A program made the translations under genes and the position numbers. Source: Bacillota bacterium (GTDB lineage Bacteria > Bacillota > Clostridia > Caldicoprobacterales > Xylanivirgaceae). Taken from it: a DNA stretch of 64,000 nt. The stretch is taken from assembly GCA_023621995.1 (NCBI GenBank), contig JAMOAB010000060.1:1-64000 (forward strand). The letters are read 5' to 3'. Below the pieces are notes generated by a model. That model saw only the letters and a program-made list of their open reading frames with translations, did not search any database and was not told the DNA's origin. Below are positions 1-64,000 of the stretch, piece by piece. How positions within the stretch are numbered: the first letter of the stretch is position 1; each line of letters begins with the position of its first letter.

Positions 1-1
1 T

Positions 2-121
2 ATAGGACTGAGCATAAGGTATGCCTGCATAATAGTGGCTACTGTACCAATATTGTTGGTATATCCATTTATACAGAAATATTTTGTCAAAGGTGTATTA
101 ATAGGCTCGATAAAAGGCTAA
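2..121 (+). CDS. Carbohydrate ABC transporter permease, C-terminal end (5' partial)
   Basis: An open frame enters from the window edge and gives 39 residues ending GVLIGSIKG before TAA. The hydrophobic stretch followed by YPFIQKYFVKGV-LIGSIKG is the characteristic C-terminus of LplC/MalG-type sugar ABC permeases, whose last membrane helix precedes it. Family knowledge: such permeases import oligosaccharides with an LplB partner and a lipoprotein. The AraC regulator downstream fits this context. Only the tail is visible, so substrate is unknown. Confidence 0.75.
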   Translation: MGLSIRYACIIVATVPILLVYPFIQKYFVKGVLIGSIKG

Positions 122-140
122 TACATGTGTATTATTAGCC
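116..140 (+). terminator. Hairpin at the end of the ABC permease gene
   Basis: GGCTAATA and TATTAGCC form an 8-bp stem that begins in the last codons of the permease and encloses the stop. It is followed by a weakly T-rich stretch, so terminator function is plausible but not strong. Confidence 0.4.
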
Positions 141-182
141 TATTTAACTGTGAATATAATAGATAGTTAGAAAATATAATTG

Positions 183-231
183 ACGCTGTAGTCCAAAATA
201 GTGTAGAATTACTATAGGACATATACAGCGT
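183..231 (+). terminator. Long interrupted inverted repeat followed by T-rich DNA
   Basis: Three paired blocks stack: ACGCTGTA (183-190) with TACAGCGT (224-231), GTCC (191-194) with GGAC (217-220), and ATAGT (198-202) with ACTAT (211-215). The 3' flank is TATTTTATTATAG. This could be the main terminator of the ABC operon or a regulatory element for the downstream AraC gene. The rest of 232-387 is AT-rich and I see no gene in it. Confidence 0.45.
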
Positions 232-387
232 TATTTTATTATAGAAATATTGTCTTTGTCCGATTGTTTTGGGATTTTTTTACAACTAATTAAATTAGAA
301 TTTATATTTTTAAGCGATTTAGTTTAATTGATTTTGCAGATCATTGTATTAACTTAGTTTTTATATTTAGAAAGATGGGAGATATGC

Positions 388-2694
388 ATGTTTAAATCTA
401 AGGTTTTCATGAAGAATTTATTTTCTTATTTGATAGTACTCCTTATACCTATATTATGTATAAGTATATTTCTATATACTCAGTTTATAGATATTCTAAA
501 GGACGAAGTTATAGATTCTACTACAAGTGCATTGGTTCAGATGAATGATGTGATCGATGGTTATTTCACTACATTTAACAGTATATCTTCCTACATTGCT
601 ACAAATAAAGATATAGTACATTTATTATCGGCTGATAATATTGATGAAGTACCTGTATATCCTTATATGACTAAGGCAATAGAAGAATTGGAAAAATACA
701 AGAGTGCTAATCCTATAATTGATGATATCTTCATATTTTTTAGAGATCAACAGACAGTACTTAGCAACAGATCCAAATATGACTTTGGTTATTTTCCGTC
801 CATGATATATGTACTTGACGATGGCAATGTTATGCTTAGGGAAGTTTTAGACCATATAGAAGGTGAAATTCTTATGCCCTTATATGGTGTACGCTCAGGG
901 AATAGACGTATGGATACAATTTCCTATTTTAGGAGTATGCCTATCGACAGTCCTATTCCCCATTCGGTACTAATGATAAATATAAATCAAAAATCCATTA
1001 GAGAACTTATGAAAAATACGCTAGCTCAGTACAATGGTATTGCCTATATATTGGATAAAGATAACAATGTAGTTTCGTATGCAAATACAGGTAGCTTAAG
1101 TAAGATGGAAACCAGCGAAATTTTACCACTTTTAAATAGCGATGATCAGGTTTATAGTAGGGTTATTGATGACAATATTATAATCTGTGTACAGTCAGAA
1201 AAAATTGGATGGAAATATGTAAATATAATTCCCAGTGATAAGATTTTACAAAAGGTTACCTATGTAGAAATTAAAGCTATAGCCATATTACTGTTGAGTT
1301 TTACCATAGGATTTTCAATAGTATACTTTTTTTCTAAGCTTAATTATTCTAACATTCGGAAATTGGCAGATACTATTGAGATATACGGTTTTGGTACAGC
1401 CAATAATGCTCCAGCCGCTAATGTAGATAATGAGTTTGAATTTATAAATGAGAGTATAATGTATTATATAAATAACAACAAAGCCTTACAAGAAAAAGTA
1501 TACTCTCAGATGCCTATTATAGAAAACTCCTTTTTTAGAAAATTGCTTAAGGGACAAAACATGGCAAAACAGGATATAAATGATATGCTAGAATTTTTAG
1601 ATATAGAATGTACAAGTGAAAAATATGGTGTTTTAATTGTCCAATTAGATAGTAACCTGGATTTTGGCGGATCTCAAACTCAGCCCATACGGGAAGTAGC
1701 AAAGGTGGCAATATGTAATGTTGTAGATAAGGCTATAGATGATAAATATTGGAGATTTATAGTAGAAGAGGATTATGAGCAATTGGATATAATTTTAGGT
1801 TTTGACAAAAAACAGACAAACTTAGAAGTGTTACTAAGTGCAGTAGCTAATGATATAAGAATGGCAATAGCTGAAGAATTGAATATTATCGTTACTATAG
1901 GTGTAGGCAACTCCTATAAAGAACTTACTTCGCTAAGGCAGTCATATATGCAGGCACTTAAGGCATTGGAATATAAAGTGGTTATGGGTTATGGAAGTAT
2001 AATATGTTACAACAGCATTTGTAATAGGACCATAAGAAAATATTGCTATTCATTTGAGCAGGAAAGTGAGCTTTTAAGCTATCTGCGAATGGGAGATTAT
2101 TCAAAGGTTCAAGATACACTGGATGAGATTGTAAGTACTATAAAAAATGAGCCTATCTCCCTCGATACTATAAAGTGTATATATTTTGATATAATCAATA
2201 CTGCCATAAAGGTAGCCGATGAGTTAAATGTAGATCATGACATACTAAATAGCGTTCTTCCTGACCTCTCAGAAGTAAGCACTTTAGATGAGGTATATAC
2301 ATGTGTGTGTAATTTTTATCAGGAGATATGCAAGATAGTAAATGATGCTAAGAATTCTAGCAATATAGAATTACGTGACAATATGATAGAATTTATACAA
2401 GAAAATTACCATGATCCGATGTTATCTGTTGAGTCGATTGCAGATCAGTTTTCATTGTCTACTTCTTATGTGAGTAGATTCTTTAAAGAGCAAGTTGGAC
2501 ATTCTGTTACAGACTATATTCATATTGTGCGGTTAGATAGGGCCAAAGAACTTTTGTCTAATACAGATAGTACGGTAAGTGAAATAGCAGAAAAGGTAGG
2601 TTATAATAGTTTGCACAATTTTTCCAGAGTGTTCAAGAGATATGAACAGGTAACACCTACCCAATATAGAAATGCTGCTGAAAGCATGCTATGA
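388..2694 (+). CDS. Membrane-anchored AraC-family transcriptional regulator (YesN/dCache type)
   Basis: This 768-residue protein has a short cytoplasmic N-terminus, TM1 at about 10-33, a large extracytoplasmic sensor region to about 290, and TM2 at about 296-318. A cytoplasmic middle section resembles the degenerate GGDEF-like part of YesN-type proteins. It ends in two helix-turn-helix units of AraC type at about 665-764 (LSVESIADQFSLS and VSEIAEKVGYNSLHNFSRVFK). Such one-component regulators sense sugars outside the cell and switch on the adjacent ABC uptake genes. The sugar ABC permease tail just upstream fits that job. The start ATG follows GATGGGAG. Confidence 0.85.
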   Translation: MFKSKVFMKNLFSYLIVLLIPILCISIFLYTQFIDILKDEVIDSTTSALVQMNDVIDGYFTTFNSISSYIATNKDIVHLLSADNIDEVPVYPYMTKAIEELEKYKSANPIIDDIFIFFRDQQTVLSNRSKYDFGYFPSMIYVLDDGNVMLREVLDHIEGEILMPLYGVRSGNRRMDTISYFRSMPIDSPIPHSVLMININQKSIRELMKNTLAQYNGIAYILDKDNNVVSYANTGSLSKMETSEILPLLNSDDQVYSRVIDDNIIICVQSEKIGWKYVNIIPSDKILQKVTYVEIKAIAILLLSFTIGFSIVYFFSKLNYSNIRKLADTIEIYGFGTANNAPAANVDNEFEFINESIMYYINNNKALQEKVYSQMPIIENSFFRKLLKGQNMAKQDINDMLEFLDIECTSEKYGVLIVQLDSNLDFGGSQTQPIREVAKVAICNVVDKAIDDKYWRFIVEEDYEQLDIILGFDKKQTNLEVLLSAVANDIRMAIAEELNIIVTIGVGNSYKELTSLRQSYMQALKALEYKVVMGYGSIICYNSICNRTIRKYCYSFEQESELLSYLRMGDYSKVQDTLDEIVSTIKNEPISLDTIKCIYFDIINTAIKVADELNVDHDILNSVLPDLSEVSTLDEVYTCVCNFYQEICKIVNDAKNSSNIELRDNMIEFIQENYHDPMLSVESIADQFSLSTSYVSRFFKEQVGHSVTDYIHIVRLDRAKELLSNTDSTVSEIAEKVGYNSLHNFSRVFKRYEQVTPTQYRNAAESML

Positions 2695-2716
2695 AGATAA
2701 GATTAAAACGAGAATT

Positions 2717-2744
2717 AGCCAAGCTCATATATATGAGCTTGGCT
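2717..2744 (+). terminator. Rho-independent terminator after the AraC gene
   Basis: AGCCAAGCTCAT and its exact complement form a 28-nt palindrome followed by TTTGTTTTTT, a classic intrinsic terminator 22 nt past the stop codon. Confidence 0.9.
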
Positions 2745-2937
2745 TTTGTTTTTTGGGTTCTACAAAAAGACCAATAGTATAAATCGTTAGAAAATGTCAC
2801 AGATTTTATGTAAATTGCGATAGGAAACAAATTTGAATTATTATATGCTTTATAATACAATGAAGGGGTATAAATTAAATAAAAGGTATAAAATAAATAT
2901 ATATTTTAATAAATATAAGATGGAAAGGGTTGAATTC

Positions 2938-3774
2938 ATGGAATATAAGATTGTTGCAGATAGCTGTTGTGATCTGAATAATGACATAAAGAGGGAACTT
3001 GATATGGCGATTGTCCCTTTAACCATTCACTTAGATTCTAAGACATATATTGATGATGAGGATTTGGATACAAAAGAACTTCTAGATCATATGACGACAA
3101 GTGAACATGTACCCACTACTGCAAGTCCTTCTCCAGATGCTTTTATGAAAGAATATAGGAGCGGTAGTAACATATTTGTTGTTACATTGTCGTCTGCCCT
3201 AAGTAGCACATATAATAGTGCCATGCTTGCTAAAGATATGATTCTAGATGAGGTGGGAAATAAGTTTATCCATGTGTTTGACTCCCTTAGTGCCTCTATA
3301 GGTGAAACTCTCGTAAGCATAAAGATATCTGAACTTATAAAGGCAAACCTTGATATCCATTCTATAATAGAAAAGACAAACCAATATATCAAAGAGATGA
3401 AGACATTATTTGTTTTGGAATCTTTAGATAATTTAATAAAAGCAGGAAGGTTAAGCTCTCTTAAGGGGAAGCTAGCATCACTTCTCTCCATCAAACCTAT
3501 AATGGTAGGAAATGAAAATGGGGAAATAGAGATGTTAGAGAGGGTAAGGGGCTCTAGAAGAGCTTTTACACGCTTACTTGAATTAATAGCAGAACATGGG
3601 GAGAGATTAGAAGAAAAGATATTAGGGATAGCCCATTGTAACTGTCCAGAAAAGGCATTAAAATTTAAAGAAGAAGTAGAAAAAAGATATAAATTTAGGG
3701 ATATTGTGATAGTTGAGACTGCTGGTATTAGTACAGTATATGCTAATGATGGGGGATTAATAATAGCATTTTAA
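2938..3774 (+). CDS. DegV family fatty-acid-binding protein (FakB-like)
   Basis: The 278-residue product starts MEYKIVADSCCDL and has the DegV N-terminal domain with the TTAS-SP motif (PTTASPSPDAF), the SSALSSTYNSA loop, and a C-terminal domain with RVRGSRRAF. Family knowledge: DegV/FakB proteins bind a fatty acid and present it to fatty acid kinase FakA. The frame is open further upstream, but AAAGG just before this ATG and family length both favour 2938. It stands alone between terminated genes. A diverged paralogue lies at 22093-22974. Confidence 0.85.
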   Translation: MEYKIVADSCCDLNNDIKRELDMAIVPLTIHLDSKTYIDDEDLDTKELLDHMTTSEHVPTTASPSPDAFMKEYRSGSNIFVVTLSSALSSTYNSAMLAKDMILDEVGNKFIHVFDSLSASIGETLVSIKISELIKANLDIHSIIEKTNQYIKEMKTLFVLESLDNLIKAGRLSSLKGKLASLLSIKPIMVGNENGEIEMLERVRGSRRAFTRLLELIAEHGERLEEKILGIAHCNCPEKALKFKEEVEKRYKFRDIVIVETAGISTVYANDGGLIIAF

Positions 3775-3955
3775 AAAGATAGAGGGTTTTTATAATCATC
3801 TAAGTGCAAATCTAAAAATGCTGGTCTATGAGCTCGAATGACTTCATTAATTTATTTTTAACATTGGTAGTGGTTATCCGAACATTGACAGTATATATAA
3901 TTTTATCTATTATGGATATAATCGTATTATAATATATTTATTGAGAGGGAATACA

Positions 3956-4981
3956 ATGGAAAAGAAGAGAAACTTTACCCCATTATATCTATTGATAAAT
4001 ATTGGAATATTGGCTGCTATAATTCTATTGAACCCTGAACTTAAAAATATAGATGAGGTACTTTTGCTAATAGATTATAGATGGGTGATTATGAGTATAG
4101 GGTTCATGGTTGTTTTTTGGTTTTTAGATACTATCATAATTTCATATATAATTGGAATTGCATTGGATAGGGATATGGGTTTTTTAAATACTTTTACAAT
4201 CAATATGATAGGAAGATATTATTCTTCTCTTATTCCATTGGGAGGCGGACAAGCTGCCCAGATAGTGTATTTGTCTAAATGGGGTATTTCTCCAGGTACC
4301 TCTAGTTCTATGCTCATGATGAAGTATTGGGTGCATCAGGCTGCCCTAGCTATATACGCTATATTTACATTCTTGCTCAAGGGAAGTATGATAAAGGAGT
4401 ATAGATCATATATGTTTTGGGCAGCGGTAGTTGGAGTTTTTATAAACATTGTAGGACCATTCATTCTATATTTATTATCTTCAAAAGAAGGTTTACTCAA
4501 CAGAATTGTTACAGGCACTATAGATTTTTTAAAGGGCAAAGGTATAGTAAAAAGGGAAGGAAAATTCAGTGGCAAGTTGATAAAGTTTGTAGACGATTAT
4601 TCTCAAGCTGTTACATTTATCAATGATAATATTAGAAAGCTTAGATTACCTCTTATATTATCGTTTATTCAGATAGCAGTATTTTATTCTGTCCCCTACC
4701 TTATATATAGAGGCTGTGGGCTCTCAGAATTTGGTATAATAGACATAATGCTGACAAATGTCTTTTTACATTTTGCCGTATGTTTTGTTCCCACACCAGG
4801 TGCTGCAGGTGCATCTGAAGGGGGTTTTTTTTCACTGTTTAGTTTGTTTTTTCCCAAGGACAGAATGCTAGTGGCAATGCTATTTTGGAGGCTAATAAGC
4901 TTTTACTTAACTATATTAGTTGGAGGTACAATGGTATTTGTAGAGCGGTTTAGAATAAAAAAGAGGGAGAATTTAGTTTAA
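3956..4981 (+). CDS. Flippase-like / lysylphosphatidylglycerol synthase transmembrane family protein
   Basis: This 341-residue integral membrane protein has about 7-8 predicted helices. It carries the signatures of the LPG synthase TM-region family (YbhN/UPF0104): GRYYSSLIPLGGGQAAQ around residue 85 and PTPGAAGASEGGFF around 280. The C-terminal acyltransferase domain of MprF is absent, so it is not a complete lysyl-PG synthase. A role in lipid translocation or glycolipid export is inferred. The frame extends to 3941 with a TTG, but GAGAGGG lies just before ATG 3956, which I take as the start. Confidence 0.8.
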   Translation: MEKKRNFTPLYLLINIGILAAIILLNPELKNIDEVLLLIDYRWVIMSIGFMVVFWFLDTIIISYIIGIALDRDMGFLNTFTINMIGRYYSSLIPLGGGQAAQIVYLSKWGISPGTSSSMLMMKYWVHQAALAIYAIFTFLLKGSMIKEYRSYMFWAAVVGVFINIVGPFILYLLSSKEGLLNRIVTGTIDFLKGKGIVKREGKFSGKLIKFVDDYSQAVTFINDNIRKLRLPLILSFIQIAVFYSVPYLIYRGCGLSEFGIIDIMLTNVFLHFAVCFVPTPGAAGASEGGFFSLFSLFFPKDRMLVAMLFWRLISFYLTILVGGTMVFVERFRIKKRENLV

Positions 4982-5014
4982 TCTTTATAGTGTGTAATTT
5001 ATGTAATAAAATTA

Positions 5015-5043
5015 TTGCCAACGGTAAGCGATAATGGTATAAT
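5015..5043 (+). promoter_or_regulatory. Sigma-A promoter for the 27-residue micropeptide unit
   Basis: TTGCCA (5015-5020) and TATAAT (5038-5043) are separated by exactly 17 bp. Transcription would start near 5050, giving a leader of about 130 nt before the start codon at 5182. Confidence 0.65.
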
Positions 5044-5077
5044 TCATTTAAGAAAAGTAACATATGTTAACGGTTGG

Positions 5078-5165
5078 ACGAACATCTCTGTTCGTTTTCA
5101 AGAGCGTTTTGGTTTCTGGGGTGGGGAACCTATATCTATAGATTTCCCCACTCCTTTTATTTTTG
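5078..5165 (+). promoter_or_regulatory. Structured leader with two hairpins, the second terminator-like
   Basis: Hairpin 1 is ACGAAC (5078-5083) with GTTCGT (5090-5095). Hairpin 2 is GTGGGGAA (5121-5128) with TTCCCCAC (5144-5151), followed by TCCTTTTATTTTT. This looks like an attenuator between the promoter and the micropeptide gene. I do not recognise a known riboswitch class in it. Confidence 0.5.
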
Positions 5166-5181
5166 GAAGGAGGTTTTATAC

Positions 5182-5265
5182 ATGAAAAAAGATATAATTA
5201 CGACTTTGGTATTTTTCGGGGTAGCCCTTATCATATTGATATTATATGGAATATTTTTTGCATAA
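5182..5265 (+). CDS. Small single-pass membrane protein, 27 residues
   Basis: The ORF follows an excellent GGAAGGAGG site and reads MKKDIITTL, then a continuous hydrophobic helix ending GIFFA. A lysine pair at the N-terminus and no charge after the helix suggest an N-in single-pass micropeptide. Function is unknown. It is too small for ordinary gene callers. The strong RBS, the consensus promoter at 5015 and the structured leader argue that it is expressed. It does not match any small-protein family I can name with confidence. Confidence 0.55.
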   Translation: MKKDIITTLVFFGVALIILILYGIFFA

Positions 5266-5436
5266 AGATACCTTAACTATCGTGTTTGGACGGCATAATA
5301 GATACGGTTGTATTTTGGATATATGCTACCTTTTATAAGTTGTTATTTGTTACAACATTTATACGGATCATCCAAATAAAGTTCAGATGTGATATAATAG
5401 ATATTACATACTAATATCATAGGAGGATGATAGTGT

Positions 5437-5961
5437 ATGAATTTTATTGAACTTGCAAAGAAAAGATTTTCAGTTAGGAAGTATAAAAATATTCCGGTAG
5501 AAGAAGAAAAGCTTATGCAAGTGTTAGAAGCAGGGCGAATAGCACCTTCTGCGGCCAACTATCAACCCGTTCACTTTGTGGTTGTTAAAGATGATGCAAA
5601 GAAGGAAGAAGTTTGTTCTACATATTCAGGCAAATGGTTAAGGGAGGCTCCAATCATAATTGTTGCATGTGGTGACTATGGTCTCTCGTGGAGACGTCCT
5701 GCTGACGGTAAAGATCACTGTGATATAGACGTTGCAATTGCAGTAGATCATATTACATTAGCTGCAGCTGAATTAGGTCTTGGAACATGCTGGGTATGCA
5801 ATTTTGACGCTGAGAGATGTGGCGAGATAATCCATCTACCCGATCGGTTAAAGGCCATTGCTCTCATTCCCCTAGGATATCCAGCGGAAGAGCCTGATAT
5901 GAATAGACATGATGAAAAACGAAGAGCATTAGAGGAAGCTGTCCATTGGAATAGGTTCTAA
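5437..5961 (+). CDS. Nitroreductase family protein (FMN-dependent)
   Basis: The 174-residue product has the nitroreductase fold markers RFSVRKY near residue 11 and an FMN-contacting APSAANYQPVHF near 36. A central GLGTCWVCNFD segment and the C-terminal IPLGYP follow. Family members reduce nitro compounds, flavins or quinones with NAD(P)H. The natural substrate is unknown. AGGAGGATGATAGTGT precedes the ATG. An MFS gene follows 26 nt after the stop, so the two are probably cotranscribed. Confidence 0.88.
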   Translation: MNFIELAKKRFSVRKYKNIPVEEEKLMQVLEAGRIAPSAANYQPVHFVVVKDDAKKEEVCSTYSGKWLREAPIIIVACGDYGLSWRRPADGKDHCDIDVAIAVDHITLAAAELGLGTCWVCNFDAERCGEIIHLPDRLKAIALIPLGYPAEEPDMNRHDEKRRALEEAVHWNRF

Positions 5962-5987
5962 ATCGCTAGAAAGTGAGGTATATGCAG

Positions 5988-7154
5988 ATGAATAGAGATG
6001 ATAAAAAAATCATTCTAGGCGGTAGCTATTATGCATATATGGTCACGGGCATGGTGGTGCTCATATTAGGGTCTGTAATGCCCTATCTCCGAGCAGAATT
6101 TGGTATGGACTATGATAAAAGCGGGTTATTGCTTGCTTTGTTGGCGATTGGAAATCTTATGGCTAGCTTTGCCGGAGGTATAATTTCTGATTATATAGGG
6201 CAGAAGGCGACCCTTCTTATGGGTAGCCTTTTTTTGATATTGGGCTTTACTGGTTTTGTAGTGACAGGTTCGGCTAATTGTCTGTATATATTCTCGGTTA
6301 TTGCAGGTATGGGTTGGGGTGTCATGAACAGTCTTGTGAATACTATTGTCAGTTACATAACTTCAGGTGATACAAAGACTATGAACATACTTCATATGTT
6401 TTTTGCTCTAGGTGCATTTTTATCTCCCTTTGCGATGGGGATCATAATAAGATTAGGATTTAACTGGAGATATGGCATATATTTAATAATAGTCTTGTCT
6501 ATTATCCAGTTTTTCGTATTTTTATCTATGCCCATACCTTTAAAGATAGATAGGGATGGAAAAGAGGGACATGCTAAAGATTTATCTTTTTTCTCAAATA
6601 TTCAATACTATATTTTTATGTTGATATTATTTTTTTATGTAGGTGTTGAAAGTATTATAAATGGTTGGCTAGTGACATATTTCTCTGATCTTAACATATT
6701 AGATGAAGTAGGGGCTCAAACCGTATTATCCATATTTTGGATAGGCTTGATAGTGGGACGTCTTATAACCTCCTATCTAGCACGTTATCTATCAAAGGAG
6801 AATATACTTTTCATAAGTGGACTTGGGGGGACACTTACCATATTATTATTTTTAGCGTTACATGGACAGTCTGCTATTATCATATCTATGTTTTTGTCGG
6901 GAGTATTCTACTCAACTATATATCCAACTACAGTAGCTAATGCCAGTTCTATTATTAAAGACTCTGGTACTGCTACCGGCATAATGCTATCTTTTGGAGG
7001 ATTAGGAGGTGCCATCCTTCCATATTTAATAGGGGTAATCTCTAAAGAAAGTGGTATTGATATGGGTATGAATACTATAATAGTATATAGTATTATACTT
7101 TTAATTTTAACAATAATAAATAAACAATTTTTTACTCAACCTATAGGAGAATAA
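5988..7154 (+). CDS. Major facilitator superfamily transporter
   Basis: The 388-residue protein has about 12 membrane helices. An MFS motif-A-like loop between helices 2 and 3 reads GGIISDYIGQKATLL, and a second-half copy (GRLITSYLARYLSKEN) is present. It resembles fucose-permease-like and small-solute MFS proteins, but the substrate cannot be read from sequence. In-frame starts also exist at 5973 and 5982. ATG 5988 is chosen because GAGG ends 9 nt before it. It follows the nitroreductase closely and may form an operon with it. Confidence 0.8.
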   Translation: MNRDDKKIILGGSYYAYMVTGMVVLILGSVMPYLRAEFGMDYDKSGLLLALLAIGNLMASFAGGIISDYIGQKATLLMGSLFLILGFTGFVVTGSANCLYIFSVIAGMGWGVMNSLVNTIVSYITSGDTKTMNILHMFFALGAFLSPFAMGIIIRLGFNWRYGIYLIIVLSIIQFFVFLSMPIPLKIDRDGKEGHAKDLSFFSNIQYYIFMLILFFYVGVESIINGWLVTYFSDLNILDEVGAQTVLSIFWIGLIVGRLITSYLARYLSKENILFISGLGGTLTILLFLALHGQSAIIISMFLSGVFYSTIYPTTVANASSIIKDSGTATGIMLSFGGLGGAILPYLIGVISKESGIDMGMNTIIVYSIILLILTIINKQFFTQPIGE

Positions 7155-7270
7155 ATACCATAGCTATTAAGATAGAGCTATACATTGAATTAATTAGGTT
7201 TATAAAATTTAGATTTTGAGTTTAGAACTTGATTGATTATAATATAGTATAGGATTGGAGACTGGTTTAT

Positions 7271-7558
7271 ATGGTAGTCGGTATATGCAAGGTAGATCTA
7301 TATATAGCTGATGCAATATCATTAAAGGATAAACGCATGGTACTTAGGAGTATTAAAGATAGATTGAAGTTAAAATTTAATATATCTGTGGCAGAGGTGG
7401 GAGAAAATGATAATTGGCGTATAGCCCAAATTGGTATTGTATGTGTGTCAAATGAAGGAGGTCATGTTGATAGCATTATATCTAACGCGTTAAACCTTTT
7501 GGAGAAAGATGGTAGAGCCCAGATTGTAGATTATTATACAGAACAAATCCATGTTTAA
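7271..7558 (+). CDS. DUF503 / YlxP family protein
   Basis: The 95-residue product contains the family core CKVDLYIADAISLKDKR at the N-terminus and the SVAEVGENDNW segment in the middle, which match YlxP/DUF503. In many Firmicutes the gene sits in the nusA-infB-rbfA cluster, and a role near ribosome maturation is suspected but not proven. Here it is detached from that cluster and precedes yjbQ by 19 nt. ATG 7271 follows GGATTGGAGACTGG. Confidence 0.85.
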   Translation: MVVGICKVDLYIADAISLKDKRMVLRSIKDRLKLKFNISVAEVGENDNWRIAQIGIVCVSNEGGHVDSIISNALNLLEKDGRAQIVDYYTEQIHV

Positions 7559-7577
7559 TACTAGAAAGGGGATATAT

Positions 7578-7985
7578 ATGATGAATGATGTATATATATA
7601 TGATGTGCCTACAAAAAAAGCACAACAATTTGTGGATATTACATATCTAGTAAGGGAAACAGTATCTAAAAGTGGTATAGACGATGGAATAGTAATGGTG
7701 TTTTGCCCCCATACTACAGCGGGAATTACTATAAATGAAAATGCTGATCCTGATGTGGTTAGAGATATATTAGTAGGATTAGATAAGGTATTTCCGGTAG
7801 ATGGTGATTATAGGCATTTTGAAGGTAATTCCCATGCACATCTTAAGGCTTCTGCTATGGGCGCAAGCTGTAATATAATTGTGTCTGATGGGACCTTGCT
7901 CCTTGGGACATGGCAGAGTATTTATTTCTGTGAATTTGACGGTCCTAGAAGAAGAAAAGTGATTATGAAGGTATTGGGAAAATAA
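7578..7985 (+). CDS. YjbQ family protein (secondary thiamine-phosphate synthase type)
   Basis: The 135-residue protein has the YjbQ/UPF0047 signatures FCPHTTAGITINENADPDV near residue 42 and GNSHAHLKAS near 80, with GTWQSIYFCEFDGPR near the C-terminus. Members are small beta-rich trimers, and some show weak thiamine-phosphate synthase activity. The physiological role is unsettled. The frame is open back to 7551, overlapping the previous gene, but AAAGGGG sits just before ATG 7578. ATG 7581 is equally possible. Confidence 0.85.
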   Translation: MMNDVYIYDVPTKKAQQFVDITYLVRETVSKSGIDDGIVMVFCPHTTAGITINENADPDVVRDILVGLDKVFPVDGDYRHFEGNSHAHLKASAMGASCNIIVSDGTLLLGTWQSIYFCEFDGPRRRKVIMKVLGK

Positions 7986-8001
7986 AAAATATATGTAGTG
8001 G

Positions 8002-8033
8002 TGTATTGTAGATCAATATTGATCTACAATACA
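8002..8033 (+). terminator. Rho-independent terminator after yjbQ
   Basis: A perfect 32-nt palindrome (TGTATTGTAGATCAAT and its complement) is followed by a run of eight T residues. It ends the ylxP-yjbQ unit. Confidence 0.92.
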
Positions 8034-8219
8034 TTTTTTTTGGAGGAATAGGACAGTCAGTTGAAGGCAGGATGAGATCGGTTAAAATGCTAACATAAAA
8101 GTAATTTTGTTACTTTAAAAAAAGCGAAATAGATATTATAATTAAACTGTGCAATAAAACTTTCGTTTTTATAGAATAGATGGAAAAAACCCATCATAAA
8201 ATTTCGAGGAGGGGACAAA

Positions 8220-9635
8220 ATGGATGTTCGTATAGAGCAGGATTTATTGGGAAAGATAGAAATACCCGTAGATGCTTATTATGGAAACCAATCAAAACGT
8301 GCCCATGATAACTTTAAAATAACAAAAAAACCCATTCATAGGGAACTTATTATGGGCTTAGCTAGTGTAAAAAAGGCTGCGGCAATTGTAAATTGCAATA
8401 TAGGTCTTTTAGATAAGCAGATAAGTGATGCAATAGTTGAAGCATGTAATGATATATTAGATGGAAAGCTTCATGAAGAATTTATAACAGATGCCATTCA
8501 AGGTGGTGCAGGCACTTCTATGAATATGAATGCAAACGAAGTGATTGCAAACCGAGCTATAGAAATTTTAGGTGGCAGAAAAGGTGATTATACAATTGTA
8601 AGCCCTAACGATCATGTAAATGAGTGTCAATCTACAAATGACGTTGTTCCCACAGCAGGAAGAATAGCTACAATAAAGCTCTTATATCAGCTTATAGATA
8701 AATTAGAAGAATTAAAAGATATGCTACTGGCAAAAGCAGATGAGTTTGATGGCGTCATAAAGATGGGAAGAACGCAATTACAAGATGCTGCTCCCATGAG
8801 ACTGGGTCAAGAATTCAAGGCATATGCCTCAGCTATAGACAGGGATATAAATAGGCTCAATCTTGCTATCCATAGGGTAAAGTATGTGAATCTAGGTGGA
8901 ACTGTCATAGGAACAGGATTAAATGCCCATAAAGAGTATGTGGCAAATATAGTCCCTGAGCTTAGTAGAGTAGCAGGAATAGATTTAGAGCAAGCAGACG
9001 ATCTAATTGGTGCAACCCAAAACATAGATGATTTTCCAGATGCATCGGCAGCGGTAAAGACATGTGCTATAAACCTCTCTAAGATGGCAAACGATCTTAG
9101 ACTTCTATCATCAGGGCCTAAGACAGGTATAGGGGAGATAAACCTTCCAGCTAAGCAGGCAGGTTCATCCATAGTACCAGGTAAGATAAATCCTGTAATA
9201 CCAGAAGTTGTAAACCAAATTGCCTTCAATGTAATTGGAAATGACATTACTATTACCATGGCAGCAGAGGCAGGACAGCTAGAACTAAATGCATTCTTAC
9301 CTGTAGTGTTCTACAAGCTGTTTGAGTCGATAAATACACTTATAAATGGTATAGATACATTCATGGCCAATTGTCTATCTGGTATAGAGGCAAATGAAGA
9401 GAGATGCAAAATTTTAGTAGAGCACAGCTTGACAATGGTTACTGCTCTCAGTCCATACATTGGATATAAGAACGCAACTAGAATTGCTCAAGAAGCACTT
9501 GAAACAGGTAAGACAATAAGGGAGCTAGTCCTTCACGAGGAACTTTTAGATGAAGAAACACTAGATGATGTATTAGATCCTTATAAGATGACAGAACCTG
9601 GAATAGTAGGTAAAAAAGCTTCAGTTAAGGCATAA
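8220..9635 (+). CDS. aspA: Aspartate ammonia-lyase
   Basis: The 471-residue enzyme deaminates aspartate to fumarate and ammonia. It belongs to the class II fumarase/aspartase family. Signature segments are NVNECQSTNDVVPTA near residue 137 (seen as HVNECQSTND), and the flexible catalytic loop GSSIVPGKINP near 317. The loop has valine where aspartases usually have methionine (GSSIMPxKxNP). The following NPVIPEVVNQ-FNVIGND and AAEAGQLELN favour aspartase over fumarase. CGAGGAGGGG precedes the ATG. The gene is monocistronic, with terminators on both sides. Confidence 0.88.
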   Translation: MDVRIEQDLLGKIEIPVDAYYGNQSKRAHDNFKITKKPIHRELIMGLASVKKAAAIVNCNIGLLDKQISDAIVEACNDILDGKLHEEFITDAIQGGAGTSMNMNANEVIANRAIEILGGRKGDYTIVSPNDHVNECQSTNDVVPTAGRIATIKLLYQLIDKLEELKDMLLAKADEFDGVIKMGRTQLQDAAPMRLGQEFKAYASAIDRDINRLNLAIHRVKYVNLGGTVIGTGLNAHKEYVANIVPELSRVAGIDLEQADDLIGATQNIDDFPDASAAVKTCAINLSKMANDLRLLSSGPKTGIGEINLPAKQAGSSIVPGKINPVIPEVVNQIAFNVIGNDITITMAAEAGQLELNAFLPVVFYKLFESINTLINGIDTFMANCLSGIEANEERCKILVEHSLTMVTALSPYIGYKNATRIAQEALETGKTIRELVLHEELLDEETLDDVLDPYKMTEPGIVGKKASVKA

Positions 9636-9639
9636 TGTG

Positions 9640-9675
9640 AACTAGAATTTAGCTGGTACCAGCTAAATTCTAGTT
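9640..9675 (+). terminator. Rho-independent terminator after aspA
   Basis: A perfect 36-nt palindrome centred on GGTACC (AACTAGAATTTAGCTG and its complement) runs directly into TTTTTTT. Confidence 0.92.
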
Positions 9676-9680
9676 TTTTT

Positions 9681-9867
9681 AATATAGTACATGTATGTTG
9701 GCTTTTTAATTTATAGTCTACAAAAATGGGAATAATACAGTGTGGAGGATGTATTGGTGGAGAATATATCTTATAAGTGGATTTAAGCTTTATATTATTT
9801 AGTGTGTCATATATCGACAATTTGTGTTTTGGAAAATTGGTATAAGGTAGATGCAATAGAAAAATTT
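9681..9867 (+). other. Gene-free stretch before the T-box
   Basis: This AT-rich stretch separates the aspA terminator from the ileS T-box leader. It must hold the ileS promoter. I see no convincing -35/-10 pair and no coding frame longer than about 17 codons. Confidence 0.5.
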
Positions 9868-10136
9868 AATCGCCATGATGGGAAAAGTAATTCCATAGAC
9901 TTCAATAAAAGCGAGCTAGCGGTGGTGGGAGGCTGGTATTGAACATGGAATGAAGATCATCCCGGAGCATCACACTGAAATAGTAGTAGGCTGTGACGTC
10001 TATCCCCCGTTAAAGGGATATCATATACGGACGTACTATTGTCCTTGTATGAGCTAAGTTGAAGCCTTTTTGGCTTAAATTGGGTGGTACCGCGGAAGAT
10101 TTGCCTTTCGTCCTAAAACAGGATGAAAGGCTTTAT
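9868..10136 (+). promoter_or_regulatory. Isoleucine-specific T-box leader of ileS
   Basis: The leader has a Stem I start (GATGGGAAAAGTAA), an AGTAGTAGGC-like central section, and the invariant T-box core TGGGTGGTACCGCGG at 10081-10095. It ends in a terminator whose 5' arm can instead pair with the T-box. An ATC isoleucine codon at 9956-9958, followed by A, sits where the specifier is expected. A second ATC lies at 9959-9961. Uncharged tRNA-Ile should stabilise the antiterminator and allow ileS expression. Confidence 0.93.
10103..10131 (+). terminator. T-box regulated terminator
   Basis: GCCTTTCGTCCT (10103-10114) pairs with AGGATGAAAGGC (10120-10131), one G-U included, and TTTATTTATTT follows. 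It lies between the T-box core and ileS. Confidence 0.88.
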
Positions 10137-10174
10137 TTATTTAAACGTATAAAAACTCAGGAGGCTGATAGTTT

Positions 10175-13100
10175 ATGTATAAAAAGGTATCTCCTTCCTT
10201 TGATTTTGTCGATAGGGAACTGGAGACGTTAAAATTTTGGAAGGAAAACGATATATTCAAAAAGAGTATAGAGGCACGGGAAGGTTGTAAGACCTTTACT
10301 TTTTACGATGGTCCTCCAACTGCCAATGGCAAACCTCATATAGGGCATGTAATTACTCGGGCAATAAAGGATATAATACCAAGATATAGGACTATGAAAG
10401 GGTATAAAGTTCTTCGTAAAGCAGGTTGGGATACCCATGGACTGCCTGTAGAATTAGAAGTAGAGAAAGACTTGGGTATAAGTGGTAAGCCACAGATTGA
10501 AGAATATGGCGTAGAAAAGTTTATAAAAAAATGTAAAGATAGTGTCTTTACCTATGCCAAAGAATGGGAAGATATGAGTGATCGTGTTGCATATTGGGCA
10601 GATATGGATGATCCGTATATAACATATGAGAATGATTATATAGAGTCGGTGTGGTGGTCACTGAAAGTTATATGGGAGAAGGGACTTCTATATAAGGGTC
10701 ATAAGGTAGTACCCTATTGTCCTAGATGTGGAACTCCTCTGTCTAGCCATGAAGTGGCCCAAGGTTATGAAGAGGTAGAAGATCCTAGTATCTATGTTAA
10801 GATGCCCCTTGTGGACGAAGATAATACCTATTTTCTAGTATGGACTACTACTCCATGGACTTTACCATCTAATGTGGCCCTGGCTGTAAGTGCCGATGAT
10901 GAGTATGTAAAGATTGAACTAGAAAATGGAGAAAAATTCATACTTGCTAAAGCACGTTTAGAGGAAGTTATAGAGGAAAAATACAATATCATAGAAGAGA
11001 TGAAGGGCAGTGATCTTGTAGGGAAAGATTACAGACCACTTTTTGACTTTGTTGAGCCAGAGAAAAGAGCTTATTATGTTGTTACAGCCGATTTTGTCAC
11101 ACTTACAGATGGCTCAGGCATTGTTCATATTGCACCTGCATTTGGTGAAGATGACTATCAAGTAGGTGTAAAGCATGACCTTCCATTTATACAGCTGGTA
11201 GACAGTGAAGGCAAATTTGTAGATGAGGTTGAGCCATGGAAGGGCATATTTGTGAAAGATGCCGATCCATCTATAATAGAGGACTTAAGTAGTCGTAATA
11301 GGTTATACAGGGAAGAGGCATGCGTTCATACCTATCCATTCTGCTGGAGATGTCATATGCCCCTTATTTACTATGCAAGGGATACATGGTTTATAAGGAC
11401 TACAGCAATAAAGGACAAGCTTATAGCCAACAATCAGAAGATAAACTGGATGCCTGAGCATATAAAGGATGGGCGTTTTGGTAATTTCCTAGAAAATCTC
11501 ATCGATTGGGGTCTTAGTCGTGAGCGATATTGGGGAACACCATTACCACTATGGACATGCGAATGTGGTCATATACACTGTATAGGCAGTATAGCAGAGC
11601 TTAAAGAGATGGGTATTGATGTACCCGATGATATAGAACTTCATAAGCCCTATATAGACAGGGTTTTCCTCAGGTGTCCAAAATGTGGTGGCAAGATGGA
11701 GAGGGTAAGTGAAGTCATTGACTGCTGGTATGATTCAGGGGCTATGCCATTTGCTCAGTGGCACTATCCATTTGAGAATGAAGATATATTTAAGGAAAAT
11801 TTCCCTGCCGATTTTATATCAGAGGCAATTGATCAGACCAGAGGCTGGTTCTTTACTCTACTGGTAATATCCACCATATTATTTGATGAGCCACCATATG
11901 AGAACTGTATAACCCTAGGTTTGATACTGGATAAAGAGGGACAGAAGATGAGTAAACACAAGGGTAATGTATTAGATCCTTGGGTGGTATTCAACAAACA
12001 AGGTGCTGATGCTGTTAGATGGTACTTTTATAGTTCTAGTTATCCATGGTTACCTAGTAGATTTTACGAGGAAGCAGTTAGTGAATCTCAACGAAAATTT
12101 ATGGGAACCTTATGGAACGTATATGGATTCTATGTATTATATGCTGACTTGGACAAATTTAATCCCATGGAGCATAGCATACCAGTAGAAGAAAGACCTA
12201 TAATGGATAGATGGATTATATCCAAACTAAATTCCCTAGTTAAATATGTGGATAATGGTCTTGAAAACTATCGTATAACAGAATCGGCCCGAGCAATAGA
12301 TGATTTTGTAGACCAATTGAGTAATTGGTATGTGCGCCGGAGCCGAGAGCGTTTCTGGGCCCAAGGAATGGAAGATGATAAGATATGTGCATATTTGACA
12401 TTGTATGAAGTGCTAGAGACGTTAGCACGTCTTATAGCTCCATTTGTGCCATATATATCAGAGGAGATATACCAAAATATAGTTCGTGGAATAGATGAAA
12501 ATGCACCTATTAGCATTCATTTATGTGATTATCCACAATTTGACGATAGTTATATACTATCTGATCTAGAGACTGATATGGACATTGCCATGGACGTAGT
12601 TAGTATGGGCAGAGCTGCTAGAAATAAGTCTAACCTAAAGATTCGTCAACCCCTCAGTACTATGTATGTACATGGCAAGGATGTGGCCAATATTTCTTCA
12701 GACATTGAGGAGGTCATAAAAGAGGAGCTCAATATAAAAGAACTTAACTATCTAGACAATGTAGATGAATTTGTAAAATACAGTGCAAAGCCTAACCTAG
12801 TCACTGTTGGTCCTAAATATGGCAAGTTAATTCCTAAACTCTATAAAGTATTGGAAGAAGATGGGGATAGAATAGTGCGGGAAGTTCTTGCTGATGGAGA
12901 GATTGGGCTTGATGTGGAAGGTGAAAATGTTGTGCTCACCAAAGAGGATCTATTGATAGAAGAGGGCACTAGAGAAGGTTTCTTCATGGAACAAGATGGG
13001 CATATAGTTATTATACTTGATACTCATCTTACAGAGGAACTCATTGAAGAAGGCTATGTTAGGGAGCTTATAAGTAAAGTACAAAATATGCGTAAGGATG

Positions 13101-13315
13101 CAGACTTTGAAGTTACAGATCGTATAGTGCTTTATTATTATGGTAATGAACTTCTAGAAGGTGTAATAAAAAGGAATGCCGAACAAATAGCTGCCCAGAC
13201 CCTTACCAATACATTCGTAGGCAATGTCAAAGAGGATATAGAATATACTGAACTTAAGGTAAATTCCCAAAAACTCATGGTGGCTGTAGAGGTAGATCCA
13301 ACCTACAAAGGCTAA
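10175..13315 (+). CDS. ileS: Isoleucyl-tRNA synthetase (long, type 2)
   Basis: The 1046-residue class I synthetase attaches isoleucine to tRNA-Ile. HIGH appears as GKPHIGH near residue 57 and KMSKS as KMSKHKGN near 591. CP1 editing-domain segments (TTTPWTLPSNVAL) lie near 230, and Cys pairs (CPRCG, CPKCGG) are visible. The length and KMSKHKG form match the type 2 lineage rather than the about 920-residue type 1 enzyme of Bacillus. Type 2 enzymes are generally much less sensitive to mupirocin. AGGAGG precedes the ATG, and a T-box controls the gene. Confidence 0.96.
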   Translation: MYKKVSPSFDFVDRELETLKFWKENDIFKKSIEAREGCKTFTFYDGPPTANGKPHIGHVITRAIKDIIPRYRTMKGYKVLRKAGWDTHGLPVELEVEKDLGISGKPQIEEYGVEKFIKKCKDSVFTYAKEWEDMSDRVAYWADMDDPYITYENDYIESVWWSLKVIWEKGLLYKGHKVVPYCPRCGTPLSSHEVAQGYEEVEDPSIYVKMPLVDEDNTYFLVWTTTPWTLPSNVALAVSADDEYVKIELENGEKFILAKARLEEVIEEKYNIIEEMKGSDLVGKDYRPLFDFVEPEKRAYYVVTADFVTLTDGSGIVHIAPAFGEDDYQVGVKHDLPFIQLVDSEGKFVDEVEPWKGIFVKDADPSIIEDLSSRNRLYREEACVHTYPFCWRCHMPLIYYARDTWFIRTTAIKDKLIANNQKINWMPEHIKDGRFGNFLENLIDWGLSRERYWGTPLPLWTCECGHIHCIGSIAELKEMGIDVPDDIELHKPYIDRVFLRCPKCGGKMERVSEVIDCWYDSGAMPFAQWHYPFENEDIFKENFPADFISEAIDQTRGWFFTLLVISTILFDEPPYENCITLGLILDKEGQKMSKHKGNVLDPWVVFNKQGADAVRWYFYSSSYPWLPSRFYEEAVSESQRKFMGTLWNVYGFYVLYADLDKFNPMEHSIPVEERPIMDRWIISKLNSLVKYVDNGLENYRITESARAIDDFVDQLSNWYVRRSRERFWAQGMEDDKICAYLTLYEVLETLARLIAPFVPYISEEIYQNIVRGIDENAPISIHLCDYPQFDDSYILSDLETDMDIAMDVVSMGRAARNKSNLKIRQPLSTMYVHGKDVANISSDIEEVIKEELNIKELNYLDNVDEFVKYSAKPNLVTVGPKYGKLIPKLYKVLEEDGDRIVREVLADGEIGLDVEGENVVLTKEDLLIEEGTREGFFMEQDGHIVIILDTHLTEELIEEGYVRELISKVQNMRKDADFEVTDRIVLYYYGNELLEGVIKRNAEQIAAQTLTNTFVGNVKEDIEYTELKVNSQKLMVAVEVDPTYKG

Positions 13316-13335
13316 GAGACATAATTTAAAATCAA

Positions 13336-13364
13336 ACTCGCTAGCCGCAAGTTGGCTGGCGAGT
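13336..13364 (+). terminator. Rho-independent terminator after ileS
   Basis: ACTCGCTAGCC (13336-13346) pairs with GGCTGGCGAGT (13354-13364), with one G-U, followed by CATTTATTTT. Confidence 0.85.
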
Positions 13365-13529
13365 CATTTATTTTGGATAAAATTGCAGTAATAATTGGAT
13401 ATTAAATGGGAATACATGGTATAGTCAAGAATATGGCATGGATTGTAACATTATTGTAATACATTCTTAACAATTGGCTGATATCCTACGATAGGATTTT
13501 ATATCCTACTTAATTGGGTTTGATAAAGC

Positions 13530-13560
13530 CTTATTGCTATGATACTATCTAAGCAATAAG
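13530..13560 (+). repeat. Inverted repeat just upstream of the PG-binding protein RBS
   Basis: CTTATTGCT (13530-13538) pairs with AGCAATAAG (13552-13560), 3 nt before AAGGAGG. It could be an operator or a 5' stabilising hairpin for the mRNA. No T-run follows, so it is not a terminator. Confidence 0.4.
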
Positions 13561-13577
13561 TTGAAGGAGGTATAGTA

Positions 13578-14762
13578 TTGTCCATGTTAGATAAAGAGAA
13601 TTGTGGCAAAATGCTAACAGCCCTTGGAGTATCATCTATGTTATTTCTATCTAGTACAGCATATGCAGCCTCGCCTCTACTGAAAATGGGCAGTAGAGGG
13701 AGGGAAGTTAGCCAACTACAGCAACATCTCAAAGAAGCAAATGTCTATAATTACACAGTGACAGGATATTATGGCAGCATAACACGGGACGCAGTTATTA
13801 AGTTTCAGAGGCAAAAAGGGCTAGTGGCTGACGGAATAGCAGGTAGTAAAACTCTAGCTGCACTTAATGGTACATATACAACTTCTCGGGGGACTAGCAG
13901 TAGTAGACTTCTTAAACGAGGTATGAGGGGATCGGATGTGAGAGAGCTTCAGGAGCTTCTTAAGGCAAAGGGATACCACAGTTCCAGTGCTGATGGGATA
14001 TTTGGTCCCAGAACGGAGCAAGCGTTGAAAGATTTCCAAAAGGCGAATGGTTTGGTAGCCGATGGTATAGCAGGTCAACGTACCTTATCTGCCCTCAGAA
14101 ATGGCAATACTACTGTCAATCGTGGCACTAGTAATAGGCTTCTTAAACGAGGTATGAGGGGATCGGATGTGAGGGAGCTTCAGGAGCTTCTTAAGGCAAA
14201 GGGATATCATAGTTCTAATGCTGATGGAATATTTGGTTCTCGTACTGAGCAAGCAGTGAAGAACTTTCAACGGGTAAACGGTCTTGTAGCAGATGGTATT
14301 GTAGGACAAGCCACTATGAATAAACTAAGATCTGCTTCGTCATCTAGAGGTAGTTCTCCCAGCAATAAAACCTCTGCTGAACTGATAAGTTGGTCTACGG
14401 TTAACGCATTGTTTTCTAGGGGTGCAACTGCAACTGTTACCGATGTAAACACAGGAAAGAGTTTTAGAGTATACAGAATGGGTGGAATCCATCATGCAGA
14501 TGTGGAGCCCCTTACTGCAAATGATACTGCTATAATGAAGAGTATCTATGGAAATTGGAGTTGGGCCCGAAGGCCGATCATAGTCAATTGTGGGGGGAGA
14601 AATATTGCTGCCTCTATGAATGGAATGCCCCACGGAAGACAGACGATTCGCAACAATAACTTTAATGGACAATTTTGTATACACTTTTTAGGTAGTAAGA
14701 CCCATGGTGGCGGAAGGGTTGATCCCGACCATCAGGCTGCAGTCCGCAGGGCTGCAAGATAA
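13578..14762 (+). CDS. Secreted peptidoglycan-binding protein with three PG_binding_1 repeats and an unassigned C-terminal domain
   Basis: The 394-residue protein begins with a signal peptide (hydrophobic core about 12-27, AYA-A cleavage near 30). Three PG_binding_1 repeats follow at about 33-96, 108-175 and 185-250, each with LLKxGxRGxxVxxLQxxL and ADGIxGxxT. A Ser/Gly linker leads to a 120-residue C-terminal domain with WSWARRPIIV and GQFCIHFLGSKTHGGG. That domain has conserved-looking Cys and His residues, but I cannot name it. A cell-wall enzyme or spore-cortex role is inferred. TTG at 13578 lies 7 nt after AAGGAGG and is preferred over ATG 13584. Confidence 0.8.
   Translation: MSMLDKENCGKMLTALGVSSMLFLSSTAYAASPLLKMGSRGREVSQLQQHLKEANVYNYTVTGYYGSITRDAVIKFQRQKGLVADGIAGSKTLAALNGTYTTSRGTSSSRLLKRGMRGSDVRELQELLKAKGYHSSSADGIFGPRTEQALKDFQKANGLVADGIAGQRTLSALRNGNTTVNRGTSNRLLKRGMRGSDVRELQELLKAKGYHSSNADGIFGSRTEQAVKNFQRVNGLVADGIVGQATMNKLRSASSSRGSSPSNKTSAELISWSTVNALFSRGATATVTDVNTGKSFRVYRMGGIHHADVEPLTANDTAIMKSIYGNWSWARRPIIVNCGGRNIAASMNGMPHGRQTIRNNNFNGQFCIHFLGSKTHGGGRVDPDHQAAVRRAAR
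13908..14210 (+). repeat. Near-identical internal duplication in the PG-binding gene
   Basis: A block of about 70 nt starting CTTCTTAAACGAGG at 13908 recurs almost unchanged at 14139, an offset of 231 nt (77 codons). It encodes the first half of PG_binding_1 repeats 2 and 3. The first repeat of the gene is clearly more diverged, so this duplication is recent or maintained by gene conversion. Confidence 0.75.
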
Positions 14763-14764
14763 AT

Positions 14765-14798
14765 AAAAAATATCTCGTCCTAGGACGAGATATTTTTT
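14765..14798 (+). terminator. Rho-independent terminator after the PG-binding gene
   Basis: A perfect 34-nt palindrome centred on CCTAGG, with A6 on the left and T6 on the right, lies right after the stop. It can act on both strands. Confidence 0.9.
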
Positions 14799-14873
14799 AT
14801 ACATTTTTTCCATGTTTCAAGGTATTATACGGCTTTATTCCATTTACATATTGTAAATAGAATAGAACAAATT

Positions 14874-14902
14874 TTGACTTTAAAGGGCGTGTATAATATA
14901 AT
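14874..14902 (+). promoter_or_regulatory. Sigma-A promoter for the HD-domain gene
   Basis: TTGACT (14874-14879) and TATAAT (14897-14902) are 17 bp apart, about 75 nt before the likely start codon. Confidence 0.65.
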
Positions 14903-14975
14903 TTGGAATAACACTTAACAAATGCATTTGTGGGCATTTCTAGGTATAAGAGGAAAAAGAGAAAGGATGTTTGGT

Positions 14976-15554
14976 ATGGATTCTGTCATTCCCACTAGAG
15001 AGGAAGCCTATGAACTTTTAAACGAATATGTAAAAGATAAGAACTTAATACGTCATGCTCTGGCTGTTGAGGCTGTCATGCTACATTTTGCCGAATTATT
15101 TGGAGAAGATACGGAAAAATGGAGAGTTGTAGGACTAGTCCACGATCTTGACTATGAACTGTATCCTGATGAACACTGTAAGAAAGTCAGGGAGATTTTG
15201 ATGGAACGAAATTGGCCTGAGGACTATATACGGGCAATAGAAAGTCATGGTTGGCAGATTTGTTCTGATGTTGAACCGGTAGAGAAAATGGAAAAGGTAT
15301 TATATACAATAGATGAGCTAACAGGACTAATTACAGCTACTGTATTAGTGAGGCCAAGTAAGAGCATAATGGATCTTAAAGTTAAATCGGTGAAAAAGAA
15401 GTGGAAACAGAAATCCTTTGCAGCAGGTGCCAACAGGGAGATAATCCAAAATGGAGCAAAGATGCTTGGCATGGATTTAGAATATATAATTGAAGAGACA
15501 ATAAAAGGTATGCAGAAAGTGGCTGATAGTATAGGGCTAAAGGGAAATTTATAG
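14976..15554 (+). CDS. HD-domain (HDIG-type) hydrolase-like protein
   Basis: The 192-residue protein has the HD metal-binding pattern: H in LIRHALAVEAVM near residue 24, HDLDYE near 50, and a third His in SHGWQ near 79. These are typical of small HDIG predicted phosphohydrolases. The substrate is unknown. The frame is open to 14922, but GAGAAAGG lies 9 nt before ATG 14976, and homologues usually begin at this point. It has its own promoter and stands alone between the PG-binding and LysM genes. Confidence 0.8.
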   Translation: MDSVIPTREEAYELLNEYVKDKNLIRHALAVEAVMLHFAELFGEDTEKWRVVGLVHDLDYELYPDEHCKKVREILMERNWPEDYIRAIESHGWQICSDVEPVEKMEKVLYTIDELTGLITATVLVRPSKSIMDLKVKSVKKKWKQKSFAAGANREIIQNGAKMLGMDLEYIIEETIKGMQKVADSIGLKGNL

Positions 15555-15668
15555 GCATATCTTCACACCCCACTATATATTGAAATTATGGATTTGCTTA
15601 AAAATAAATTTAAATAACGGAATTGAATAGAAATTTTATAGTTTTTTAAAATGCACTTCCTATGATAG

Positions 15669-15713
15669 AACACTTAAGCGACTGATGAATATACTGTAGT
15701 ATACACAAGTGTT
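15669..15713 (+). repeat. Nested inverted repeat in the leader of the LysM gene
   Basis: AACACTT (15669-15675) pairs with AAGTGTT (15707-15713), and inside it ATACT (15691-15695) pairs with AGTAT (15698-15702). The outer arm ends directly before the TAGGAGG ribosome-binding site. Confidence 0.4.
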
Positions 15714-15730
15714 TAGGAGGTGCTTTTCTT

Positions 15731-16513
15731 ATGTGTTATCCTTATGATGATTACTGTAAACCACCACATAGATGTTACCCAACTCCACCATGGGATGGCT
15801 GGTGTAGGCCACCATGTGGTGATCCATCTTGTCCCCAAGGGACTAGACCGTATACAGTAAGGGCAGGTGATACCTATTTTAGTTTAGCCCAACGATTTAA
15901 TACCACAGTTGCTGCTATAAGGGCAGCAAATCCTGGAGTAGATCCTAATAATCTTCAGATAGGTCAGGTAATATGTATACCTGTTAGGTCTCCATCGGCA
16001 TGCCCTCCTGGAAGTATGCCATATGTAGTCAGGGCAGGCGATACATTCTTCTCATTGGCCAATAGGTTTAGAACAACAGTTGAAGCTATTATGAGGGTGA
16101 ATCCTGGAGTGGATCCTAATAATCTGCAGATAGGCCAGGTAATATGTATACCGACGGCTGGCCCTGCACCCCAATGTCCTCCTGGAACTATAGCATATAT
16201 GGTTAGATCAGGTGATACGTTCTTTTCATTGGCAAATAGGTTTGGTACAACGGTTGAAGCTATTATGAGAGTGAACCCTGGGGTAGATCCTAATAATCTG
16301 CAGATAGGTCAGGTAATATGTATACCAACGGTTGGTCCAGCTCCAACATGTCCTCCCGGTAGTGTGGTATATATAGTTAGAGCAGGGGACACATTTTTTT
16401 CATTGGCAGCTCGTTTTGGCACAACAGTCGAAGCCATTACTAGGGTAAATCCTGGGGTAGACCCTAATAATCTCCAAATAGGGCAGCGGATATGCATTCC
16501 CATAGGTATGTAA
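15731..16513 (+). CDS. Cysteine-rich protein with four LysM domains, probable spore-coat/envelope protein
   Basis: The 260-residue protein opens with a Cys/Pro/Tyr-rich stretch (1-40) and has no signal peptide. Four LysM modules follow at about 41-85, 98-142, 156-200 and 214-258, each with RAGDTxFSLAxRF and NPGVDPNNLQIGQ, joined by CPPG linkers. Each module ends in ICIP, so each carries its own cysteine. LysM binds N-acetylglucosamine polymers such as peptidoglycan. Absence of an export signal plus Cys-rich modules suggests assembly on the forespore surface from the mother cell, as for SafA-type proteins; this is inference. TAGGAGG precedes the ATG. Confidence 0.8.
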   Translation: MCYPYDDYCKPPHRCYPTPPWDGWCRPPCGDPSCPQGTRPYTVRAGDTYFSLAQRFNTTVAAIRAANPGVDPNNLQIGQVICIPVRSPSACPPGSMPYVVRAGDTFFSLANRFRTTVEAIMRVNPGVDPNNLQIGQVICIPTAGPAPQCPPGTIAYMVRSGDTFFSLANRFGTTVEAIMRVNPGVDPNNLQIGQVICIPTVGPAPTCPPGSVVYIVRAGDTFFSLAARFGTTVEAITRVNPGVDPNNLQIGQRICIPIGM

Positions 16514-16532
16514 CTTGCTATTTTATGGATAT

Positions 16533-16576
16533 TAAAGATTAATTCAGATGGGATTTCCCATCTGAATTAATCTTTA
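16533..16576 (+). terminator. 21-bp perfect hairpin after the LysM gene
   Basis: Arms 16533-16553 and 16556-16576 are exact complements with a 2-nt TT loop. Only a short T-run lies inside the right arm and none follows it. It may terminate transcription or protect the mRNA 3' end. Confidence 0.6.
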
Positions 16577-16591
16577 CAGGTAGAGTGGGTG

Positions 16592-16620
16592 TTGAAATGG
16601 ATTAAATATGATGTTACAAT
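16592..16620 (+). promoter_or_regulatory. Sigma-A promoter of the mgtE leader
   Basis: TTGAAA (16592-16597) and TACAAT (16615-16620) are 17 bp apart, immediately upstream of the M-box. Confidence 0.75.
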
Positions 16621-16626
16621 AAATAT

Positions 16627-16757
16627 GTCCTCTCGTTAGGTGAGGCTCCTATGCAGTTATAAACCACTACCCGGAAACGTCGAAAGACTTACTTAATGTG
16701 GTTGGATATAATAATCCTATACTGTATAGTGCCAAAGCTCGACAAGGAGGGTTTTGC
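16627..16757 (+). promoter_or_regulatory. M-box (ykoK) magnesium riboswitch
   Basis: The conserved M-box core is present in order: CTCGTTAGGTGAGGCTCCTAT at 16632, then CTACCCGGAAACGTCGAAAGA at 16667, and GTGCCAAAGCTC at 16730. Mg2+ binding by this RNA class favours a downstream terminator. A likely switch is visible: GCTTTGT (16755-16761) can pair with ACAAAGC (16774-16780), which overlaps the terminator's 5' arm. The gene below is mgtE, the expected partner. Confidence 0.93.
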
Positions 16758-16776
16758 TTTGTTGTGTAATTAGACA

Positions 16777-16806
16777 AAGCCCCTTCGAATGGAGGGGCTT
16801 TTAGCT
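16777..16806 (+). terminator. M-box regulated terminator
   Basis: AAGCCCCT (16777-16784) pairs with AGGGGCTT (16793-16800), followed by TTAGCTTTTC. The 5' arm overlaps the proposed antiterminator. Confidence 0.8.
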
Positions 16807-16832
16807 TTTCTCTATTAAATAATTGGAGGTAG

Positions 16833-16909
16833 GTGGTAGAGTGGGTACCGATAGCGATAGTTGGCCTAAATCCTGTACTATTCTACCGCATATATTTACC
16901 ATAGCATAG
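16833..16909 (+). promoter_or_regulatory. Second element between the M-box and mgtE: hairpin overlapping a 22-codon ORF
   Basis: GTGGTAGAGTGG (16833-16844) pairs with CTATTCTACCGC (16878-16889), three G-U included. A GTG at 16841, 10 nt after GGAGGT, opens a 22-codon frame ending at TAG 16907-16909. The remaining 16910-17040 is AT-rich without an obvious signal. This may be a leader peptide/second checkpoint or chance. Confidence 0.3.
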
Positions 16910-17060
16910 ATATATCATCCTTACATCGAAGGTATAATATTATATTGATGCATTTACATGGTGAATTGGGCGGTAGAAACAGATGTAATACAGCTTCATA
17001 ATACTCGATTTAATATTGGTAATGTATGAACACACAATATTGATGTAGGGAGGGACGGCT

Positions 17061-18398
17061 ATGGATTTTAAAATTTTAAAGGAAATGTTGGACAACCGTG
17101 ATTTTGTACGTTTAACTCATATACTCAAAGCTATGCGTGATGCAGATATAGCAGAGTTCATAGGAGAGCTAGATCATAAGACAGCTCTCTTAGTGTTTAG
17201 GCTATTGCCCAAGGACTTGGCAGCAAATGTGTTCTCTCATCTATCTTCCCAGCGCCAATCTGAGCTTTCAATGTTGGTAGATGAAGAGGAACTTGCAAGC
17301 ATTGTAGAAGAATTATATTTTGATGATAGAATTGACTATATTGAAGAGATGCCAGCATATGTGGTAAAACGAATACTGAAGAACTCTACTGAGACAGAAA
17401 GACGTCTTATCAATCAATTCTTAAACTATCCTGAAGATTCAGCTGGTAGTCTTATGACAATAGAATTTGTAGACTTGAAAAAGCATATGAGGGTAGGAGA
17501 TTCCCTTAAACGTATAAGGGAAATTGGACAAGAAAAGGAGACTATATATACCTGTTATGTGATAGATAGTGAGAGACGATTAGAAGGTATTGTGTCTTTA
17601 AGGGATCTTGTACTAGCGGATCCAGATGTTTCAATAGAGAGTATAATGGAGACCCAGATCATATATGTTAGTACATATGATGACCAAGAATATATAGCTG
17701 ATGTGTTCAAAAAATATGGCTTTTTGGCCTTACCGGTAGTGGATCAAGAACGCCGTCTAGTTGGAATCATAACTGTAGATGATATTGTAGATGTAATTGA
17801 GCTTGAGAATACGGAAGACTTTCATAAGATGGCAGCAGTTCAGCCACTTAGGGAAAGCTATCTAGATACTAGCGTGTTTAAGTTAGCAAGCAAGAGAATA
17901 TTATGGCTCATGGTACTTATGATATCAGCCACTATAAGTGGTGGAATAATCAAAAGCTATGAGTCAGCCCTCGAAGCAGTTGTGGCCCTCACTGTATTTA
18001 TTCCCATGCTCATGGATACAGGGGGGAATGCCGGTTCTCAGTCTTCTACATTAGTGATAAGGAGTATTGCATTAGGAGAGCTTGCATTTAAGGATACATT
18101 AAAGGTTATATGGAAGGAATTTAGGGTCAGTATACTTGTAGGTTTACCCCTTGCTCTTATAAACTTTTTCAGGGTATATTTATTAGAAGGTTATGGAATG
18201 GCACTTTCTATTACCGTATCAGTTACTCTCTTGGTAACTGTTGTATTTGCAAAGATAGTAGGTGGAATACTACCTATGATAGCGCAGAAACTTAATATAG
18301 ATCCAGCTATAATGGCAAGTCCACTTATAACTACTATAGTGGATGCAATATCCCTCATATTCTACTTTAGTTTTGCCAGTTGGATAATGGGAATTTAA
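17061..18398 (+). CDS. mgtE: Magnesium transporter MgtE
   Basis: The 445-residue protein has the MgtE N-terminal alpha-solenoid domain (about 1-125), two CBS domains (about 130-255), a connecting helix, and five membrane helices from about 280. The pore signature PMLMDTGGNAGSQSSTLV lies near 313. MgtE is a Mg2+-gated channel/transporter that closes when cytoplasmic Mg2+ is high. GGGAGGG precedes the ATG. The M-box upstream should add transcriptional control by Mg2+. Confidence 0.95.
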   Translation: MDFKILKEMLDNRDFVRLTHILKAMRDADIAEFIGELDHKTALLVFRLLPKDLAANVFSHLSSQRQSELSMLVDEEELASIVEELYFDDRIDYIEEMPAYVVKRILKNSTETERRLINQFLNYPEDSAGSLMTIEFVDLKKHMRVGDSLKRIREIGQEKETIYTCYVIDSERRLEGIVSLRDLVLADPDVSIESIMETQIIYVSTYDDQEYIADVFKKYGFLALPVVDQERRLVGIITVDDIVDVIELENTEDFHKMAAVQPLRESYLDTSVFKLASKRILWLMVLMISATISGGIIKSYESALEAVVALTVFIPMLMDTGGNAGSQSSTLVIRSIALGELAFKDTLKVIWKEFRVSILVGLPLALINFFRVYLLEGYGMALSITVSVTLLVTVVFAKIVGGILPMIAQKLNIDPAIMASPLITTIVDAISLIFYFSFASWIMGI

Positions 18399-18408
18399 AT
18401 ATTTTCCA

Positions 18409-18438
18409 TTGACATATTGTATATTTATGTGATATACT
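18409..18438 (+). promoter_or_regulatory. Sigma-A promoter of the FAD oxidoreductase operon
   Basis: TTGACA (18409-18414) and TATACT (18433-18438) are 18 bp apart. Transcription would begin at about 18445, within or next to the first leader hairpin. Confidence 0.7.
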
Positions 18439-18512
18439 CATCTCGAAAAATATATTTTAGGCAGAGATGTGAGAAGCCGTGTAAATTAGGTTAATTCCTA
18501 ATTTGTACGGCT
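18439..18512 (+). terminator. Leader with attenuator-like terminator before the oxidoreductase operon
   Basis: CATCTC (18439-18444) and GAGATG (18464-18469) bracket the first part. A 16-bp stem follows: AGCCGT plus AAATTAGG (18475-18490) with CCTAATTT plus ACGGCT (18497-18512), and two G-U pairs in the middle. TTTATTATTTTT comes next. A terminator between promoter and first gene implies conditional read-through. By analogy with glpD leaders controlled by the GlpP antiterminator this may respond to glycerol 3-phosphate; no glpP gene is in the window. Confidence 0.65.
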
Positions 18513-18543
18513 TTTATTATTTTTGAGGAGGTCTTCATATATA

Positions 18544-20007
18544 ATGTACGATATTTTAATAATTGGCGCCGGTGTAATTGGAGCAAGCGTTGCACGGGAG
18601 CTCTCACGCTATGATTTAAACATAGCGGTATTAGAGGCAAGAGAAGACGTGGCCACTGCTACCACTGCAGCAAATAGTGCCATAGTTCATGCAGGTTACG
18701 ATTGCATACCTGGTTCACTTATGGCAAGGTTTAATGTAGAAGGGAATGGGCTATTTGACGAGATAAAATCTGAACTAGATATACCTTTTAAACGAACTGG
18801 ATCGCTGGTTTTGGCATTTGACGATGAAGATAAAAGAATGCTGGAAAAGCTTTTTATTCAGGGAGAAAAAAATGGTGTAGAGGGATTAGAGATAATTTCG
18901 CGGGATGAAGTTATGGATAGGGAGCCCAATATAAATCCCAATATAAAAAGTGCACTATGGGCCCCTACAGCTGGTATAACTTGTCCGTATGAACTCACTG
19001 TTGCCTATATGGAAAATGCTATAGACAATGGGGTCAAACTCTTTCTTGAACACACTGTAACTGGATTGTCAAAGGATAGAGATGGGTCCTTTACCGTTAT
19101 CACTTCTAAAGGCAAATTTAGAGCTTTATATATAATAAATTGTGCAGGGGTGCAAGGAGATATGATTTCGAATATGCTTGGTTTAGAAGAATTTAGCATA
19201 ATACCTCGGCGTGGTGAATACTTACTGTATGATAGAAAATACGGTAATACTGTGAATAGTGTAATATTCCAGCCACCTAGTAGAAGGGGAAAGGGAGTCC
19301 TTGTCACCCAGACAGTAGACGGCAATCTATTAGTAGGGCCAAATGCAGAGGATATAACTAGTAGAGAAGATATATCTACTACAAATTCAGGTCTTGACTA
19401 TGTATATAATATGGCCAAGAGGAGCATACCAGATCTTACGCGGAAGGGCGTTATACGTACCTTTGCAGGACTTCGTGCCATATCGGATACTGGAGACTTC
19501 ATAATAGGTCCCTCTACTGAGATAGAAGGGCTGTTTCATGTAGCAGGCATATGCTCTCCTGGTCTATCGGCAGCCCCTGCCATTGGCAAAGAGTTGGCCA
19601 GAATAATAGGGGAGCATGTAGGCTCTCTTAGAGAAAAGACAGATTTTAATCCATATAGGTGTGCTATTCCCAGATTTAAGGATTTAAGCCTTGGGGAGCA
19701 ACAGAGGCTTATAGATAAAGATCCTAGATATGGCAGAGTGATATGTAGATGTGAGACAGTAACTGAAGGTGAGATTATAGAGGCACTACACCGTAGCCTT
19801 CCAGTTAACACTATTGATGGCGTAAAACGGCGAACACGGGCAGGTATGGGTAGATGCCAAGGAGGTTTTTGTACGCCTAGGATAATGGATATAATGGCTA
19901 GGGAACTGCATGTATCAATGGAAGATATTACAAAGTGCGGGGCTGATTCAAATATAGTTGTAGGTAAGATAAGGGAAAAAAGGGAAAGGGAGATGAAGAC
20001 TATATGA
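18544..20007 (+). CDS. FAD-dependent oxidoreductase with C-terminal BFD-like [2Fe-2S] domain (GlpA/glycerol-3-phosphate dehydrogenase type)
   Basis: The 487-residue protein has an N-terminal DAO/FAD fold with IIGAGVIGASVAREL at residue 5 and the substrate-side HAGYDC and GLRAISDTGDFIIGPS segments typical of GlpA-like enzymes. The C-terminal module carries CRC and GRCQGGFC (about 407-447), a BFD-type [2Fe-2S] cluster site. Probable reaction: oxidation of glycerol 3-phosphate or a related 2-hydroxy substrate in an anaerobic complex with the next two gene products. GAGGAGG lies 12 nt before ATG 18544. The stop overlaps the next ATG. Confidence 0.82.
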   Translation: MYDILIIGAGVIGASVARELSRYDLNIAVLEAREDVATATTAANSAIVHAGYDCIPGSLMARFNVEGNGLFDEIKSELDIPFKRTGSLVLAFDDEDKRMLEKLFIQGEKNGVEGLEIISRDEVMDREPNINPNIKSALWAPTAGITCPYELTVAYMENAIDNGVKLFLEHTVTGLSKDRDGSFTVITSKGKFRALYIINCAGVQGDMISNMLGLEEFSIIPRRGEYLLYDRKYGNTVNSVIFQPPSRRGKGVLVTQTVDGNLLVGPNAEDITSREDISTTNSGLDYVYNMAKRSIPDLTRKGVIRTFAGLRAISDTGDFIIGPSTEIEGLFHVAGICSPGLSAAPAIGKELARIIGEHVGSLREKTDFNPYRCAIPRFKDLSLGEQQRLIDKDPRYGRVICRCETVTEGEIIEALHRSLPVNTIDGVKRRTRAGMGRCQGGFCTPRIMDIMARELHVSMEDITKCGADSNIVVGKIREKREREMKTI

Positions 20008-21308
20008 GAGTGCAGGTAGATGTAGCTATAATTGGTGGTGGTCCTGCAGGTCTGGCAGCGGCTATTGCATGTCATGATCAAGGGATACAAGATATACTCA
20101 TATTGGAACGGGATAGACATCTAGGTGGAATACTACAACAATGTATACACACAGGTTTCGGACTCCACAGGTTTGGAGAGGAGCTTACGGGACCAGAATA
20201 CGCACATATATTCATAGATGGGGTAAAAGATAGGAATATATCTTATCTTTTAGACACAATGGTAATTGAGATACGGAAAGACAAAATTATCTATGCACTG
20301 AACTCAGAGAAAGGTTTAATTGAAATTGAGGCAAAAGCTATTATACTTGCCATGGGGTGCCGTGAGCGGACAAGAGGTGCAATTCAAATTCCAGGTGATA
20401 GGCCTGCTGGAGTATATACAGCAGGTATGGCCCAGCTTCTTGTAAACATGGAAGGCTATCTACCAGGGAAAGAGATAGTAATACTTGGTTCAGGAGATAT
20501 TGGACTTATAATGGCAAGGCGTCTTACTTGGGAAGGTGCCAATGTGAAAATGGTATGTGAAATCATGCCCTATTCATCTGGGTTGGCACGGAATATAAGG
20601 CAGTGCCTGGATGACTATGATATTCCCCTATTATTCAACCATACGGTGGTAAAGGTCCATGGCAGTAAACGATTAGAAGGTGTGACTATAGCAGAGGTGG
20701 ATTCAAATAGGGTGCCTATACCTGGAAGTGAGAGATATATAGAATGTGATACCCTCTTACTGTCTGTTGGTCTTCTCCCAGAAAATGAGCTAAGCGAGGG
20801 AGCCAATGTGTTGCTCGATGAGATAACAGGAGGACCTATTGTAGATGAGTATAGACACACCAGCGTAGATGGTATATTTGCATGTGGTAATGTACTCCAT
20901 GTTCACGATTTAGTAGACTATGTAAGTGAGGAAGCAGAAATTGCTGCTAGAGGGGTAGCTAGATACCTAAAAGGTGATAAATCAGATAGTAGAATATCTA
21001 TAAGTCATGGTGCAGGTATACAATATACAGTGCCCCATATTATCAGTTCTAGAGATGAAGATGTTGAACTATTTTTTAGAGCAAACGGCATATATAATGA
21101 TGGAATGATTCAACTAACCTATGGAAAAGATATATTATATACAAAGAGATACAATCACATAGTTCCAGGAAAGATGGAACGTATTCGAATTAAGAAAGAT
21201 ATATTGAGACAATTAGATATGGAAGGCAATATAAGGATATCTTGGCGGCAAAGGGAGGATGAATTGTCAGATGAAGCTCATATGTACAGTCTGTCCACAG
21301 GGATGTGA
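20004..21308 (+). CDS. NAD(P)/FAD-dependent oxidoreductase, operon partner
   Basis: The 434-residue pyridine-nucleotide-disulfide-type flavoprotein has IIGGGPAGLAAAIA at residue 8, a second nucleotide-binding site (VILGSGDIGLIMARRL) near 156, and the GCRERTRGAIQIPGDRPAG segment near 117. It ends in VDGIFACGNVLHVHDLVD. It probably passes electrons between the GlpA-like subunit and NAD(P). ATGA overlap with the upstream gene implies translational coupling, and a DUF1667 gene overlaps its 3' end. This trio recurs in Clostridia. Confidence 0.82.
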   Translation: MRVQVDVAIIGGGPAGLAAAIACHDQGIQDILILERDRHLGGILQQCIHTGFGLHRFGEELTGPEYAHIFIDGVKDRNISYLLDTMVIEIRKDKIIYALNSEKGLIEIEAKAIILAMGCRERTRGAIQIPGDRPAGVYTAGMAQLLVNMEGYLPGKEIVILGSGDIGLIMARRLTWEGANVKMVCEIMPYSSGLARNIRQCLDDYDIPLLFNHTVVKVHGSKRLEGVTIAEVDSNRVPIPGSERYIECDTLLLSVGLLPENELSEGANVLLDEITGGPIVDEYRHTSVDGIFACGNVLHVHDLVDYVSEEAEIAARGVARYLKGDKSDSRISISHGAGIQYTVPHIISSRDEDVELFFRANGIYNDGMIQLTYGKDILYTKRYNHIVPGKMERIRIKKDILRQLDMEGNIRISWRQREDELSDEAHMYSLSTGM

Positions 21309-21627
21309 GATAACAGTAAAAAAGAATGATGAAGGGTGGCACGTTGAAGGCAATAGATGTAAGCGGGGAAGGGAGTTTGCCCTTCAAGAGACCATATCTC
21401 CCATGCGTGTGCTCACCACTTCAGTTTGGATAGAAGGTGGGGATCATAAGCTAGTATCGGTAAAGACTGATAGACCCATACCTAAAGAAAAGATAGGTGA
21501 AGCCATAGGTGAGCTATGTGATATTACTATAAATGCTCCTGTAGGTCGTGGCGATATAATTATCAAAAATATAGCAGATACTGATGCCAATATAATTGCC
21601 ACAAGAGATGTTCGCCTTTCTTCATGA
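21271..21627 (+). CDS. DUF1667 domain protein (CxxC-x2-C type)
   Basis: The 118-residue product starts MKLICTVCPQGC and has further cysteine in NRCKRGREFA, a likely metal or iron-sulfur site. DUF1667 proteins are regularly encoded after GlpA-like and NAD(P)/FAD oxidoreductase genes and are probably the third subunit. Its start overlaps the upstream gene by 38 nt. An in-frame ATG at 21259 abuts GGGAGG too closely, so ATG 21271 is preferred. Confidence 0.8.
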   Translation: MKLICTVCPQGCEITVKKNDEGWHVEGNRCKRGREFALQETISPMRVLTTSVWIEGGDHKLVSVKTDRPIPKEKIGEAIGELCDITINAPVGRGDIIIKNIADTDANIIATRDVRLSS

Positions 21628-21689
21628 GACATGGTATAATATATAGTATATTTATTTAGGTCTATGAAGATCATAGGGAGGAAGGGAAG

Positions 21690-22058
21690 ATGTTCTTCTT
21701 TATAGGTATATTTGGCATACAAGATAAGCAGAAGACTATTAGAGAATTTAATAATGTTGTATGCAGTTACTGTGGTAGTCTGTCTAGGGCGGAACTGATA
21801 GAACAGTACACCTACTTCCATTTTTTCTTCCTACCCCTATTTAGATGGAATAAGAGATACTATGTTCGGTTTAGATGCTGTAATAGGGTATTCAAAGTTC
21901 CAAAGGACTATATTGATGACCTTAAATATAGCTCGGATATAAATATTGATAGATTGGAAGAAATCAATACATCTTATGGACACGTATGTCCTAATTGCGG
22001 AGCTCATGTAGATCCGTCTTTTGTATATTGTCCCTATTGTGGACACGACCTAGAATAA
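21690..22058 (+). CDS. Zinc-ribbon protein
   Basis: The 122-residue protein has a short hydrophobic N-terminus and a CSYCGS pair near residue 25. A Tyr/Phe-rich segment (YFHFFFLPLFRWNKRYY) leads to FRCC, and a C-terminal double zinc ribbon has CPNCGAH and CPYCGHD. This arrangement matches the small zinc_ribbon_15-like proteins of Firmicutes, whose function is unknown. GGAAGGGAAG precedes the ATG. It is 62 nt after the DUF1667 gene and ends at a bidirectional terminator. Confidence 0.75.
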   Translation: MFFFIGIFGIQDKQKTIREFNNVVCSYCGSLSRAELIEQYTYFHFFFLPLFRWNKRYYVRFRCCNRVFKVPKDYIDDLKYSSDINIDRLEEINTSYGHVCPNCGAHVDPSFVYCPYCGHDLE

Positions 22059-22091
22059 AAACCGTTCAACGTTTAACGCTGAACGGTTTTT
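22057..22091. terminator. Bidirectional terminator between convergent genes
   Basis: AAAAACCGTTCA (22057-22068) pairs with TGAACGGTTTTT (22080-22091). With A-rich and T-rich flanks it serves both the plus-strand zinc-ribbon gene and the minus-strand degV gene. Confidence 0.9.
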
Positions 22092-22092
22092 A

Positions 22093-22974
22093 TTATCCTT
22101 CTTTTATAAATCTCTTTTCTCCTAGGAAAAACAGGGCAATTGTCCCAGGACCAGAGTGACTGCCGATTGTAGGCCCTATGTGGTTCATTATGACGTCTTT
22201 TACATTGAATTTTTCTTTTATGGTATTGGCTACAAACTGGGCATCTTCTAGAGAGTCGCCGTGGCTTACTGCGATTATTTGTTCTTCTGGATTAACGGCA
22301 TACTCTTCGAATTTATTTATGAGCATCTTAAGTGCCCTCTTTCTACCTTTGGCCTTATGGATGGGTATGAGATGTCCTGCATCGTCAATATTTAGTACTG
22401 GTTTTATATCCATTATATTGGCAACAAAGGCTGCAGCACCAGATACCCTACCACCGCGACGCAGATGATCTATATCATCTACAGTAAACCAATGGTTTAG
22501 CCTAAATTTATTGTCCTCAAGCCAATTTACGATTTCTTTCTTAGATGCACCGTCGTGGAGCATCTCGACTGCGTAGTATACAAGGAGCCCCTCGCCTAAA
22601 GATGCAGCCCTTGTATCGACTATTGTAAGGTCGGCATCGGGATATTTCTCAAGTATCATGTTCTTTGCCATATTGGCATTGTTGACGCTACCTGTTAGAC
22701 CAGATGAAAAACTTATATATATGACAGACTTTCCAGCCACTATGTGTTCTTCAAATGCATCGAAGAAGATCTGTGAGTTTACTTGGGAAGTGGTAGGCAT
22801 AGAACCTTCCCTCACGGCATTGTAGAATTCATTATAGCTAAGGGTCTGTCCAAAATCATCTATATATTCCTTGTCATTTAATGTATAGGTATAATTGATT
22901 ATGGGAATATTGCGTTTTTCCACATAACTAAGGGGTAGATCGCTACATGAGTCGGCTATTATCACTGTATCCAT
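22093..22974 (-). CDS. DegV family fatty-acid-binding protein (second copy)
   Basis: The 293-residue protein begins MDTVIIADSCSDLP and has the motifs MPTTSQVNSQIF, ISFSSGLTGSVNNA and KAKGRKRAL of the DegV/FakB family. The C-terminal GPGTIALFFLGE is also typical. It is only distantly similar to the 2938-3774 copy, so the two may bind different acyl chains (inference). AAGGAGG precedes its ATG. It lies 56 nt downstream of lysA on the same strand and is probably cotranscribed. Confidence 0.88.
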   Translation of the reverse strand: MDTVIIADSCSDLPLSYVEKRNIPIINYTYTLNDKEYIDDFGQTLSYNEFYNAVREGSMPTTSQVNSQIFFDAFEEHIVAGKSVIYISFSSGLTGSVNNANMAKNMILEKYPDADLTIVDTRAASLGEGLLVYYAVEMLHDGASKKEIVNWLEDNKFRLNHWFTVDDIDHLRRGGRVSGAAAFVANIMDIKPVLNIDDAGHLIPIHKAKGRKRALKMLINKFEEYAVNPEEQIIAVSHGDSLEDAQFVANTIKEKFNVKDVIMNHIGPTIGSHSGPGTIALFFLGEKRFIKEG

Positions 22975-23030
22975 ATAAAAAAGACCTCCTTAATAGAAAA
23001 TATACTGTAATACCAAGTTGAGAATAGACA

Positions 23031-24284
23031 TTAGAGTATGAAATTTGTCAAAAGATCGTCTAGTGTATCCCGTCGTCTTATCAATATAGATTCTCCCTCT
23101 CTGTCTATGAGCACCTCTGCAGGCCTTAACCTATTGTTATAGTTAGAAGACATGGAATATCCATATGCGCCGGCATCCATAACCCCTATCGTATCCCCAA
23201 GCTTTATTGGAGGAAGTTTTCGCCTATGGGCAATTATATCGCCGCTTTCACAAATATTGCCCACTATGGTAACTTCACTGTCATCCTTACCTGAGGTGAC
23301 GAGTTTCCCATCTCTGTATACTTCAATATCGTGGTGAGCATCGTATAGTACTGGCCTCATGAGAACGTTAAAACCTATGTCGGTACCTATATATGTGGTG
23401 GCATGATTTTGTTTTATTGAGTGGACACTACCTAGGAGCACTCCACATTCGGCAATTATATATCTTCCAGGTTGGGCTTTAAAAGTCACCTCTTTGCCAT
23501 AGCTTTTTGTCCAATCGTACATGATGGATGAAAGTTTTTCTCCTAACTCATCTAGATCAAGTGGTTCTTCTCCTACTTGCTTTTTATAGGGGATACCAAA
23601 ACCTCCACCGAAATCTATAAATTCAAGACCATTAAAGTTTTCAGCAACCTCAAGTAGGGCTTTAGCCCCTTCTATATATGGAGTGGTATCTAAGAACAAA
23701 GAACCTATATGATGATTTATCCCTATCAAGTTTAGATTGTATCGTTTGAGTATATCTTTAACCTTTCCTACATCTTCTATATTTATTCCAAACTTGGTAT
23801 CCTTACCAGCGGTCACCACTTTCTTGTGGTGGCCTGCCCCAATACCAGGGTTGAAACGGAGGGCAACATGACCTCCTGGATTGATCTTTCCATAGGTTTC
23901 AAGCTGGCAGAGAGAATCTATGCTTATAGTTATATTATTCTCTATAGCATAGCCCATTTCCTCCTTAGATACATTATTACTTATATAAAATATCTCCTGG
24001 GGCTCAAAGCCAGCCTTAAGTAAGCTATATATCTCACCAGGTGACATTGCATCGGCATATAGCCCTTCCTCCCTTATTATCTTAAGTAGCACTATATTAG
24101 AGTTTGCTTTTGAAGAATAGCTAGGAATAAAATGGGGATATGACACAAGAGATTTCATATCTCTACATCTTTTCCTAAGTATATTTTCGTTATATACATA
24201 TAGTGGGCTTCCGTATTTATGGATGAGCTCATCTGGAGAGTATTTTCCAAAAAAATTGTGCTCTTCAGTATAATAATTTATCAT
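23031..24284 (-). CDS. lysA: Diaminopimelate decarboxylase
   Basis: The 417-residue PLP enzyme makes lysine from meso-diaminopimelate. The PLP lysine lies in SYSSKANSN near residue 39. Other landmarks are HHIGS, GGGFGIPY, the QPGRY substrate motif and CESGD near 330, and GAYGYSMSSNYN near 360. The longer frame to 24356 starts with an unlikely hydrophobic extension, whereas GGAGG lies just before ATG 24284. A good minus-strand promoter lies at 24328-24356. Confidence 0.92.
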   Translation of the reverse strand: MINYYTEEHNFFGKYSPDELIHKYGSPLYVYNENILRKRCRDMKSLVSYPHFIPSYSSKANSNIVLLKIIREEGLYADAMSPGEIYSLLKAGFEPQEIFYISNNVSKEEMGYAIENNITISIDSLCQLETYGKINPGGHVALRFNPGIGAGHHKKVVTAGKDTKFGINIEDVGKVKDILKRYNLNLIGINHHIGSLFLDTTPYIEGAKALLEVAENFNGLEFIDFGGGFGIPYKKQVGEEPLDLDELGEKLSSIMYDWTKSYGKEVTFKAQPGRYIIAECGVLLGSVHSIKQNHATTYIGTDIGFNVLMRPVLYDAHHDIEVYRDGKLVTSGKDDSEVTIVGNICESGDIIAHRRKLPPIKLGDTIGVMDAGAYGYSMSSNYNNRLRPAEVLIDREGESILIRRRDTLDDLLTNFIL

Positions 24285-24327
24285 TAAAAGTCCTCCATCT
24301 GAAGTATAATGGTTTCTATCAAGCTTA

Positions 24328-24356
24328 AATATATAGAAGAAACAAAAATTTGTCAA
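24328..24356 (-). promoter_or_regulatory. Sigma-A promoter of lysA-degV
   Basis: On the minus strand TTGACA (24356-24351) and TATATT (24333-24328) are 17 bp apart, 44 nt upstream of the lysA start codon. Confidence 0.7.
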
Positions 24357-24446
24357 TGATTAAAGTCTCAATTTAAACTATTAGCATTCTATAAGTTTAA
24401 GTTGAAACGTATTATCATACGACAGACAAAAATTTAAAACTGTTAA

Positions 24447-24475
24447 TTGAAGATATTACAATATAACCCTATAAT
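24447..24475 (+). promoter_or_regulatory. Sigma-A promoter of the BaiN-type flavoprotein gene
   Basis: TTGAAG (24447-24452) and TATAAT (24470-24475) are 17 bp apart, about 44 nt before the start codon. Confidence 0.65.
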
Positions 24476-24518
24476 ATAATGGTATAATATTGTAGACAAT
24501 ATAGTTGAGGTGAAAGAA

Positions 24519-25751
24519 GTGGAAGAAAATAAGAGAGTAGTAGTTATAGGTGGCGGAGCAGCAGGTATGATTGCAGCGGCTACAGCGGCAAATAGAGGAT
24601 TAGATGTATACTTAGTAGAGAAAAACAGAAGACTTGGAAAGAAGATGCTCATAACAGGTAAGGGAAGATGTAATATAACAAATAATACAGATATAGAGGG
24701 AATGGTAAGGAGTATACCGATCAATGGAAGATTCTTATACAGTGCCTTTAATGCTTTTTCAAACTGGGATATTGTAAACTTATTAGAAAAATTAGGGGTA
24801 AAAACCAAGGTGGAGCGGGGAGGCAGGGTATTTCCTAAGTCCGATAGAGCTTCCGATGTTGTGGATGCCCTAGCTAAGTTTGTAGTAAAAAGTGGTGTCA
24901 ATATAATACAGGATGAAGTATTAGAAGTAATATCGAGAGAAGGTGATATATCCCATGTGGAGCTTAAGAAGGGTGGAAGCTTTCGGTGTGACAGTGTCAT
25001 TGTGGCAACGGGGGGCCTGTCATATCCTAAGACTGGGAGTACAGGAGACGGCTATAGGTTTGCCAAAGATAATGGACATACGGTGATTTCGACTAGGCCG
25101 GCGTTGGTACCCCTTGAGGTATATGAAGATTGGGTAAGGGAAGTTCAAGGTTTGTCTTTAAAAAATATAGGGATTAAAGTGCTAGACGTCAATGGGAAAC
25201 TAGTATACGAAGACTTTGGTGAGATGCTCTTTACTCACTTTGGTGTATCGGGACCAGTAATTCTATCCGCCAGTACATGTATGTATGATTTGAATAAAAA
25301 TAAATATACACTTATAATAGATTTAAAACCAGCCCTTTCAATGGAGCAATTAGATAGACGAATTATAAGGGATTTTGAAAAATATTCTCGAAAGATATTT
25401 TCTAATTCACTAGATGATCTTCTACCCAAGAAGTTGATTCCAGTAATAATCAATCTATCTGATATATCTACCCATAAGGAAGTCAATCAGATAACAAGGG
25501 AAGAGCGGCTAAGACTTGCCAATCTTCTAAAAAATTTGGAGCTCAATATAAAATCATTTAGGCCAATAGATGAGGCGATTATAACATCAGGTGGTGTGAG
25601 TGTAAAAGAGATAGATCCAAAGACTATGGAGTCAAAACTTGTAGATGGTCTATATTTTGCTGGCGAGATCATAGATGTAAACGGCTATACAGGTGGTTTT
25701 AATTTACAGATAGCCTTTTCCACAGGTTATTTGGCAGGTATGAACTGTTAG
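24519..25751 (+). CDS. NAD(P)/FAD-dependent oxidoreductase, BaiN/HI0933-like
   Basis: The 410-residue flavoprotein has VVIGGGAAGMIAAATAA at residue 7 and KKMLITGKGRCNITN near 42. GRVFPKSDRASDVVDAL lies near 105 and the C-terminal FAGEIIDVNGYTGGFNLQ is the family hallmark. The exact reaction of this widespread family is unsettled; one gut member reduces bile-acid intermediates. GTG 24519 is chosen because GAGGTGA lies 5 nt upstream; GTG 24510 overlaps that site. holA follows 30 nt later. Confidence 0.85.
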   Translation: MEENKRVVVIGGGAAGMIAAATAANRGLDVYLVEKNRRLGKKMLITGKGRCNITNNTDIEGMVRSIPINGRFLYSAFNAFSNWDIVNLLEKLGVKTKVERGGRVFPKSDRASDVVDALAKFVVKSGVNIIQDEVLEVISREGDISHVELKKGGSFRCDSVIVATGGLSYPKTGSTGDGYRFAKDNGHTVISTRPALVPLEVYEDWVREVQGLSLKNIGIKVLDVNGKLVYEDFGEMLFTHFGVSGPVILSASTCMYDLNKNKYTLIIDLKPALSMEQLDRRIIRDFEKYSRKIFSNSLDDLLPKKLIPVIINLSDISTHKEVNQITREERLRLANLLKNLELNIKSFRPIDEAIITSGGVSVKEIDPKTMESKLVDGLYFAGEIIDVNGYTGGFNLQIAFSTGYLAGMNC

Positions 25752-25781
25752 CATAGGATGAAAAATTGGGGGAAGTGAGAT

Positions 25782-26825
25782 ATGAATTATATGAATATAT
25801 TTAAGGATATAGAGGCAAAGAGATTTAAAAGCATATATCTATTCTATGGTGAAGAGGAGTATGTGAAACAGCAAGCTCTTAACCAGCTTGTGGATGCCTT
25901 AATAGATCCCCAGTTTAGGGATTTGAACTATCAGGTCATGGACGGGAGCGAAGTTGGAGTAGATGAGATAATAAATGCATGTGAGACACTGCCCTTTATG
26001 TCAGATCGTCGATTAATAGTTGTAAAGGATAGTGTGTTTTTAACAAACAGAAGGAATGGTAGTGATAATCAAAACAGTGTTGAGGATGGAAAGAGACTAG
26101 GAGAATACATAAAAGATATACCCCCTACTACCTATGTTATCTTCTATGTAAGGAATGGCATAGGGAGTAAGAGTGGGCTATATAAATCTATAAATAAAAT
26201 AGGAAGTGTAGTAGAGTTTAGCAGATTAGAAGACATTGATGTTAAGAGATGGGTTGTAAGGGAGATAGGCATCCACAGTAAGACTATTACTAAACCTGCT
26301 ATAGAGCAGTTTGTATATTTAGTGGGTACGAATCTGGAGGATGTAGAAAATGAGCTATCAAAGCTCATGGCCTTTGTCCATGACTGTGATGTAATCACAG
26401 AGGAACACGTGCAAAAGATAGCCACACCTACACTAGAACACTCCATATTTCAACTGGTAGAAGCAATTGGAAATAGGGACGTAGATACGGCACTTATATT
26501 GCTAGATGAGATGTTAGACAAGGGAGAGGCATTCTATTCCATAATACCAATGATAGGAAGACAGATAAGATTAATACTTTTGTGCAAATCTTACAGTGAG
26601 AAGGGATATTTAAGAAATCAAATAGCCTCTACCCTAAAAATACATCCCTATGGAGTGGGAAAATATATAAGCCAAGGCCAAAATTTTACTAAAGAGGAGC
26701 TAGAGGCGGCATTTTTAGACTGCTTAAAGCTAGATTATTCAATAAAGCAGGGAAAAATAGATGGGAGATTGGGCCTTGAGATGCTAATACTTTCCATGTG
26801 TGAAATGCAAAAAAGCTTCCTGTAA
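25782..26825 (+). CDS. holA: DNA polymerase III delta subunit
   Basis: The 347-residue protein has the HolA N-terminal segment IYLFYGEEEYVKQQAL near residue 18 and the middle segment FVYLVGTNLEDVENELSKL near 180. HSIFQLVEAIGNRD follows near 225. As expected for delta, there is no P-loop. It opens the beta clamp in the clamp loader. Its neighbour rpsT, convergent here, is the usual genomic companion. GGGGGAAGTGAG precedes the ATG. Confidence 0.93.
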   Translation: MNYMNIFKDIEAKRFKSIYLFYGEEEYVKQQALNQLVDALIDPQFRDLNYQVMDGSEVGVDEIINACETLPFMSDRRLIVVKDSVFLTNRRNGSDNQNSVEDGKRLGEYIKDIPPTTYVIFYVRNGIGSKSGLYKSINKIGSVVEFSRLEDIDVKRWVVREIGIHSKTITKPAIEQFVYLVGTNLEDVENELSKLMAFVHDCDVITEEHVQKIATPTLEHSIFQLVEAIGNRDVDTALILLDEMLDKGEAFYSIIPMIGRQIRLILLCKSYSEKGYLRNQIASTLKIHPYGVGKYISQGQNFTKEELEAAFLDCLKLDYSIKQGKIDGRLGLEMLILSMCEMQKSFL

Positions 26826-26836
26826 CGGGAAGCTTT
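26812..26836 (-). terminator. Terminator between convergent holA and rpsT
   Basis: AAAGCTTCC (26812-26820) pairs with GGAAGCTTT (26828-26836), and the holA stop codon lies in the loop. On the minus strand the stem is followed by TTT from the A-run, so it mainly serves rpsT. Confidence 0.75.
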
Positions 26837-26851
26837 AATTATCTAATGTCA

Positions 26852-27136
26852 TTATGCACTTGTCTCACTAGAATTTTCAAGCTTATTTAGTGCAATTGCC
26901 AATCTAGATTTCTGCCTATTTGCTGCATTTTTATGGATAACACCCTTGGAGGCAGCCATGTCAATTTGTTTTACTACTTCAGGATACAACTCCTTAGCAA
27001 CTTGTACATTACCTTCTTCTATTGCAAGTTTAAATTTCCGTGTATATGTCCTTACTTTAGATTTAACCATCTTGTTTCTAAGAGTTTTTGCTTTTGTCGT
27101 TCTCATACGTTTTTCAGCTGATCTGATGTTTGGCAA
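26852..27136 (-). CDS. rpsT: 30S ribosomal protein S20 (bS20)
   Basis: The 94-residue basic protein starts MPNIRSAEKRM, the standard S20 beginning, and contains the late S20 core AASKGVIHKNAANRQKSRLA. It binds 16S rRNA early in 30S assembly. The start is a TTG at 27136-27134, 7 nt after GGAGGAGG. A GTG three codons upstream would add non-family residues inside the spacer. A minus-strand promoter at 27172-27200 and a terminator at 26812 make it a single-gene unit. Confidence 0.95.
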   Translation of the reverse strand: MPNIRSAEKRMRTTKAKTLRNKMVKSKVRTYTRKFKLAIEEGNVQVAKELYPEVVKQIDMAASKGVIHKNAANRQKSRLAIALNKLENSSETSA

Positions 27137-27171
27137 ACTCTTCACCTCCTCCGACTAATTAGACAAATGAT

Positions 27172-27200
27172 ATTTTATCATGGATATGGATAATTGACAA
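27172..27200 (-). promoter_or_regulatory. Sigma-A promoter of rpsT
   Basis: Minus-strand TTGTCA (27200-27195) and TAAAAT (27177-27172) are 17 bp apart, 36 nt upstream of the TTG start codon. Confidence 0.7.
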
Positions 27201-27298
27201 GGGAAATGGAATGTTTTTTTATGCATATAAGGTTATTTTGTATAAAAAATAAAGAAGGAGACGATGCTATTATTGACAATATTGAAAGGAGAAAAAAT

Positions 27299-28249
27299 AT
27301 GAGAAGTATTCGTACAGATTTGGCTGTAGAAGCAAGGGAGTTCTACAGTGTAGACGGTACTGAAATACCAGGTGTAAAGACAGACAATGAAGAGATAGAT
27401 GGAATAAGTATAAATAGGGTACATGTGTTATCGCCTATAGGAGAGGAGAGGCTAGGCAAGCCTGTTGGAAACTATATTACATTAGAGTCTATGTATATAA
27501 AGGAGAGGGATCCTGAATTTGAAGAGCGGCTAAGTGTACAGATAGCTGAAGAGATAAAAAAAATGGTATCGATAGACAATAAGACTAATGTGCTCATTGT
27601 AGGCTTGGGGAATTGGAATATAACCCCTGATTCTTTGGGACCTAAAGTGGTGGATAGAATTATGGTGACACGCCATCTTCTAGAACTTATGCCAGAAAAG
27701 GTAGACGAGAGAGTGAGATCGGTGTGTGCCATATCACCAGGTGTATTAGGTATAACGGGCATTGAGACAGGAGAGATAATAAGGGGTGTAGTAGAAAAAG
27801 TAGATCCAGATATTGTAATTGCAATAGATGCCCTTGCCTCACGGCGTACAGATAGGATTGGTGTTACAATACAACTTGCAGATACTGGAATAAATCCAGG
27901 TTCAGGCATAGGTAATAAGCGTATGGCTCTAAATAAGGAGACATTGGGGGCAGATACCATAGCTATAGGTGTACCTACCGTAGTATACGCCCATACGATA
28001 GGTAGGGATACGCTTAAACTTTTAGCCGATTCAAATATACAGATGGGCGGCAGTGCAGGTTTTATGGATGAAGGACAGCTTGATGGGCTACTGAGGCAAG
28101 TATTGTCACAGAATATGGGTGACTTAGTAGTTACTCCTAAGGATGTGGATATTATGATAGATAATGTTTCGGGTATAATAGCTGACGGGATCAATCTTGC
28201 CATACATGACAATATATCTCTAGATGAGATAAGGACATTTCTACACTAG
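27299..28249 (+). CDS. gpr: Germination protease GPR
   Basis: The 316-residue zymogen protease degrades small acid-soluble spore proteins at germination. Diagnostic segments are RTDLAVEAREF at residue 5, where the propeptide is processed, GLGNWNITPDSLGP near 103, and DALASRRTDRIGVTIQ near 180. GGAGAAAAAAT precedes ATG 27299. The open frame reaches back to 27194 but lacks a better start. It shows that the organism makes endospores. SpoIIP follows 227 nt downstream. Confidence 0.95.
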   Translation: MRSIRTDLAVEAREFYSVDGTEIPGVKTDNEEIDGISINRVHVLSPIGEERLGKPVGNYITLESMYIKERDPEFEERLSVQIAEEIKKMVSIDNKTNVLIVGLGNWNITPDSLGPKVVDRIMVTRHLLELMPEKVDERVRSVCAISPGVLGITGIETGEIIRGVVEKVDPDIVIAIDALASRRTDRIGVTIQLADTGINPGSGIGNKRMALNKETLGADTIAIGVPTVVYAHTIGRDTLKLLADSNIQMGGSAGFMDEGQLDGLLRQVLSQNMGDLVVTPKDVDIMIDNVSGIIADGINLAIHDNISLDEIRTFLH

Positions 28250-28267
28250 CACTCTTTACTCCTCTGA

Positions 28268-28332
28268 GTAGCCCTATTGAAATTATTCAAGTTCAATTGC
28301 AAAAACATTAGGCTACGAACTTGAATAATTTC
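28268..28332 (+). repeat. 16-bp perfect hairpin with an interleaved second pairing, downstream of gpr
   Basis: Arms 28279-28294 and 28317-28332 are exact complements around a 22-nt loop. In addition GTAGCC (28268-28273) complements GGCTAC (28311-28316), which lies in that loop directly against the right arm. The two pairings interleave as in a pseudoknot or as alternative folds. No strong T-run follows, so termination is uncertain. Confidence 0.55.
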
Positions 28333-28476
28333 ATGGATAATTTTATTGATTTTTATAATATTCGATAGTCCCCATATAATAGAATTATATGAATATATAT
28401 TATCATATTTGAATATTCATTATAGAGTGATGATATATTAATAGACTCCATTCTATTAGATGGCGGGGCTGATGAT

Positions 28477-29700
28477 ATGGGAAGGATAAAAAGCTTTAAA
28501 ATATCTAAGTTTATATATTATTTGACTATAGCATGTCTTTCGGTAGGGGTTATATTTTTTACGTATAGATTGGTTAAAGGTGATCCGGTCAATATAGCAA
28601 AATTCATAGATAATATTAGAAAATATAGATATTTAGACGAACATAAGGGCGATTTTGTCAAGAAAAAAGAACAATTAGACAAAAACAATCAGGATAAGGG
28701 AGATAATAGTGGAGGGGAGAAGACTAAGAAGGATGAAAACTATTTTAAAGACATATTATCTCGTATAGGGATTGAGAACATAAAGGATCCTAAAACCCTA
28801 TTTATGTATCAGATGCCATTTATAAGAGGTATAGATAATAGTATGTCTAGGGGTGGTTCTAGAGAAAAGAAGATGCCTCCATCTAGTGAAACAGAAGATT
28901 CGAAACAAGTTATGGCCGAATCTGATGCTGAATTTGACGATAGTGATGAGATAGAGGCCATATTGAAGGATGATCCAGAGATTCCCGATGATATTAAGAT
29001 AGTCATAGAAAAGATAGAGGATGATCTAGGTCCTATAGAGCTTACAGGAGACGGGCCCCAGATTCTAATATATCATTCCCATTCAAGGGAGGCATATAGG
29101 CAAGATCCCAATAGACGGTATACGGAATCAGCTAAAGAGGCCTTCAGAAGTGATGACTTAAATAGTACGGTTGTAAGAGTTGGTGATGTACTTGCACATC
29201 ATCTCAAAGAACTTGGGATACCTGTATTTCACGATAGAACAGAACATGAGCAAGATAATTATAATAAGTCATATGTCAGATCTCTAGAGACCCTTAAAAA
29301 AAGGATGCAAGAATATAGTAGCCTCAAAATCTTTATAGATATCCATAGGAATGCATATAAAGAAGGAGTAAAGACACCTGATGAAGAAGTAATCGTGGTA
29401 GATGGAGAGCGAATAGCTAAGATGTCTGTTGTAATAGGCACTGGAAAGGGAGAGTTGGGAGGTTTTAGAGAAAAGCCTAACTGGCAGGAGAACTATAAAT
29501 TTGCGTTGAAACTTACAAATAAAGTAAATGAGATATGTCCAGGACTTGCAAAACCAGTTATGGTACAGAATGGTAGATATAATCAACATGTATCTACCAA
29601 CGCCATACTTATAGAAGTAGGAAGCACCCTTACTACTCTAGAGGAGGCAGAGAGAACAGCAAAATATTTAGCTAAGGCATTGAGCGAAATAGTAGAATGA
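28477..29700 (+). CDS. spoIIP: Stage II sporulation protein P (SpoIIP)
   Basis: The 407-residue protein has one N-terminal membrane helix (about 13-31). A long charged, low-complexity linker (about 65-190) leads to a C-terminal amidase/endopeptidase domain. Zinc-site candidates are visible: HSHSREAY near 200, DIHRNAYKEG near 287, and LIEVGS near 375. SpoIIP cleaves peptidoglycan with SpoIID during engulfment. It follows gpr as in many Firmicutes. The ATG follows GCGGGGCTGATGAT, a moderate site. Confidence 0.92.
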   Translation: MGRIKSFKISKFIYYLTIACLSVGVIFFTYRLVKGDPVNIAKFIDNIRKYRYLDEHKGDFVKKKEQLDKNNQDKGDNSGGEKTKKDENYFKDILSRIGIENIKDPKTLFMYQMPFIRGIDNSMSRGGSREKKMPPSSETEDSKQVMAESDAEFDDSDEIEAILKDDPEIPDDIKIVIEKIEDDLGPIELTGDGPQILIYHSHSREAYRQDPNRRYTESAKEAFRSDDLNSTVVRVGDVLAHHLKELGIPVFHDRTEHEQDNYNKSYVRSLETLKKRMQEYSSLKIFIDIHRNAYKEGVKTPDEEVIVVDGERIAKMSVVIGTGKGELGGFREKPNWQENYKFALKLTNKVNEICPGLAKPVMVQNGRYNQHVSTNAILIEVGSTLTTLEEAERTAKYLAKALSEIVE

Positions 29701-29707
29701 CTAGAAT

Positions 29708-29747
29708 ACCACCTTCATGGATATTATATGCACGGAGGTGGTTTTTT
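29708..29747 (+). terminator. Terminator-like hairpin that contains the RBS of the next gene
   Basis: ACCACCTTC (29708-29716) pairs with GGAGGTGGT (29734-29742), one G-U, and TTTTT follows. The right arm contains the whole GGAGG site of the downstream gene, whose TTG start is in the T-run. It could terminate spoIIP transcription, hide the RBS, or both. Confidence 0.6.
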
Positions 29748-30033
29748 GAGTAGATTAGAGCGTAATAGACTGAAGCGACAGAGACAACGGGAGAAGATAT
29801 TTTTTTTAATGGGTCTACTCTTGTGCATATTCGTATTAGTAGGAGGGGTACTAATTACAAATGATATAATGGTAAGGATAACAGCTTTGCCCGAGGAGGA
29901 AGATATGTTTTCCATGCATTGGGTAAGTAGACATATAGATTATTTTATGAATACAGTAATAGATAGATTTACTCGAATGGGACATAAGATTGCACAGCTC
30001 TATGATTATGTAGTACAATGGATACGAAACTAG
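29746..30033 (+). CDS. Small single-pass membrane protein between spoIIP and lepA
   Basis: The 95-residue protein has a very basic N-terminus (RLERNRLKRQRQREK), one membrane helix at about 19-40, and a soluble C-terminal tail with amphipathic pattern to the end (YDYVVQWIRN). The positive-inside rule gives N-in/C-out. I do not recognise the family. The TTG at 29746 sits 7 nt after GGAGG. An ATG at 29728 lies before that site and inside the hairpin, so it is less likely. Its position after spoIIP suggests a sporulation link, by inference only. Confidence 0.6.
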   Translation: MSRLERNRLKRQRQREKIFFLMGLLLCIFVLVGGVLITNDIMVRITALPEEEDMFSMHWVSRHIDYFMNTVIDRFTRMGHKIAQLYDYVVQWIRN

Positions 30034-30121
30034 TTGCTTTTTTCGTAGATATTATTTATTATATAGTAGATTGGGTTGAAAGTAGATCAAATGAGGAATT
30101 TTTAAGGAGGAAGAGGATTTG

Positions 30122-31924
30122 ATGCCTAGCAGCAGACAGGAAAAAATTAGGAACTTTTGTATAATAGCACATATAGATCATGGTAAATCGACCCTTGCCG
30201 ATCGTCTGCTTGAAGAGACGGGGGTAATGACAAAGCGAGATATGGAAGAACAAGTTTTAGATAGTATGGATCTTGAAAGGGAGAGGGGCATTACAATAAA
30301 GGCAAAGGCTGCCAAGCTTGTATATGAGCACGATGGAGAAGAGTATATATTAAATCTCATAGATACTCCAGGACATGTAGACTTTAGTTATGAGGTTTCC
30401 AGGAGTCTGGCTGCATGTGAAGGGGCTATATTGGTAGTTGATGCCTCACAGGGAATACAGGCACAAACCCTTGCCAATGTATATCTTGCTTTAGAGCATG
30501 ATTTAGAGATAATACCTGTTATAAACAAGATAGATCTACCTGGTGCACAGCCCGATGTTGTAAAAAAGGAGATAGAAGACGTAATAGGGCTAGATGCAGA
30601 AGATGCACCACTTATATCTGCAAAAAATGGAATTGGGATAGATGCAGTACTAGACAGTATAATAGATCATATACCGCCACCTGAAGGTGATGAAGAAGCC
30701 CCCCTTAAAGCGCTTATATTTGACTCATTCTACGACAGCTATAGGGGGGTCATATGCCATATAAGGGTTATGGAGGGTACTGTAAAACCTGGCGACATGA
30801 TACTTATGATGGCAACGGGTAAAGAATTTGAAGTAACAGACGTTGGAGTTTTTATGCCCGAGCTCCATCCAGTGGAAGAGCTTAAGGCAGGCGATGTAGG
30901 TTTTGTAGCGGCGAGTATAAAAAATGTCCGTGATGCCAGGGTTGGTGACACCATAACCAATATGGAAAAGCCTACAAAAGAAGCACTGCCCGGTTACAGA
31001 CAAGCTGTACCTATGGTGTTTTGTGGCATATACCCGGCAGATGGATCAGAATACGATGATCTTAGAGACGCATTGGAAAAGCTTCAAATAAATGATGCGT
31101 CCCTTATATTCGAAGCAGAGACTTCTGCAGCTCTTGGATTTGGTTTCCGATGTGGTTTTTTAGGACTCTTGCATATGGAAATAGTACAGGAGAGGCTAGA
31201 GAGGGAGTATGATTTGGATATAGTTACTACTGCCCCCAGTGTAATTTATAAGGTGATGAAAACCGATGGGGAGGTTGTTGACGTCTCAAATCCTGTGGAT
31301 ATGCCACCGGTTGTGGATATAGAATATATAGAAGAGCCCGTTGTGAGGGCACAGATAATAACACCATCTGATTATGTTGGTGCGGTTATGGAACTTTGTC
31401 AAGAGCGTAGGGGCACCTATACACATATGGAATATATAGACGAAATTCGAGTGATGCTAGTATATGACCTGCCTTTAAATGAAATTATATACGATTTCTT
31501 TGATGCCCTAAAATCTAGGACAAGGGGTTTTGCTTCTCTAGACTATGACCTTAAGGGATATCAAGAGTCGGATCTAGTAAAGTTAGATATCCTATTAAAT
31601 GGTGAAATGGTAGATGCCCTATCGACTATAGTTCACAAGGACAAGGCATATGCAAGGGGTAGGGCGGTTGCAGAAAAATTAAAGGAAGTTATTCCAAGAC
31701 AGCAGTTTGAGATACCAATACAGGCAGCCATTGGAAATAAGATAATCGCTAGGGAAACTGTAAAGGCGCTTAGAAAAGATGTCTTGGCCAAATGTTATGG
31801 TGGGGATATAAGTCGAAAGAGAAAACTTCTTGAAAAACAGAAGGAAGGAAAGAAACGAATGCGCCAGATAGGTAGTGTAGAGGTACCTCAAGAAGCATTT
31901 ATGGCAGTACTCAAGATCAACTAG
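30122..31924 (+). CDS. lepA: Elongation factor 4 (LepA)
   Basis: The 600-residue translational GTPase has G1 AHIDHGKST at residue 16, G2 ERGITIKA, G3 DTPGHVDF near 80 and G4 NKIDLPGA near 134. The family-specific C-terminal domain ends [20 protein letters not shown]. LepA acts on stalled or maturing ribosomes. ATG 30122 is used, and TTG 30119 one codon upstream is possible; AAGGAGG lies 8-11 nt before. hemW follows 14 nt downstream, so the two are cotranscribed. Confidence 0.96.
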
Positions 31925-31938
31925 GGAGGTTTTATCCC

Positions 31939-33090
31939 ATGAAAGATGGAGAAATTGGCATATATATACACATACCATTTTGTATGAAGAAATGCCTATA
32001 CTGTGATTTTCCTTCCTATGCAGGAGTAAAGTGGCAGATGGCACCTTATTTGAAGGCGTTATTAAAGGAGATGAAAGCTGCAAGGGATGAGATAGCAGAC
32101 TATAATATAGGATCCATATATATAGGTGGGGGTACACCCACCTTTTTTAAAACTCCATATATTTCCTCTATAATGGAAACCTGTACTTCCCTATTCAATA
32201 TAGATGGAGCTGCCGAGGTGACGATAGAGGCCAACCCTGGAACATTAAATAAGGAAAGACTTAAAGTTTTGAGAGAGATGGGTATAAATAGGCTTAGCAT
32301 AGGTGTACAGGCATGGCAGACTGGGCTTCTTAGAACCCTTGGGCGGATCCATGATTCAAATCAGGTAATATCTGATATTGACTGGGCAAGGGAAGTTGGT
32401 TTTGAAAATATAAGTGTGGACCTTATGTTTGGGCTCCCCAATCAGACATTTGACCAGTGGGCAGAAACCCTTGACAATGTATGCAATCTTGACGTAGAGC
32501 ATGTGTCTGCATATAGCCTCAAAGTAGAAGAGGGGACACCGTTATATACTATGGTGGCAAATGGTACTTTGGAACTTGTAGATGAAGATACTGAGAGGAA
32601 TATGTATCATCATGGAATATCTTTTCTTAAAAGTAAGGGGTACATTCAATATGAGATATCTAATTTTGCTAAAGAAGGGTATAGAAGTCGTCATAATCTA
32701 AGATATTGGAAGAATGGAGAATATATAGGGTTTGGATGTGGTGCCCATTCTTATCTCAGAGGTATGAGGAGATATAATTACCCACAAATTGAAAAATATA
32801 TAGATACTATAGAGAAAAGAGGACATGCTATAGCAGATAGTGAATATGTAGGTAAGGATATAGAACGTTTTGAGACAGTTATGATGGGGCTTCGCCTTAT
32901 GGAAGGTGTGAACAAGAGAGAGTTCTTAGAGAGATTTGGTAACTCCCTAGACTTTTATTACGGAGATGTAATTTTAAAACTTAAAACAGATGGTCTATTG
33001 AGGGAGGATGACACATCCATATGTCTGACTATGAGAGGAATGGATATACAGAACACAGTTTTACTTGCTTTTTTGGATTATATGGAATAA
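31939..33090 (+). CDS. hemW: Radical SAM heme chaperone HemW
   Basis: The 383-residue protein has an N-terminal radical-SAM cluster site CMKKCLYCDF at residue 14, a GGGTPTF motif near 62, and the C-terminal HemN-like region with FGCGAHSY. Proteins with this shorter N-terminus and lepA-hemW-hrcA context are HemW, which handles heme insertion, rather than true coproporphyrinogen oxidase HemN. GGGAGG precedes the ATG. Orthologues sit beside hrcA in most Firmicutes. Confidence 0.92.
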   Translation: MKDGEIGIYIHIPFCMKKCLYCDFPSYAGVKWQMAPYLKALLKEMKAARDEIADYNIGSIYIGGGTPTFFKTPYISSIMETCTSLFNIDGAAEVTIEANPGTLNKERLKVLREMGINRLSIGVQAWQTGLLRTLGRIHDSNQVISDIDWAREVGFENISVDLMFGLPNQTFDQWAETLDNVCNLDVEHVSAYSLKVEEGTPLYTMVANGTLELVDEDTERNMYHHGISFLKSKGYIQYEISNFAKEGYRSRHNLRYWKNGEYIGFGCGAHSYLRGMRRYNYPQIEKYIDTIEKRGHAIADSEYVGKDIERFETVMMGLRLMEGVNKREFLERFGNSLDFYYGDVILKLKTDGLLREDDTSICLTMRGMDIQNTVLLAFLDYME

Positions 33091-33105
33091 TTTCTTAAAA
33101 AGATA

Positions 33106-33134
33106 TTGACAAAGAGGCTAGGAAGTGATAATTT
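33106..33134 (+). promoter_or_regulatory. Sigma-A promoter of the hrcA-grpE-dnaK operon
   Basis: TTGACA (33106-33111) is clear. The -10 is less certain: GATAAT (33127-33132, 15 bp) or TAATTT (33129-33134, 17 bp). The CIRCE element begins about 11 nt downstream, as usual for HrcA-controlled promoters. Confidence 0.65.
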
Positions 33135-33144
33135 ATCATTAGAA

Positions 33145-33171
33145 TTAGCACTCAATAAGGGTGAGTGCTAA
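33145..33171 (+). promoter_or_regulatory. CIRCE operator (HrcA binding site)
   Basis: TTAGCACTC (33145-33153), a 9-nt spacer, and GAGTGCTAA (33163-33171) form a perfect consensus CIRCE. HrcA binds it to repress the operon until heat shock. Confidence 0.97.
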
Positions 33172-33199
33172 CAAAGGAATTTCATAGGGGGTGATAACT

Positions 33200-34234
33200 A
33201 TGCGGTTTGGTAAGAGAAAGCTTCAAATATTACAGGCAATAATTGAAGATTATGTTATATCAGGAGAGCCTGTGGGGTCTAGAACTATAGCAAAGAAATA
33301 TGATTTAGGTGTAAGCCCAGCTACTATAAGAAATGAGATGGCAGATTTGGAAGATATGGGATATTTAGAGCAACCCCATACATCAGCAGGCCGTATTCCT
33401 TCAGATAAGGCATATAGACTATATGTAGATCATTTGATGCAAGTTAGGACATTGACAGTTAAGGAAGCTGAAAATATAAAGAGTTTATACGCCATAAAAA
33501 CTCAGCATACAGAAGAGATCATAGGCCAGACGGCCAAGATACTATCTGATATAACAAATTATACGAGTGTTGTGCTCAAACCTCAGTTGAGCAAAGTGCT
33601 TATAAAGCGAGTACAAATAATGCCTATAGATGGTGAATTTGCACTGCTTATAGTTGTCACCAATTCGGGTATAATACGGGATACCATAATAAGGTTTTCT
33701 GAAGAAGTAGAGCCAAGCTATTTAGAGAGAGTATCAAATATGCTTACAGAACGTTTTATAGATAGGAGTTTTGTTGAAGTTAATACTCAAATAATACCTG
33801 AAATAAGAGACGAGATTGCAATGAACAGGAAGATATTCAACAATGTAATCGATGCACTGACAGAAAGTTTTACCAACAACGAGAAGAAAGATGTATATCT
33901 ATATGGCACGGGTAACATATTTAACTTCCCTGAATATCATGACTTAGACAAGGCAAAGACTTTTCTAGAGCTCATGGAGGAAACAGAGCTTATATATGAT
34001 ATAATAAGTAGTTCAGATGAGGGGGGAGTCACTGTTACAATTGGCTCTGAAAACACCCATCCTGATATGAGAGACAGTAGTATAGTTACTGCTACTTATC
34101 ATATAGGTGACAGGGTGATAGGCAGTATTGGGCTCATAGGTCCGACGCGGATGGAGTATGCCAAGGTTTTTTCAATTATGGATTATATGGGTAAGTGTTT
34201 AAGCCATTATCTAACCCAGCTATTAGAAGGTTGA
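33200..34234 (+). CDS. hrcA: Heat-inducible transcription repressor HrcA
   Basis: The 344-residue repressor has an N-terminal winged helix (RKLQILQAIIEDYVISGEP, then SPATIRNEMADLEDMGYL near 45) and a GAF-like dimerisation domain. It binds CIRCE, found 29 nt upstream, with help from GroEL. AGGGGG precedes ATG 33200; GTG 33191 is part of that site. It is first in the hrcA-grpE-dnaK operon and represses its own transcription. Confidence 0.96.
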   Translation: MRFGKRKLQILQAIIEDYVISGEPVGSRTIAKKYDLGVSPATIRNEMADLEDMGYLEQPHTSAGRIPSDKAYRLYVDHLMQVRTLTVKEAENIKSLYAIKTQHTEEIIGQTAKILSDITNYTSVVLKPQLSKVLIKRVQIMPIDGEFALLIVVTNSGIIRDTIIRFSEEVEPSYLERVSNMLTERFIDRSFVEVNTQIIPEIRDEIAMNRKIFNNVIDALTESFTNNEKKDVYLYGTGNIFNFPEYHDLDKAKTFLELMEETELIYDIISSSDEGGVTVTIGSENTHPDMRDSSIVTATYHIGDRVIGSIGLIGPTRMEYAKVFSIMDYMGKCLSHYLTQLLEG

Positions 34235-34269
34235 TAGTGGCTAATAATCAGTGTGAGAAGGTGATATAA

Positions 34270-34839
34270 GTGGAAAACAATAATAATAGGGATGTAAACG
34301 AAGAGGTATGCGAAGATCACAAGAAAGATGTGACTGGATCAACTGAAGATACTGATGTCAATATTTCCTGTGATGAAGAGGAATTAAAAAAACAGCTTGA
34401 ACAGTTGGAGAAGGAGAGAGATGAACATCTTGCCCTTGCCCAACGAGTTCAGGCTGATTTTGATAATTTTAGGAAACGGAACAAAAATATATCTGCTGAA
34501 TTTTATGATTCTGGTGTGGGAGATACTGTTGCCACCTTTCTACCTGTGCTTGACAATCTAGAGAGGGCCCTTTGTTCTATGGAGGAGGGAGAATGCTCTG
34601 AAGCATTTATACAAGGTATAGAGATGGTGATAAAACAATTTCAAGACGTACTCAAAAAACTTCAAGTGGAGGAGATTGAGGCTCTTGGAAAGCCATTTGA
34701 TCCTGAACTTCATCATGCAGTTGCGCAGCAAGATGCGAAAGATGGAGAAGAGGAGAATACTGTGGTTGATGTTTTACAAAAAGGGTATATGTATAAAGAT
34801 AAGGTAATACGATATAGCATGGTTAAGGTTGCAAAATAA
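34270..34839 (+). CDS. grpE: Nucleotide exchange factor GrpE
   Basis: The 189-residue protein has an acidic N-terminus, a long coiled coil at about 38-85 (EELKKQLEQLEKERDEHLA), then the GrpE head with LPVLDNLERAL and the end signature LQKGYMYKDKVIRYSMVKVAK. It releases ADP from DnaK. The start is GTG 34270 after AGAAGGTG. It lies 35 nt after hrcA and 39 nt before dnaK, in the CIRCE operon. Confidence 0.95.
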   Translation: MENNNNRDVNEEVCEDHKKDVTGSTEDTDVNISCDEEELKKQLEQLEKERDEHLALAQRVQADFDNFRKRNKNISAEFYDSGVGDTVATFLPVLDNLERALCSMEEGECSEAFIQGIEMVIKQFQDVLKKLQVEEIEALGKPFDPELHHAVAQQDAKDGEEENTVVDVLQKGYMYKDKVIRYSMVKVAK

Positions 34840-34878
34840 TTCAATAATTTGTTTAATGGCAAAAGGAGGAAATATGAT

Positions 34879-36714
34879 ATGGGAAAGATAATTGGTATTG
34901 ACTTAGGAACTACTAACTCTTGCGTTGCAGTAATGGAAGGTGGGGAGGCGACGGTAATCCCCAATGCAGAAGGTGGACGTACTACACCATCAGTAGTTGC
35001 TTTTTCGAAAGAAGGTGAAAGGTTAGTAGGTCAGGTTGCAAAGAGGCAAGCAATAACTAATCCTGACAGGACCATTACTTCTATAAAGAGAGATATGGGA
35101 ACCAATAAAAAGGTTAAAATAGATGATAGGGAATACACTCCACCAGAGATATCTGCCATGGTGCTTACTAAGCTTAAGCAAGATGCAGAAGCCTATATAG
35201 GAGGAGAGGTAACTCAGGCGGTAATAACTGTACCTGCATATTTTAGCGATAGTCAGAGGCAAGCTACGAAGGATGCTGGTAGGATAGCAGGGCTAGAAGT
35301 TCTTCGAATAATAAATGAGCCTACAGCAGCAGCACTTGCATATGGATTGGATAAGGATACCAACCAAAAGATAATGGTATATGACCTAGGCGGGGGCACA
35401 TTTGATGTCTCTATAATGGAGATAGGCGATGGCGTATTTGAAGTGTTGGCAACTAGTGGTAACAACAAACTAGGCGGCGATGACTTCGACAATAGAATAG
35501 TAGATTATCTTGCTGAGGAATTTAAGCGTGACAATGGAATAGATCTTAGGGAAGATAAAATGGCTCATCAAAGGCTTCAAGAGGCAGCAGAGAAGGCTAA
35601 AATAGAGCTTTCATCTGTACTTACTACAAATATAAATTTACCCTTTATAACAGCTGATGCTTCAGGGCCTAAACATCTAGATGCAACGCTTACCAGGGCA
35701 AAATTTGAAGAGCTTACTGCCGATTTGGTAGAGAAGACTATGGATCCAGTAAGGCAAGCTATAAAAGATTCTGGACTTACACCAGACAAGATCGACAAGG
35801 TTATATTGGTAGGAGGTTCTACACGAATTCCTGCTGTGCAAGGGGCAGTTAAAAAACTAATAGGAAAAGACCCACATAAGGGAATAAATCCAGACGAATG
35901 TGTGGCCTTAGGTGCTGCAATACAGGCAGGTGTATTGGGTGGAGAAGTTAAGGACATACTCCTACTTGATGTCACTCCCCTATCTCTTGGAATTGAGACA
36001 TTAGGTGGAGTGTTTACAAAATTGATTGAGCGTAATACTACTATTCCAACAAAGAAGAGTGAAATCTTCACAACGGCTGCCGATGGTCAGACCAGTGTTG
36101 AGATACATGTACTTCAGGGAGAACGGGAGATGGCTGCCTACAACAAGACATTAGGACGCTTTAGCCTAGATGGAATACCACCAGCTCCGAGGGGAGTACC
36201 TCAGATAGAGGTGACCTTTGATATAGACGCAAATGGTATTGTAAACGTGTCTGCCAAAGATCTAGGCACCGGAAAAGAGCAGAAGGTAACTATAACGGCT
36301 TCTAGTAATTTAACAGATGATGAGATCGAACAGGCAGTTAAAGAGGCAGAGAAATATGCTGAAGAAGATAAGAAGAAAAAAGAAGAGATTGAGATAAAGA
36401 ACAATGCAGATTCACTAGTATACAATACTCAAAAGACAATGGATGAGCTAGGCGATAAGATAGATGGAGCCGATAAGGATAGAATACAGGCAGAGATAGA
36501 TAACACTAAATCCGCTATAGAGGAAAATGATATAGACAAGATAAAAGCTGCTTCAGATAAACTAGCCCAGGTTTCCTATGAAGTTTTTGGGAAGATCTAT
36601 CAACAAGAAGCAGGAGCAGCAGGAGCTCAGCCCGGAGGTCAAGGGCAGGGTTCAGACGGTGGAGATGACGATGTGGTAGATGCCGACTATGAAGTAGTAG
36701 ACGATGATGAATAA
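34879..36714 (+). CDS. dnaK: Molecular chaperone DnaK (Hsp70)
   Basis: The 611-residue Hsp70 has the ATPase signatures [14 protein letters not shown] at residue 4, [15 protein letters not shown] near 140, and [14 protein letters not shown] near 305. A beta-sandwich substrate domain and helical lid follow, ending in the acidic [16 protein letters not shown] tail. The frame is open to 34849, but AAAGGAGG before ATG 34879 and [12 protein letters not shown] fix the start. A strong terminator follows before dnaJ. Confidence 0.97.
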
Positions 36715-36739
36715 ATGATATATAATATTTAGTATTGAC

Positions 36740-36773
36740 AAAAAGCCAAAGCCAACTAGGGCTTTGGCTTTTT
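36740..36773 (+). terminator. Terminator between dnaK and dnaJ
   Basis: AAAAAGCCAAAGCC (36740-36753) pairs with GGCTTTGGCTTTTT (36760-36773). It should lower dnaJ-prmA-rsmE-mtaB expression relative to hrcA-grpE-dnaK. Confidence 0.88.
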
Positions 36774-36810
36774 AAAGGTTTATTCTATATAAATGAGGTG
36801 GTGATACAAG

Positions 36811-37947
36811 TTGGCTAAGCGAGATTACTATGAGGTATTGGGTGTAGATAGAGATGCAACTGATGAGGATCTAAAAAAAGCATATAGACTGTTGGCAAAG
36901 AAATATCATCCTGACCTAAATCCCGATGATCCACAGGCTGAAGAAAAGTTTAAAGAGGTAAATGAAGCATATGAGGTGTTAAGTGATCCACAAAAGCGTG
37001 CTGCCTATGACAGGTTTGGTCATGCCGGAGCTAACGGACAGGGCTTTGGAGGATTTGATTTTGAAGGATTTGGCGATGGTGGTTTAGGTGATATATTTGA
37101 TATGTTCTTCGGTGGTGGTACTACTACTGGAGCAGGTCGTAGAAGAAGGGGTCCAGTTAGGGGTGCCGACCTTAGATACGACCTAGAGATAACATTTGAG
37201 GAGGCTGCCTTTGGTGCTGAGAAGGAAATTCAGGTGGTACGGTTAGAGAATTGTCCTGATTGTGAAGGCACGGGAGGTAAAGAAGGTTCAGAGCCTGTAA
37301 CATGTTCTCAATGCAATGGTACGGGGCAAGTTTCTTATACCCAGACTACAGCCTTTGGCAGATTTGTAAATGTCAAGACATGTGATAGATGTGGTGGTGA
37401 GGGTACAATAATAAGTGATCCTTGTGATAAATGTCGTGGTAGGGGTAAGGTACGAACTAGGCGTAAGATAAGTGTCAAGATACCCGCAGGTATAAACGAT
37501 GGCCAGGCAATTACCCTTCGGGGTGAGGGAGATATAGGTGAGAGGGGCGGTTCTCCTGGCGATCTATATGTATATATTAGTGTCAAGCCACACAAACTAT
37601 TTAAACGTGATGGCTACGATATTTACTGTGAAGTACCAATTACCTTTGGTCAAGCGGCTTTAGGTGCAGAGATAGATATACCAACATTAGAGGGAACCGA
37701 TAAGTTCAAGATCCCCGAAGGGACTCAGACAGGTGCTACTTTCACACTCAAGAATAGGGGTATATCCTACTTAAGAGGTAGTGGAAGGGGCAACCAATAC
37801 GTTACGGTTAAGGTTATGGTACCTAAAAATCTAAATGATGAACAGAAAGATTTGCTACGCAAATTTGAAAAACTGACTAGCGGCAAAGAGTATCATGAAG
37901 AGAGAAAGACTTTCTTTGATAAGATGAAAGATGCATTTGGAATGTAG
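36811..37947 (+). CDS. dnaJ: Chaperone protein DnaJ (Hsp40)
   Basis: The 378-residue class I J-protein has a J domain (1-70) with the HPD triad in KYHPDLNP. A Gly/Phe-rich region and four zinc-finger repeats follow ([32 protein letters not shown] at about 149-215), then the C-terminal substrate domains. It stimulates DnaK ATPase. The start is TTG 36811 after GAGGTGGTG; no in-frame ATG fits. It is separated from dnaK by a terminator and begins the dnaJ-prmA-rsmE-mtaB block. Confidence 0.96.
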
Positions 37948-37988
37948 ATATAAATTTTATAATATGAAGAAGGAGGCACCCTTATTAA

Positions 37989-38933
37989 ATGAATTGGATT
38001 GAGATAGTAGTGAGGACAACATCAGAAGGTGTTGATATTATATCCCAAATATTATATGAGGTGGGAGTGCCTGGTGTTGTCATTCAAGATCCTGATGATC
38101 TATTAACACTTAAGTCCCAACCTGGAGATTGGGACTATATTGACGAGAATCTACTGGGGATGGCAGATGAAGATGTAATTGTCAAAGGATATTTAAGAGA
38201 AGATGATAAGTTCCATGACAAGCTCCAGTATGTAAAAGATAGGGTGCAGGGCCTCTTTACTAAAGATTTAGGACTTGATATTGGATCTTGTGAACTTGAG
38301 CTTTCAAGCGTAAAGGAAGAAGATTGGGCTAACAATTGGAAAAAATATTTCAAACCTAAAAAAGTAGGTGAAAGAACTGTAATAAAACCAACATGGGAGA
38401 AGTATTCGCCAAAAGAGGATGAGGTAGTGGTTGAGATAGATCCAGGTATGGCATTTGGCACAGGTACCCATGAAACTACCATATTATGTATACGTATGTT
38501 AGAACGATATGTGGATGCCTCTTCTGAGGTGCTAGATATAGGCTGTGGTACAGGTATATTGTCTATTGTGAGCGTTCTCTTAGGGGCAAAGGGGGCTACT
38601 GCAGTAGATATAGATGAAGATGCTATTCACATAGCAAAGGTAAATAGTATGATAAACAATACTGGCAATAGGATAAAAGTGGTTCATGGAGATCTATTAG
38701 ATAAAGTACAGGGTACATTTGACATAGTTATAGCCAATATAGTATCTGATGCCATAATTGAACTCTCTAATAATGTAAATTCGTATATCAAACAGAATGG
38801 CTTGTTTATCGCTTCGGGTATAATACTAGAGAGATTGGATGAGATAGAGAGAGTTTTAAGCAATAATGGTTTTCATAAGGTGGAGACCATGACACTTGGT
38901 GAGTGGGCAGTTGTGGTGAGTAGACGTGCATAG
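37989..38933 (+). CDS. prmA: Ribosomal protein L11 methyltransferase
   Basis: The 314-residue methyltransferase has the PrmA-specific N-terminal domain with VKEEDWANNWKKYFKP near 109, then DPGMAFGTGTHETT near 154 and the SAM-binding LDIGCGTGILSIVS near 179. It trimethylates uL11. AAGGAGGCACCC precedes the ATG. The rsmE start overlaps its end by 8 nt, the usual dnaJ-prmA-rsmE order. Confidence 0.95.
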   Translation: MNWIEIVVRTTSEGVDIISQILYEVGVPGVVIQDPDDLLTLKSQPGDWDYIDENLLGMADEDVIVKGYLREDDKFHDKLQYVKDRVQGLFTKDLGLDIGSCELELSSVKEEDWANNWKKYFKPKKVGERTVIKPTWEKYSPKEDEVVVEIDPGMAFGTGTHETTILCIRMLERYVDASSEVLDIGCGTGILSIVSVLLGAKGATAVDIDEDAIHIAKVNSMINNTGNRIKVVHGDLLDKVQGTFDIVIANIVSDAIIELSNNVNSYIKQNGLFIASGIILERLDEIERVLSNNGFHKVETMTLGEWAVVVSRRA

Positions 38934-39669
38934 ATTTTTTGTAGATAAAACCAATATTGATAATGGCAACTTCCATATAGATGGTGATGACGCTAAACAT
39001 ATAGGCAAGGTAATTCGCCTTAGAGAGGGTGACATCATAGAGTTATGTGATTCACAGGGGATGGACTATATTGGTACCATTACCCATATGGATAGGGATA
39101 AGATATATGGACGTATAGAGAAGAGTTATCCATCTATAAGCGAACCGAGTTGTAAGCTTACCCTGTATCAAGGTATACCCAAAGGTGATAAGATGGATAC
39201 CATAATCCAAAAAAGTGTTGAGCTTGGCGTATATAGTGTGGTGCCTGTGATGACGGAGAGGACTGTTGTAAAATTTAAAAGTCAAGTTGATATAGATAAA
39301 AAGACTACTCGTTGGCAGAGGATTGCCAAGGAGGCGGCAAAGCAGAGTAAGAGAAGTATAGTACCGTCTGTCTTGGAGCCTATATCATTTACTGAAGCTC
39401 TTGGGAGGCGTCACCAATTGATGATATTTTTCTGGGAAGAGGAGCAAAATCTAAGTCTAAAGGATAGGCTTGCATCAATCCATTCTATAGAAGATATAGG
39501 TATATTTATAGGTCCTGAGGGTGGATTTTCTACAGATGAGGCCATATGTGCCAAGGATAGCGGTTGGCACGTTACAACTCTCGGTCCTAGAATACTGAGA
39601 ACCGAAACTGTGAGCCTAGCTGCAATATCTGCTATAATGTTTTATCTGGAGGAGTGGCAATGGAGATGA
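38926..39669 (+). CDS. rsmE: 16S rRNA (uracil(1498)-N(3))-methyltransferase RsmE
   Basis: The 247-residue SPOUT enzyme begins MHRFFV and has an N-terminal PUA-like part (DDAKHIGKVIRLREGD). The knotted C-terminal SAM site carries IGPEGGFSTDE near 194 and LGPRILRTETVSLAAIS near 217. It methylates U1498 of 16S rRNA. The start is GTG 38926 overlapping prmA, which suggests translational coupling. It overlaps mtaB at the other end. Confidence 0.95.
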   Translation: MHRFFVDKTNIDNGNFHIDGDDAKHIGKVIRLREGDIIELCDSQGMDYIGTITHMDRDKIYGRIEKSYPSISEPSCKLTLYQGIPKGDKMDTIIQKSVELGVYSVVPVMTERTVVKFKSQVDIDKKTTRWQRIAKEAAKQSKRSIVPSVLEPISFTEALGRRHQLMIFFWEEEQNLSLKDRLASIHSIEDIGIFIGPEGGFSTDEAICAKDSGWHVTTLGPRILRTETVSLAAISAIMFYLEEWQWR

Positions 39670-40976
39670 CCTCTAAAAAGAAAGTAGCTTTCTATACATT
39701 GGGATGCAAGGTAAATCAATATGATACCCACGCCATGATGGAAGAATTCAGAGATAAGGGCTACGAAATAGTAGACTTCGATGAATATGCTAATGTGTAT
39801 ATAGTAAATACCTGTACTGTCACCAATCTGAGTGACAGAAAATCTAGGCAGATGTTGAGGAGGGCCCATAGGAAAAACCCCGATGCTATAATAGGTGCAG
39901 TGGGCTGTTATGCCCAGAGGGGTGCACAAGAGCTCCTTGCCATACCAGGTATTAAGCTTATACTCGGCAATAGGGATAGGCATAATATAGCAGAATATAT
40001 AGAGAGAATAGAAAAGACTGGTGTTCCCATAAACGGAGTATCTGATATCATGAAGGAACGCACATTCGAGGAGACTCCCATATCATCGTATAGTGAGAGG
40101 ACTAGGGCAGTTATAAAGGTTCAAGAGGGATGTAATCAATTTTGTACCTATTGTATAATACCCTATGCTAGAGGTCCTATAAGGAGTAGAGATCCTAACA
40201 ATATCTTAGATGAAGTGAAGAGGTTGGTAGAGGTAGGATACAAGGAGATAGTATTCACAGGCATACATGTCACATCATATGGCAAGGATATTGGAGACAT
40301 AGATTTAATAGGCCTTATAGAGCTAATCCATAACATAGATGGACTGGAACGTATACGCTTAGGCTCACTTGAACCTACCTATATAGATGAACGATTTATA
40401 GATATCTTCAGTACCCTCCCGAAGATGTGTCCCCACTTTCATATATCTCTCCAAAGTGGAAGTGATAAGACATTAAAGCGCATGGGACGACGATATACTG
40501 CCGATGAATATAGAAAGATTGTTGAGAATCTTCGAAAGGTCAGTGAAGATGTCTCGGTGACGACCGATGTAATGGTTGGCTTTCCTGGAGAGACAGATGA
40601 AGAGTTTAATGAGACGTACCAGTTTGTAGAGGATGTAGCATTTAGCAAGATCCATGTCTTCCAATATTCTCCTAGGGAAGGTACGCCAGCTGCGCGATTT
40701 AAAGCCCAGGTTCCCTCCCAAATAAAGGCTGCTCGAAGCGACAAGCTGATAGAGTTGGGAACTAGATTAGAACAAGAATTTATGGATAAGTTTATAGGCA
40801 CAGAAGAAAAGGTGTTGTTTGAGCAACTCATACCCGGAAGTAGCAATATATATGAAGGCTATACAGAAAATTATATAAAAGTTGCGGCAGAGAGTAGCCA
40901 TGATATTCAAAATGAGATAATATCTGTCGTGTTAGAGCGTATGGAGGACGACATTTTATTGGGAAAGATTAGATAA
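39660..40976 (+). CDS. mtaB: tRNA (N6-threonylcarbamoyladenosine(37)-C2)-methylthiotransferase MtaB
   Basis: The 438-residue methylthiotransferase has an N-terminal UPF0004 domain with three cluster cysteines (LGCKVNQYDT, VNTCTVTN, VGCYAQ). The radical SAM site is CNQFCTYCIIPYARG near 154 and a C-terminal TRAM domain follows. The product modifies t6A37 to ms2t6A37 in tRNAs that read ANN codons. ATG 39660 lies 7 nt after GGAGG and overlaps rsmE by 10 nt. Confidence 0.94.
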   Translation: MEMTSKKKVAFYTLGCKVNQYDTHAMMEEFRDKGYEIVDFDEYANVYIVNTCTVTNLSDRKSRQMLRRAHRKNPDAIIGAVGCYAQRGAQELLAIPGIKLILGNRDRHNIAEYIERIEKTGVPINGVSDIMKERTFEETPISSYSERTRAVIKVQEGCNQFCTYCIIPYARGPIRSRDPNNILDEVKRLVEVGYKEIVFTGIHVTSYGKDIGDIDLIGLIELIHNIDGLERIRLGSLEPTYIDERFIDIFSTLPKMCPHFHISLQSGSDKTLKRMGRRYTADEYRKIVENLRKVSEDVSVTTDVMVGFPGETDEEFNETYQFVEDVAFSKIHVFQYSPREGTPAARFKAQVPSQIKAARSDKLIELGTRLEQEFMDKFIGTEEKVLFEQLIPGSSNIYEGYTENYIKVAAESSHDIQNEIISVVLERMEDDILLGKIR

Positions 40977-41038
40977 GAAAAAGCTATACCATTTTTGAGG
41001 CTATGGGGTATGGCTTTTCTGTTTTCTATAACAGAAAA
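40977..41038 (+). terminator. Tandem terminator hairpins after mtaB
   Basis: The first stem is GAAAAAGCTATACC (40977-40990) with GGTATGGCTTTTC (41007-41019). The second is TTTTCTGTT with AACAGAAAA inside 41015-41038. They share the T-run and cannot both fold fully. The TTTTTATTATAT flank follows. Confidence 0.75.
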
Positions 41039-41142
41039 AGATTATTTTTATTATATAAGCAGATCTATAGATATATTGTATATAAAAAAGGTTTTTAAGT
41101 TTTTATAGAGAATATATATATGTGACTGATGGAGGTGAAAAT

Positions 41143-41487
41143 ATGAAGGACTGTATATTCTGTAAAATTGCAAACAAGGAGATACCCTCCAAAATCATAT
41201 ATGAGGATGATACCATAGTGGTATTCCAAGATATAGAACCACAAGCTCCTGTGCATGTTTTGATAATTCCCAAACAGCATATATCTTCATTGAACGATAT
41301 AGACGAAGATAAGGCAGGTATTATATCACACATATTTACTCAAATACCTGATTTAGCAAAGGAACTAGGTGTGCATGAATCGGGCTATAGGGTAGTTGTA
41401 AACTGTGGTGCAGATGGAGGACAGTCAGTGGGGCATCTCCATTATCACCTATTAGGTGGAAGGTCTTTAACTTGGCCTCCAGGTTGA
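41143..41487 (+). CDS. Histidine triad (HIT/HinT) nucleotide-binding protein
   Basis: The 114-residue protein starts MKDCIFCKIANKEIPS and ends with the HIT active-site motif GHLHYHLLGG (residues near 98-107). The HxHxH triad acts on purine nucleoside phosphoramidates. GGAGGTGAAAAT precedes ATG 41143; the longer frame to 41122 has no RBS. It is the usual upstream neighbour of rpsU and yqeY in Clostridia, but here rpsU has its own promoter. Confidence 0.93.
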   Translation: MKDCIFCKIANKEIPSKIIYEDDTIVVFQDIEPQAPVHVLIIPKQHISSLNDIDEDKAGIISHIFTQIPDLAKELGVHESGYRVVVNCGADGGQSVGHLHYHLLGGRSLTWPPG

Positions 41488-41502
41488 TGGGCCAAATTAA
41501 TG

Positions 41503-41532
41503 TTGACATACTAAATTTTATTGGAGTATAAT
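41503..41532 (+). promoter_or_regulatory. Sigma-A promoter of rpsU-yqeY
   Basis: TTGACA (41503-41508) and TATAAT (41527-41532) are 18 bp apart, about 90 nt before the rpsU start codon. Confidence 0.75.
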
Positions 41533-41622
41533 ATATTATATATGTATTAAAATGTGGTATTTCCATGGTGTCCCATGTCCTGGGGGATGGTTAAGTTGTC
41601 CTAGTGGAGGGAGGGAAGTCAA

Positions 41623-41799
41623 GTGTCAGAAGTTAGAGTTGGAGAAAATGAATCTTTTGAAAATGCTCTGAGGCGTTTTAAGCGTCAGTGTGCCCGATCA
41701 GGCGTTATGTCTGAAATGAGAAAGAGGGAACACTATGAAAAGCCGAGCGTTAGACGTAAGAAAAAGTCTGAAGCCGCTCGCAAGAAGAGAAGATATTAA
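41623..41799 (+). CDS. rpsU: 30S ribosomal protein S21 (bS21)
   Basis: The 58-residue basic protein reads [20 protein letters not shown] at its start and ends in AARKKRRY, the clear bS21 pattern ([25 protein letters not shown]). It binds the 30S platform near the anti-Shine-Dalgarno sequence. It starts with GTG after GGAGGGAGG and is easily missed because it is shorter than 60 residues. yqeY follows after 12 nt. Confidence 0.96.
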
Positions 41800-41811
41800 G
41801 GAAGTGAATAT

Positions 41812-42255
41812 ATGGACCTTAAAAAGCGGTTACTAGAGGACTTTAAGATTGCTATGAGAGAAAAAGACGATGTAAAGAAGAATACCATAACAATGGTAAG
41901 GGCTGCTATACTACAACGTGAAAAGGATGAACAGATTGAGTTAGATGATGAAGATATAATTGAAGTATTATCTAGCGAATTAAAAAAGAGGGAAGCCTCA
42001 CTAGAAGCAGCTGAAAAGGGTAACCGCCCTGATATTATTAAAGATATAAAATATGAAATGGTAATATTAAAGGAATACCTTCCTCAACAGTTGACTGAAG
42101 AAGAGATAGATACTATAGTAGCTCAAGTGGTTGAAGAACTTGGAGCTAGTAGTATGAAGGACATGGGTAGAGTCATGGGAAAGCTCATGCCTAAGCTTAA
42201 AGGTAGAGCTGATGGCAAGCTTGTAAATGAAATTGCAAGGAAACATTTGCAATAA
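41812..42255 (+). CDS. yqeY: GatB/YqeY domain-containing protein
   Basis: The 147-residue protein is all-helical with the YqeY signatures MREKDDVKKNTITMVRAAI, YLPQQLTEEEI near 90, and the C-terminal MGRVMGKLMPKLKGRADGKLV. This domain also forms the tail of GatB, where it contacts tRNA; the free-standing protein's role is unproven. AAGGAAGTG precedes the ATG. It is cotranscribed with rpsU and ends at a strong terminator. Confidence 0.93.
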   Translation: MDLKKRLLEDFKIAMREKDDVKKNTITMVRAAILQREKDEQIELDDEDIIEVLSSELKKREASLEAAEKGNRPDIIKDIKYEMVILKEYLPQQLTEEEIDTIVAQVVEELGASSMKDMGRVMGKLMPKLKGRADGKLVNEIARKHLQ

Positions 42256-42261
42256 TCATAA

Positions 42262-42293
42262 AAAAACCTGGTATAATTTTATACCAGGTTTTT
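42262..42293 (+). terminator. Rho-independent terminator after yqeY
   Basis: AAAAACCTGGTAT (42262-42274) pairs with ATACCAGGTTTTT (42281-42293), giving a compact 13-bp stem with a T-run. Confidence 0.92.
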
Positions 42294-42393
42294 CTCTTAT
42301 TATGCTATAATATAGATATAAAATCGTGCTATTATACTTATACTATAATTAAGGGTAATAGTGACTAAATAAATTTGTAAAAGGAGGTAAGCT

Positions 42394-43389
42394 ATGGGTT
42401 CTAGTGCGTTAATGGTAATAGGAATAATAATCGCTATAATCATTGTATTGGCAATAATACTCACATTTGTGCCCCTTGGTCTGTGGATCTCATCTATGGC
42501 TGCAGGTGTCAAAGTGAGTATATTTGACCTCATAGGTATGAGGCTTAGAAGGGTGGTGCCGGCGCGAATAATAAATCCCCTTGTCAAGGCGATAAAAGCA
42601 GGTTTAGATGTAAGTGTAGATGAACTTGAGGCACACTATTTAGCAGGGGGTAATGTAGATAGGGTGGTAAATGCATTGATTGCAGCCCAGCGGGCCGATA
42701 TTCCTTTGGAGTTTGAAAGAGCCGCAGCCATAGATCTAGCAGGTAGAGATGTTCTTCAGGCAGTGCAGATGAGTGTAAATCCCAGGGTTATTGAGACTCC
42801 TAATGTGTCTGCAGTTGCAAAGGATGGTATAGAAGTAATTGTAAAGGCACGAGTTACTGTCAGGGCAAACATTGACAGATTGGTTGGAGGTGCTGGGGAG
42901 GAGACCATAATTGCAAGAGTAGGCGAGGGTATTGTAACTACTGTAGGCTCATCAGAATCTCATAAGGAAGTTTTGGAAAATCCAGACGCCATATCGCGAA
43001 CGGTGCTTACAAAGAGTCTTCACGCAGGTACTGCATTTGAAATACTCTCAATAGACATTGCAGATGTAGATGTAGGTAGAAACATAGGTGCTCAGCTTCA
43101 GACAGACCAGGCAGAAGCTGATAAACGAATTGCCCAAGCTAAGGCAGAGGAGAGAAGGGCGATGGCTGTTGCCAGAGAACAAGAGATGATAGCATTTGTA
43201 CAGGAGATGCGAGGTAAGGTAGTAGAGGCAGAATCAGAAGTGCCTAAGGCACTGGCAGATGCCCTTCGTGAGGGGAAAATGGGAGTTATGGATTATTTTA
43301 ATATGAAAAATCTAATTGCAGATACACAGATGAGGGATTCAATATCAAAGCTAAGTGATACTGATAACACTAAAGATGGTGACAGATAG
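42394..43389 (+). CDS. floA: Flotillin-like protein FloA
   Basis: The 331-residue protein has an N-terminal membrane hairpin (about 5-35), the SPFH-like domain including [18 protein letters not shown] and [20 protein letters not shown], and a C-terminal coiled coil rich in Ala and Glu ([20 protein letters not shown]). FloA organises membrane microdomains. AAGGAGG precedes the ATG. The NfeD-type partner that normally precedes floA is missing here; yqeY and a terminator lie upstream instead. Confidence 0.94.
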
Positions 43390-43406
43390 AAAGCGGTGAT
43401 AACCTC

Positions 43407-43739
43407 ATGTGGCCATTTTTTATATTTTTAACATTGGTATTGGTAAGTACGTGGATACAGTCACTTTCCCAAAGCAGTGGGAGGCAAGAACAAAAAAAGG
43501 TAGTTAAACCAACAGTCTATCCCACGGTTCATCCTAAAACTGAAACAGATTATAGTTATGATAGGGAAAGCTCACCAAAAACATCACCTAGTATAAGTAA
43601 GCCTAGTGATGATATAAGGATGTCTAGCAATAATAATAAAATAACTGAAAAACCCCATCCCATGGTTACAAAGGATTCGGTATTAAATGGTATAATAATG
43701 GCGGAACTCCTATCTCCGCCTAAATGCAAGAGAAGATAA
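43407..43739 (+). CDS. Small membrane-anchored protein of unknown function downstream of floA
   Basis: The 110-residue protein has one N-terminal membrane helix (WPFFIFLTLVLVSTWIQ), then a disordered Ser/Pro/Lys-rich middle (about 25-90). A conserved-looking C-terminal motif reads LNGIIMAELLSPPKCKRR. Similar GII-AE-L-PP tails occur in small Firmicute membrane proteins as far as I recall. It lies 17 nt after floA with GCGGTGAT before the ATG, so it is cotranscribed and may work with FloA. A terminator follows. Confidence 0.65.
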   Translation: MWPFFIFLTLVLVSTWIQSLSQSSGRQEQKKVVKPTVYPTVHPKTETDYSYDRESSPKTSPSISKPSDDIRMSSNNNKITEKPHPMVTKDSVLNGIIMAELLSPPKCKRR

Positions 43740-43760
43740 GCGATGCTAAAGAGCATCGCT
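43739..43760 (+). terminator. Terminator between the floA unit and yqfC
   Basis: AGCGATGCT (43739-43747) pairs with AGCATCGCT (43752-43760), followed by TTTTTTT. It separates the housekeeping floA unit from the sporulation-related yqfC-yqfD unit. Confidence 0.92.
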
Positions 43761-43819
43761 TTTTTTCTTCTAGTTTTTTAATAATGTGCATATCTATATA
43801 TTATCAGGAGGTTGAAGAT

Positions 43820-44098
43820 ATGCGACGGAAGAAGATTGAAGATGTAAAGATGAAGGTATCAGATGCCTTTGAACTTCCTAAAGAGATTACTTTAAATCTA
43901 CCTAAGATCAGTATTATAGGTAATATACAGATGATTGTTGAGAACCATAAGGGAATAATAGAGTATGCTCCAGAGCGTATAAGGATCAATTCATCTATTG
44001 GAGTTATAAGAATAGAAGGTGAAGGTATGAATCTTCGCAATATAGCAAGCGATGACATAATAGTAACTGGAACGATAAAAAAGATAGAATATATATGA
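43820..44098 (+). CDS. yqfC: Sporulation protein YqfC
   Basis: The 92-residue product matches the YqfC/YabP-like beta-rich family: ELPKEITLNLPKISIIGN near residue 17, then VENHKGIIEYAPERIRI, and GTIKKIEYI at the end. yqfC is a mother-cell sporulation gene in Bacillus. AGGAGG precedes ATG 43820; the frame continues upstream through the terminator and is not credible there. yqfD follows 21 nt downstream. Confidence 0.9.
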   Translation: MRRKKIEDVKMKVSDAFELPKEITLNLPKISIIGNIQMIVENHKGIIEYAPERIRINSSIGVIRIEGEGMNLRNIASDDIIVTGTIKKIEYI

Positions 44099-44119
44099 CT
44101 ATAAGTTGGAGTGAGAGCT

Positions 44120-45331
44120 ATGCTAGTAAAGAGAATATGGCACTTTTTTGCAGGTTATATTCTCATAGAAGTAGAGGGTCTTTCTATAGAGAAGTTTATG
44201 AATCTGACCATATTAAAAGGTATATATATGTGGAATGTCAAGCGAACCAGTTACACAACTTTAACAGCATACATGGGGATAAGAGATTTTAAAAAACTCA
44301 GGCAGATTCAAAAAAAGGTCAGATGTAGGGTAAAAATAAGAGATAAAAGAGGGCTACCCTTTATAATGCATAAACTTAAAAGAAGAAAGGCCCTTCTCAT
44401 AGGGATGATGTTTTTTTTGGTATCTATATACACCATATCGGCCTTTATATGGGTTGTGGAGATAGAAGGCTTAGAGACAATGGATGAAGATATTATAAGG
44501 GATACTATAGGCCAATTTGGCATATTACCAGGGAGTTTTAAAGGACATATAGATATTCCATATGTGGAAAATAGGATGATGATAGAGGTTCCCGATATAT
44601 CATGGATAAGTATAGAGTTTAAAGGAACTAGGGCAATTGTCAGGGTGGTAGAGGCAGTAAAACCCCCTGACATGGTAGATATAGATGACCCATGCAATAT
44701 AGTGGCTACTAAGGCAGGGATTATACATAAGATGATAGTACTGGAAGGATATCCTATAGTAGGAGAAGGGGATGTAGTAGAACCTGGCCAACTTCTTGTA
44801 AGTGGCATATTAGATTACACTGAAACTACGGGAGTGAGATATGTACATGCCATGGGGGAAATATTGGCTAGGACGTGGTATGAGACAAAGGGGGAAGTGC
44901 ATATAGGAGACTTGGCATACGTACGAACAGGACGTACTGTTGAATGTAAATATTTAAGCTTAGGTGATTACATAATGGATTTCGCGGTAGAGGACATCCC
45001 ATTTGAGAGATATGAAGTAGTAGAGAGAAAAGAATTATTCTTCGGTGAGGGGAAATTCATACCATTAGAGTTCATAGTGAGGGAATATGTAGAGCTAGAA
45101 TCTCTTCCAAATGATGTCGTACTTGAAAAGGCAAAGGCAGAGGCAAAGAGATTGGCATTAGAGAGTATAGAAGCTACCATATCTGAAGGGGGAAAAATTA
45201 TTGACAAAACGTACAAATACGATATTATAGAAGGAGAAAGGGTAGTGTGTATTATATATATTGAAGTTATAGAAGATATTGGTATACAAGAGAAAATTAT
45301 AATCAATCGGGAGGAAGCGCCTATTGGATAG
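44120..45331 (+). CDS. yqfD: Sporulation protein YqfD
   Basis: The 403-residue protein has a YqfD N-terminal region, a membrane helix at about 90-112 (ALLIGMMFFLVSIYTISAFI), and a large extracytoplasmic beta-rich domain with EGYPIVGEGDVVEPGQLLVSG near 215. Homologues are mother-cell sporulation proteins of uncertain mechanism. ATG 44120 follows GGAGTGAG. The GTG at 44111 lies inside that site. It overlaps phoH by 8 nt. Confidence 0.92.
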   Translation: MLVKRIWHFFAGYILIEVEGLSIEKFMNLTILKGIYMWNVKRTSYTTLTAYMGIRDFKKLRQIQKKVRCRVKIRDKRGLPFIMHKLKRRKALLIGMMFFLVSIYTISAFIWVVEIEGLETMDEDIIRDTIGQFGILPGSFKGHIDIPYVENRMMIEVPDISWISIEFKGTRAIVRVVEAVKPPDMVDIDDPCNIVATKAGIIHKMIVLEGYPIVGEGDVVEPGQLLVSGILDYTETTGVRYVHAMGEILARTWYETKGEVHIGDLAYVRTGRTVECKYLSLGDYIMDFAVEDIPFERYEVVERKELFFGEGKFIPLEFIVREYVELESLPNDVVLEKAKAEAKRLALESIEATISEGGKIIDKTYKYDIIEGERVVCIIYIEVIEDIGIQEKIIINREEAPIG

Positions 45332-46307
45332 TATATTAAAGGAACGGGATATTGAAATTACTAATATGGAAAATTCAATTATACTATTTGGCAATTTTGA
45401 TCGTAATATAAAGCTCATAGAAGATGAATTAGATGTAAATGTAATAGTTAGAGATACCCATATAAAAATAGTTGGTGACGAAACCAATGTAGAGCTTGCT
45501 TATGTAGTAATTAAAAAGCTTTTAGATATAATTGATCGGGGTGAAAACATAGATAAAACTAGGGTGCGTTATGCTATTTCTTTGGCACTTGAAGGGAGAG
45601 AGGATCTGATAGAACAGATTGTAGATGAGGTTGTATGTATAAGCCATAGGGGAAAGCAGGTAAAGTGTAAGACATTTGGACAAAGGTTGTATGTGAATGC
45701 CATAAAAGATAATGATATAGTCTTTGGCATAGGGCCTGCCGGTACAGGTAAGACCTATCTTGCTGTAGCCATGGCTGTTGCTGCCTTTAAAAACAAAGAA
45801 GTCAGTCGTATCATTTTAACACGTCCAGCAGTTGAAGCAGGTGAAAAATTAGGCTTTTTACCTGGTGATTTGCAAAATAAAGTAGATCCATATCTTCGCC
45901 CTCTATACGATGCCTTATTCGACCTTTTTGGGCCAGAGACCTACCCTAAATTGTTAGAAAGTGGTATTATAGAGATAGCACCCCTTGCATACATGAGGGG
46001 TAGGACCCTGGACGATTCTTTTGTCATATTAGATGAGGGCCAAAATACAACGCAAGAACAGATGAAGATGTTTTTGACCCGATTAGGTGTTGGATCAAAG
46101 GCAGTTATAACTGGAGATATTACCCAGATAGACTTGCCCAGAAACCAAGAATCTGGTCTTGTAGAGGCAACACATATTCTTAAAGACATTGACGGAATAG
46201 AATTTGTCTACCTAACCCACAGAGACATAGTTCGTCATGAACTGGTCATGAAGATAGTACAGGCTTATGAAAAGTATGATAAGAGAAGAGCAGAAATTGA
46301 TAAATAA
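45324..46307 (+). CDS. phoH: PhoH-like ATPase
   Basis: The 327-residue protein has an N-terminal KH-like part and a PhoH ATPase domain with Walker A GPAGTGKTYLAVAMA near residue 137, Walker B FVILDEGQNTT near 233, and TGDITQIDLP. It probably assists ribosome or RNA processing, often together with YbeY. The start is TTG 45324, 8 nt after GGGAGGA and overlapping yqfD. pgpH follows directly. Confidence 0.93.
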   Translation: MDSILKERDIEITNMENSIILFGNFDRNIKLIEDELDVNVIVRDTHIKIVGDETNVELAYVVIKKLLDIIDRGENIDKTRVRYAISLALEGREDLIEQIVDEVVCISHRGKQVKCKTFGQRLYVNAIKDNDIVFGIGPAGTGKTYLAVAMAVAAFKNKEVSRIILTRPAVEAGEKLGFLPGDLQNKVDPYLRPLYDALFDLFGPETYPKLLESGIIEIAPLAYMRGRTLDDSFVILDEGQNTTQEQMKMFLTRLGVGSKAVITGDITQIDLPRNQESGLVEATHILKDIDGIEFVYLTHRDIVRHELVMKIVQAYEKYDKRRAEIDK

Positions 46308-46318
46308 GGAGAATGAAT

Positions 46319-48556
46319 ATGAAAAAGCCAATTCTCCCCGTATTTAAATTTTTTAAGAATAAAGTATTCCAAGGCGTGGTAATAGGTATAGCTACGTATA
46401 TAATAATTTTAGGTATAATGCTCTTGGCCCTCTCACCTAAACAATATGACTTAAATGTCGGTGATATAATAGAAGAGCCTATAAAGGCTCCTAGAGATGT
46501 TGAAGATAAGATGCTAACTGAGGAAAAACTAGAGCAGGCCAGAGCTAAAGTGCCTTCTGTATATAGGCTAGACGAGCAGATTACAGATGATGCATTGCAA
46601 GATACCTATAATATGTTCGATTCCATACAGATAATGAGATATAAGGCAGATCAACGATATAAAGCGGCCATAGCACAGACGCAAAGGCAGGGAGAGGCAG
46701 ATACGGTTGACGAAAACAGTCGACTATCAAATGGTCAAGAAACTCAACCTATAGAGGAAGAACAGGGGACAGGAGACCAGATAGTCGATGGTCAAGAGGC
46801 TGAATTGGATAAACTAGATATTCTAGATGATGTTTTTTTCAACGAGCTTTCTGAGGGACTACCTATAAAGTTATCCAAAGAAGATATGATAGTATGTGTT
46901 ATGGCAGAACATAGCGAACTTGAACTCCTGCAAGAGGAACTAATAAATATTATAAAAAACATATTAGAGGCAGGTATAAAACAAGAGAATATCTATGAGG
47001 CACGGGGAAAATTAAGGGAAAGTGTTAGAAATCTTCCCATATCCAACGAACTTAAGATATTAGGAGGCAATATAGGTTCTCATGTTATAAAACCTAATAT
47101 GTTGTATGACCACAAGGCGACAGAGGCAGAAAAGGATAAGGCTGCTGCTATGGCAGAGCGTGTAGTATATAAAAAAGGACAATATATTGTGCAGGCAGGT
47201 GAGCCTATTACTGAAAACCAATTAGAGATATTGAAGGAACTAGGCATTGTAAAAGATGACAGTGTAGATGTATCATTTACATTAGGTGTGGGAATTATAG
47301 TATTCATTGTGTTATTTATTACAGGACTATATTTTGCGTGCTTTGAAAAAGAAGTTGCAAAATCTCCTCTGTATCTCTTAATGATAAGTACAATAATGTG
47401 TTTAGTCTTAGTACTCTCTTATGCAACTTCTCTACTTAATATATATATGATACCAGCGGCCATGGCAGGAATGCTGCTCAGTGTGCTAATAAAGCCAGAG
47501 CTGGCGGCTATTGTCAATATATCAGTTGCCGTTTTGATAAGCATACTATTAGAAGGCAATTTAGGCATAGGCATAATGTCGCTGTGTGGGGGTATGATGG
47601 GTATATATATTGTTAACAGTCCCCAACAGCGAAATACCATTGTGCTGGCTGGCATAGGGGCAGGGTTTGTCAACTTTTTATCTATAATAGGTATGGACTT
47701 TATGGGTACAGGGACACTTAAGACTACGTTGCAACCTGCACTTTGGGGGTTTGGTGGCGGTATTTTATCGGGAATACTCACTGTAGGAACTTTACCTGTA
47801 TGGGAGAATGTGTTTAAAATTATTACTCCCCTCAAACTGGTAGAGCTATCCAATCCAAACCAGCCTGTTTTAAAGCGACTACTTATGGAGGCACCAGGAA
47901 CATATCATCATAGTGTCCTAGTTGCAAATCTTGCCGAAAGTGCTGCAGACAGTATAGGGGCAAACGATCTATTAGCACGGGTAGGGGCATATTATCATGA
48001 CATAGGCAAGTTAAAAAGGCCATATTTTTTCAAAGAGAACCAGTTATCCAATGATAATCCCCATGATAAGCTCAATCCCAAGCTTAGTACCTATATAATA
48101 ACTATGCATACGCAAGACGGCATAGATATTGCAAAGCAATATAAAGTTCCGGAAGCTATACATAGCTTTATATTGGAACACCATGGAACTACTCCTGTAC
48201 TCTATTTTTATCATAATGCCAAGAAAAAGGATGAAACTGTTAAGTTAGAGGACTTTCGATATTCGGGTCCCAAACCTCAGACGGCAGAGGCGGCTATTGT
48301 AATGATGGCAGATACAGTAGAGGCAGCAGTCCGGTCTTTACCAGAACCTACTCCTGCCAAGATTGAGGAGCTCATACGTAAACTCATAAAGGAAAAGTTA
48401 GAAGATGGACAATTTGATGAGTGTCCCATAACACTGTCTGATTTAGATACCATAGCTAAGACATTCACATCGGTAGTGACAGGTATATTCCACGAGAGGA
48501 TAGAATATCCAGATGTAGATTTAAAAGAGGAGAGAGAATTTAAAAATGTCAATTGA
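46319..48556 (+). CDS. pgpH: Cyclic-di-AMP phosphodiesterase PgpH (7TMR-HD family, YqfF)
   Basis: The 745-residue protein has TM1 at about 16-36, an extracytoplasmic 7TMR-HDED domain (about 40-310) with an acidic low-complexity insert near 140, seven membrane helices (about 320-500), and a cytoplasmic HD domain. HD landmarks are GTYHHSVLVANL near 522, YYHDIGKL near 560 and EHHGTTPVLYFY near 621. It degrades c-di-AMP. ATG 46319 lies 7 nt after GGAG. ybeY overlaps its end by 11 nt. Confidence 0.93.
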   Translation: MKKPILPVFKFFKNKVFQGVVIGIATYIIILGIMLLALSPKQYDLNVGDIIEEPIKAPRDVEDKMLTEEKLEQARAKVPSVYRLDEQITDDALQDTYNMFDSIQIMRYKADQRYKAAIAQTQRQGEADTVDENSRLSNGQETQPIEEEQGTGDQIVDGQEAELDKLDILDDVFFNELSEGLPIKLSKEDMIVCVMAEHSELELLQEELINIIKNILEAGIKQENIYEARGKLRESVRNLPISNELKILGGNIGSHVIKPNMLYDHKATEAEKDKAAAMAERVVYKKGQYIVQAGEPITENQLEILKELGIVKDDSVDVSFTLGVGIIVFIVLFITGLYFACFEKEVAKSPLYLLMISTIMCLVLVLSYATSLLNIYMIPAAMAGMLLSVLIKPELAAIVNISVAVLISILLEGNLGIGIMSLCGGMMGIYIVNSPQQRNTIVLAGIGAGFVNFLSIIGMDFMGTGTLKTTLQPALWGFGGGILSGILTVGTLPVWENVFKIITPLKLVELSNPNQPVLKRLLMEAPGTYHHSVLVANLAESAADSIGANDLLARVGAYYHDIGKLKRPYFFKENQLSNDNPHDKLNPKLSTYIITMHTQDGIDIAKQYKVPEAIHSFILEHHGTTPVLYFYHNAKKKDETVKLEDFRYSGPKPQTAEAAIVMMADTVEAAVRSLPEPTPAKIEELIRKLIKEKLEDGQFDECPITLSDLDTIAKTFTSVVTGIFHERIEYPDVDLKEEREFKNVN

Positions 48557-49046
48557 AATAATCGATGAGCAAGATGTAATTGTTGTAACGGATGAACTGC
48601 AGGATATAATAACAAACTGTATAGATGCAGTCCTTGCCTACTTAAATATAGATTTTCAATGTGAACTTGGTATAACATTGGTAGATAATCATACAATAAA
48701 GGCGTTAAATAGAAAATTTAGAGGAGTGGACACAGAGACGGATGTATTGTCGTTTCCAATCTTAGACTTTAAAGGGAATTTAGACGATTTAACCTTGGAA
48801 GATATAGAGTATGACATGAATCCTGAGACAGGTTCTGTAATGCTAGGTGACATAGTTATATCTTTGGAACGGACTCAAGAACAGGCAAAGGAATATGGAC
48901 ATTCCTTTTACAGGGAATTAGGTTTTTTGACAGTCCATGGTATGTTACATCTATTAGGATATGATCACCAAGATGATGCTGAAAGACAGGAGATGAGAAA
49001 TATAGAAGAAGAAGTCCTTGAAAGTTTAGATTTGGTTAGACATTAA
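48546..49046 (+). CDS. ybeY: Endoribonuclease YbeY (rRNA maturation factor)
   Basis: The 166-residue metalloprotein carries the zinc motif HGMLHLLGYDH near residue 131 and the family segments LNRKFRGVDTETDVLSFP and LGDIVISLERTQEQA. It takes part in 16S rRNA 3'-end maturation and 70S quality control. GAGGAGAGAG precedes the ATG, inside pgpH. The common dgkA and cdd genes, often between ybeY and era, are not present here. Confidence 0.95.
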   Translation: MSIEIIDEQDVIVVTDELQDIITNCIDAVLAYLNIDFQCELGITLVDNHTIKALNRKFRGVDTETDVLSFPILDFKGNLDDLTLEDIEYDMNPETGSVMLGDIVISLERTQEQAKEYGHSFYRELGFLTVHGMLHLLGYDHQDDAERQEMRNIEEEVLESLDLVRH

Positions 49047-49112
49047 AAAAGAAGACAAAAAATGGCCATTTATGTATAATAGATGTATAATATAAAATAG
49101 AGAGGTAAAGAC

Positions 49113-50003
49113 ATGAAGGAACATAGGTCTGGATTTGTTGTAATAGTAGGCAGATCAAACGTAGGTAAATCTACAATAATGAATACACTTATAGGGGAGA
49201 AGATTGCCATAGTATCGGACAAGCCCCAAACTACTCGTAATCGAATACAATGTGTGCTTACGAGGGATAGCTACCAGATAGTATTTGTTGACACTCCTGG
49301 AATTCATAGGCCTAAGAATAAACTAGGTAATTACATGGCAAAGACTACAAGGAGTGCTTTTGAAGGCGTAGACGCCATTTTATTTGTAGTGGATGTTGCT
49401 GATGGAATAGGGGGTGGCGATAGATATATTGCTAAGTCCCTCAAAGCTGCTGATCTCCCAATTATAGTAGCATTAAATAAGATTGATGCTGCCGATCCTG
49501 CCCATGTAGAAGAAGGAGAAGAAGAATTTAAAAACCTAGGCATAGCTAAGGAAATTATACCTATATCTGCCCTTAAGGGCGAAAACCTATCAAAACTTGA
49601 AATGGCTCTTGTAAATTGTATGCCATATGGTCCCCAATATTACCCTCCTGATATGGTAACTGACCAACCTGAGCAGTTTATCATAGCTGAACTTATTAGG
49701 GAAAAGGCATTGGAATTTCTACATGAGGAAATACCGCATGGCATTGGTGTTGAAATTACTGAAATGAACGAACGGGAAGATAGACCTTTAGTAGATATAA
49801 GGGCAACAATATATTGTGAAAAGAAATCACATAAGGGCATTATTATTGGGAAACAAGGAAAAATGCTACAGAAAATAGGTAGTAAGGCAAGAAGAGATAT
49901 AGAGAAACTTCTGGGAGTGCAGGTATATCTTGAGCTTTGGGTAAAGATAAAAGACGATTGGCGTAATAATATAGGTATGCTTAGGGAACTTGGCTACAAT
50001 TAG
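49113..50003 (+). CDS. era: GTPase Era
   Basis: The 296-residue GTPase has G1 GRSNVGKST at residue 13, G2 DKPQTTRNRIQ, G3 VDTPGIHRPKN near 60, G4 NKID near 124 and G5 ISALKG. A C-terminal KH domain contains HKGIIIGKQGKMLQKIG near 233. It binds 16S rRNA during 30S assembly. Serine replaces the more usual proline in GRPNVGKS. AGAGG precedes the ATG. Confidence 0.96.
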   Translation: MKEHRSGFVVIVGRSNVGKSTIMNTLIGEKIAIVSDKPQTTRNRIQCVLTRDSYQIVFVDTPGIHRPKNKLGNYMAKTTRSAFEGVDAILFVVDVADGIGGGDRYIAKSLKAADLPIIVALNKIDAADPAHVEEGEEEFKNLGIAKEIIPISALKGENLSKLEMALVNCMPYGPQYYPPDMVTDQPEQFIIAELIREKALEFLHEEIPHGIGVEITEMNEREDRPLVDIRATIYCEKKSHKGIIIGKQGKMLQKIGSKARRDIEKLLGVQVYLELWVKIKDDWRNNIGMLRELGYN

Positions 50004-50086
50004 CAAAATTTTGTATCGAATAGACTCGAATTTTCTCGGGCAATCTAGTATATGTAATAAAATAAAATGTTTGGGGAGGCAAATAT

Positions 50087-50239
50087 ATGGAAGAATTGAT
50101 ATGGCGTATATTTGAAAGCAGCGGACATATCGAAAGTTATCTTCTCTATAGATCACTTATAGATTGCCAGGGGGAAGAGGGTGAGGAGGTAAGCGATGAA
50201 GATAGTACCAACCCAGGGAATAGTCCTACGGTACTCTAA
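50087..50239 (+). CDS. yqzL: YqzL family small protein
   Basis: The 50-residue product MEELIWRIFESSGHIESYLL resembles the Bacillus YqzL pattern, an aromatic W-x-x-F then TGNIDTYLL-like motif. It sits in the diagnostic place between era and recO. Function is unknown. GGGGAGG precedes the ATG. Its last 44 nt overlap the recO start in another frame, and its acidic GEEGEEVSDED stretch encodes the recO ribosome-binding site. Confidence 0.8.
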   Translation: MEELIWRIFESSGHIESYLLYRSLIDCQGEEGEEVSDEDSTNPGNSPTVL

Positions 50240-50942
50240 CTTCAAAGAGGCAGATAGAATGCTTACTATCTTGACTCCCGACAGGGGTAAGATACAGGTA
50301 CTTGCCAGAGGATGTAGGAGACAGAAGAGCAGATTTCTATCGGCAAGTGAGTTGTTTAGTTATTGTAAATATATGCTATTTGAATATAGGGATATATATA
50401 TAATGACTGGTGCTGATATAAATGATGTGTTCTTTCATATTAGGGAAGATGTAGATAGGTTTGCATATGGTGCTTATATTTTGAAGTTAGCTGAAATATC
50501 TGCAAATCCTGAAGAGGGGAACGTTCCCCTCTTTTATCTGTTATTATATTCAATTACTATGTTGTCGTATTCGGATATATTACCAGAAGATATATCCAAT
50601 ATATATCAGATCAAATTATCTGATATACTAGGATATAGACCTAGGCTAGATAGATGTGCCTACTGTGGAGAAGATGTATCAACGACTAACCGATTTAGTA
50701 TATTATATGGCGGAGTGATCTGTGACCATTGTTATGAGAGGGAAAAAAATGGTTATAATATAAACATGGGCACACTTCAAACTATGAAGTATATACTGGA
50801 TACTGATATAAATAGACTTAAAAATTTAAAATTTACCCCTCAGGTGAGGGAAGAACTTAGTTTTTTTATGGGACTTTATTTAGCTCAACGACTTGAGCAA
50901 TATACAAAAGCCAAAGACTTTATTGACAGATTTAAAATATAA
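50196..50942 (+). CDS. recO: DNA repair protein RecO
   Basis: The 248-residue protein has the N-terminal OB fold (GIVLRYSNFKEADRMLTILT, GKIQVLARGCRR) and a helical domain with a zinc site from CAYCG near residue 153 and CDHCYE near 177. RecO loads RecA onto SSB-coated DNA with RecR. GAGGAGG precedes the ATG. Overlap with yqzL suggests translational coupling. Confidence 0.93.
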   Translation: MKIVPTQGIVLRYSNFKEADRMLTILTPDRGKIQVLARGCRRQKSRFLSASELFSYCKYMLFEYRDIYIMTGADINDVFFHIREDVDRFAYGAYILKLAEISANPEEGNVPLFYLLLYSITMLSYSDILPEDISNIYQIKLSDILGYRPRLDRCAYCGEDVSTTNRFSILYGGVICDHCYEREKNGYNINMGTLQTMKYILDTDINRLKNLKFTPQVREELSFFMGLYLAQRLEQYTKAKDFIDRFKI

Positions 50943-50966
50943 AACTACAAAAATCTAATAAAAATG

Positions 50967-50998
50967 TTGACCTATGGTTGAAAATTGTATAATATAGA
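50967..50998 (+). promoter_or_regulatory. Probable promoter of ppdK
   Basis: TTGACC (50967-50972) is followed by TATAAT at 50988-50993 (15 bp) or TAATAT two bases further (17 bp). The transcript would have a leader of about 90 nt. Confidence 0.55.
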
Positions 50999-51091
50999 GA
51001 AGGTATTGTTTTCTTGAAATGTGTAAGACAATGCTGTTTTACAGCTTATAACATAACTTACTAAATTTTACATAAATAGGAGGCGTGATGT

Positions 51092-53725
51092 ATGTCCAAG
51101 AAATATGTATATCTATTTAGCGAAAGTGATGCTACTATGCGCAACTTACTTGGTGGTAAGGGTGCAAATTTAGGTGAGATGACAAAATTAGGTCTACCTG
51201 TTCCTCAAGGTTTCACAGTGACGACTGAAGCTTGTATTAAATACTATGAAGATGGGGAAAAAATATCAGATGAGATACTGGAACAGATATACGAGGCCAT
51301 GGAGAAGACTGAAACACTGGTAGGTAAGAAATTTGGAGATATTGATAATCCATTCTTAGTATCAGTACGTTCAGGTGCAAGAGTATCCATGCCAGGTATG
51401 ATGGATACCATATTAAACTTAGGTTTAAATGACGATACTGTCAAGGGATTAGCAAAACTTACAGACAATGAAAGATTTGCATATGATAGTTACCGTCGTT
51501 TTATACAGATGTTTTCTGATGTAGTTATGGGAATTGAAAAGAGTAAGTTTGATGAGGTATTCGATGGGATAAAAGAGCGCGAGGGAGTAACTAACGATGC
51601 AGATTTATCTGCAGATGCCCTTAAAGAAGTTGTAGAAGGTTTTAAAGAAGTCTACAAAAAAGAGATGGGAGAGGATTTCCCTCAGGATCCAAAGACTCAG
51701 CTTATTGAGGCTGTTAAGGCTGTATTCAGCTCATGGAATAATCCAAGGGCTATTGTATATAGGAGGCTCAATGATATACCTGGTGATTGGGGTACAGCAG
51801 TAAACGTTCAAGCCATGGTATTTGGTAATATGGGTGATGATTCTGGTACAGGAGTTGCATTTACTAGGGATCCTGCTACTGGTGAAGATAGGCTCTATGG
51901 AGAGTATCTCATGAATGCCCAAGGGGAAGACGTTGTTGCAGGAATCCGTACTCCTGAACCCATATCTAAGATGAAAGAAGTAAAACCTGAGATTTATAAG
52001 CAGTTTGTAGAGATAATGCAAAAGTTGGAAGACCACTATCGTGATATGCAAGATGTGGAATTCACAATAGAGCGTGGCAAACTATACATGCTTCAGACAA
52101 GGAGCGGAAAGAGAACAGCAGCTGCAGCACTTAAGATAGCTGTGGATATGGTTAACGAAGGTAGAATAACAAAGGAAGAAGCACTACTTAGAGTAGATCC
52201 CAAACAGCTAGATACACTACTGCATCCCACATTTAACCCAGATGCTTTAAAGGCTGCAGAACCTATTGCCAAGGGGCTACCTGCATCACCAGGTGCTGCT
52301 ACTGGTCAGATATACTTTACTGCCAATGATGCAGTTGAGGCTAGCAAGAATGGTGAAAAGGTAATATTAGTAAGAGTAGAGACTTCCCCTGAAGATATAG
52401 AGGGTATGCATGTGGCTGAAGGTATATTAACCGGTCGTGGTGGTATGACCTCACATGCTGCTGTAGTTGCCCGTGGAATGGGTACATGCTGTGTTGCTGG
52501 ATGTCATGATATTCAAATAAATGAGGCTGAAAAGTACTTTATTGCCGAAGGTAAAAAGTATAATGAAGGTGACTTCATTTCACTAGATGGTAGCACAGGA
52601 TATGTATATGGTGAGTCTATAGAGACACAATTACCTTCTGTGACAGGAGATTTTGCTACATTCATGGCATGGGCAGACGAGGTTAGAACCCTTAAAGTAA
52701 GGACAAATGCAGATACTCCCAAGGATGCAGCACAAGCTGTTGAATTTGGTGCAGAGGGTATCGGACTTTGCAGAACAGAGCATATGTTCTTTGAAGAGGA
52801 TAGAATACCTGCTATGCGTGAGATGATAGTCTCTCGCACAGAAGAGCAGAGAAGGAAGGCACTTGCAAAGCTTCTACCCATACAGAAAGCAGATTTTAAA
52901 GGCATATATGAGGCTATGGAAGGACGACCTGTTACAGTGAGGCTACTTGATCCTCCATTGCATGAGTTCTTGCCACATAATGATAAGGATATAGAAGCTC
53001 TTGCAAAACAGATGGATATGTCCTTTGACGAGCTAAAGGCAATAGTAGATAGTTTACAGGAATTTAACCCAATGCTAGGTCACAGAGGATGCCGTCTAGC
53101 TGTTACCTATCCTGAAATAGCTGAGATGCAAACAAGAGCCATAATTGAAGCGGCAATTGAGGTAAATGAAGAGAAGGGCTATAATCTAGTTCCTGAAATC
53201 ATGGTACCATTGGTTGGAGAAGTAAAAGAGCTTAGATATGTAAAAGCTGCAATAGATAAGGCCGCAAAGGCTGTCATGGAGGAAAAGGGTGTTGAGATAG
53301 ACTACTTAGTAGGTACTATGATAGAAGTACCAAGGGCAGCCCTTACTGCAGATGAAATAGCTAAAGAGGCAGAGTTCTTCTCATTTGGAACAAACGATAT
53401 GACACAGATGACATTCGGTTTTTCAAGGGATGATGCGGCTAAGTTCCTCGATGATTACTATGATGAGGGAATATTTGAGTTTGATCCTTTTGCTAGGATA
53501 GATCAAGTAGGTGTAGGTAAGCTCATGGAGACAGCTGTTGAGCTAGGTACATCTGCAAGACCAGATATCCATCTTGGTATCTGTGGTGAACATGGCGGAG
53601 ACCCAAGTTCTGTTGAATTCTGCCACAGAATAGGTCTTGACTATGTATCTTGTTCACCATTCCGTGTGCCCATAGCAAGACTTGCTGCTGCACAGGCAAA
53701 GGTAAAAGAGAACTTAAATAAATAA
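51092..53725 (+). CDS. ppdK: Pyruvate, phosphate dikinase
   Basis: The 877-residue enzyme interconverts pyruvate + ATP + Pi with PEP + AMP + PPi. Domains are in order: ATP-grasp N-terminus (GGKGANLGEM at residue 22), swivelling phosphohistidine domain with GGMTSHAAVVARGMG near 450, and PEP-utilising TIM barrel with GICGEHGGDPSSVEF near 829. Catalytic His and Cys are both present. AGGAGGCG precedes the ATG. The usual PPDK regulatory protein gene is not adjacent. Confidence 0.97.
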   Translation: MSKKYVYLFSESDATMRNLLGGKGANLGEMTKLGLPVPQGFTVTTEACIKYYEDGEKISDEILEQIYEAMEKTETLVGKKFGDIDNPFLVSVRSGARVSMPGMMDTILNLGLNDDTVKGLAKLTDNERFAYDSYRRFIQMFSDVVMGIEKSKFDEVFDGIKEREGVTNDADLSADALKEVVEGFKEVYKKEMGEDFPQDPKTQLIEAVKAVFSSWNNPRAIVYRRLNDIPGDWGTAVNVQAMVFGNMGDDSGTGVAFTRDPATGEDRLYGEYLMNAQGEDVVAGIRTPEPISKMKEVKPEIYKQFVEIMQKLEDHYRDMQDVEFTIERGKLYMLQTRSGKRTAAAALKIAVDMVNEGRITKEEALLRVDPKQLDTLLHPTFNPDALKAAEPIAKGLPASPGAATGQIYFTANDAVEASKNGEKVILVRVETSPEDIEGMHVAEGILTGRGGMTSHAAVVARGMGTCCVAGCHDIQINEAEKYFIAEGKKYNEGDFISLDGSTGYVYGESIETQLPSVTGDFATFMAWADEVRTLKVRTNADTPKDAAQAVEFGAEGIGLCRTEHMFFEEDRIPAMREMIVSRTEEQRRKALAKLLPIQKADFKGIYEAMEGRPVTVRLLDPPLHEFLPHNDKDIEALAKQMDMSFDELKAIVDSLQEFNPMLGHRGCRLAVTYPEIAEMQTRAIIEAAIEVNEEKGYNLVPEIMVPLVGEVKELRYVKAAIDKAAKAVMEEKGVEIDYLVGTMIEVPRAALTADEIAKEAEFFSFGTNDMTQMTFGFSRDDAAKFLDDYYDEGIFEFDPFARIDQVGVGKLMETAVELGTSARPDIHLGICGEHGGDPSSVEFCHRIGLDYVSCSPFRVPIARLAAAQAKVKENLNK

Positions 53726-53742
53726 CATTTATCATATAGGGG

Positions 53743-53773
53743 AAGCATAGGATAGAGTGAATATCCTATGCTT
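53743..53773 (+). terminator. Rho-independent terminator after ppdK
   Basis: AAGCATAGGAT (53743-53753) pairs with ATCCTATGCTT (53763-53773), followed by TTCTCTTT. Confidence 0.88.
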
Positions 53774-53951
53774 TTCTCTTTGTAAGATAAAATTTCAATC
53801 TAAATAAAGGAGGAAAAAAGCTGTTCTATGTTGTATATATACTATAGATAGAGCTAATAATGAAGGAAAATAGGTTTAGATTTGATACATAAGTGTTATA
53901 TATGATATACATAGGGCTACATAATCAGGACTATTATATCTAGGTGATGAT

Positions 53952-54947
53952 ATGATAAGAGAAGATATGGAACGTTTAGAAGAGAGAACTCTATCGGTCC
54001 GTGCCCAACTTAGTAATAACACTAGAGGAAGGATTTATCCGCAAGATAGATGTTCCATTCGAACTGAATATCAGCGAGATAGGGATAGGATAATACATTG
54101 TAAATCCTTTAGAAGGTTAAAACACAAGACACAGGTATTTATTGCACCTGAAGGCGATCACTATAGGACAAGGCTTACACATACTCTCGAAGTATCCCAA
54201 GTTGCAAGGACAATAGCCCGTGCTCTAAGACTAAATGAGGACTTGACAGAGGCAATAGCGCTAGGGCACGATCTTGGGCATACACCATTTGGCCATTCAG
54301 GAGAAAAAATATTAAATGCTATTAAGACAGACGGCTTTAAGCATAATGAGCATAGTCTCCGTGTAGTAGATATATTAGAAGGTGAAGGTGGTTTAAATCT
54401 TACATGGGAAACAAGGGATGGTATATTGAATCACCCAAAGGAGAGTACACCATGCACACTTGAAGGACAAGTAGTAAACATAAGTGATAGAATAGCCTAT
54501 ATAAATCATGATATCGACGATGCCATTAGGGCAGGCATCATAGACGCAACTGACCTACCTAAGGATTGTATAGATATATTAGGAGATACCCATGGAAGGC
54601 GTATCCACAATATGGTAGTAGATGTGGTGTCTAGTAGCACAGGTAAGGAATACATTCAGATGAGTAGAGAAGTTGAAGAGGCAACTGAAAAATTACGTTC
54701 ATTTATGTTTGATAGAGTTTATATGAATGAAAAGTCTAAAAGGGAAGAAAAAAAGGCCATGCATATAATAGAACAGCTATTTAACTATTTTATAAGACAT
54801 ATTGACGAACTGCCTGATGAATATTTAAATTTCATAGAGAGCTATGGTGTAGAACAGGTAGTATGTGACTATGTTGCAGGTATGACTGATAGGTATGCCA
54901 TTAAATTATATGAGAGTATATTTGTCCCAGGTTTTCATATATTATAG
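53952..54947 (+). CDS. dgt: Deoxyguanosinetriphosphate triphosphohydrolase-like protein
   Basis: The 331-residue HD-superfamily protein has the dNTPase N-terminal segment [21 protein letters not shown], then [15 protein letters not shown] and the HD pair in [14 protein letters not shown] near residue 100. [13 protein letters not shown] lies near 180. It hydrolyses dNTPs to nucleoside and triphosphate. It commonly precedes dnaG in Clostridia. TAGGTGATAT precedes the ATG. Confidence 0.92.
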
Positions 54948-54974
54948 AGTGATATAAGTAAAATTAATAAAAAA

Positions 54975-55004
54975 GAAGGAAAATAAGGGGTATATGTCGA
55001 ATAA
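54975..55004 (+). promoter_or_regulatory. Sigma-H-like promoter 1 upstream of dnaG-rpoD
   Basis: GAAGGAAAA (54975-54983), a 12-bp spacer and GTCGAATAA (54996-55004) match the sigma-H pattern RnAGGAwWW / RnnGAATww at every defined position. The transcript would have a leader of about 220 nt. Confidence 0.55.
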
Positions 55005-55170
55005 TATATAACTTGTACGCCATTTTATTATATATCTTATTCAAGTCCCGTATAAAAAATAGGAATCTATGGGATTGAGTAAATTTATCGATAACTCCAG
55101 GTGATTTATTTATAATATGGGTGTTAGTTATCTATTGAGATAATTTGTTTTAAATAGCCAGTGCTAAAAA

Positions 55171-55199
55171 GAAGGAAGATTGAACAATTTGTCGAATAG
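55171..55199 (+). promoter_or_regulatory. Sigma-H-like promoter 2 with overlapping Spo0A box, upstream of dnaG-rpoD
   Basis: GAAGGAAGA (55171-55179), an 11-bp spacer and GTCGAATAG (55191-55199) match the sigma-H pattern with a mismatch in the outer W positions. TTTGTCGAA at 55188-55196 fits the Spo0A box TTTGTCRAA exactly and covers the -10. Transcription would start about 20-25 nt before dnaG. Confidence 0.55.
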
Positions 55200-55230
55200 T
55201 ATATATTACGGGTAAAAGTCAGGTGAGTGT

Positions 55231-57054
55231 ATGGCTAGATTTCTTCCTGAAGATTTTATAGAAGAGGTTCGGATGCAAAACGATATTGTAGACGTCATAT
55301 CCGAATACCTAGTACTAAAACCTAGTGGAAAGGGTTTTTTTGCCCTATGTCCTTTTCATAGCGAAAAGACTGCATCTTTCCATGTATATCCAGAAAAACA
55401 AATATATCATTGCTTTGGATGTGGTGTTGGAGGCAATGTTTTTTCATTTATAATGGCAATAGAAAATATTGGTTTTGTAGATGCAGTTAAGATGTTGGCA
55501 GAGCGAGTAGGTATGCACCTGCCTGAAACCTACGATTCTGACCAATATGAAGCGATAAAATCTCGTAATGAGGTCATATATGCAATTAATACCCAGGCAG
55601 CAAGGTATTACCATAATATGCTCATATCTAAGAAGGGAGAATGGGCCCTTAAATATCTCTTGGATAGAGGATTAGATATGCGAACTATAAGAATATTTGG
55701 CTTAGGGTTTGCACCAGATGGTTGGAATAATATAAGGGACTATCTCCTTGAGAAGGGCTTTGAAGAGAAACTGCTCATAGAGTCTGGGATTATTGTAGCA
55801 CGTAAGGGGAGCGTATACGATCGTTTTAGAAATCGTATCATGTTTCCCATAATAAATCAAAGTGGTTATGTAGTAGGGTTTGGCGGTAGGGTCATGGATG
55901 ATAGCGTACCTAAATACTTAAATACGTCTGAAAGCCCTGTCTTCAATAAGAGTAATGTCTTATTTGGACTTAATCTTGCTAAAAAAGAGCGGCCCCTTAC
56001 CCATATTATAATAGTAGAAGGATATATGGATGTCATTACTCTTTATAGATATGGCTATCATAATGCAGTAGCCTCATTGGGTACAGCTTTGACGCCGGAG
56101 CAGGCAGGCCTCATAAGAAGATATGCCGGAGAGGCAATTATAGCATATGACGGGGATACAGCTGGGCAACAGGCGGCCCTAAGAGCTATTGGCGTATTAA
56201 CAAAGGCTGGTTGTGATGTGAAAGTTGCAAAATTTCCTAAGGGCTCAGATCCAGATGATATTCTAAGGGAATATGGTAAGAGTTATTTTGATAAACTACT
56301 TAAAGAGGCAGTATCGTCTATAGATTTCAAATTAGATATACTACAGAGAGATTATGACCTCACTGATGAAGAGGAAAGGGTAAAGTATGCTATAGAGGCA
56401 GCTAGAATATTGTCTGAAGTGGAGAACATTCTAGAAAGGGATGTGCATATAAGGCGTTTAGAGGATATTACTGGCTTTAGGGCTGAACTTATATATAGAC
56501 AGATAGATATAATAAAGTCTAAAAACAGGGATATAAGTGTAAAAAGGACTAATCTTGGCAATAATAGGCATACTAGTTTAAATATTAGCAATAAATCAAA
56601 ATCCTCTCATATAATAGCTGAAAGAGGTCTTATAAACCTTATGGCACAGAATGAGAAAATAGCAAGAGAGGTAATGGAAAGATTAAAAGACTATAGCTTT
56701 CAACTGGATATACATCAAGAAATTGTCAGCATTATAGACAGAATATTACAAGACAATAAAGAGTTGAATATAGCACAGGTATTTAACTATGTGCACGATG
56801 CTGAAAAAATTCAGCAAATGATAGAGATATTTAGCGTGCAAAATGAGTATGATAATATGGGTAAGTATATAGATGATTGCATAAAAACTTTGAAAGAATA
56901 TAAATTAAAAGAAGATTGGAAGAATATCCAAGCTAAGCTTGCTGATATGGAGAAGAGTACAACATACGATATAGAAGAACATCGACAGCTATTAGAAAAG
57001 GCCCAAGAACTGAATAGGCAAATTTTAGTCCTTGAAAGGGAAAGGAGGGAATAG
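55231..57054 (+). CDS. dnaG: DNA primase
   Basis: The 607-residue primase has the CHC2 zinc-binding domain ([13 protein letters not shown] at residue 41 and [15 protein letters not shown] near 60). The Toprim catalytic core has [14 protein letters not shown] near 263 and [15 protein letters not shown] near 307. A C-terminal DnaB-interaction domain follows. It makes RNA primers at the fork. CAGGTGAG precedes the ATG. rpoD follows 4 nt later, so the two form the classical macromolecular-synthesis operon; rpsU is encoded elsewhere (41623). Confidence 0.96.
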
Positions 57055-57058
57055 CCCT

Positions 57059-58123
57059 GTGAATAACGGAGAAATGAAAAAAAATAAAGTGAAAGAACTT
57101 ATTGAAAAGGGAAAACAAAAGGGCGTATTGACATATAAAGAGATCATGGACATGCTAGAGGACATAGACTTAGAGCCCGATCAAATAGAAAAGATATATG
57201 AAGCGTTAGAGGCACTTGACATAGATGTTATTGATGACGGTGCTTTAGAAGAAGAGGATGATGATAAAGATGATGTGGAGATACCTGATGGGGTAAGTGT
57301 AGATGATCCCGTTAGAATGTATTTAAAGGAAATTGGTAAAGTACCACTGCTTACAGCAGAAGAAGAGGTGGAGCTAGCAAAGAGAATGGAGCAAGGCGAT
57401 GAAGAGGCCAAAAAACAGCTTATAGAGGCAAACTTAAGGCTAGTTGTGAGTATTGCTAAGAGATATGTGGGCAGAGGTATGTTATTCTTAGATTTGATAC
57501 AAGAAGGTAATCTAGGGCTTATAAAGGCAGTAGAAAAGTTTGACTATAGAAAGGGCTATAAGTTTAGCACATATGCTACATGGTGGATACGGCAAGCCAT
57601 AACTAGAGCAATAGCTGATCAGGCAAGGACCATACGTATTCCTGTTCATATGGTTGAAACCATAAATAAAATGGTAAGGGTATCAAGGCAGCTAGTGCAG
57701 GAGAAGGGACGGGATCCATTGCCTGAAGAGATTGCAGCAGAGATGGGTATATCCGAGGAAAAGGTGAGGGAAATTATGAAAATAGCTCAAGATCCTGTAT
57801 CTTTAGAGACACCCATTGGAGAAGAAGAAGATAGCCATTTGGGAGACTTTATACCAGATGAAGAGGCACTAGCTCCGGCAGACGCAGCTGCATATATCCT
57901 TTTAAAGGAACAACTGGTAGATGTATTAGATACACTTACACCTAGGGAAGAGAAAGTTTTAAGACTTCGCTTTGGTCTTGATGATGGTAGAGCTAGAACA
58001 TTGGAAGAGGTAGGGAAAGAATTTGATGTTACACGTGAGCGTATAAGGCAGATAGAGGCAAAGGCCTTAAGAAAGCTAAGACATCCTAGCCGAAGCAAAA
58101 AATTAAAAGATTATCTTGATTAA
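57059..58123 (+). CDS. rpoD: RNA polymerase primary sigma factor SigA/RpoD
   Basis: The 354-residue sigma-70 has region 1.1, an acidic stretch (EEEDDDKDD near 62), region 1.2 [16 protein letters not shown], region 2 with [17 protein letters not shown] near 173, and region 3. Region 4 has [17 protein letters not shown] and [17 protein letters not shown]. It directs housekeeping transcription. The start is GTG 57059, 9 nt after AAGGAGGG; ATG 57074 after GGAGAA is an alternative. It is downstream of dnaG and possibly of two sigma-H-like promoters. Confidence 0.96.
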
Positions 58124-58146
58124 AGGCAGCTTTTTATAGCTGCCTT
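58123..58146. terminator. Terminator between convergent rpoD and uppP
   Basis: AAGGCAGC (58123-58130) pairs with GCTGCCTT (58139-58146), starting at the last base of the rpoD stop codon. ATCTTTTTATTTT follows. Confidence 0.85.
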
Positions 58147-58164
58147 ATCTTTTTATTTTCCATA

Positions 58165-58953
58165 TTAAAATATTATATGAAGAAAAAATTGGTCTACAAG
58201 TACAAACCCGCCTAGAGCTATTACATAATAGGCAAAACCTTTTAGGTTGCCCTTTGTAAGCACTTTGAGCATTGAGTTTATGGCAAAGAAACCCGATAGT
58301 GTAGCAGCTATGGTGCCTGCAATCATGGGACCTACAAAACCAGGTGTCTGTACTGCCCTGACTAGATCATCCATCTGAAACACAATAGAACCTAGTATGG
58401 CAGGTATGGACATCAAAAATGAGAAACGAGCTGCAAATTTTCTATCCAATTTTTGACTTAGTGCACCTGCTATTGTCATTCCTGAACGGGATATGGCCGG
58501 AAATATGGCAATACCCTGTGCAGTACCAATGATTATGGCATCCTTGAGTTTCATTGATTCTATATCCTTATGCCCAGATTCCCCCATTTCAACTAGCATC
58601 AATATGAGGCCTGTTATTATAAAACCAAATCCTAGCGTAGACGCCGTTGAAAAAGCTGTTGCCACATAGTCTTTCAGCAAAAGTGCAATGATCACAGTAG
58701 GAATGGTAGCTACAACTATGTACATGGGTAATTTGCTAAAAGGTCTTTTCACCATAGCCACAATGTCTTTCCAAAATACACCGATAACTGCAATCAGTGT
58801 ACCTACGTGGAGCATTGTGTCTAGTAGGAGTATACTTTCATCTTCTATTCCAAATATCTTTTGTACAAGTACAAGGTGTCCAGAGCTACTCACTGGTAAA
58901 AATTCTGTGAGTCCTTGTACAATTCCTAGTATTATTGCTTTTAAAATGCTAAT
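58165..58953 (-). CDS. uppP: Undecaprenyl-diphosphatase UppP (BacA)
   Basis: The 262-residue integral membrane phosphatase recycles undecaprenyl diphosphate and gives bacitracin tolerance. Motifs are ILGIVQGLTEFLPVSSSGHL at the N-terminus and AISRSGMTIAGAL near 155. The first canonical start (GTG 58893) would cut off the first helix and part of the catalytic motif. In frame upstream, ATT at 58953-58951 follows GGGAGGT by 7 nt and gives xSILKAIILGIVQ, the normal family beginning. I therefore annotate an ATT start. Confidence 0.88.
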   Translation of the reverse strand: MSILKAIILGIVQGLTEFLPVSSSGHLVLVQKIFGIEDESILLLDTMLHVGTLIAVIGVFWKDIVAMVKRPFSKLPMYIVVATIPTVIIALLLKDYVATAFSTASTLGFGFIITGLILMLVEMGESGHKDIESMKLKDAIIIGTAQGIAIFPAISRSGMTIAGALSQKLDRKFAARFSFLMSIPAILGSIVFQMDDLVRAVQTPGFVGPMIAGTIAATLSGFFAINSMLKVLTKGNLKGFAYYVIALGGFVLVDQFFLHIIF

Positions 58954-59283
58954 TGCTATTACCTCCCTTTTAAATAGTTAATCTTTATGCATTTTATCAT
59001 AAAAGGCTAAAAAAATAAACAATAAGCTTGTTTTGAAGTGAGTATTTTCGTAGTTTCAACTTCAAAACTCCTTCCTTTTTTAGAACTTATATGCTAAAGT
59101 TATACTAACAAAAAATAGATTAGGGAATATTGTAGTAGCTAGTAGTATTTTCTCAATACGATACATTATACTATAATATGTTGTATAATGTACAATGAAG
59201 CCTCTATAATTTGTCTAGATCCATGTACCAATATTTTCAGTATTGAACTTTATCTATTATAAGACTAGGAGATGAAGAGAGTA
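58954..59283. other. Divergent intergenic region between uppP and the DUF218 gene
   Basis: It is AT-rich with no coding frame. It holds a 10-bp inverted repeat, GTTTTGAAGT (59030-59039) with ACTTCAAAAC (59059-59068), followed on the plus side by CTCCTTCCTTTTTT. The repeat could be a shared operator or a terminator. TATAAT-like hexamers near 59170-59210 may belong to the plus-strand gene. Confidence 0.45.
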
Positions 59284-59868
59284 ATGGCCAAGGGGATTAA
59301 GATTTTATTAATTATCATAATGATAGCTACTGTTGTCACATTGATATTAGGCATAGATATAAAATTATTTGGTAAAAGAGCTATTCCAGAGAGGTCTGAC
59401 TGTATAATAGTTCTTGGATGTAGTGTATATGGAACTACACCTAGCCCCTTCTTAGCAGGTAGATTGCAACATGCTGAGCTCCTCTATAGGCAAGGGTATG
59501 CTAACTACATAATAGTATCTGGAGGTCAGGGAGCAGGCGAGCTCATAAGTGAAGCAGAGGCTATGAAGAACTATCTTATAGAGCGTGGTATAGATAGTGA
59601 TCGAATAATAATAGAGAATAGGTCTACGTCTACATATGAAAATTTGGCATATTCCAAGGAGAAGATGGTGGAATTTGCCCTCAGCGATGCCATAATTGTA
59701 TCTAATAAGTTTCATCTAAGAAGGGCTTCATATATAGCAAAAAAATTAGAAATACCATCTACCTATTCTGGAGTATATCTAGAGGCCCATAAATATAGTG
59801 AGCGTTCAGGTTTTCTTAGGGAAATACCTGCCCTCATATTTACTATAATAAAACTTTTTTTAAAATAG
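59284..59868 (+). CDS. DUF218 / YdcF-SanA family membrane protein
   Basis: The 194-residue protein has an N-terminal membrane helix (about 6-24) and an extracytoplasmic DUF218 domain. The domain shows DCIIVLGCSVYG near residue 38, the VSGGQGAGE loop near 79, and TSTYENLAYSKEKM near 118. SanA/YdcF-like proteins affect envelope integrity or vancomycin sensitivity in other bacteria; the biochemical role is unclear. AGGAG abuts ATG 59272, so ATG 59284 is preferred. Its neighbour uppP is also an envelope gene. Confidence 0.82.
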   Translation: MAKGIKILLIIIMIATVVTLILGIDIKLFGKRAIPERSDCIIVLGCSVYGTTPSPFLAGRLQHAELLYRQGYANYIIVSGGQGAGELISEAEAMKNYLIERGIDSDRIIIENRSTSTYENLAYSKEKMVEFALSDAIIVSNKFHLRRASYIAKKLEIPSTYSGVYLEAHKYSERSGFLREIPALIFTIIKLFLK

Positions 59869-59871
59869 GTA

Positions 59872-59900
59872 TTGACGAAATTCATATAACATTGTATAAT
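59872..59900 (+). promoter_or_regulatory. Sigma-A promoter of the tRNA gene
   Basis: TTGACG (59872-59877) and TATAAT (59895-59900) are 17 bp apart, 20 nt before the mature tRNA end. Confidence 0.8.
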
Positions 59901-59920
59901 ATACTTCGTCAGTTACACGA

Positions 59921-59997
59921 GGGCCTTTAGCTCAGTTGGTTAGAGCAACCGGCTCATAACCGGTTGGTCCGGGGTTCGAGTCCCTGAAGGCCCACCA
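59921..59997 (+). tRNA. tRNA with anticodon CAU, probably tRNA-Ile2 (lysidine type) rather than tRNA-Met
   Basis: A complete 77-nt cloverleaf with encoded CCA. The acceptor stem is GGGCCTT/AAGGCCC, the D-arm AGCTCAGTTGGTTAGAGC, the anticodon CAT at 59955-59957 in loop CTCATAA, and the T-arm GGTTCGAGTCC. The C4-G69 and C5-G68 pairs and the CTCATAA loop fit tRNA-Ile2, whose C34 is changed to lysidine by TilS. Initiator tRNA is excluded by the paired 1-72 end. Simple anticodon-based calls would say tRNA-Met. Confidence 0.9.
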
Positions 59998-60015
59998 ATC
60001 TATATAATATAGGCG

Positions 60016-60038
60016 AAAGGTACCATTTCGGTACCTTT
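60016..60038 (+). terminator. Terminator after the tRNA gene
   Basis: AAAGGTACC (60016-60024) pairs with GGTACCTTT (60030-60038), followed by TTTTTATA. Confidence 0.9.
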
Positions 60039-60073
60039 TTTTATATCTAATTCATTCAAAGGGGAGTGATTGT

Positions 60074-60778
60074 ATGGCAAACCTAAGTAGACTGGATGCA
60101 ATTCTCAGTTGTGTACCTAGCTCCCATACAGTTGCAGATATTGGCACCGATCATGGCTATGTACCCGTTAACCTTATAAAAAAGAATATAGCAGAGTATG
60201 TAATAGCTACAGATATTAGTTCTTCATCCCTTGCCAAGGCAGAAACTCTCATAGAGATGAAGGGTATGGGGGATAGGATATCTACCCGTGTAGGATATGG
60301 ACTTTCTATTTTAAAGCCAGATGAAGTAGACACTGCTATAATAGCAGGATTGGGTGGAGTGCTTATATCTGAGATATTGGAAAAGGATAGATTGATAGCT
60401 GGTACTATAGATACGTTCATTCTTCAGCCAATGAAATGGAGGAGGCTACTTAGGGAATATCTTCTAAATAATGGCTATACTATAGTAGATGAAGTATTGG
60501 TTAAAGAAAGTATAAGCAGATATTATGTTATAATGGTAGTAAAGCATGGTAAGGAAAAGGTAAAAGACGACCTAGATTACTATTTGGGTAGGCGCCTTAT
60601 AGAGAAGAAAGATCCACTATTACCAGGCTATATATTACACAATATCAAAAGAAGACAGGATATTCTTGACAACTTAAGGTATGGCAAACCCAATTTAGAG
60701 ACCCAAAGAAAGCAATTTAAATTAAAAGAAGAAATAGAAAAACTTAAGGAGGTGTATGAGAATGTCTGTACAGATTAG
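60074..60778 (+). CDS. trmK: tRNA (adenine(22)-N(1))-methyltransferase TrmK
   Basis: The 234-residue Rossmann methyltransferase starts ANLSRLDAILSCVP and has the SAM motif VADIGTDHGYVPVNL near residue 19. TAIIAGLGGVLISEIL lies near 95 (usually GMGG) and ILQPMKWRRLLREYL near 116. A C-terminal coiled coil follows. It methylates A22 of tRNA. GGGGAGTG precedes the ATG. It overlaps the Nif3 gene by 17 nt, as expected of the rpoD-trmK-nif3 group, though rpoD is separated here. Confidence 0.92.
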   Translation: MANLSRLDAILSCVPSSHTVADIGTDHGYVPVNLIKKNIAEYVIATDISSSSLAKAETLIEMKGMGDRISTRVGYGLSILKPDEVDTAIIAGLGGVLISEILEKDRLIAGTIDTFILQPMKWRRLLREYLLNNGYTIVDEVLVKESISRYYVIMVVKHGKEKVKDDLDYYLGRRLIEKKDPLLPGYILHNIKRRQDILDNLRYGKPNLETQRKQFKLKEEIEKLKEVYENVCTD

Positions 60779-61880
60779 GGATATTATAGCTATAATGGAG
60801 AAAATAGCTCCCACTAGTTTTGCCGAGGATTGGGATAATGTAGGTCTATTGGTAGGAGATGGGAACGGAGAAGTTAATAGGATATTAGTGACACTAGATG
60901 TTACTAGTAGTATTGTGAAGGAAGCTATTGAAAGAGAAGTAGATATGATAATATCCCACCATCCTATTATATTTAGTCCGCTTAAATCTATGGGGCAAAA
61001 TCTTGAAGATAGGAATATACTGTATCCCCTTATACAAAAGGATATTGCGGTCTACTGTGCCCATACAAATCTAGACAAGGCAAAGGGTGGTGTAGACGAT
61101 ACTTTAGCTGATATATTGGGGCTTCAAAATATGGAGATTTTGATAGGAGAAGAGGGTGAGAGATATTTTAAGCTGGTGGTGTTTGTACCTAGGGGATATG
61201 AAGAACAGGTAATGAATGTTCTAAGCAATAAGGGTGCAGGTTTTATAGGGAACTACAGCCATTGTACTTTTCAAGCTAAGGGTATGGGAACATTTAAACC
61301 ATTAGAGGGCACAAATCCCTTCATAGGTAGCCAAGGAGTAGTAGAGAAGGTGGAGGAGATTAGGCTAGAGACTGTTGTACCCGAGAGTATTGTCTATGAT
61401 GTGGTAGATGGCATGATAGATGTACACCCCTACGAGGAAGTTGCATATGATCTATATCCATTGGCTACTCCTACCGGTGAGATAGGGCTAGGACGAGTGG
61501 GGAAAATAGATAGGATTATGACGGTAGAGGAATTTGCTAGGAGAGTCAAGGAAGTATTAAAACTAGAAAATGTGCGTATAATAGGGGATAGGGGTAAAAT
61601 GATAGAGACAGTGGTGAGTTGTGCCGGCGCAGGTGGAGATTTTGTTCGTCAAGCGGTAGATGCGGGAGGAGATGTATTTGTAACAGGTGAAATAAAATAT
61701 CATCAGGCCCTTTTAGCTTTAGAGCTTGGGCTTCCTATTATTGAATTAGGCCATTACGAGACCGAAAGGCCAGCTATGGAGGTATTAATTAATCATTTAC
61801 AAAAGAAGTTTAATGCTTTACAATATAAAGTAGAGGTATTGTCTTCCAGTACACAACACGAATTGGTTGTAAATATATAG
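60762..61880 (+). CDS. Nif3-like dinuclear metal center hexameric protein (YqfO family)
   Basis: The 372-residue protein has the two Nif3 halves with metal ligands in MIISHHPIIFSPLKS near residue 62, HTNLDKAKGG near 105, and ELGHYETERPAMEVL near 335. A PII-like insert lies between them (about 130-230), as in YqfO. Members bind two metals; some act as GTP cyclohydrolase-like hydrolases. ATG 60762 lies 9 nt after AAGGAGG; ATG 60756 is only 3 nt from it. Confidence 0.92.
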   Translation: MSVQIRDIIAIMEKIAPTSFAEDWDNVGLLVGDGNGEVNRILVTLDVTSSIVKEAIEREVDMIISHHPIIFSPLKSMGQNLEDRNILYPLIQKDIAVYCAHTNLDKAKGGVDDTLADILGLQNMEILIGEEGERYFKLVVFVPRGYEEQVMNVLSNKGAGFIGNYSHCTFQAKGMGTFKPLEGTNPFIGSQGVVEKVEEIRLETVVPESIVYDVVDGMIDVHPYEEVAYDLYPLATPTGEIGLGRVGKIDRIMTVEEFARRVKEVLKLENVRIIGDRGKMIETVVSCAGAGGDFVRQAVDAGGDVFVTGEIKYHQALLALELGLPIIELGHYETERPAMEVLINHLQKKFNALQYKVEVLSSSTQHELVVNI

Positions 61881-61900
61881 GAATAAGTTTATCTTATTCC
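61880..61900 (+). terminator. Terminator after the Nif3 gene
   Basis: GGAATAAG (61880-61887) pairs with CTTATTCC (61893-61900), followed by TTTTT. Confidence 0.85.
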
Positions 61901-61973
61901 TTTTTGCTACCTTCAGATATAATAGTCGTGTTTGTGAACAAATATTAGAGGGTGCAGGAAGGAGGAGTGGACA

Positions 61974-62705
61974 ATGGGACAATTAGATTTACTTTGGGAA
62001 TACCAAGAGCTAGAAAGACTAATGGACGGATATAAACATGAAAAAAACAGTCTACCGATGCGAAAAGAACTCAGAAAACTCCAAAAATATCTAATAGATC
62101 AACAGAACCAATTGATTAAATTTGATGAAGAAGCCAATAAAAAGAATAATAAACTCAATAAAATATACCATGAATATGATAATATTGTAAATAGTCTCAG
62201 AATAGATCAGGAAAAGATAGCAGAAGGTAGCATTAAAAATCTAAAACAAGTCGAGCAATTAGAAAAAAATGCCCAAATCCTTAAGGAGAAAGCCATTAAA
62301 AAAGAAGAAGAACTCAAAAAACTGAGAGAAGAGATAGAAGAATTTAGCAAGATTGTAAAGGAAGTAGGAATACGTATTTCAAAGGCAAAAAAGGAGTATA
62401 CAAAGGTAAAAGTCGAATATGATAGACAGGCCGGAGATATACAGAAGAAATATGATGAGGCAAAGAGCAAGAAAAATGATCTAAAACAAAAGATAGATAA
62501 AAAGTTACTATCAAAATACAATGAATTGAAAAACAATCATGACGAACCTATATCACTTGTGACCAGCCATTATTGTTGCAGTGGATGTAATATGCAATTA
62601 GCTTCATTGGCAATACAAAACTTAAAGGAAGGTAGCCATATAATAGAATGTGAAAATTGTGGAAGGCTACTGTATGTAAAAAGAGAGGAAACTCAAGTTT
62701 CCTAG
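61974..62705 (+). CDS. C4-type zinc-ribbon protein with long coiled coil
   Basis: The 243-residue protein is mostly a Lys/Glu-rich coiled coil (about 20-195) followed by a zinc ribbon with CCSGC near 202 and CENCG near 225. It matches the CT398-like zinc-ribbon family. In Clostridia it follows nif3 and precedes rnpB, as here. A role with nucleic acids is inferred from fold and context only. GGAGGAGTGG precedes the ATG. Confidence 0.87.
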   Translation: MGQLDLLWEYQELERLMDGYKHEKNSLPMRKELRKLQKYLIDQQNQLIKFDEEANKKNNKLNKIYHEYDNIVNSLRIDQEKIAEGSIKNLKQVEQLEKNAQILKEKAIKKEEELKKLREEIEEFSKIVKEVGIRISKAKKEYTKVKVEYDRQAGDIQKKYDEAKSKKNDLKQKIDKKLLSKYNELKNNHDEPISLVTSHYCCSGCNMQLASLAIQNLKEGSHIIECENCGRLLYVKREETQVS

Positions 62706-62722
62706 ATGCCAATATCCACCAT

Positions 62723-62751
62723 TTGACAGCTTTTATGTAGTGTGATAATAT
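62723..62751 (+). promoter_or_regulatory. Sigma-A promoter of rnpB
   Basis: TTGACA (62723-62728) and TAATAT (62746-62751) are 17 bp apart, about 22 nt before the rnpB P1 helix. Confidence 0.7.
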
Positions 62752-62773
62752 GTATTTTCCACGTTGATATTTA

Positions 62774-63117
62774 GCGAGTAAGCCGAATGATCGCGGTTGC
62801 CAAACTGGGCAACTGAGGAAAGTCCGAGCTCCGTAGGGCAGGGTGCTGGGCAACTCCCAGTGGAGGTGACTCCAAGGATAGTGCAACAGAAAGATACCGC
62901 CTGTAATTTGCAGGTAAGGGTGGAAAGGTGAGGTAAGAGCTCACCAGCGTCCAGGCGACTGGATAGGCTATGTAAACCCCATCTGGAGCAAGACCGAATA
63001 AGGACTTTAATGTGGTGGCCCGCCACGTCCGGGTAAAGGTCGCTTGAGCCTGCTGGCAACAGTAGAGCCTAGATAGATGATCATTCTTGACAGAACTCGG
63101 CTTACAGGCTTACTCGC
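62774..63117 (+). ncRNA. rnpB: RNase P RNA (class A)
   Basis: The 344-nt RNA is closed by P1, GCGAGTAAGCC (62774-62784) with GGCTTACTCGC (63107-63117). It carries the universal core GAGGAAAGTCCGAGCTCC near 62815, ACAGAAAGATACCGCC near 62886, and GGTAAGGGTGGAAAGGTG. These features and the GGTAAGAGCTCACC segment are class A. Bacilli use class B, so this supports a clostridial origin. It is the catalytic RNA that trims tRNA 5' ends. Confidence 0.97.
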
Positions 63118-63125
63118 TACCCCCT

Positions 63126-63158
63126 AATAAACATCAGTCTTTTAGGCTGATGTTTATT
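63126..63158 (+). terminator. Terminator after rnpB
   Basis: AATAAACATCAG (63126-63137) pairs with CTGATGTTTATT (63147-63158), followed by GTTATTTTA. Confidence 0.85.
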
Positions 63159-63343
63159 GTTATTTTATAGTAACATGCTTAACTTCCATAAGATTACATA
63201 ATAGACTTATATATGATATTATATAAAGGGAACGTATAATGCCAATACTAATGGAAAAATCCAAAGGTGGTTTTGAAAGGCGCATTTTTTCTTATGGAAG
63301 TATTTTAACAGTTATATTTAATATAAATCAAGGAGTGGTTTCA

Positions 63344-63622
63344 ATGGATGATATAAAGATTAGACATCTTACTATGGAAGAAGCTAAGGAGCTAGGTATA
63401 GATAATTGGAATACATGGGAGTGTGAACCTAGCACCTTTGAATGGTATTATGATGAGTCAGAGACTTTCTATGTGCTAGATGGCTATGTGGTTGTAATTA
63501 CATCTACTGAAAGGATCCACATAGAGAAGAATATGCTTGTGACTTTTCCTAAGGGGTTAGAATGCACTTGGGAAGTGAGAAAGCCTATAAAAAAGGCATA
63601 TACTTTCAATTTTGAATCTTAG
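63344..63622 (+). CDS. Small cupin-domain protein
   Basis: The 92-residue product has a single cupin beta-barrel. Landmarks are WNTWECEPSTFEWYYDESETFYVLDG (residues about 20-46, read in parts), GYVVVI, and FPKGLECTWEV near 68. Such EutQ/cupin_3-like proteins bind a metal or small ligand; the role is unknown. The frame continues to 63239, but AAGGAGTGG precedes ATG 63344. It stands alone and ends at a GC-rich hairpin. Confidence 0.8.
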   Translation: MDDIKIRHLTMEEAKELGIDNWNTWECEPSTFEWYYDESETFYVLDGYVVVITSTERIHIEKNMLVTFPKGLECTWEVRKPIKKAYTFNFES

Positions 63623-63631
63623 TTTTACGTT

Positions 63632-63661
63632 GCCTCCCTCTTTAATGGGAGGGCTTTTTTG
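63632..63661 (+). terminator. Terminator after the cupin gene
   Basis: CCTCCC (63633-63638) pairs with GGGAGG (63647-63652), followed by GCTTTTTTG. Confidence 0.8.
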
Positions 63662-63723
63662 TTTAGAAAATCTATTATTTGTTATATATATAAATAAGAT
63701 GACGATATATCATTTCCCTAATA

Positions 63724-63781
63724 TAGACAGGCTAATATAGATAGGACTATGATGAAATTATTACTAAAATAGACAGGCTAA
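63724..63781 (+). repeat. Short direct repeat TAGACAGGCTAA
   Basis: The 12-mer occurs at 63724-63735 and 63770-63781, upstream of the EamA gene. It may be a regulatory site or chance duplication. Confidence 0.35.
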
Positions 63782-63827
63782 AGGCTTGGTTATCTAATGT
63801 TTTATAGTCTAAAGGAAGGAGATAATA

Positions 63828-64000
63828 GTGGAAGGATTTTTTACAAAGAAGAAGAATGTATTGATTATATCGCTTATATGCACGTTACTTTGGGGTAGTG
63901 CTTTTCCAGTAATAAAGATAAGCTATGAAAAACTCGGAATACCTACAGAGGATATATTTTCTAAGATATATTTTGCTGGGCTGAGGTTTTTTATAGCTTC
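63828..64000 (+). CDS. EamA/DMT-family transporter, N-terminal part (3' partial)
   Basis: The frame begins with GTG after GGAAGGAG and runs off the window. The visible 57 residues have a basic start (MEGFFTKKKN), then TM1 ISLICTLLWGSAFPVIK, the typical LxWGSxF motif of the drug/metabolite transporter (EamA) family. AGLRFFIA begins TM2. Such proteins export amino acids or metabolites; the substrate is unknown. Confidence 0.8.
   Translation, partial: MEGFFTKKKNVLIISLICTLLWGSAFPVIKISYEKLGIPTEDIFSKIYFAGLRFFIA

What the first reader, a model, noticed from the sequence alone, without database searches (positions are those of the whole stretch)
54975..55199. Two tandem sigma-H-like promoters, one overlapping a perfect Spo0A box, upstream of dnaG-rpoD
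GAAGGAAAA-N12-GTCGAATAA (54975-55004) fits the sigma-H consensus throughout, and GAAGGAAGA-N11-GTCGAATAG (55171-55199) nearly so. TTTGTCGAA at 55188-55196 matches the Spo0A box and covers the second -10. In Bacillus the sigA operon has a sigma-H promoter. A doubled, possibly Spo0A-occluded version would tie primase and the housekeeping sigma factor to sporulation entry in a Clostridia-type genome.
Basis: partly seen in the sequence, partly recalled or inferred. Interest (0 to 1): 0.62.

Follow-up and report, generated by a model that had tools for sequence, protein, structure and literature searches.

The report
Tandem sporulation-type promoters before dnaG–rpoD
Two real, evolutionarily conserved sigma-H promoters stand in front of the genes for DNA primase and the housekeeping sigma factor, and in most clostridial relatives their core also matches the binding site of the sporulation master switch Spo0A; this is the clostridial form of a known Bacillus arrangement rather than a new kind of system.

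Summary
Both elements score far above chance with an independent C. difficile sigma-H matrix: rank 4 and rank 19 in 450 kb of the own genome. A same-strand AGG-N-TGnCGAA element lies upstream of dnaG in all 30 loci first fetched, and in 41 of 80 class-wide upstreams (1 in the reversed control, 0 on the opposite strand). Sigma-H promoter identity is therefore well supported.

The Spo0A-box reading is plausible but unproved. For it: the three Spo0A-contact bases are invariant in 45/45 dnaG elements even where the T of the sigma-H -10 (GAAT) is lost. spo0A carries the same fused element; spoIIA and often divIC do not. In C. difficile, sigma-H promoters with this core bind Spo0A in vitro. Against it: TGTCGAATA is a common sigma-H -10 in this order; one family without a detected Spo0A keeps it; and in B. 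subtilis the equivalent overlapping box (spo0A 0A4) has almost no effect.

Sigma-H control of the primase–sigA operon, even from two promoters, and Spo0A repression of dnaG are already reported in B. subtilis. Verdict: real, conserved, a variant of a known kind; occlusion is untested.

The parts
53952..54947 (+). dgt, dGTP triphosphohydrolase (gene upstream)
   Evidence: ORF; NCBIfam NF002327 above cut-off
54975..54983 (+). distal element, -35 (GAAGGAAAA)
   Evidence: direct; PWM rank 4 in 450 kb for the whole element
54995..55003 (+). distal element, -10 TGTCGAATA (GAAT 54999-55002) with core 0A box TGTCGAA 54995-55001
   Evidence: TGTCGAAT kept in 20 of 21 distal elements, the other CGTCGAAT
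55171..55179 (+). proximal element, -35 (GAAGGAAGA)
   Evidence: direct; PWM rank 19 in 450 kb
55188..55198 (+). proximal element, TTTGTCGAATA: -10 (GAAT 55194-55197) overlapped by 0A box TTTGTCGAA 55188-55196
   Evidence: Spo0A-contact bases invariant in 24 of 24 proximal elements
55221..55227 (+). probable dnaG ribosome-binding site (AGGTGAG)
   Evidence: sequence; kept in the same-genus relative
55231..57054 (+). dnaG, DNA primase
   Evidence: TIGR01391 above cut-off
57032..58123 (+). rpoD, housekeeping sigma factor (TTG start as listed; an in-frame ATG lies at 57074)
   Evidence: ORF; NF006666 RpoD above cut-off

Best explanation
The dgt-dnaG gap holds two tandem sigma-H promoters that drive dnaG-rpoD when sigma-H rises at the transition from growth to sporulation. 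The -10 of each is fused with a Spo0A box core (TGTCGAA), as in the sigma-H promoter of spo0A itself. Most likely Spo0A~P binds there and tunes, probably damps, sigma-H transcription of primase and RpoD as sporulation proceeds. Supported by sequence evidence: the two promoters, their conservation, and the extra conservation of the box bases. Inferred: Spo0A binding at this site (my estimate about 0.65). Speculative: direction and size of the Spo0A effect (about 0.4 for damping).
For: PWM ranks 4 and 19 of 450 kb. Element upstream of dnaG in all 30 first loci and 41 of 80 class-wide, 1 reversed, 0 opposite strand. sigH and spo0A present in the genome. dnaG: G2, C4, G5 of the box invariant in 45 of 45 elements while the T of GAAT is lost in 15 of 24 proximal ones. 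spo0A promoters carry TGnCGAAT in 21 of 22 loci with a site, spoIIAA promoters never. divIC keeps the sigma-H site but the C is A in 7 of 27, at least 3 changes on a tree. In C. difficile, sigma-H promoters of spo0A, lplA and ssuA hold TGTCGAA at the -10 (PMC7438776) and those fragments bind Spo0A-DBD, while spoVG does not (PMC3485338). Molle 2003 is cited for repression of dnaG transcription in B. subtilis (PMC12090719).
Against: No transcript or binding data for this organism. TGTCGAATA is a common sigma-H -10 in this order (134 sites against 11 in the control). Family f39 has no Spo0A at E<=1e-50 but 3 of 4 genomes keep the element. Association with Spo0A presence is p 0.003 by genome, only 0.06 by family. 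The overlapping 0A4 box of B. subtilis spo0A Ps has almost no effect. spoIIAA also keeps a fixed letter (A), so promoter-specific constancy need not mean Spo0A.
Confidence: 0.6

Rival explanations
1. Two plain sigma-H promoters. TGTC before GAAT is simply one accepted form of the clostridial sigma-H -10, so the Spo0A box is only an overlap of two consensus sequences and Spo0A does nothing here.
For: TGTCGAATA precedes many sigma-H-type genes in the order (divIC, flgB, degS); strictly one strand and fixed spacing; family f39 keeps it without a detected Spo0A; B. subtilis 0A4 nearly inert.
Against: C invariant at dnaG and spo0A but variable at divIC and absent at spoIIAA; box bases outlast the T of GAAT in proximal elements; Spo0A-DBD binds such promoters in C. 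difficile.
Confidence: 0.33
2. The proximal element is, at least in families with TGGCGAAC, no longer a sigma-H promoter but an operator for Spo0A or another regulator, or a promoter of another sigma factor; the window copy would be a transitional form.
For: GAAC, GAAG or GAAA replaces GAAT in 15 of 24 proximal elements with an AT-rich run following; also TGGCGAAC in family f22 and TGGCGAAA in f32.
Against: The GAAGGAA -35 and its spacing stay fixed in the same elements; the window copy has an intact GAAT.
Confidence: 0.04
3. Chance resemblance in AT-rich intergenic DNA.
For: Loose patterns (RNAGGA..NNGAATA) are barely enriched genome-wide, 186 against 152 in the control.
Against: Conservation across many families, strand specificity and PWM ranks.
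Confidence: 0.02

Closest known systems
Sigma-H promoters of the Bacillus subtilis sigA (yqxD-dnaG-sigA) operon
   Same: Sigma-H-type promoters serve primase and housekeeping sigma; a second sigma-H promoter regulating dnaE (= dnaG) is named in the title of Qi and Doi 1990 (reference list of PMC2824700). Named Bacilli loci have AGGA-N-GAAT upstream of dnaG.
   Different: Here the upstream gene is dgt, both elements lie in the gap before dnaG, and both -10s contain TGTCGAA; most Bacilli sites lack that core.
Ps (sigma-H) promoter of B. subtilis spo0A with the overlapping 0A4 box
   Same: Spo0A box overlapping a sigma-H -10, footprinted (PMC12090719).
   Different: Target is dnaG-rpoD, not spo0A; here only sequence evidence; in B. 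subtilis the box was nearly without effect.
C. difficile sigma-H promoters of spo0A, lplA and ssuA
   Same: AGGA and TGTCGAA at the -10, fragments bound by Spo0A-DBD in vitro (the two papers combined by me).
   Different: Different genes; the overlap was not presented as one element in the passages read.
C. difficile sigA2 (CD1498) sigma-H promoter
   Same: Sigma-H control of a housekeeping sigma gene (PMC7438776).
   Different: In C. difficile the dnaG promoter was assigned to SigA; the sigma-H promoter serves a second, separate sigA.

Membership tests
Sigma-H-dependent promoter | -35 RnAGGA and -10 GAAT at 17-18 nt spacing | tested here: met
   distal 18, proximal 17; PWM ranks 4 and 19
Sigma-H-dependent promoter | sigH gene in the genome | tested here: met
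   TIGR02859 above cut-off at C28:163030-163623
Sigma-H-dependent promoter | conserved on the coding strand upstream of orthologous genes | tested here: met
   30 of 30 first loci; 41 of 80 class-wide, 0 on the opposite strand
Sigma-H-dependent promoter | transcription requires sigma-H | not testable with these tools
   no transcript data
Spo0A (0A) box | TGTCGAA core with flanking T (TTTGTCGAA) | tested here: met
   proximal full match; distal core only
Spo0A (0A) box | contact bases G2, C4, G5 under constraint beyond that of the sigma-H -10 | tested here: met
   45 of 45 at dnaG; divIC C4 varies 20 C to 7 A; spoIIAA never C
Spo0A (0A) box | found only where Spo0A exists | tested here: inconclusive
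   35 of 56 Spo0A+ against 6 of 24 Spo0A- genomes; family f39 an exception
Spo0A (0A) box | bound by Spo0A~P | not testable with these tools
   needs EMSA or footprint
sigA-operon sigma-H promoter (Bacillus type) | sigma-H site upstream of dnaG in the dnaG-rpoD operon | tested here: met
   same place in window and in named Bacilli loci

The most novel reading that the evidence does not exclude
An old, Clostridia-wide composite switch in which sigma-H turns dnaG-rpoD on and Spo0A~P turns it off through the same bases, giving a pulse of primase and housekeeping sigma only at sporulation entry; in some families the proximal copy (GGCGAAC) may have become mainly a Spo0A operator.
Probability: 0.22. 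Interest if true: 0.6.

Novelty: new variant of a known kind. Interest (0 to 1): 0.4.

Why it matters
It shows that sigma-H control of the primase–housekeeping sigma operon, known from Bacillus, extends across many Clostridia, usually with a -10 that doubles as a Spo0A box core. If Spo0A acts there, replication capacity and the supply of the growth sigma factor are tied directly to the sporulation decision. The divIC and spoIIA comparisons also give a way to ask from sequence alone which sigma-H promoters are under extra constraint from Spo0A.

Tried and rejected
Rfam search of 54800-55400: nothing, so no known RNA element. Sigma-70 and terminator scans: counts near the shuffle mean. Loose sigma-H patterns are useless genome-wide (186 against 152; AGGA..TGnCGAA 33 against 26). 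Reversed patterns are an imperfect control: reversing TGTCGAA turns CG into GC, which is commoner, so they tend to overstate chance. In G000 and G001 the divIC sigma-H site is about 225-245 bp upstream and may belong to another gene. LexA considered and rejected: no CGAAC-N4-GTTCG seen in the gap (by eye). Qi and Doi 1990 and Molle 2003 could not be read; they are cited through other papers.

Full report
What is there. The window is part of a 3.08 Mb, 175-contig genome of an uncultured Clostridia-type organism; a close relative is the MAG 'Firmicutes bacterium UBA3920'. Gene order is ppdK - dgt - dnaG - rpoD. The 283-bp dgt-dnaG gap holds the two elements exactly as described. The proximal -10 (GAAT, 55194-55197) is 33 bp from the dnaG ATG; the distal one is 228 bp away. 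The distal element also contains the core 0A box.

Chance. I built a sigma-H matrix only from C. difficile promoters (Table 3 of PMC7438776) and scanned 450 kb of the own genome on both strands. The distal element ranks 4th (no site as good in reversed or Markov-simulated sequence) and the proximal 19th (2 reversed, 2.7 simulated at that score). The strict form RNAGGA..TGTCGAATA occurs 5 times in the whole genome against 0 in the reversed control. Over the 30 genomes of the order it occurs 134 times against 11 (sums of the table).

Conservation. All 30 dnaG loci first fetched, from 7 families (27 of the loci in the own order), have the element upstream of dnaG on the coding strand, often twice. 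The close relative UBA3920 has the proximal copy in a long conserved block and, by eye, a variant distal copy (GAAGGG...TGTCGAAAT), while the DNA between has diverged. In 80 further genomes of the class, 41 have it on the sense strand, 1 in the reversed control and 0 on the opposite strand. Several of those genomes also have two sigma-H-like sites in tandem before dnaG. In G036, where dnaG lacks it, a copy lies upstream of dgt (L327). In named Bacilli loci a sigma-H-like AGGA-N-GAAT lies upstream of dnaG, mostly without the TGnCGAA core.

Sigma-H or Spo0A? Most of TGTCGAATA is also ordinary clostridial sigma-H -10 (TGTAGAATA dominates in C. difficile and in the list), so the diagnostic letter is the C. 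At dnaG it is invariant in 45 of 45 elements, as are the other two Spo0A-contact bases (contacts from PMC3485338), although the T of GAAT is lost in 15 of 24 proximal elements. At spo0A, TGnCGAAT is present in 21 of 22 loci with a site and the remaining one keeps the C; at spoIIAA it never occurs. At divIC the sigma-H site persists, but the letter is C in 20 and A in 7 loci, with at least 3 changes on a DnaG tree. This points to an added constraint at dnaG and spo0A, for which Spo0A is the natural candidate. In C. difficile three sigma-H promoters with TGTCGAA at the -10 (spo0A, lplA, ssuA) lie on fragments that bind Spo0A-DBD, and spoVG without it does not (combining PMC7438776 and PMC3485338; my inference).

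Limits. Family f39 keeps the element without a detected Spo0A; my cut-off was E<=1e-50, so a divergent Spo0A could be missed. The Spo0A-presence association is p 0.003 by genome but 0.06 by family, and losing Spo0A may go with losing sigma-H targets. In B. subtilis, where the same overlap exists at spo0A Ps, reporter data and modelling found the box almost without effect, and mutating it kills the promoter (PMC12090719). So 'occluded' is a hypothesis.

Context. Recurrent genes behind the fused element in this order are dnaG, spo0A, degS, flgB, divIC, ftsK, a NlpC/P60-G5-LysM protein and chemoreceptors (flgB, ftsK and the chemoreceptors were named by inspection only): a transition-state gene set, as expected for sigma-H.

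Verdict. The sigma-H reading is well supported, the Spo0A-box reading plausible, occlusion untested. Kind: a variant of the known Bacillus sigA-operon sigma-H promoters, fused with the 0A-box overlap known from spo0A.

Noticed in passing
L244, L277, L281, L284, L286, L306 (genomes G004, G007, G022, G009; also contig ends in G016): A multi-copy DDE transposase gene (DUF4277 / DDE_Tnp_1) carries the same sigma-H/0A-box-like promoter, AAAGGATTTTTGnATTTTTTGTCGAATA, 36 bp before the ATG in most copies: an insertion element that may be switched on at the transition to sporulation.
   Followed up: partly
families f4 and f22, e.g. L014, L017, L026, L403: The proximal dnaG element has become TTTGGCGAACATATA: box bases and -35 kept, T of the sigma-H -10 replaced by C. 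Whether it is still a promoter is unexplained.
   Followed up: partly
own genome G000:C38:82198 (upstream of spo0A), C38:21675 (degS), C162:30472 (flgB), C37:73768 (sigma-70 region 4 / HARE-HTH protein): Other sites of the same fused type in the own genome; the region-4 protein of unknown role is 10 kb beyond the window.
   Followed up: partly
own genome G000:C38:81372-82154 and G000:C44:5441-6193: Two Spo0A-family proteins above the TIGR02875 cut-off, as in most genomes of the order.
   Followed up: no
window 55088-55116: TCGATA-17-TATAAT, a possible sigma-A promoter between the two sigma-H elements; conservation not checked.
   Followed up: no
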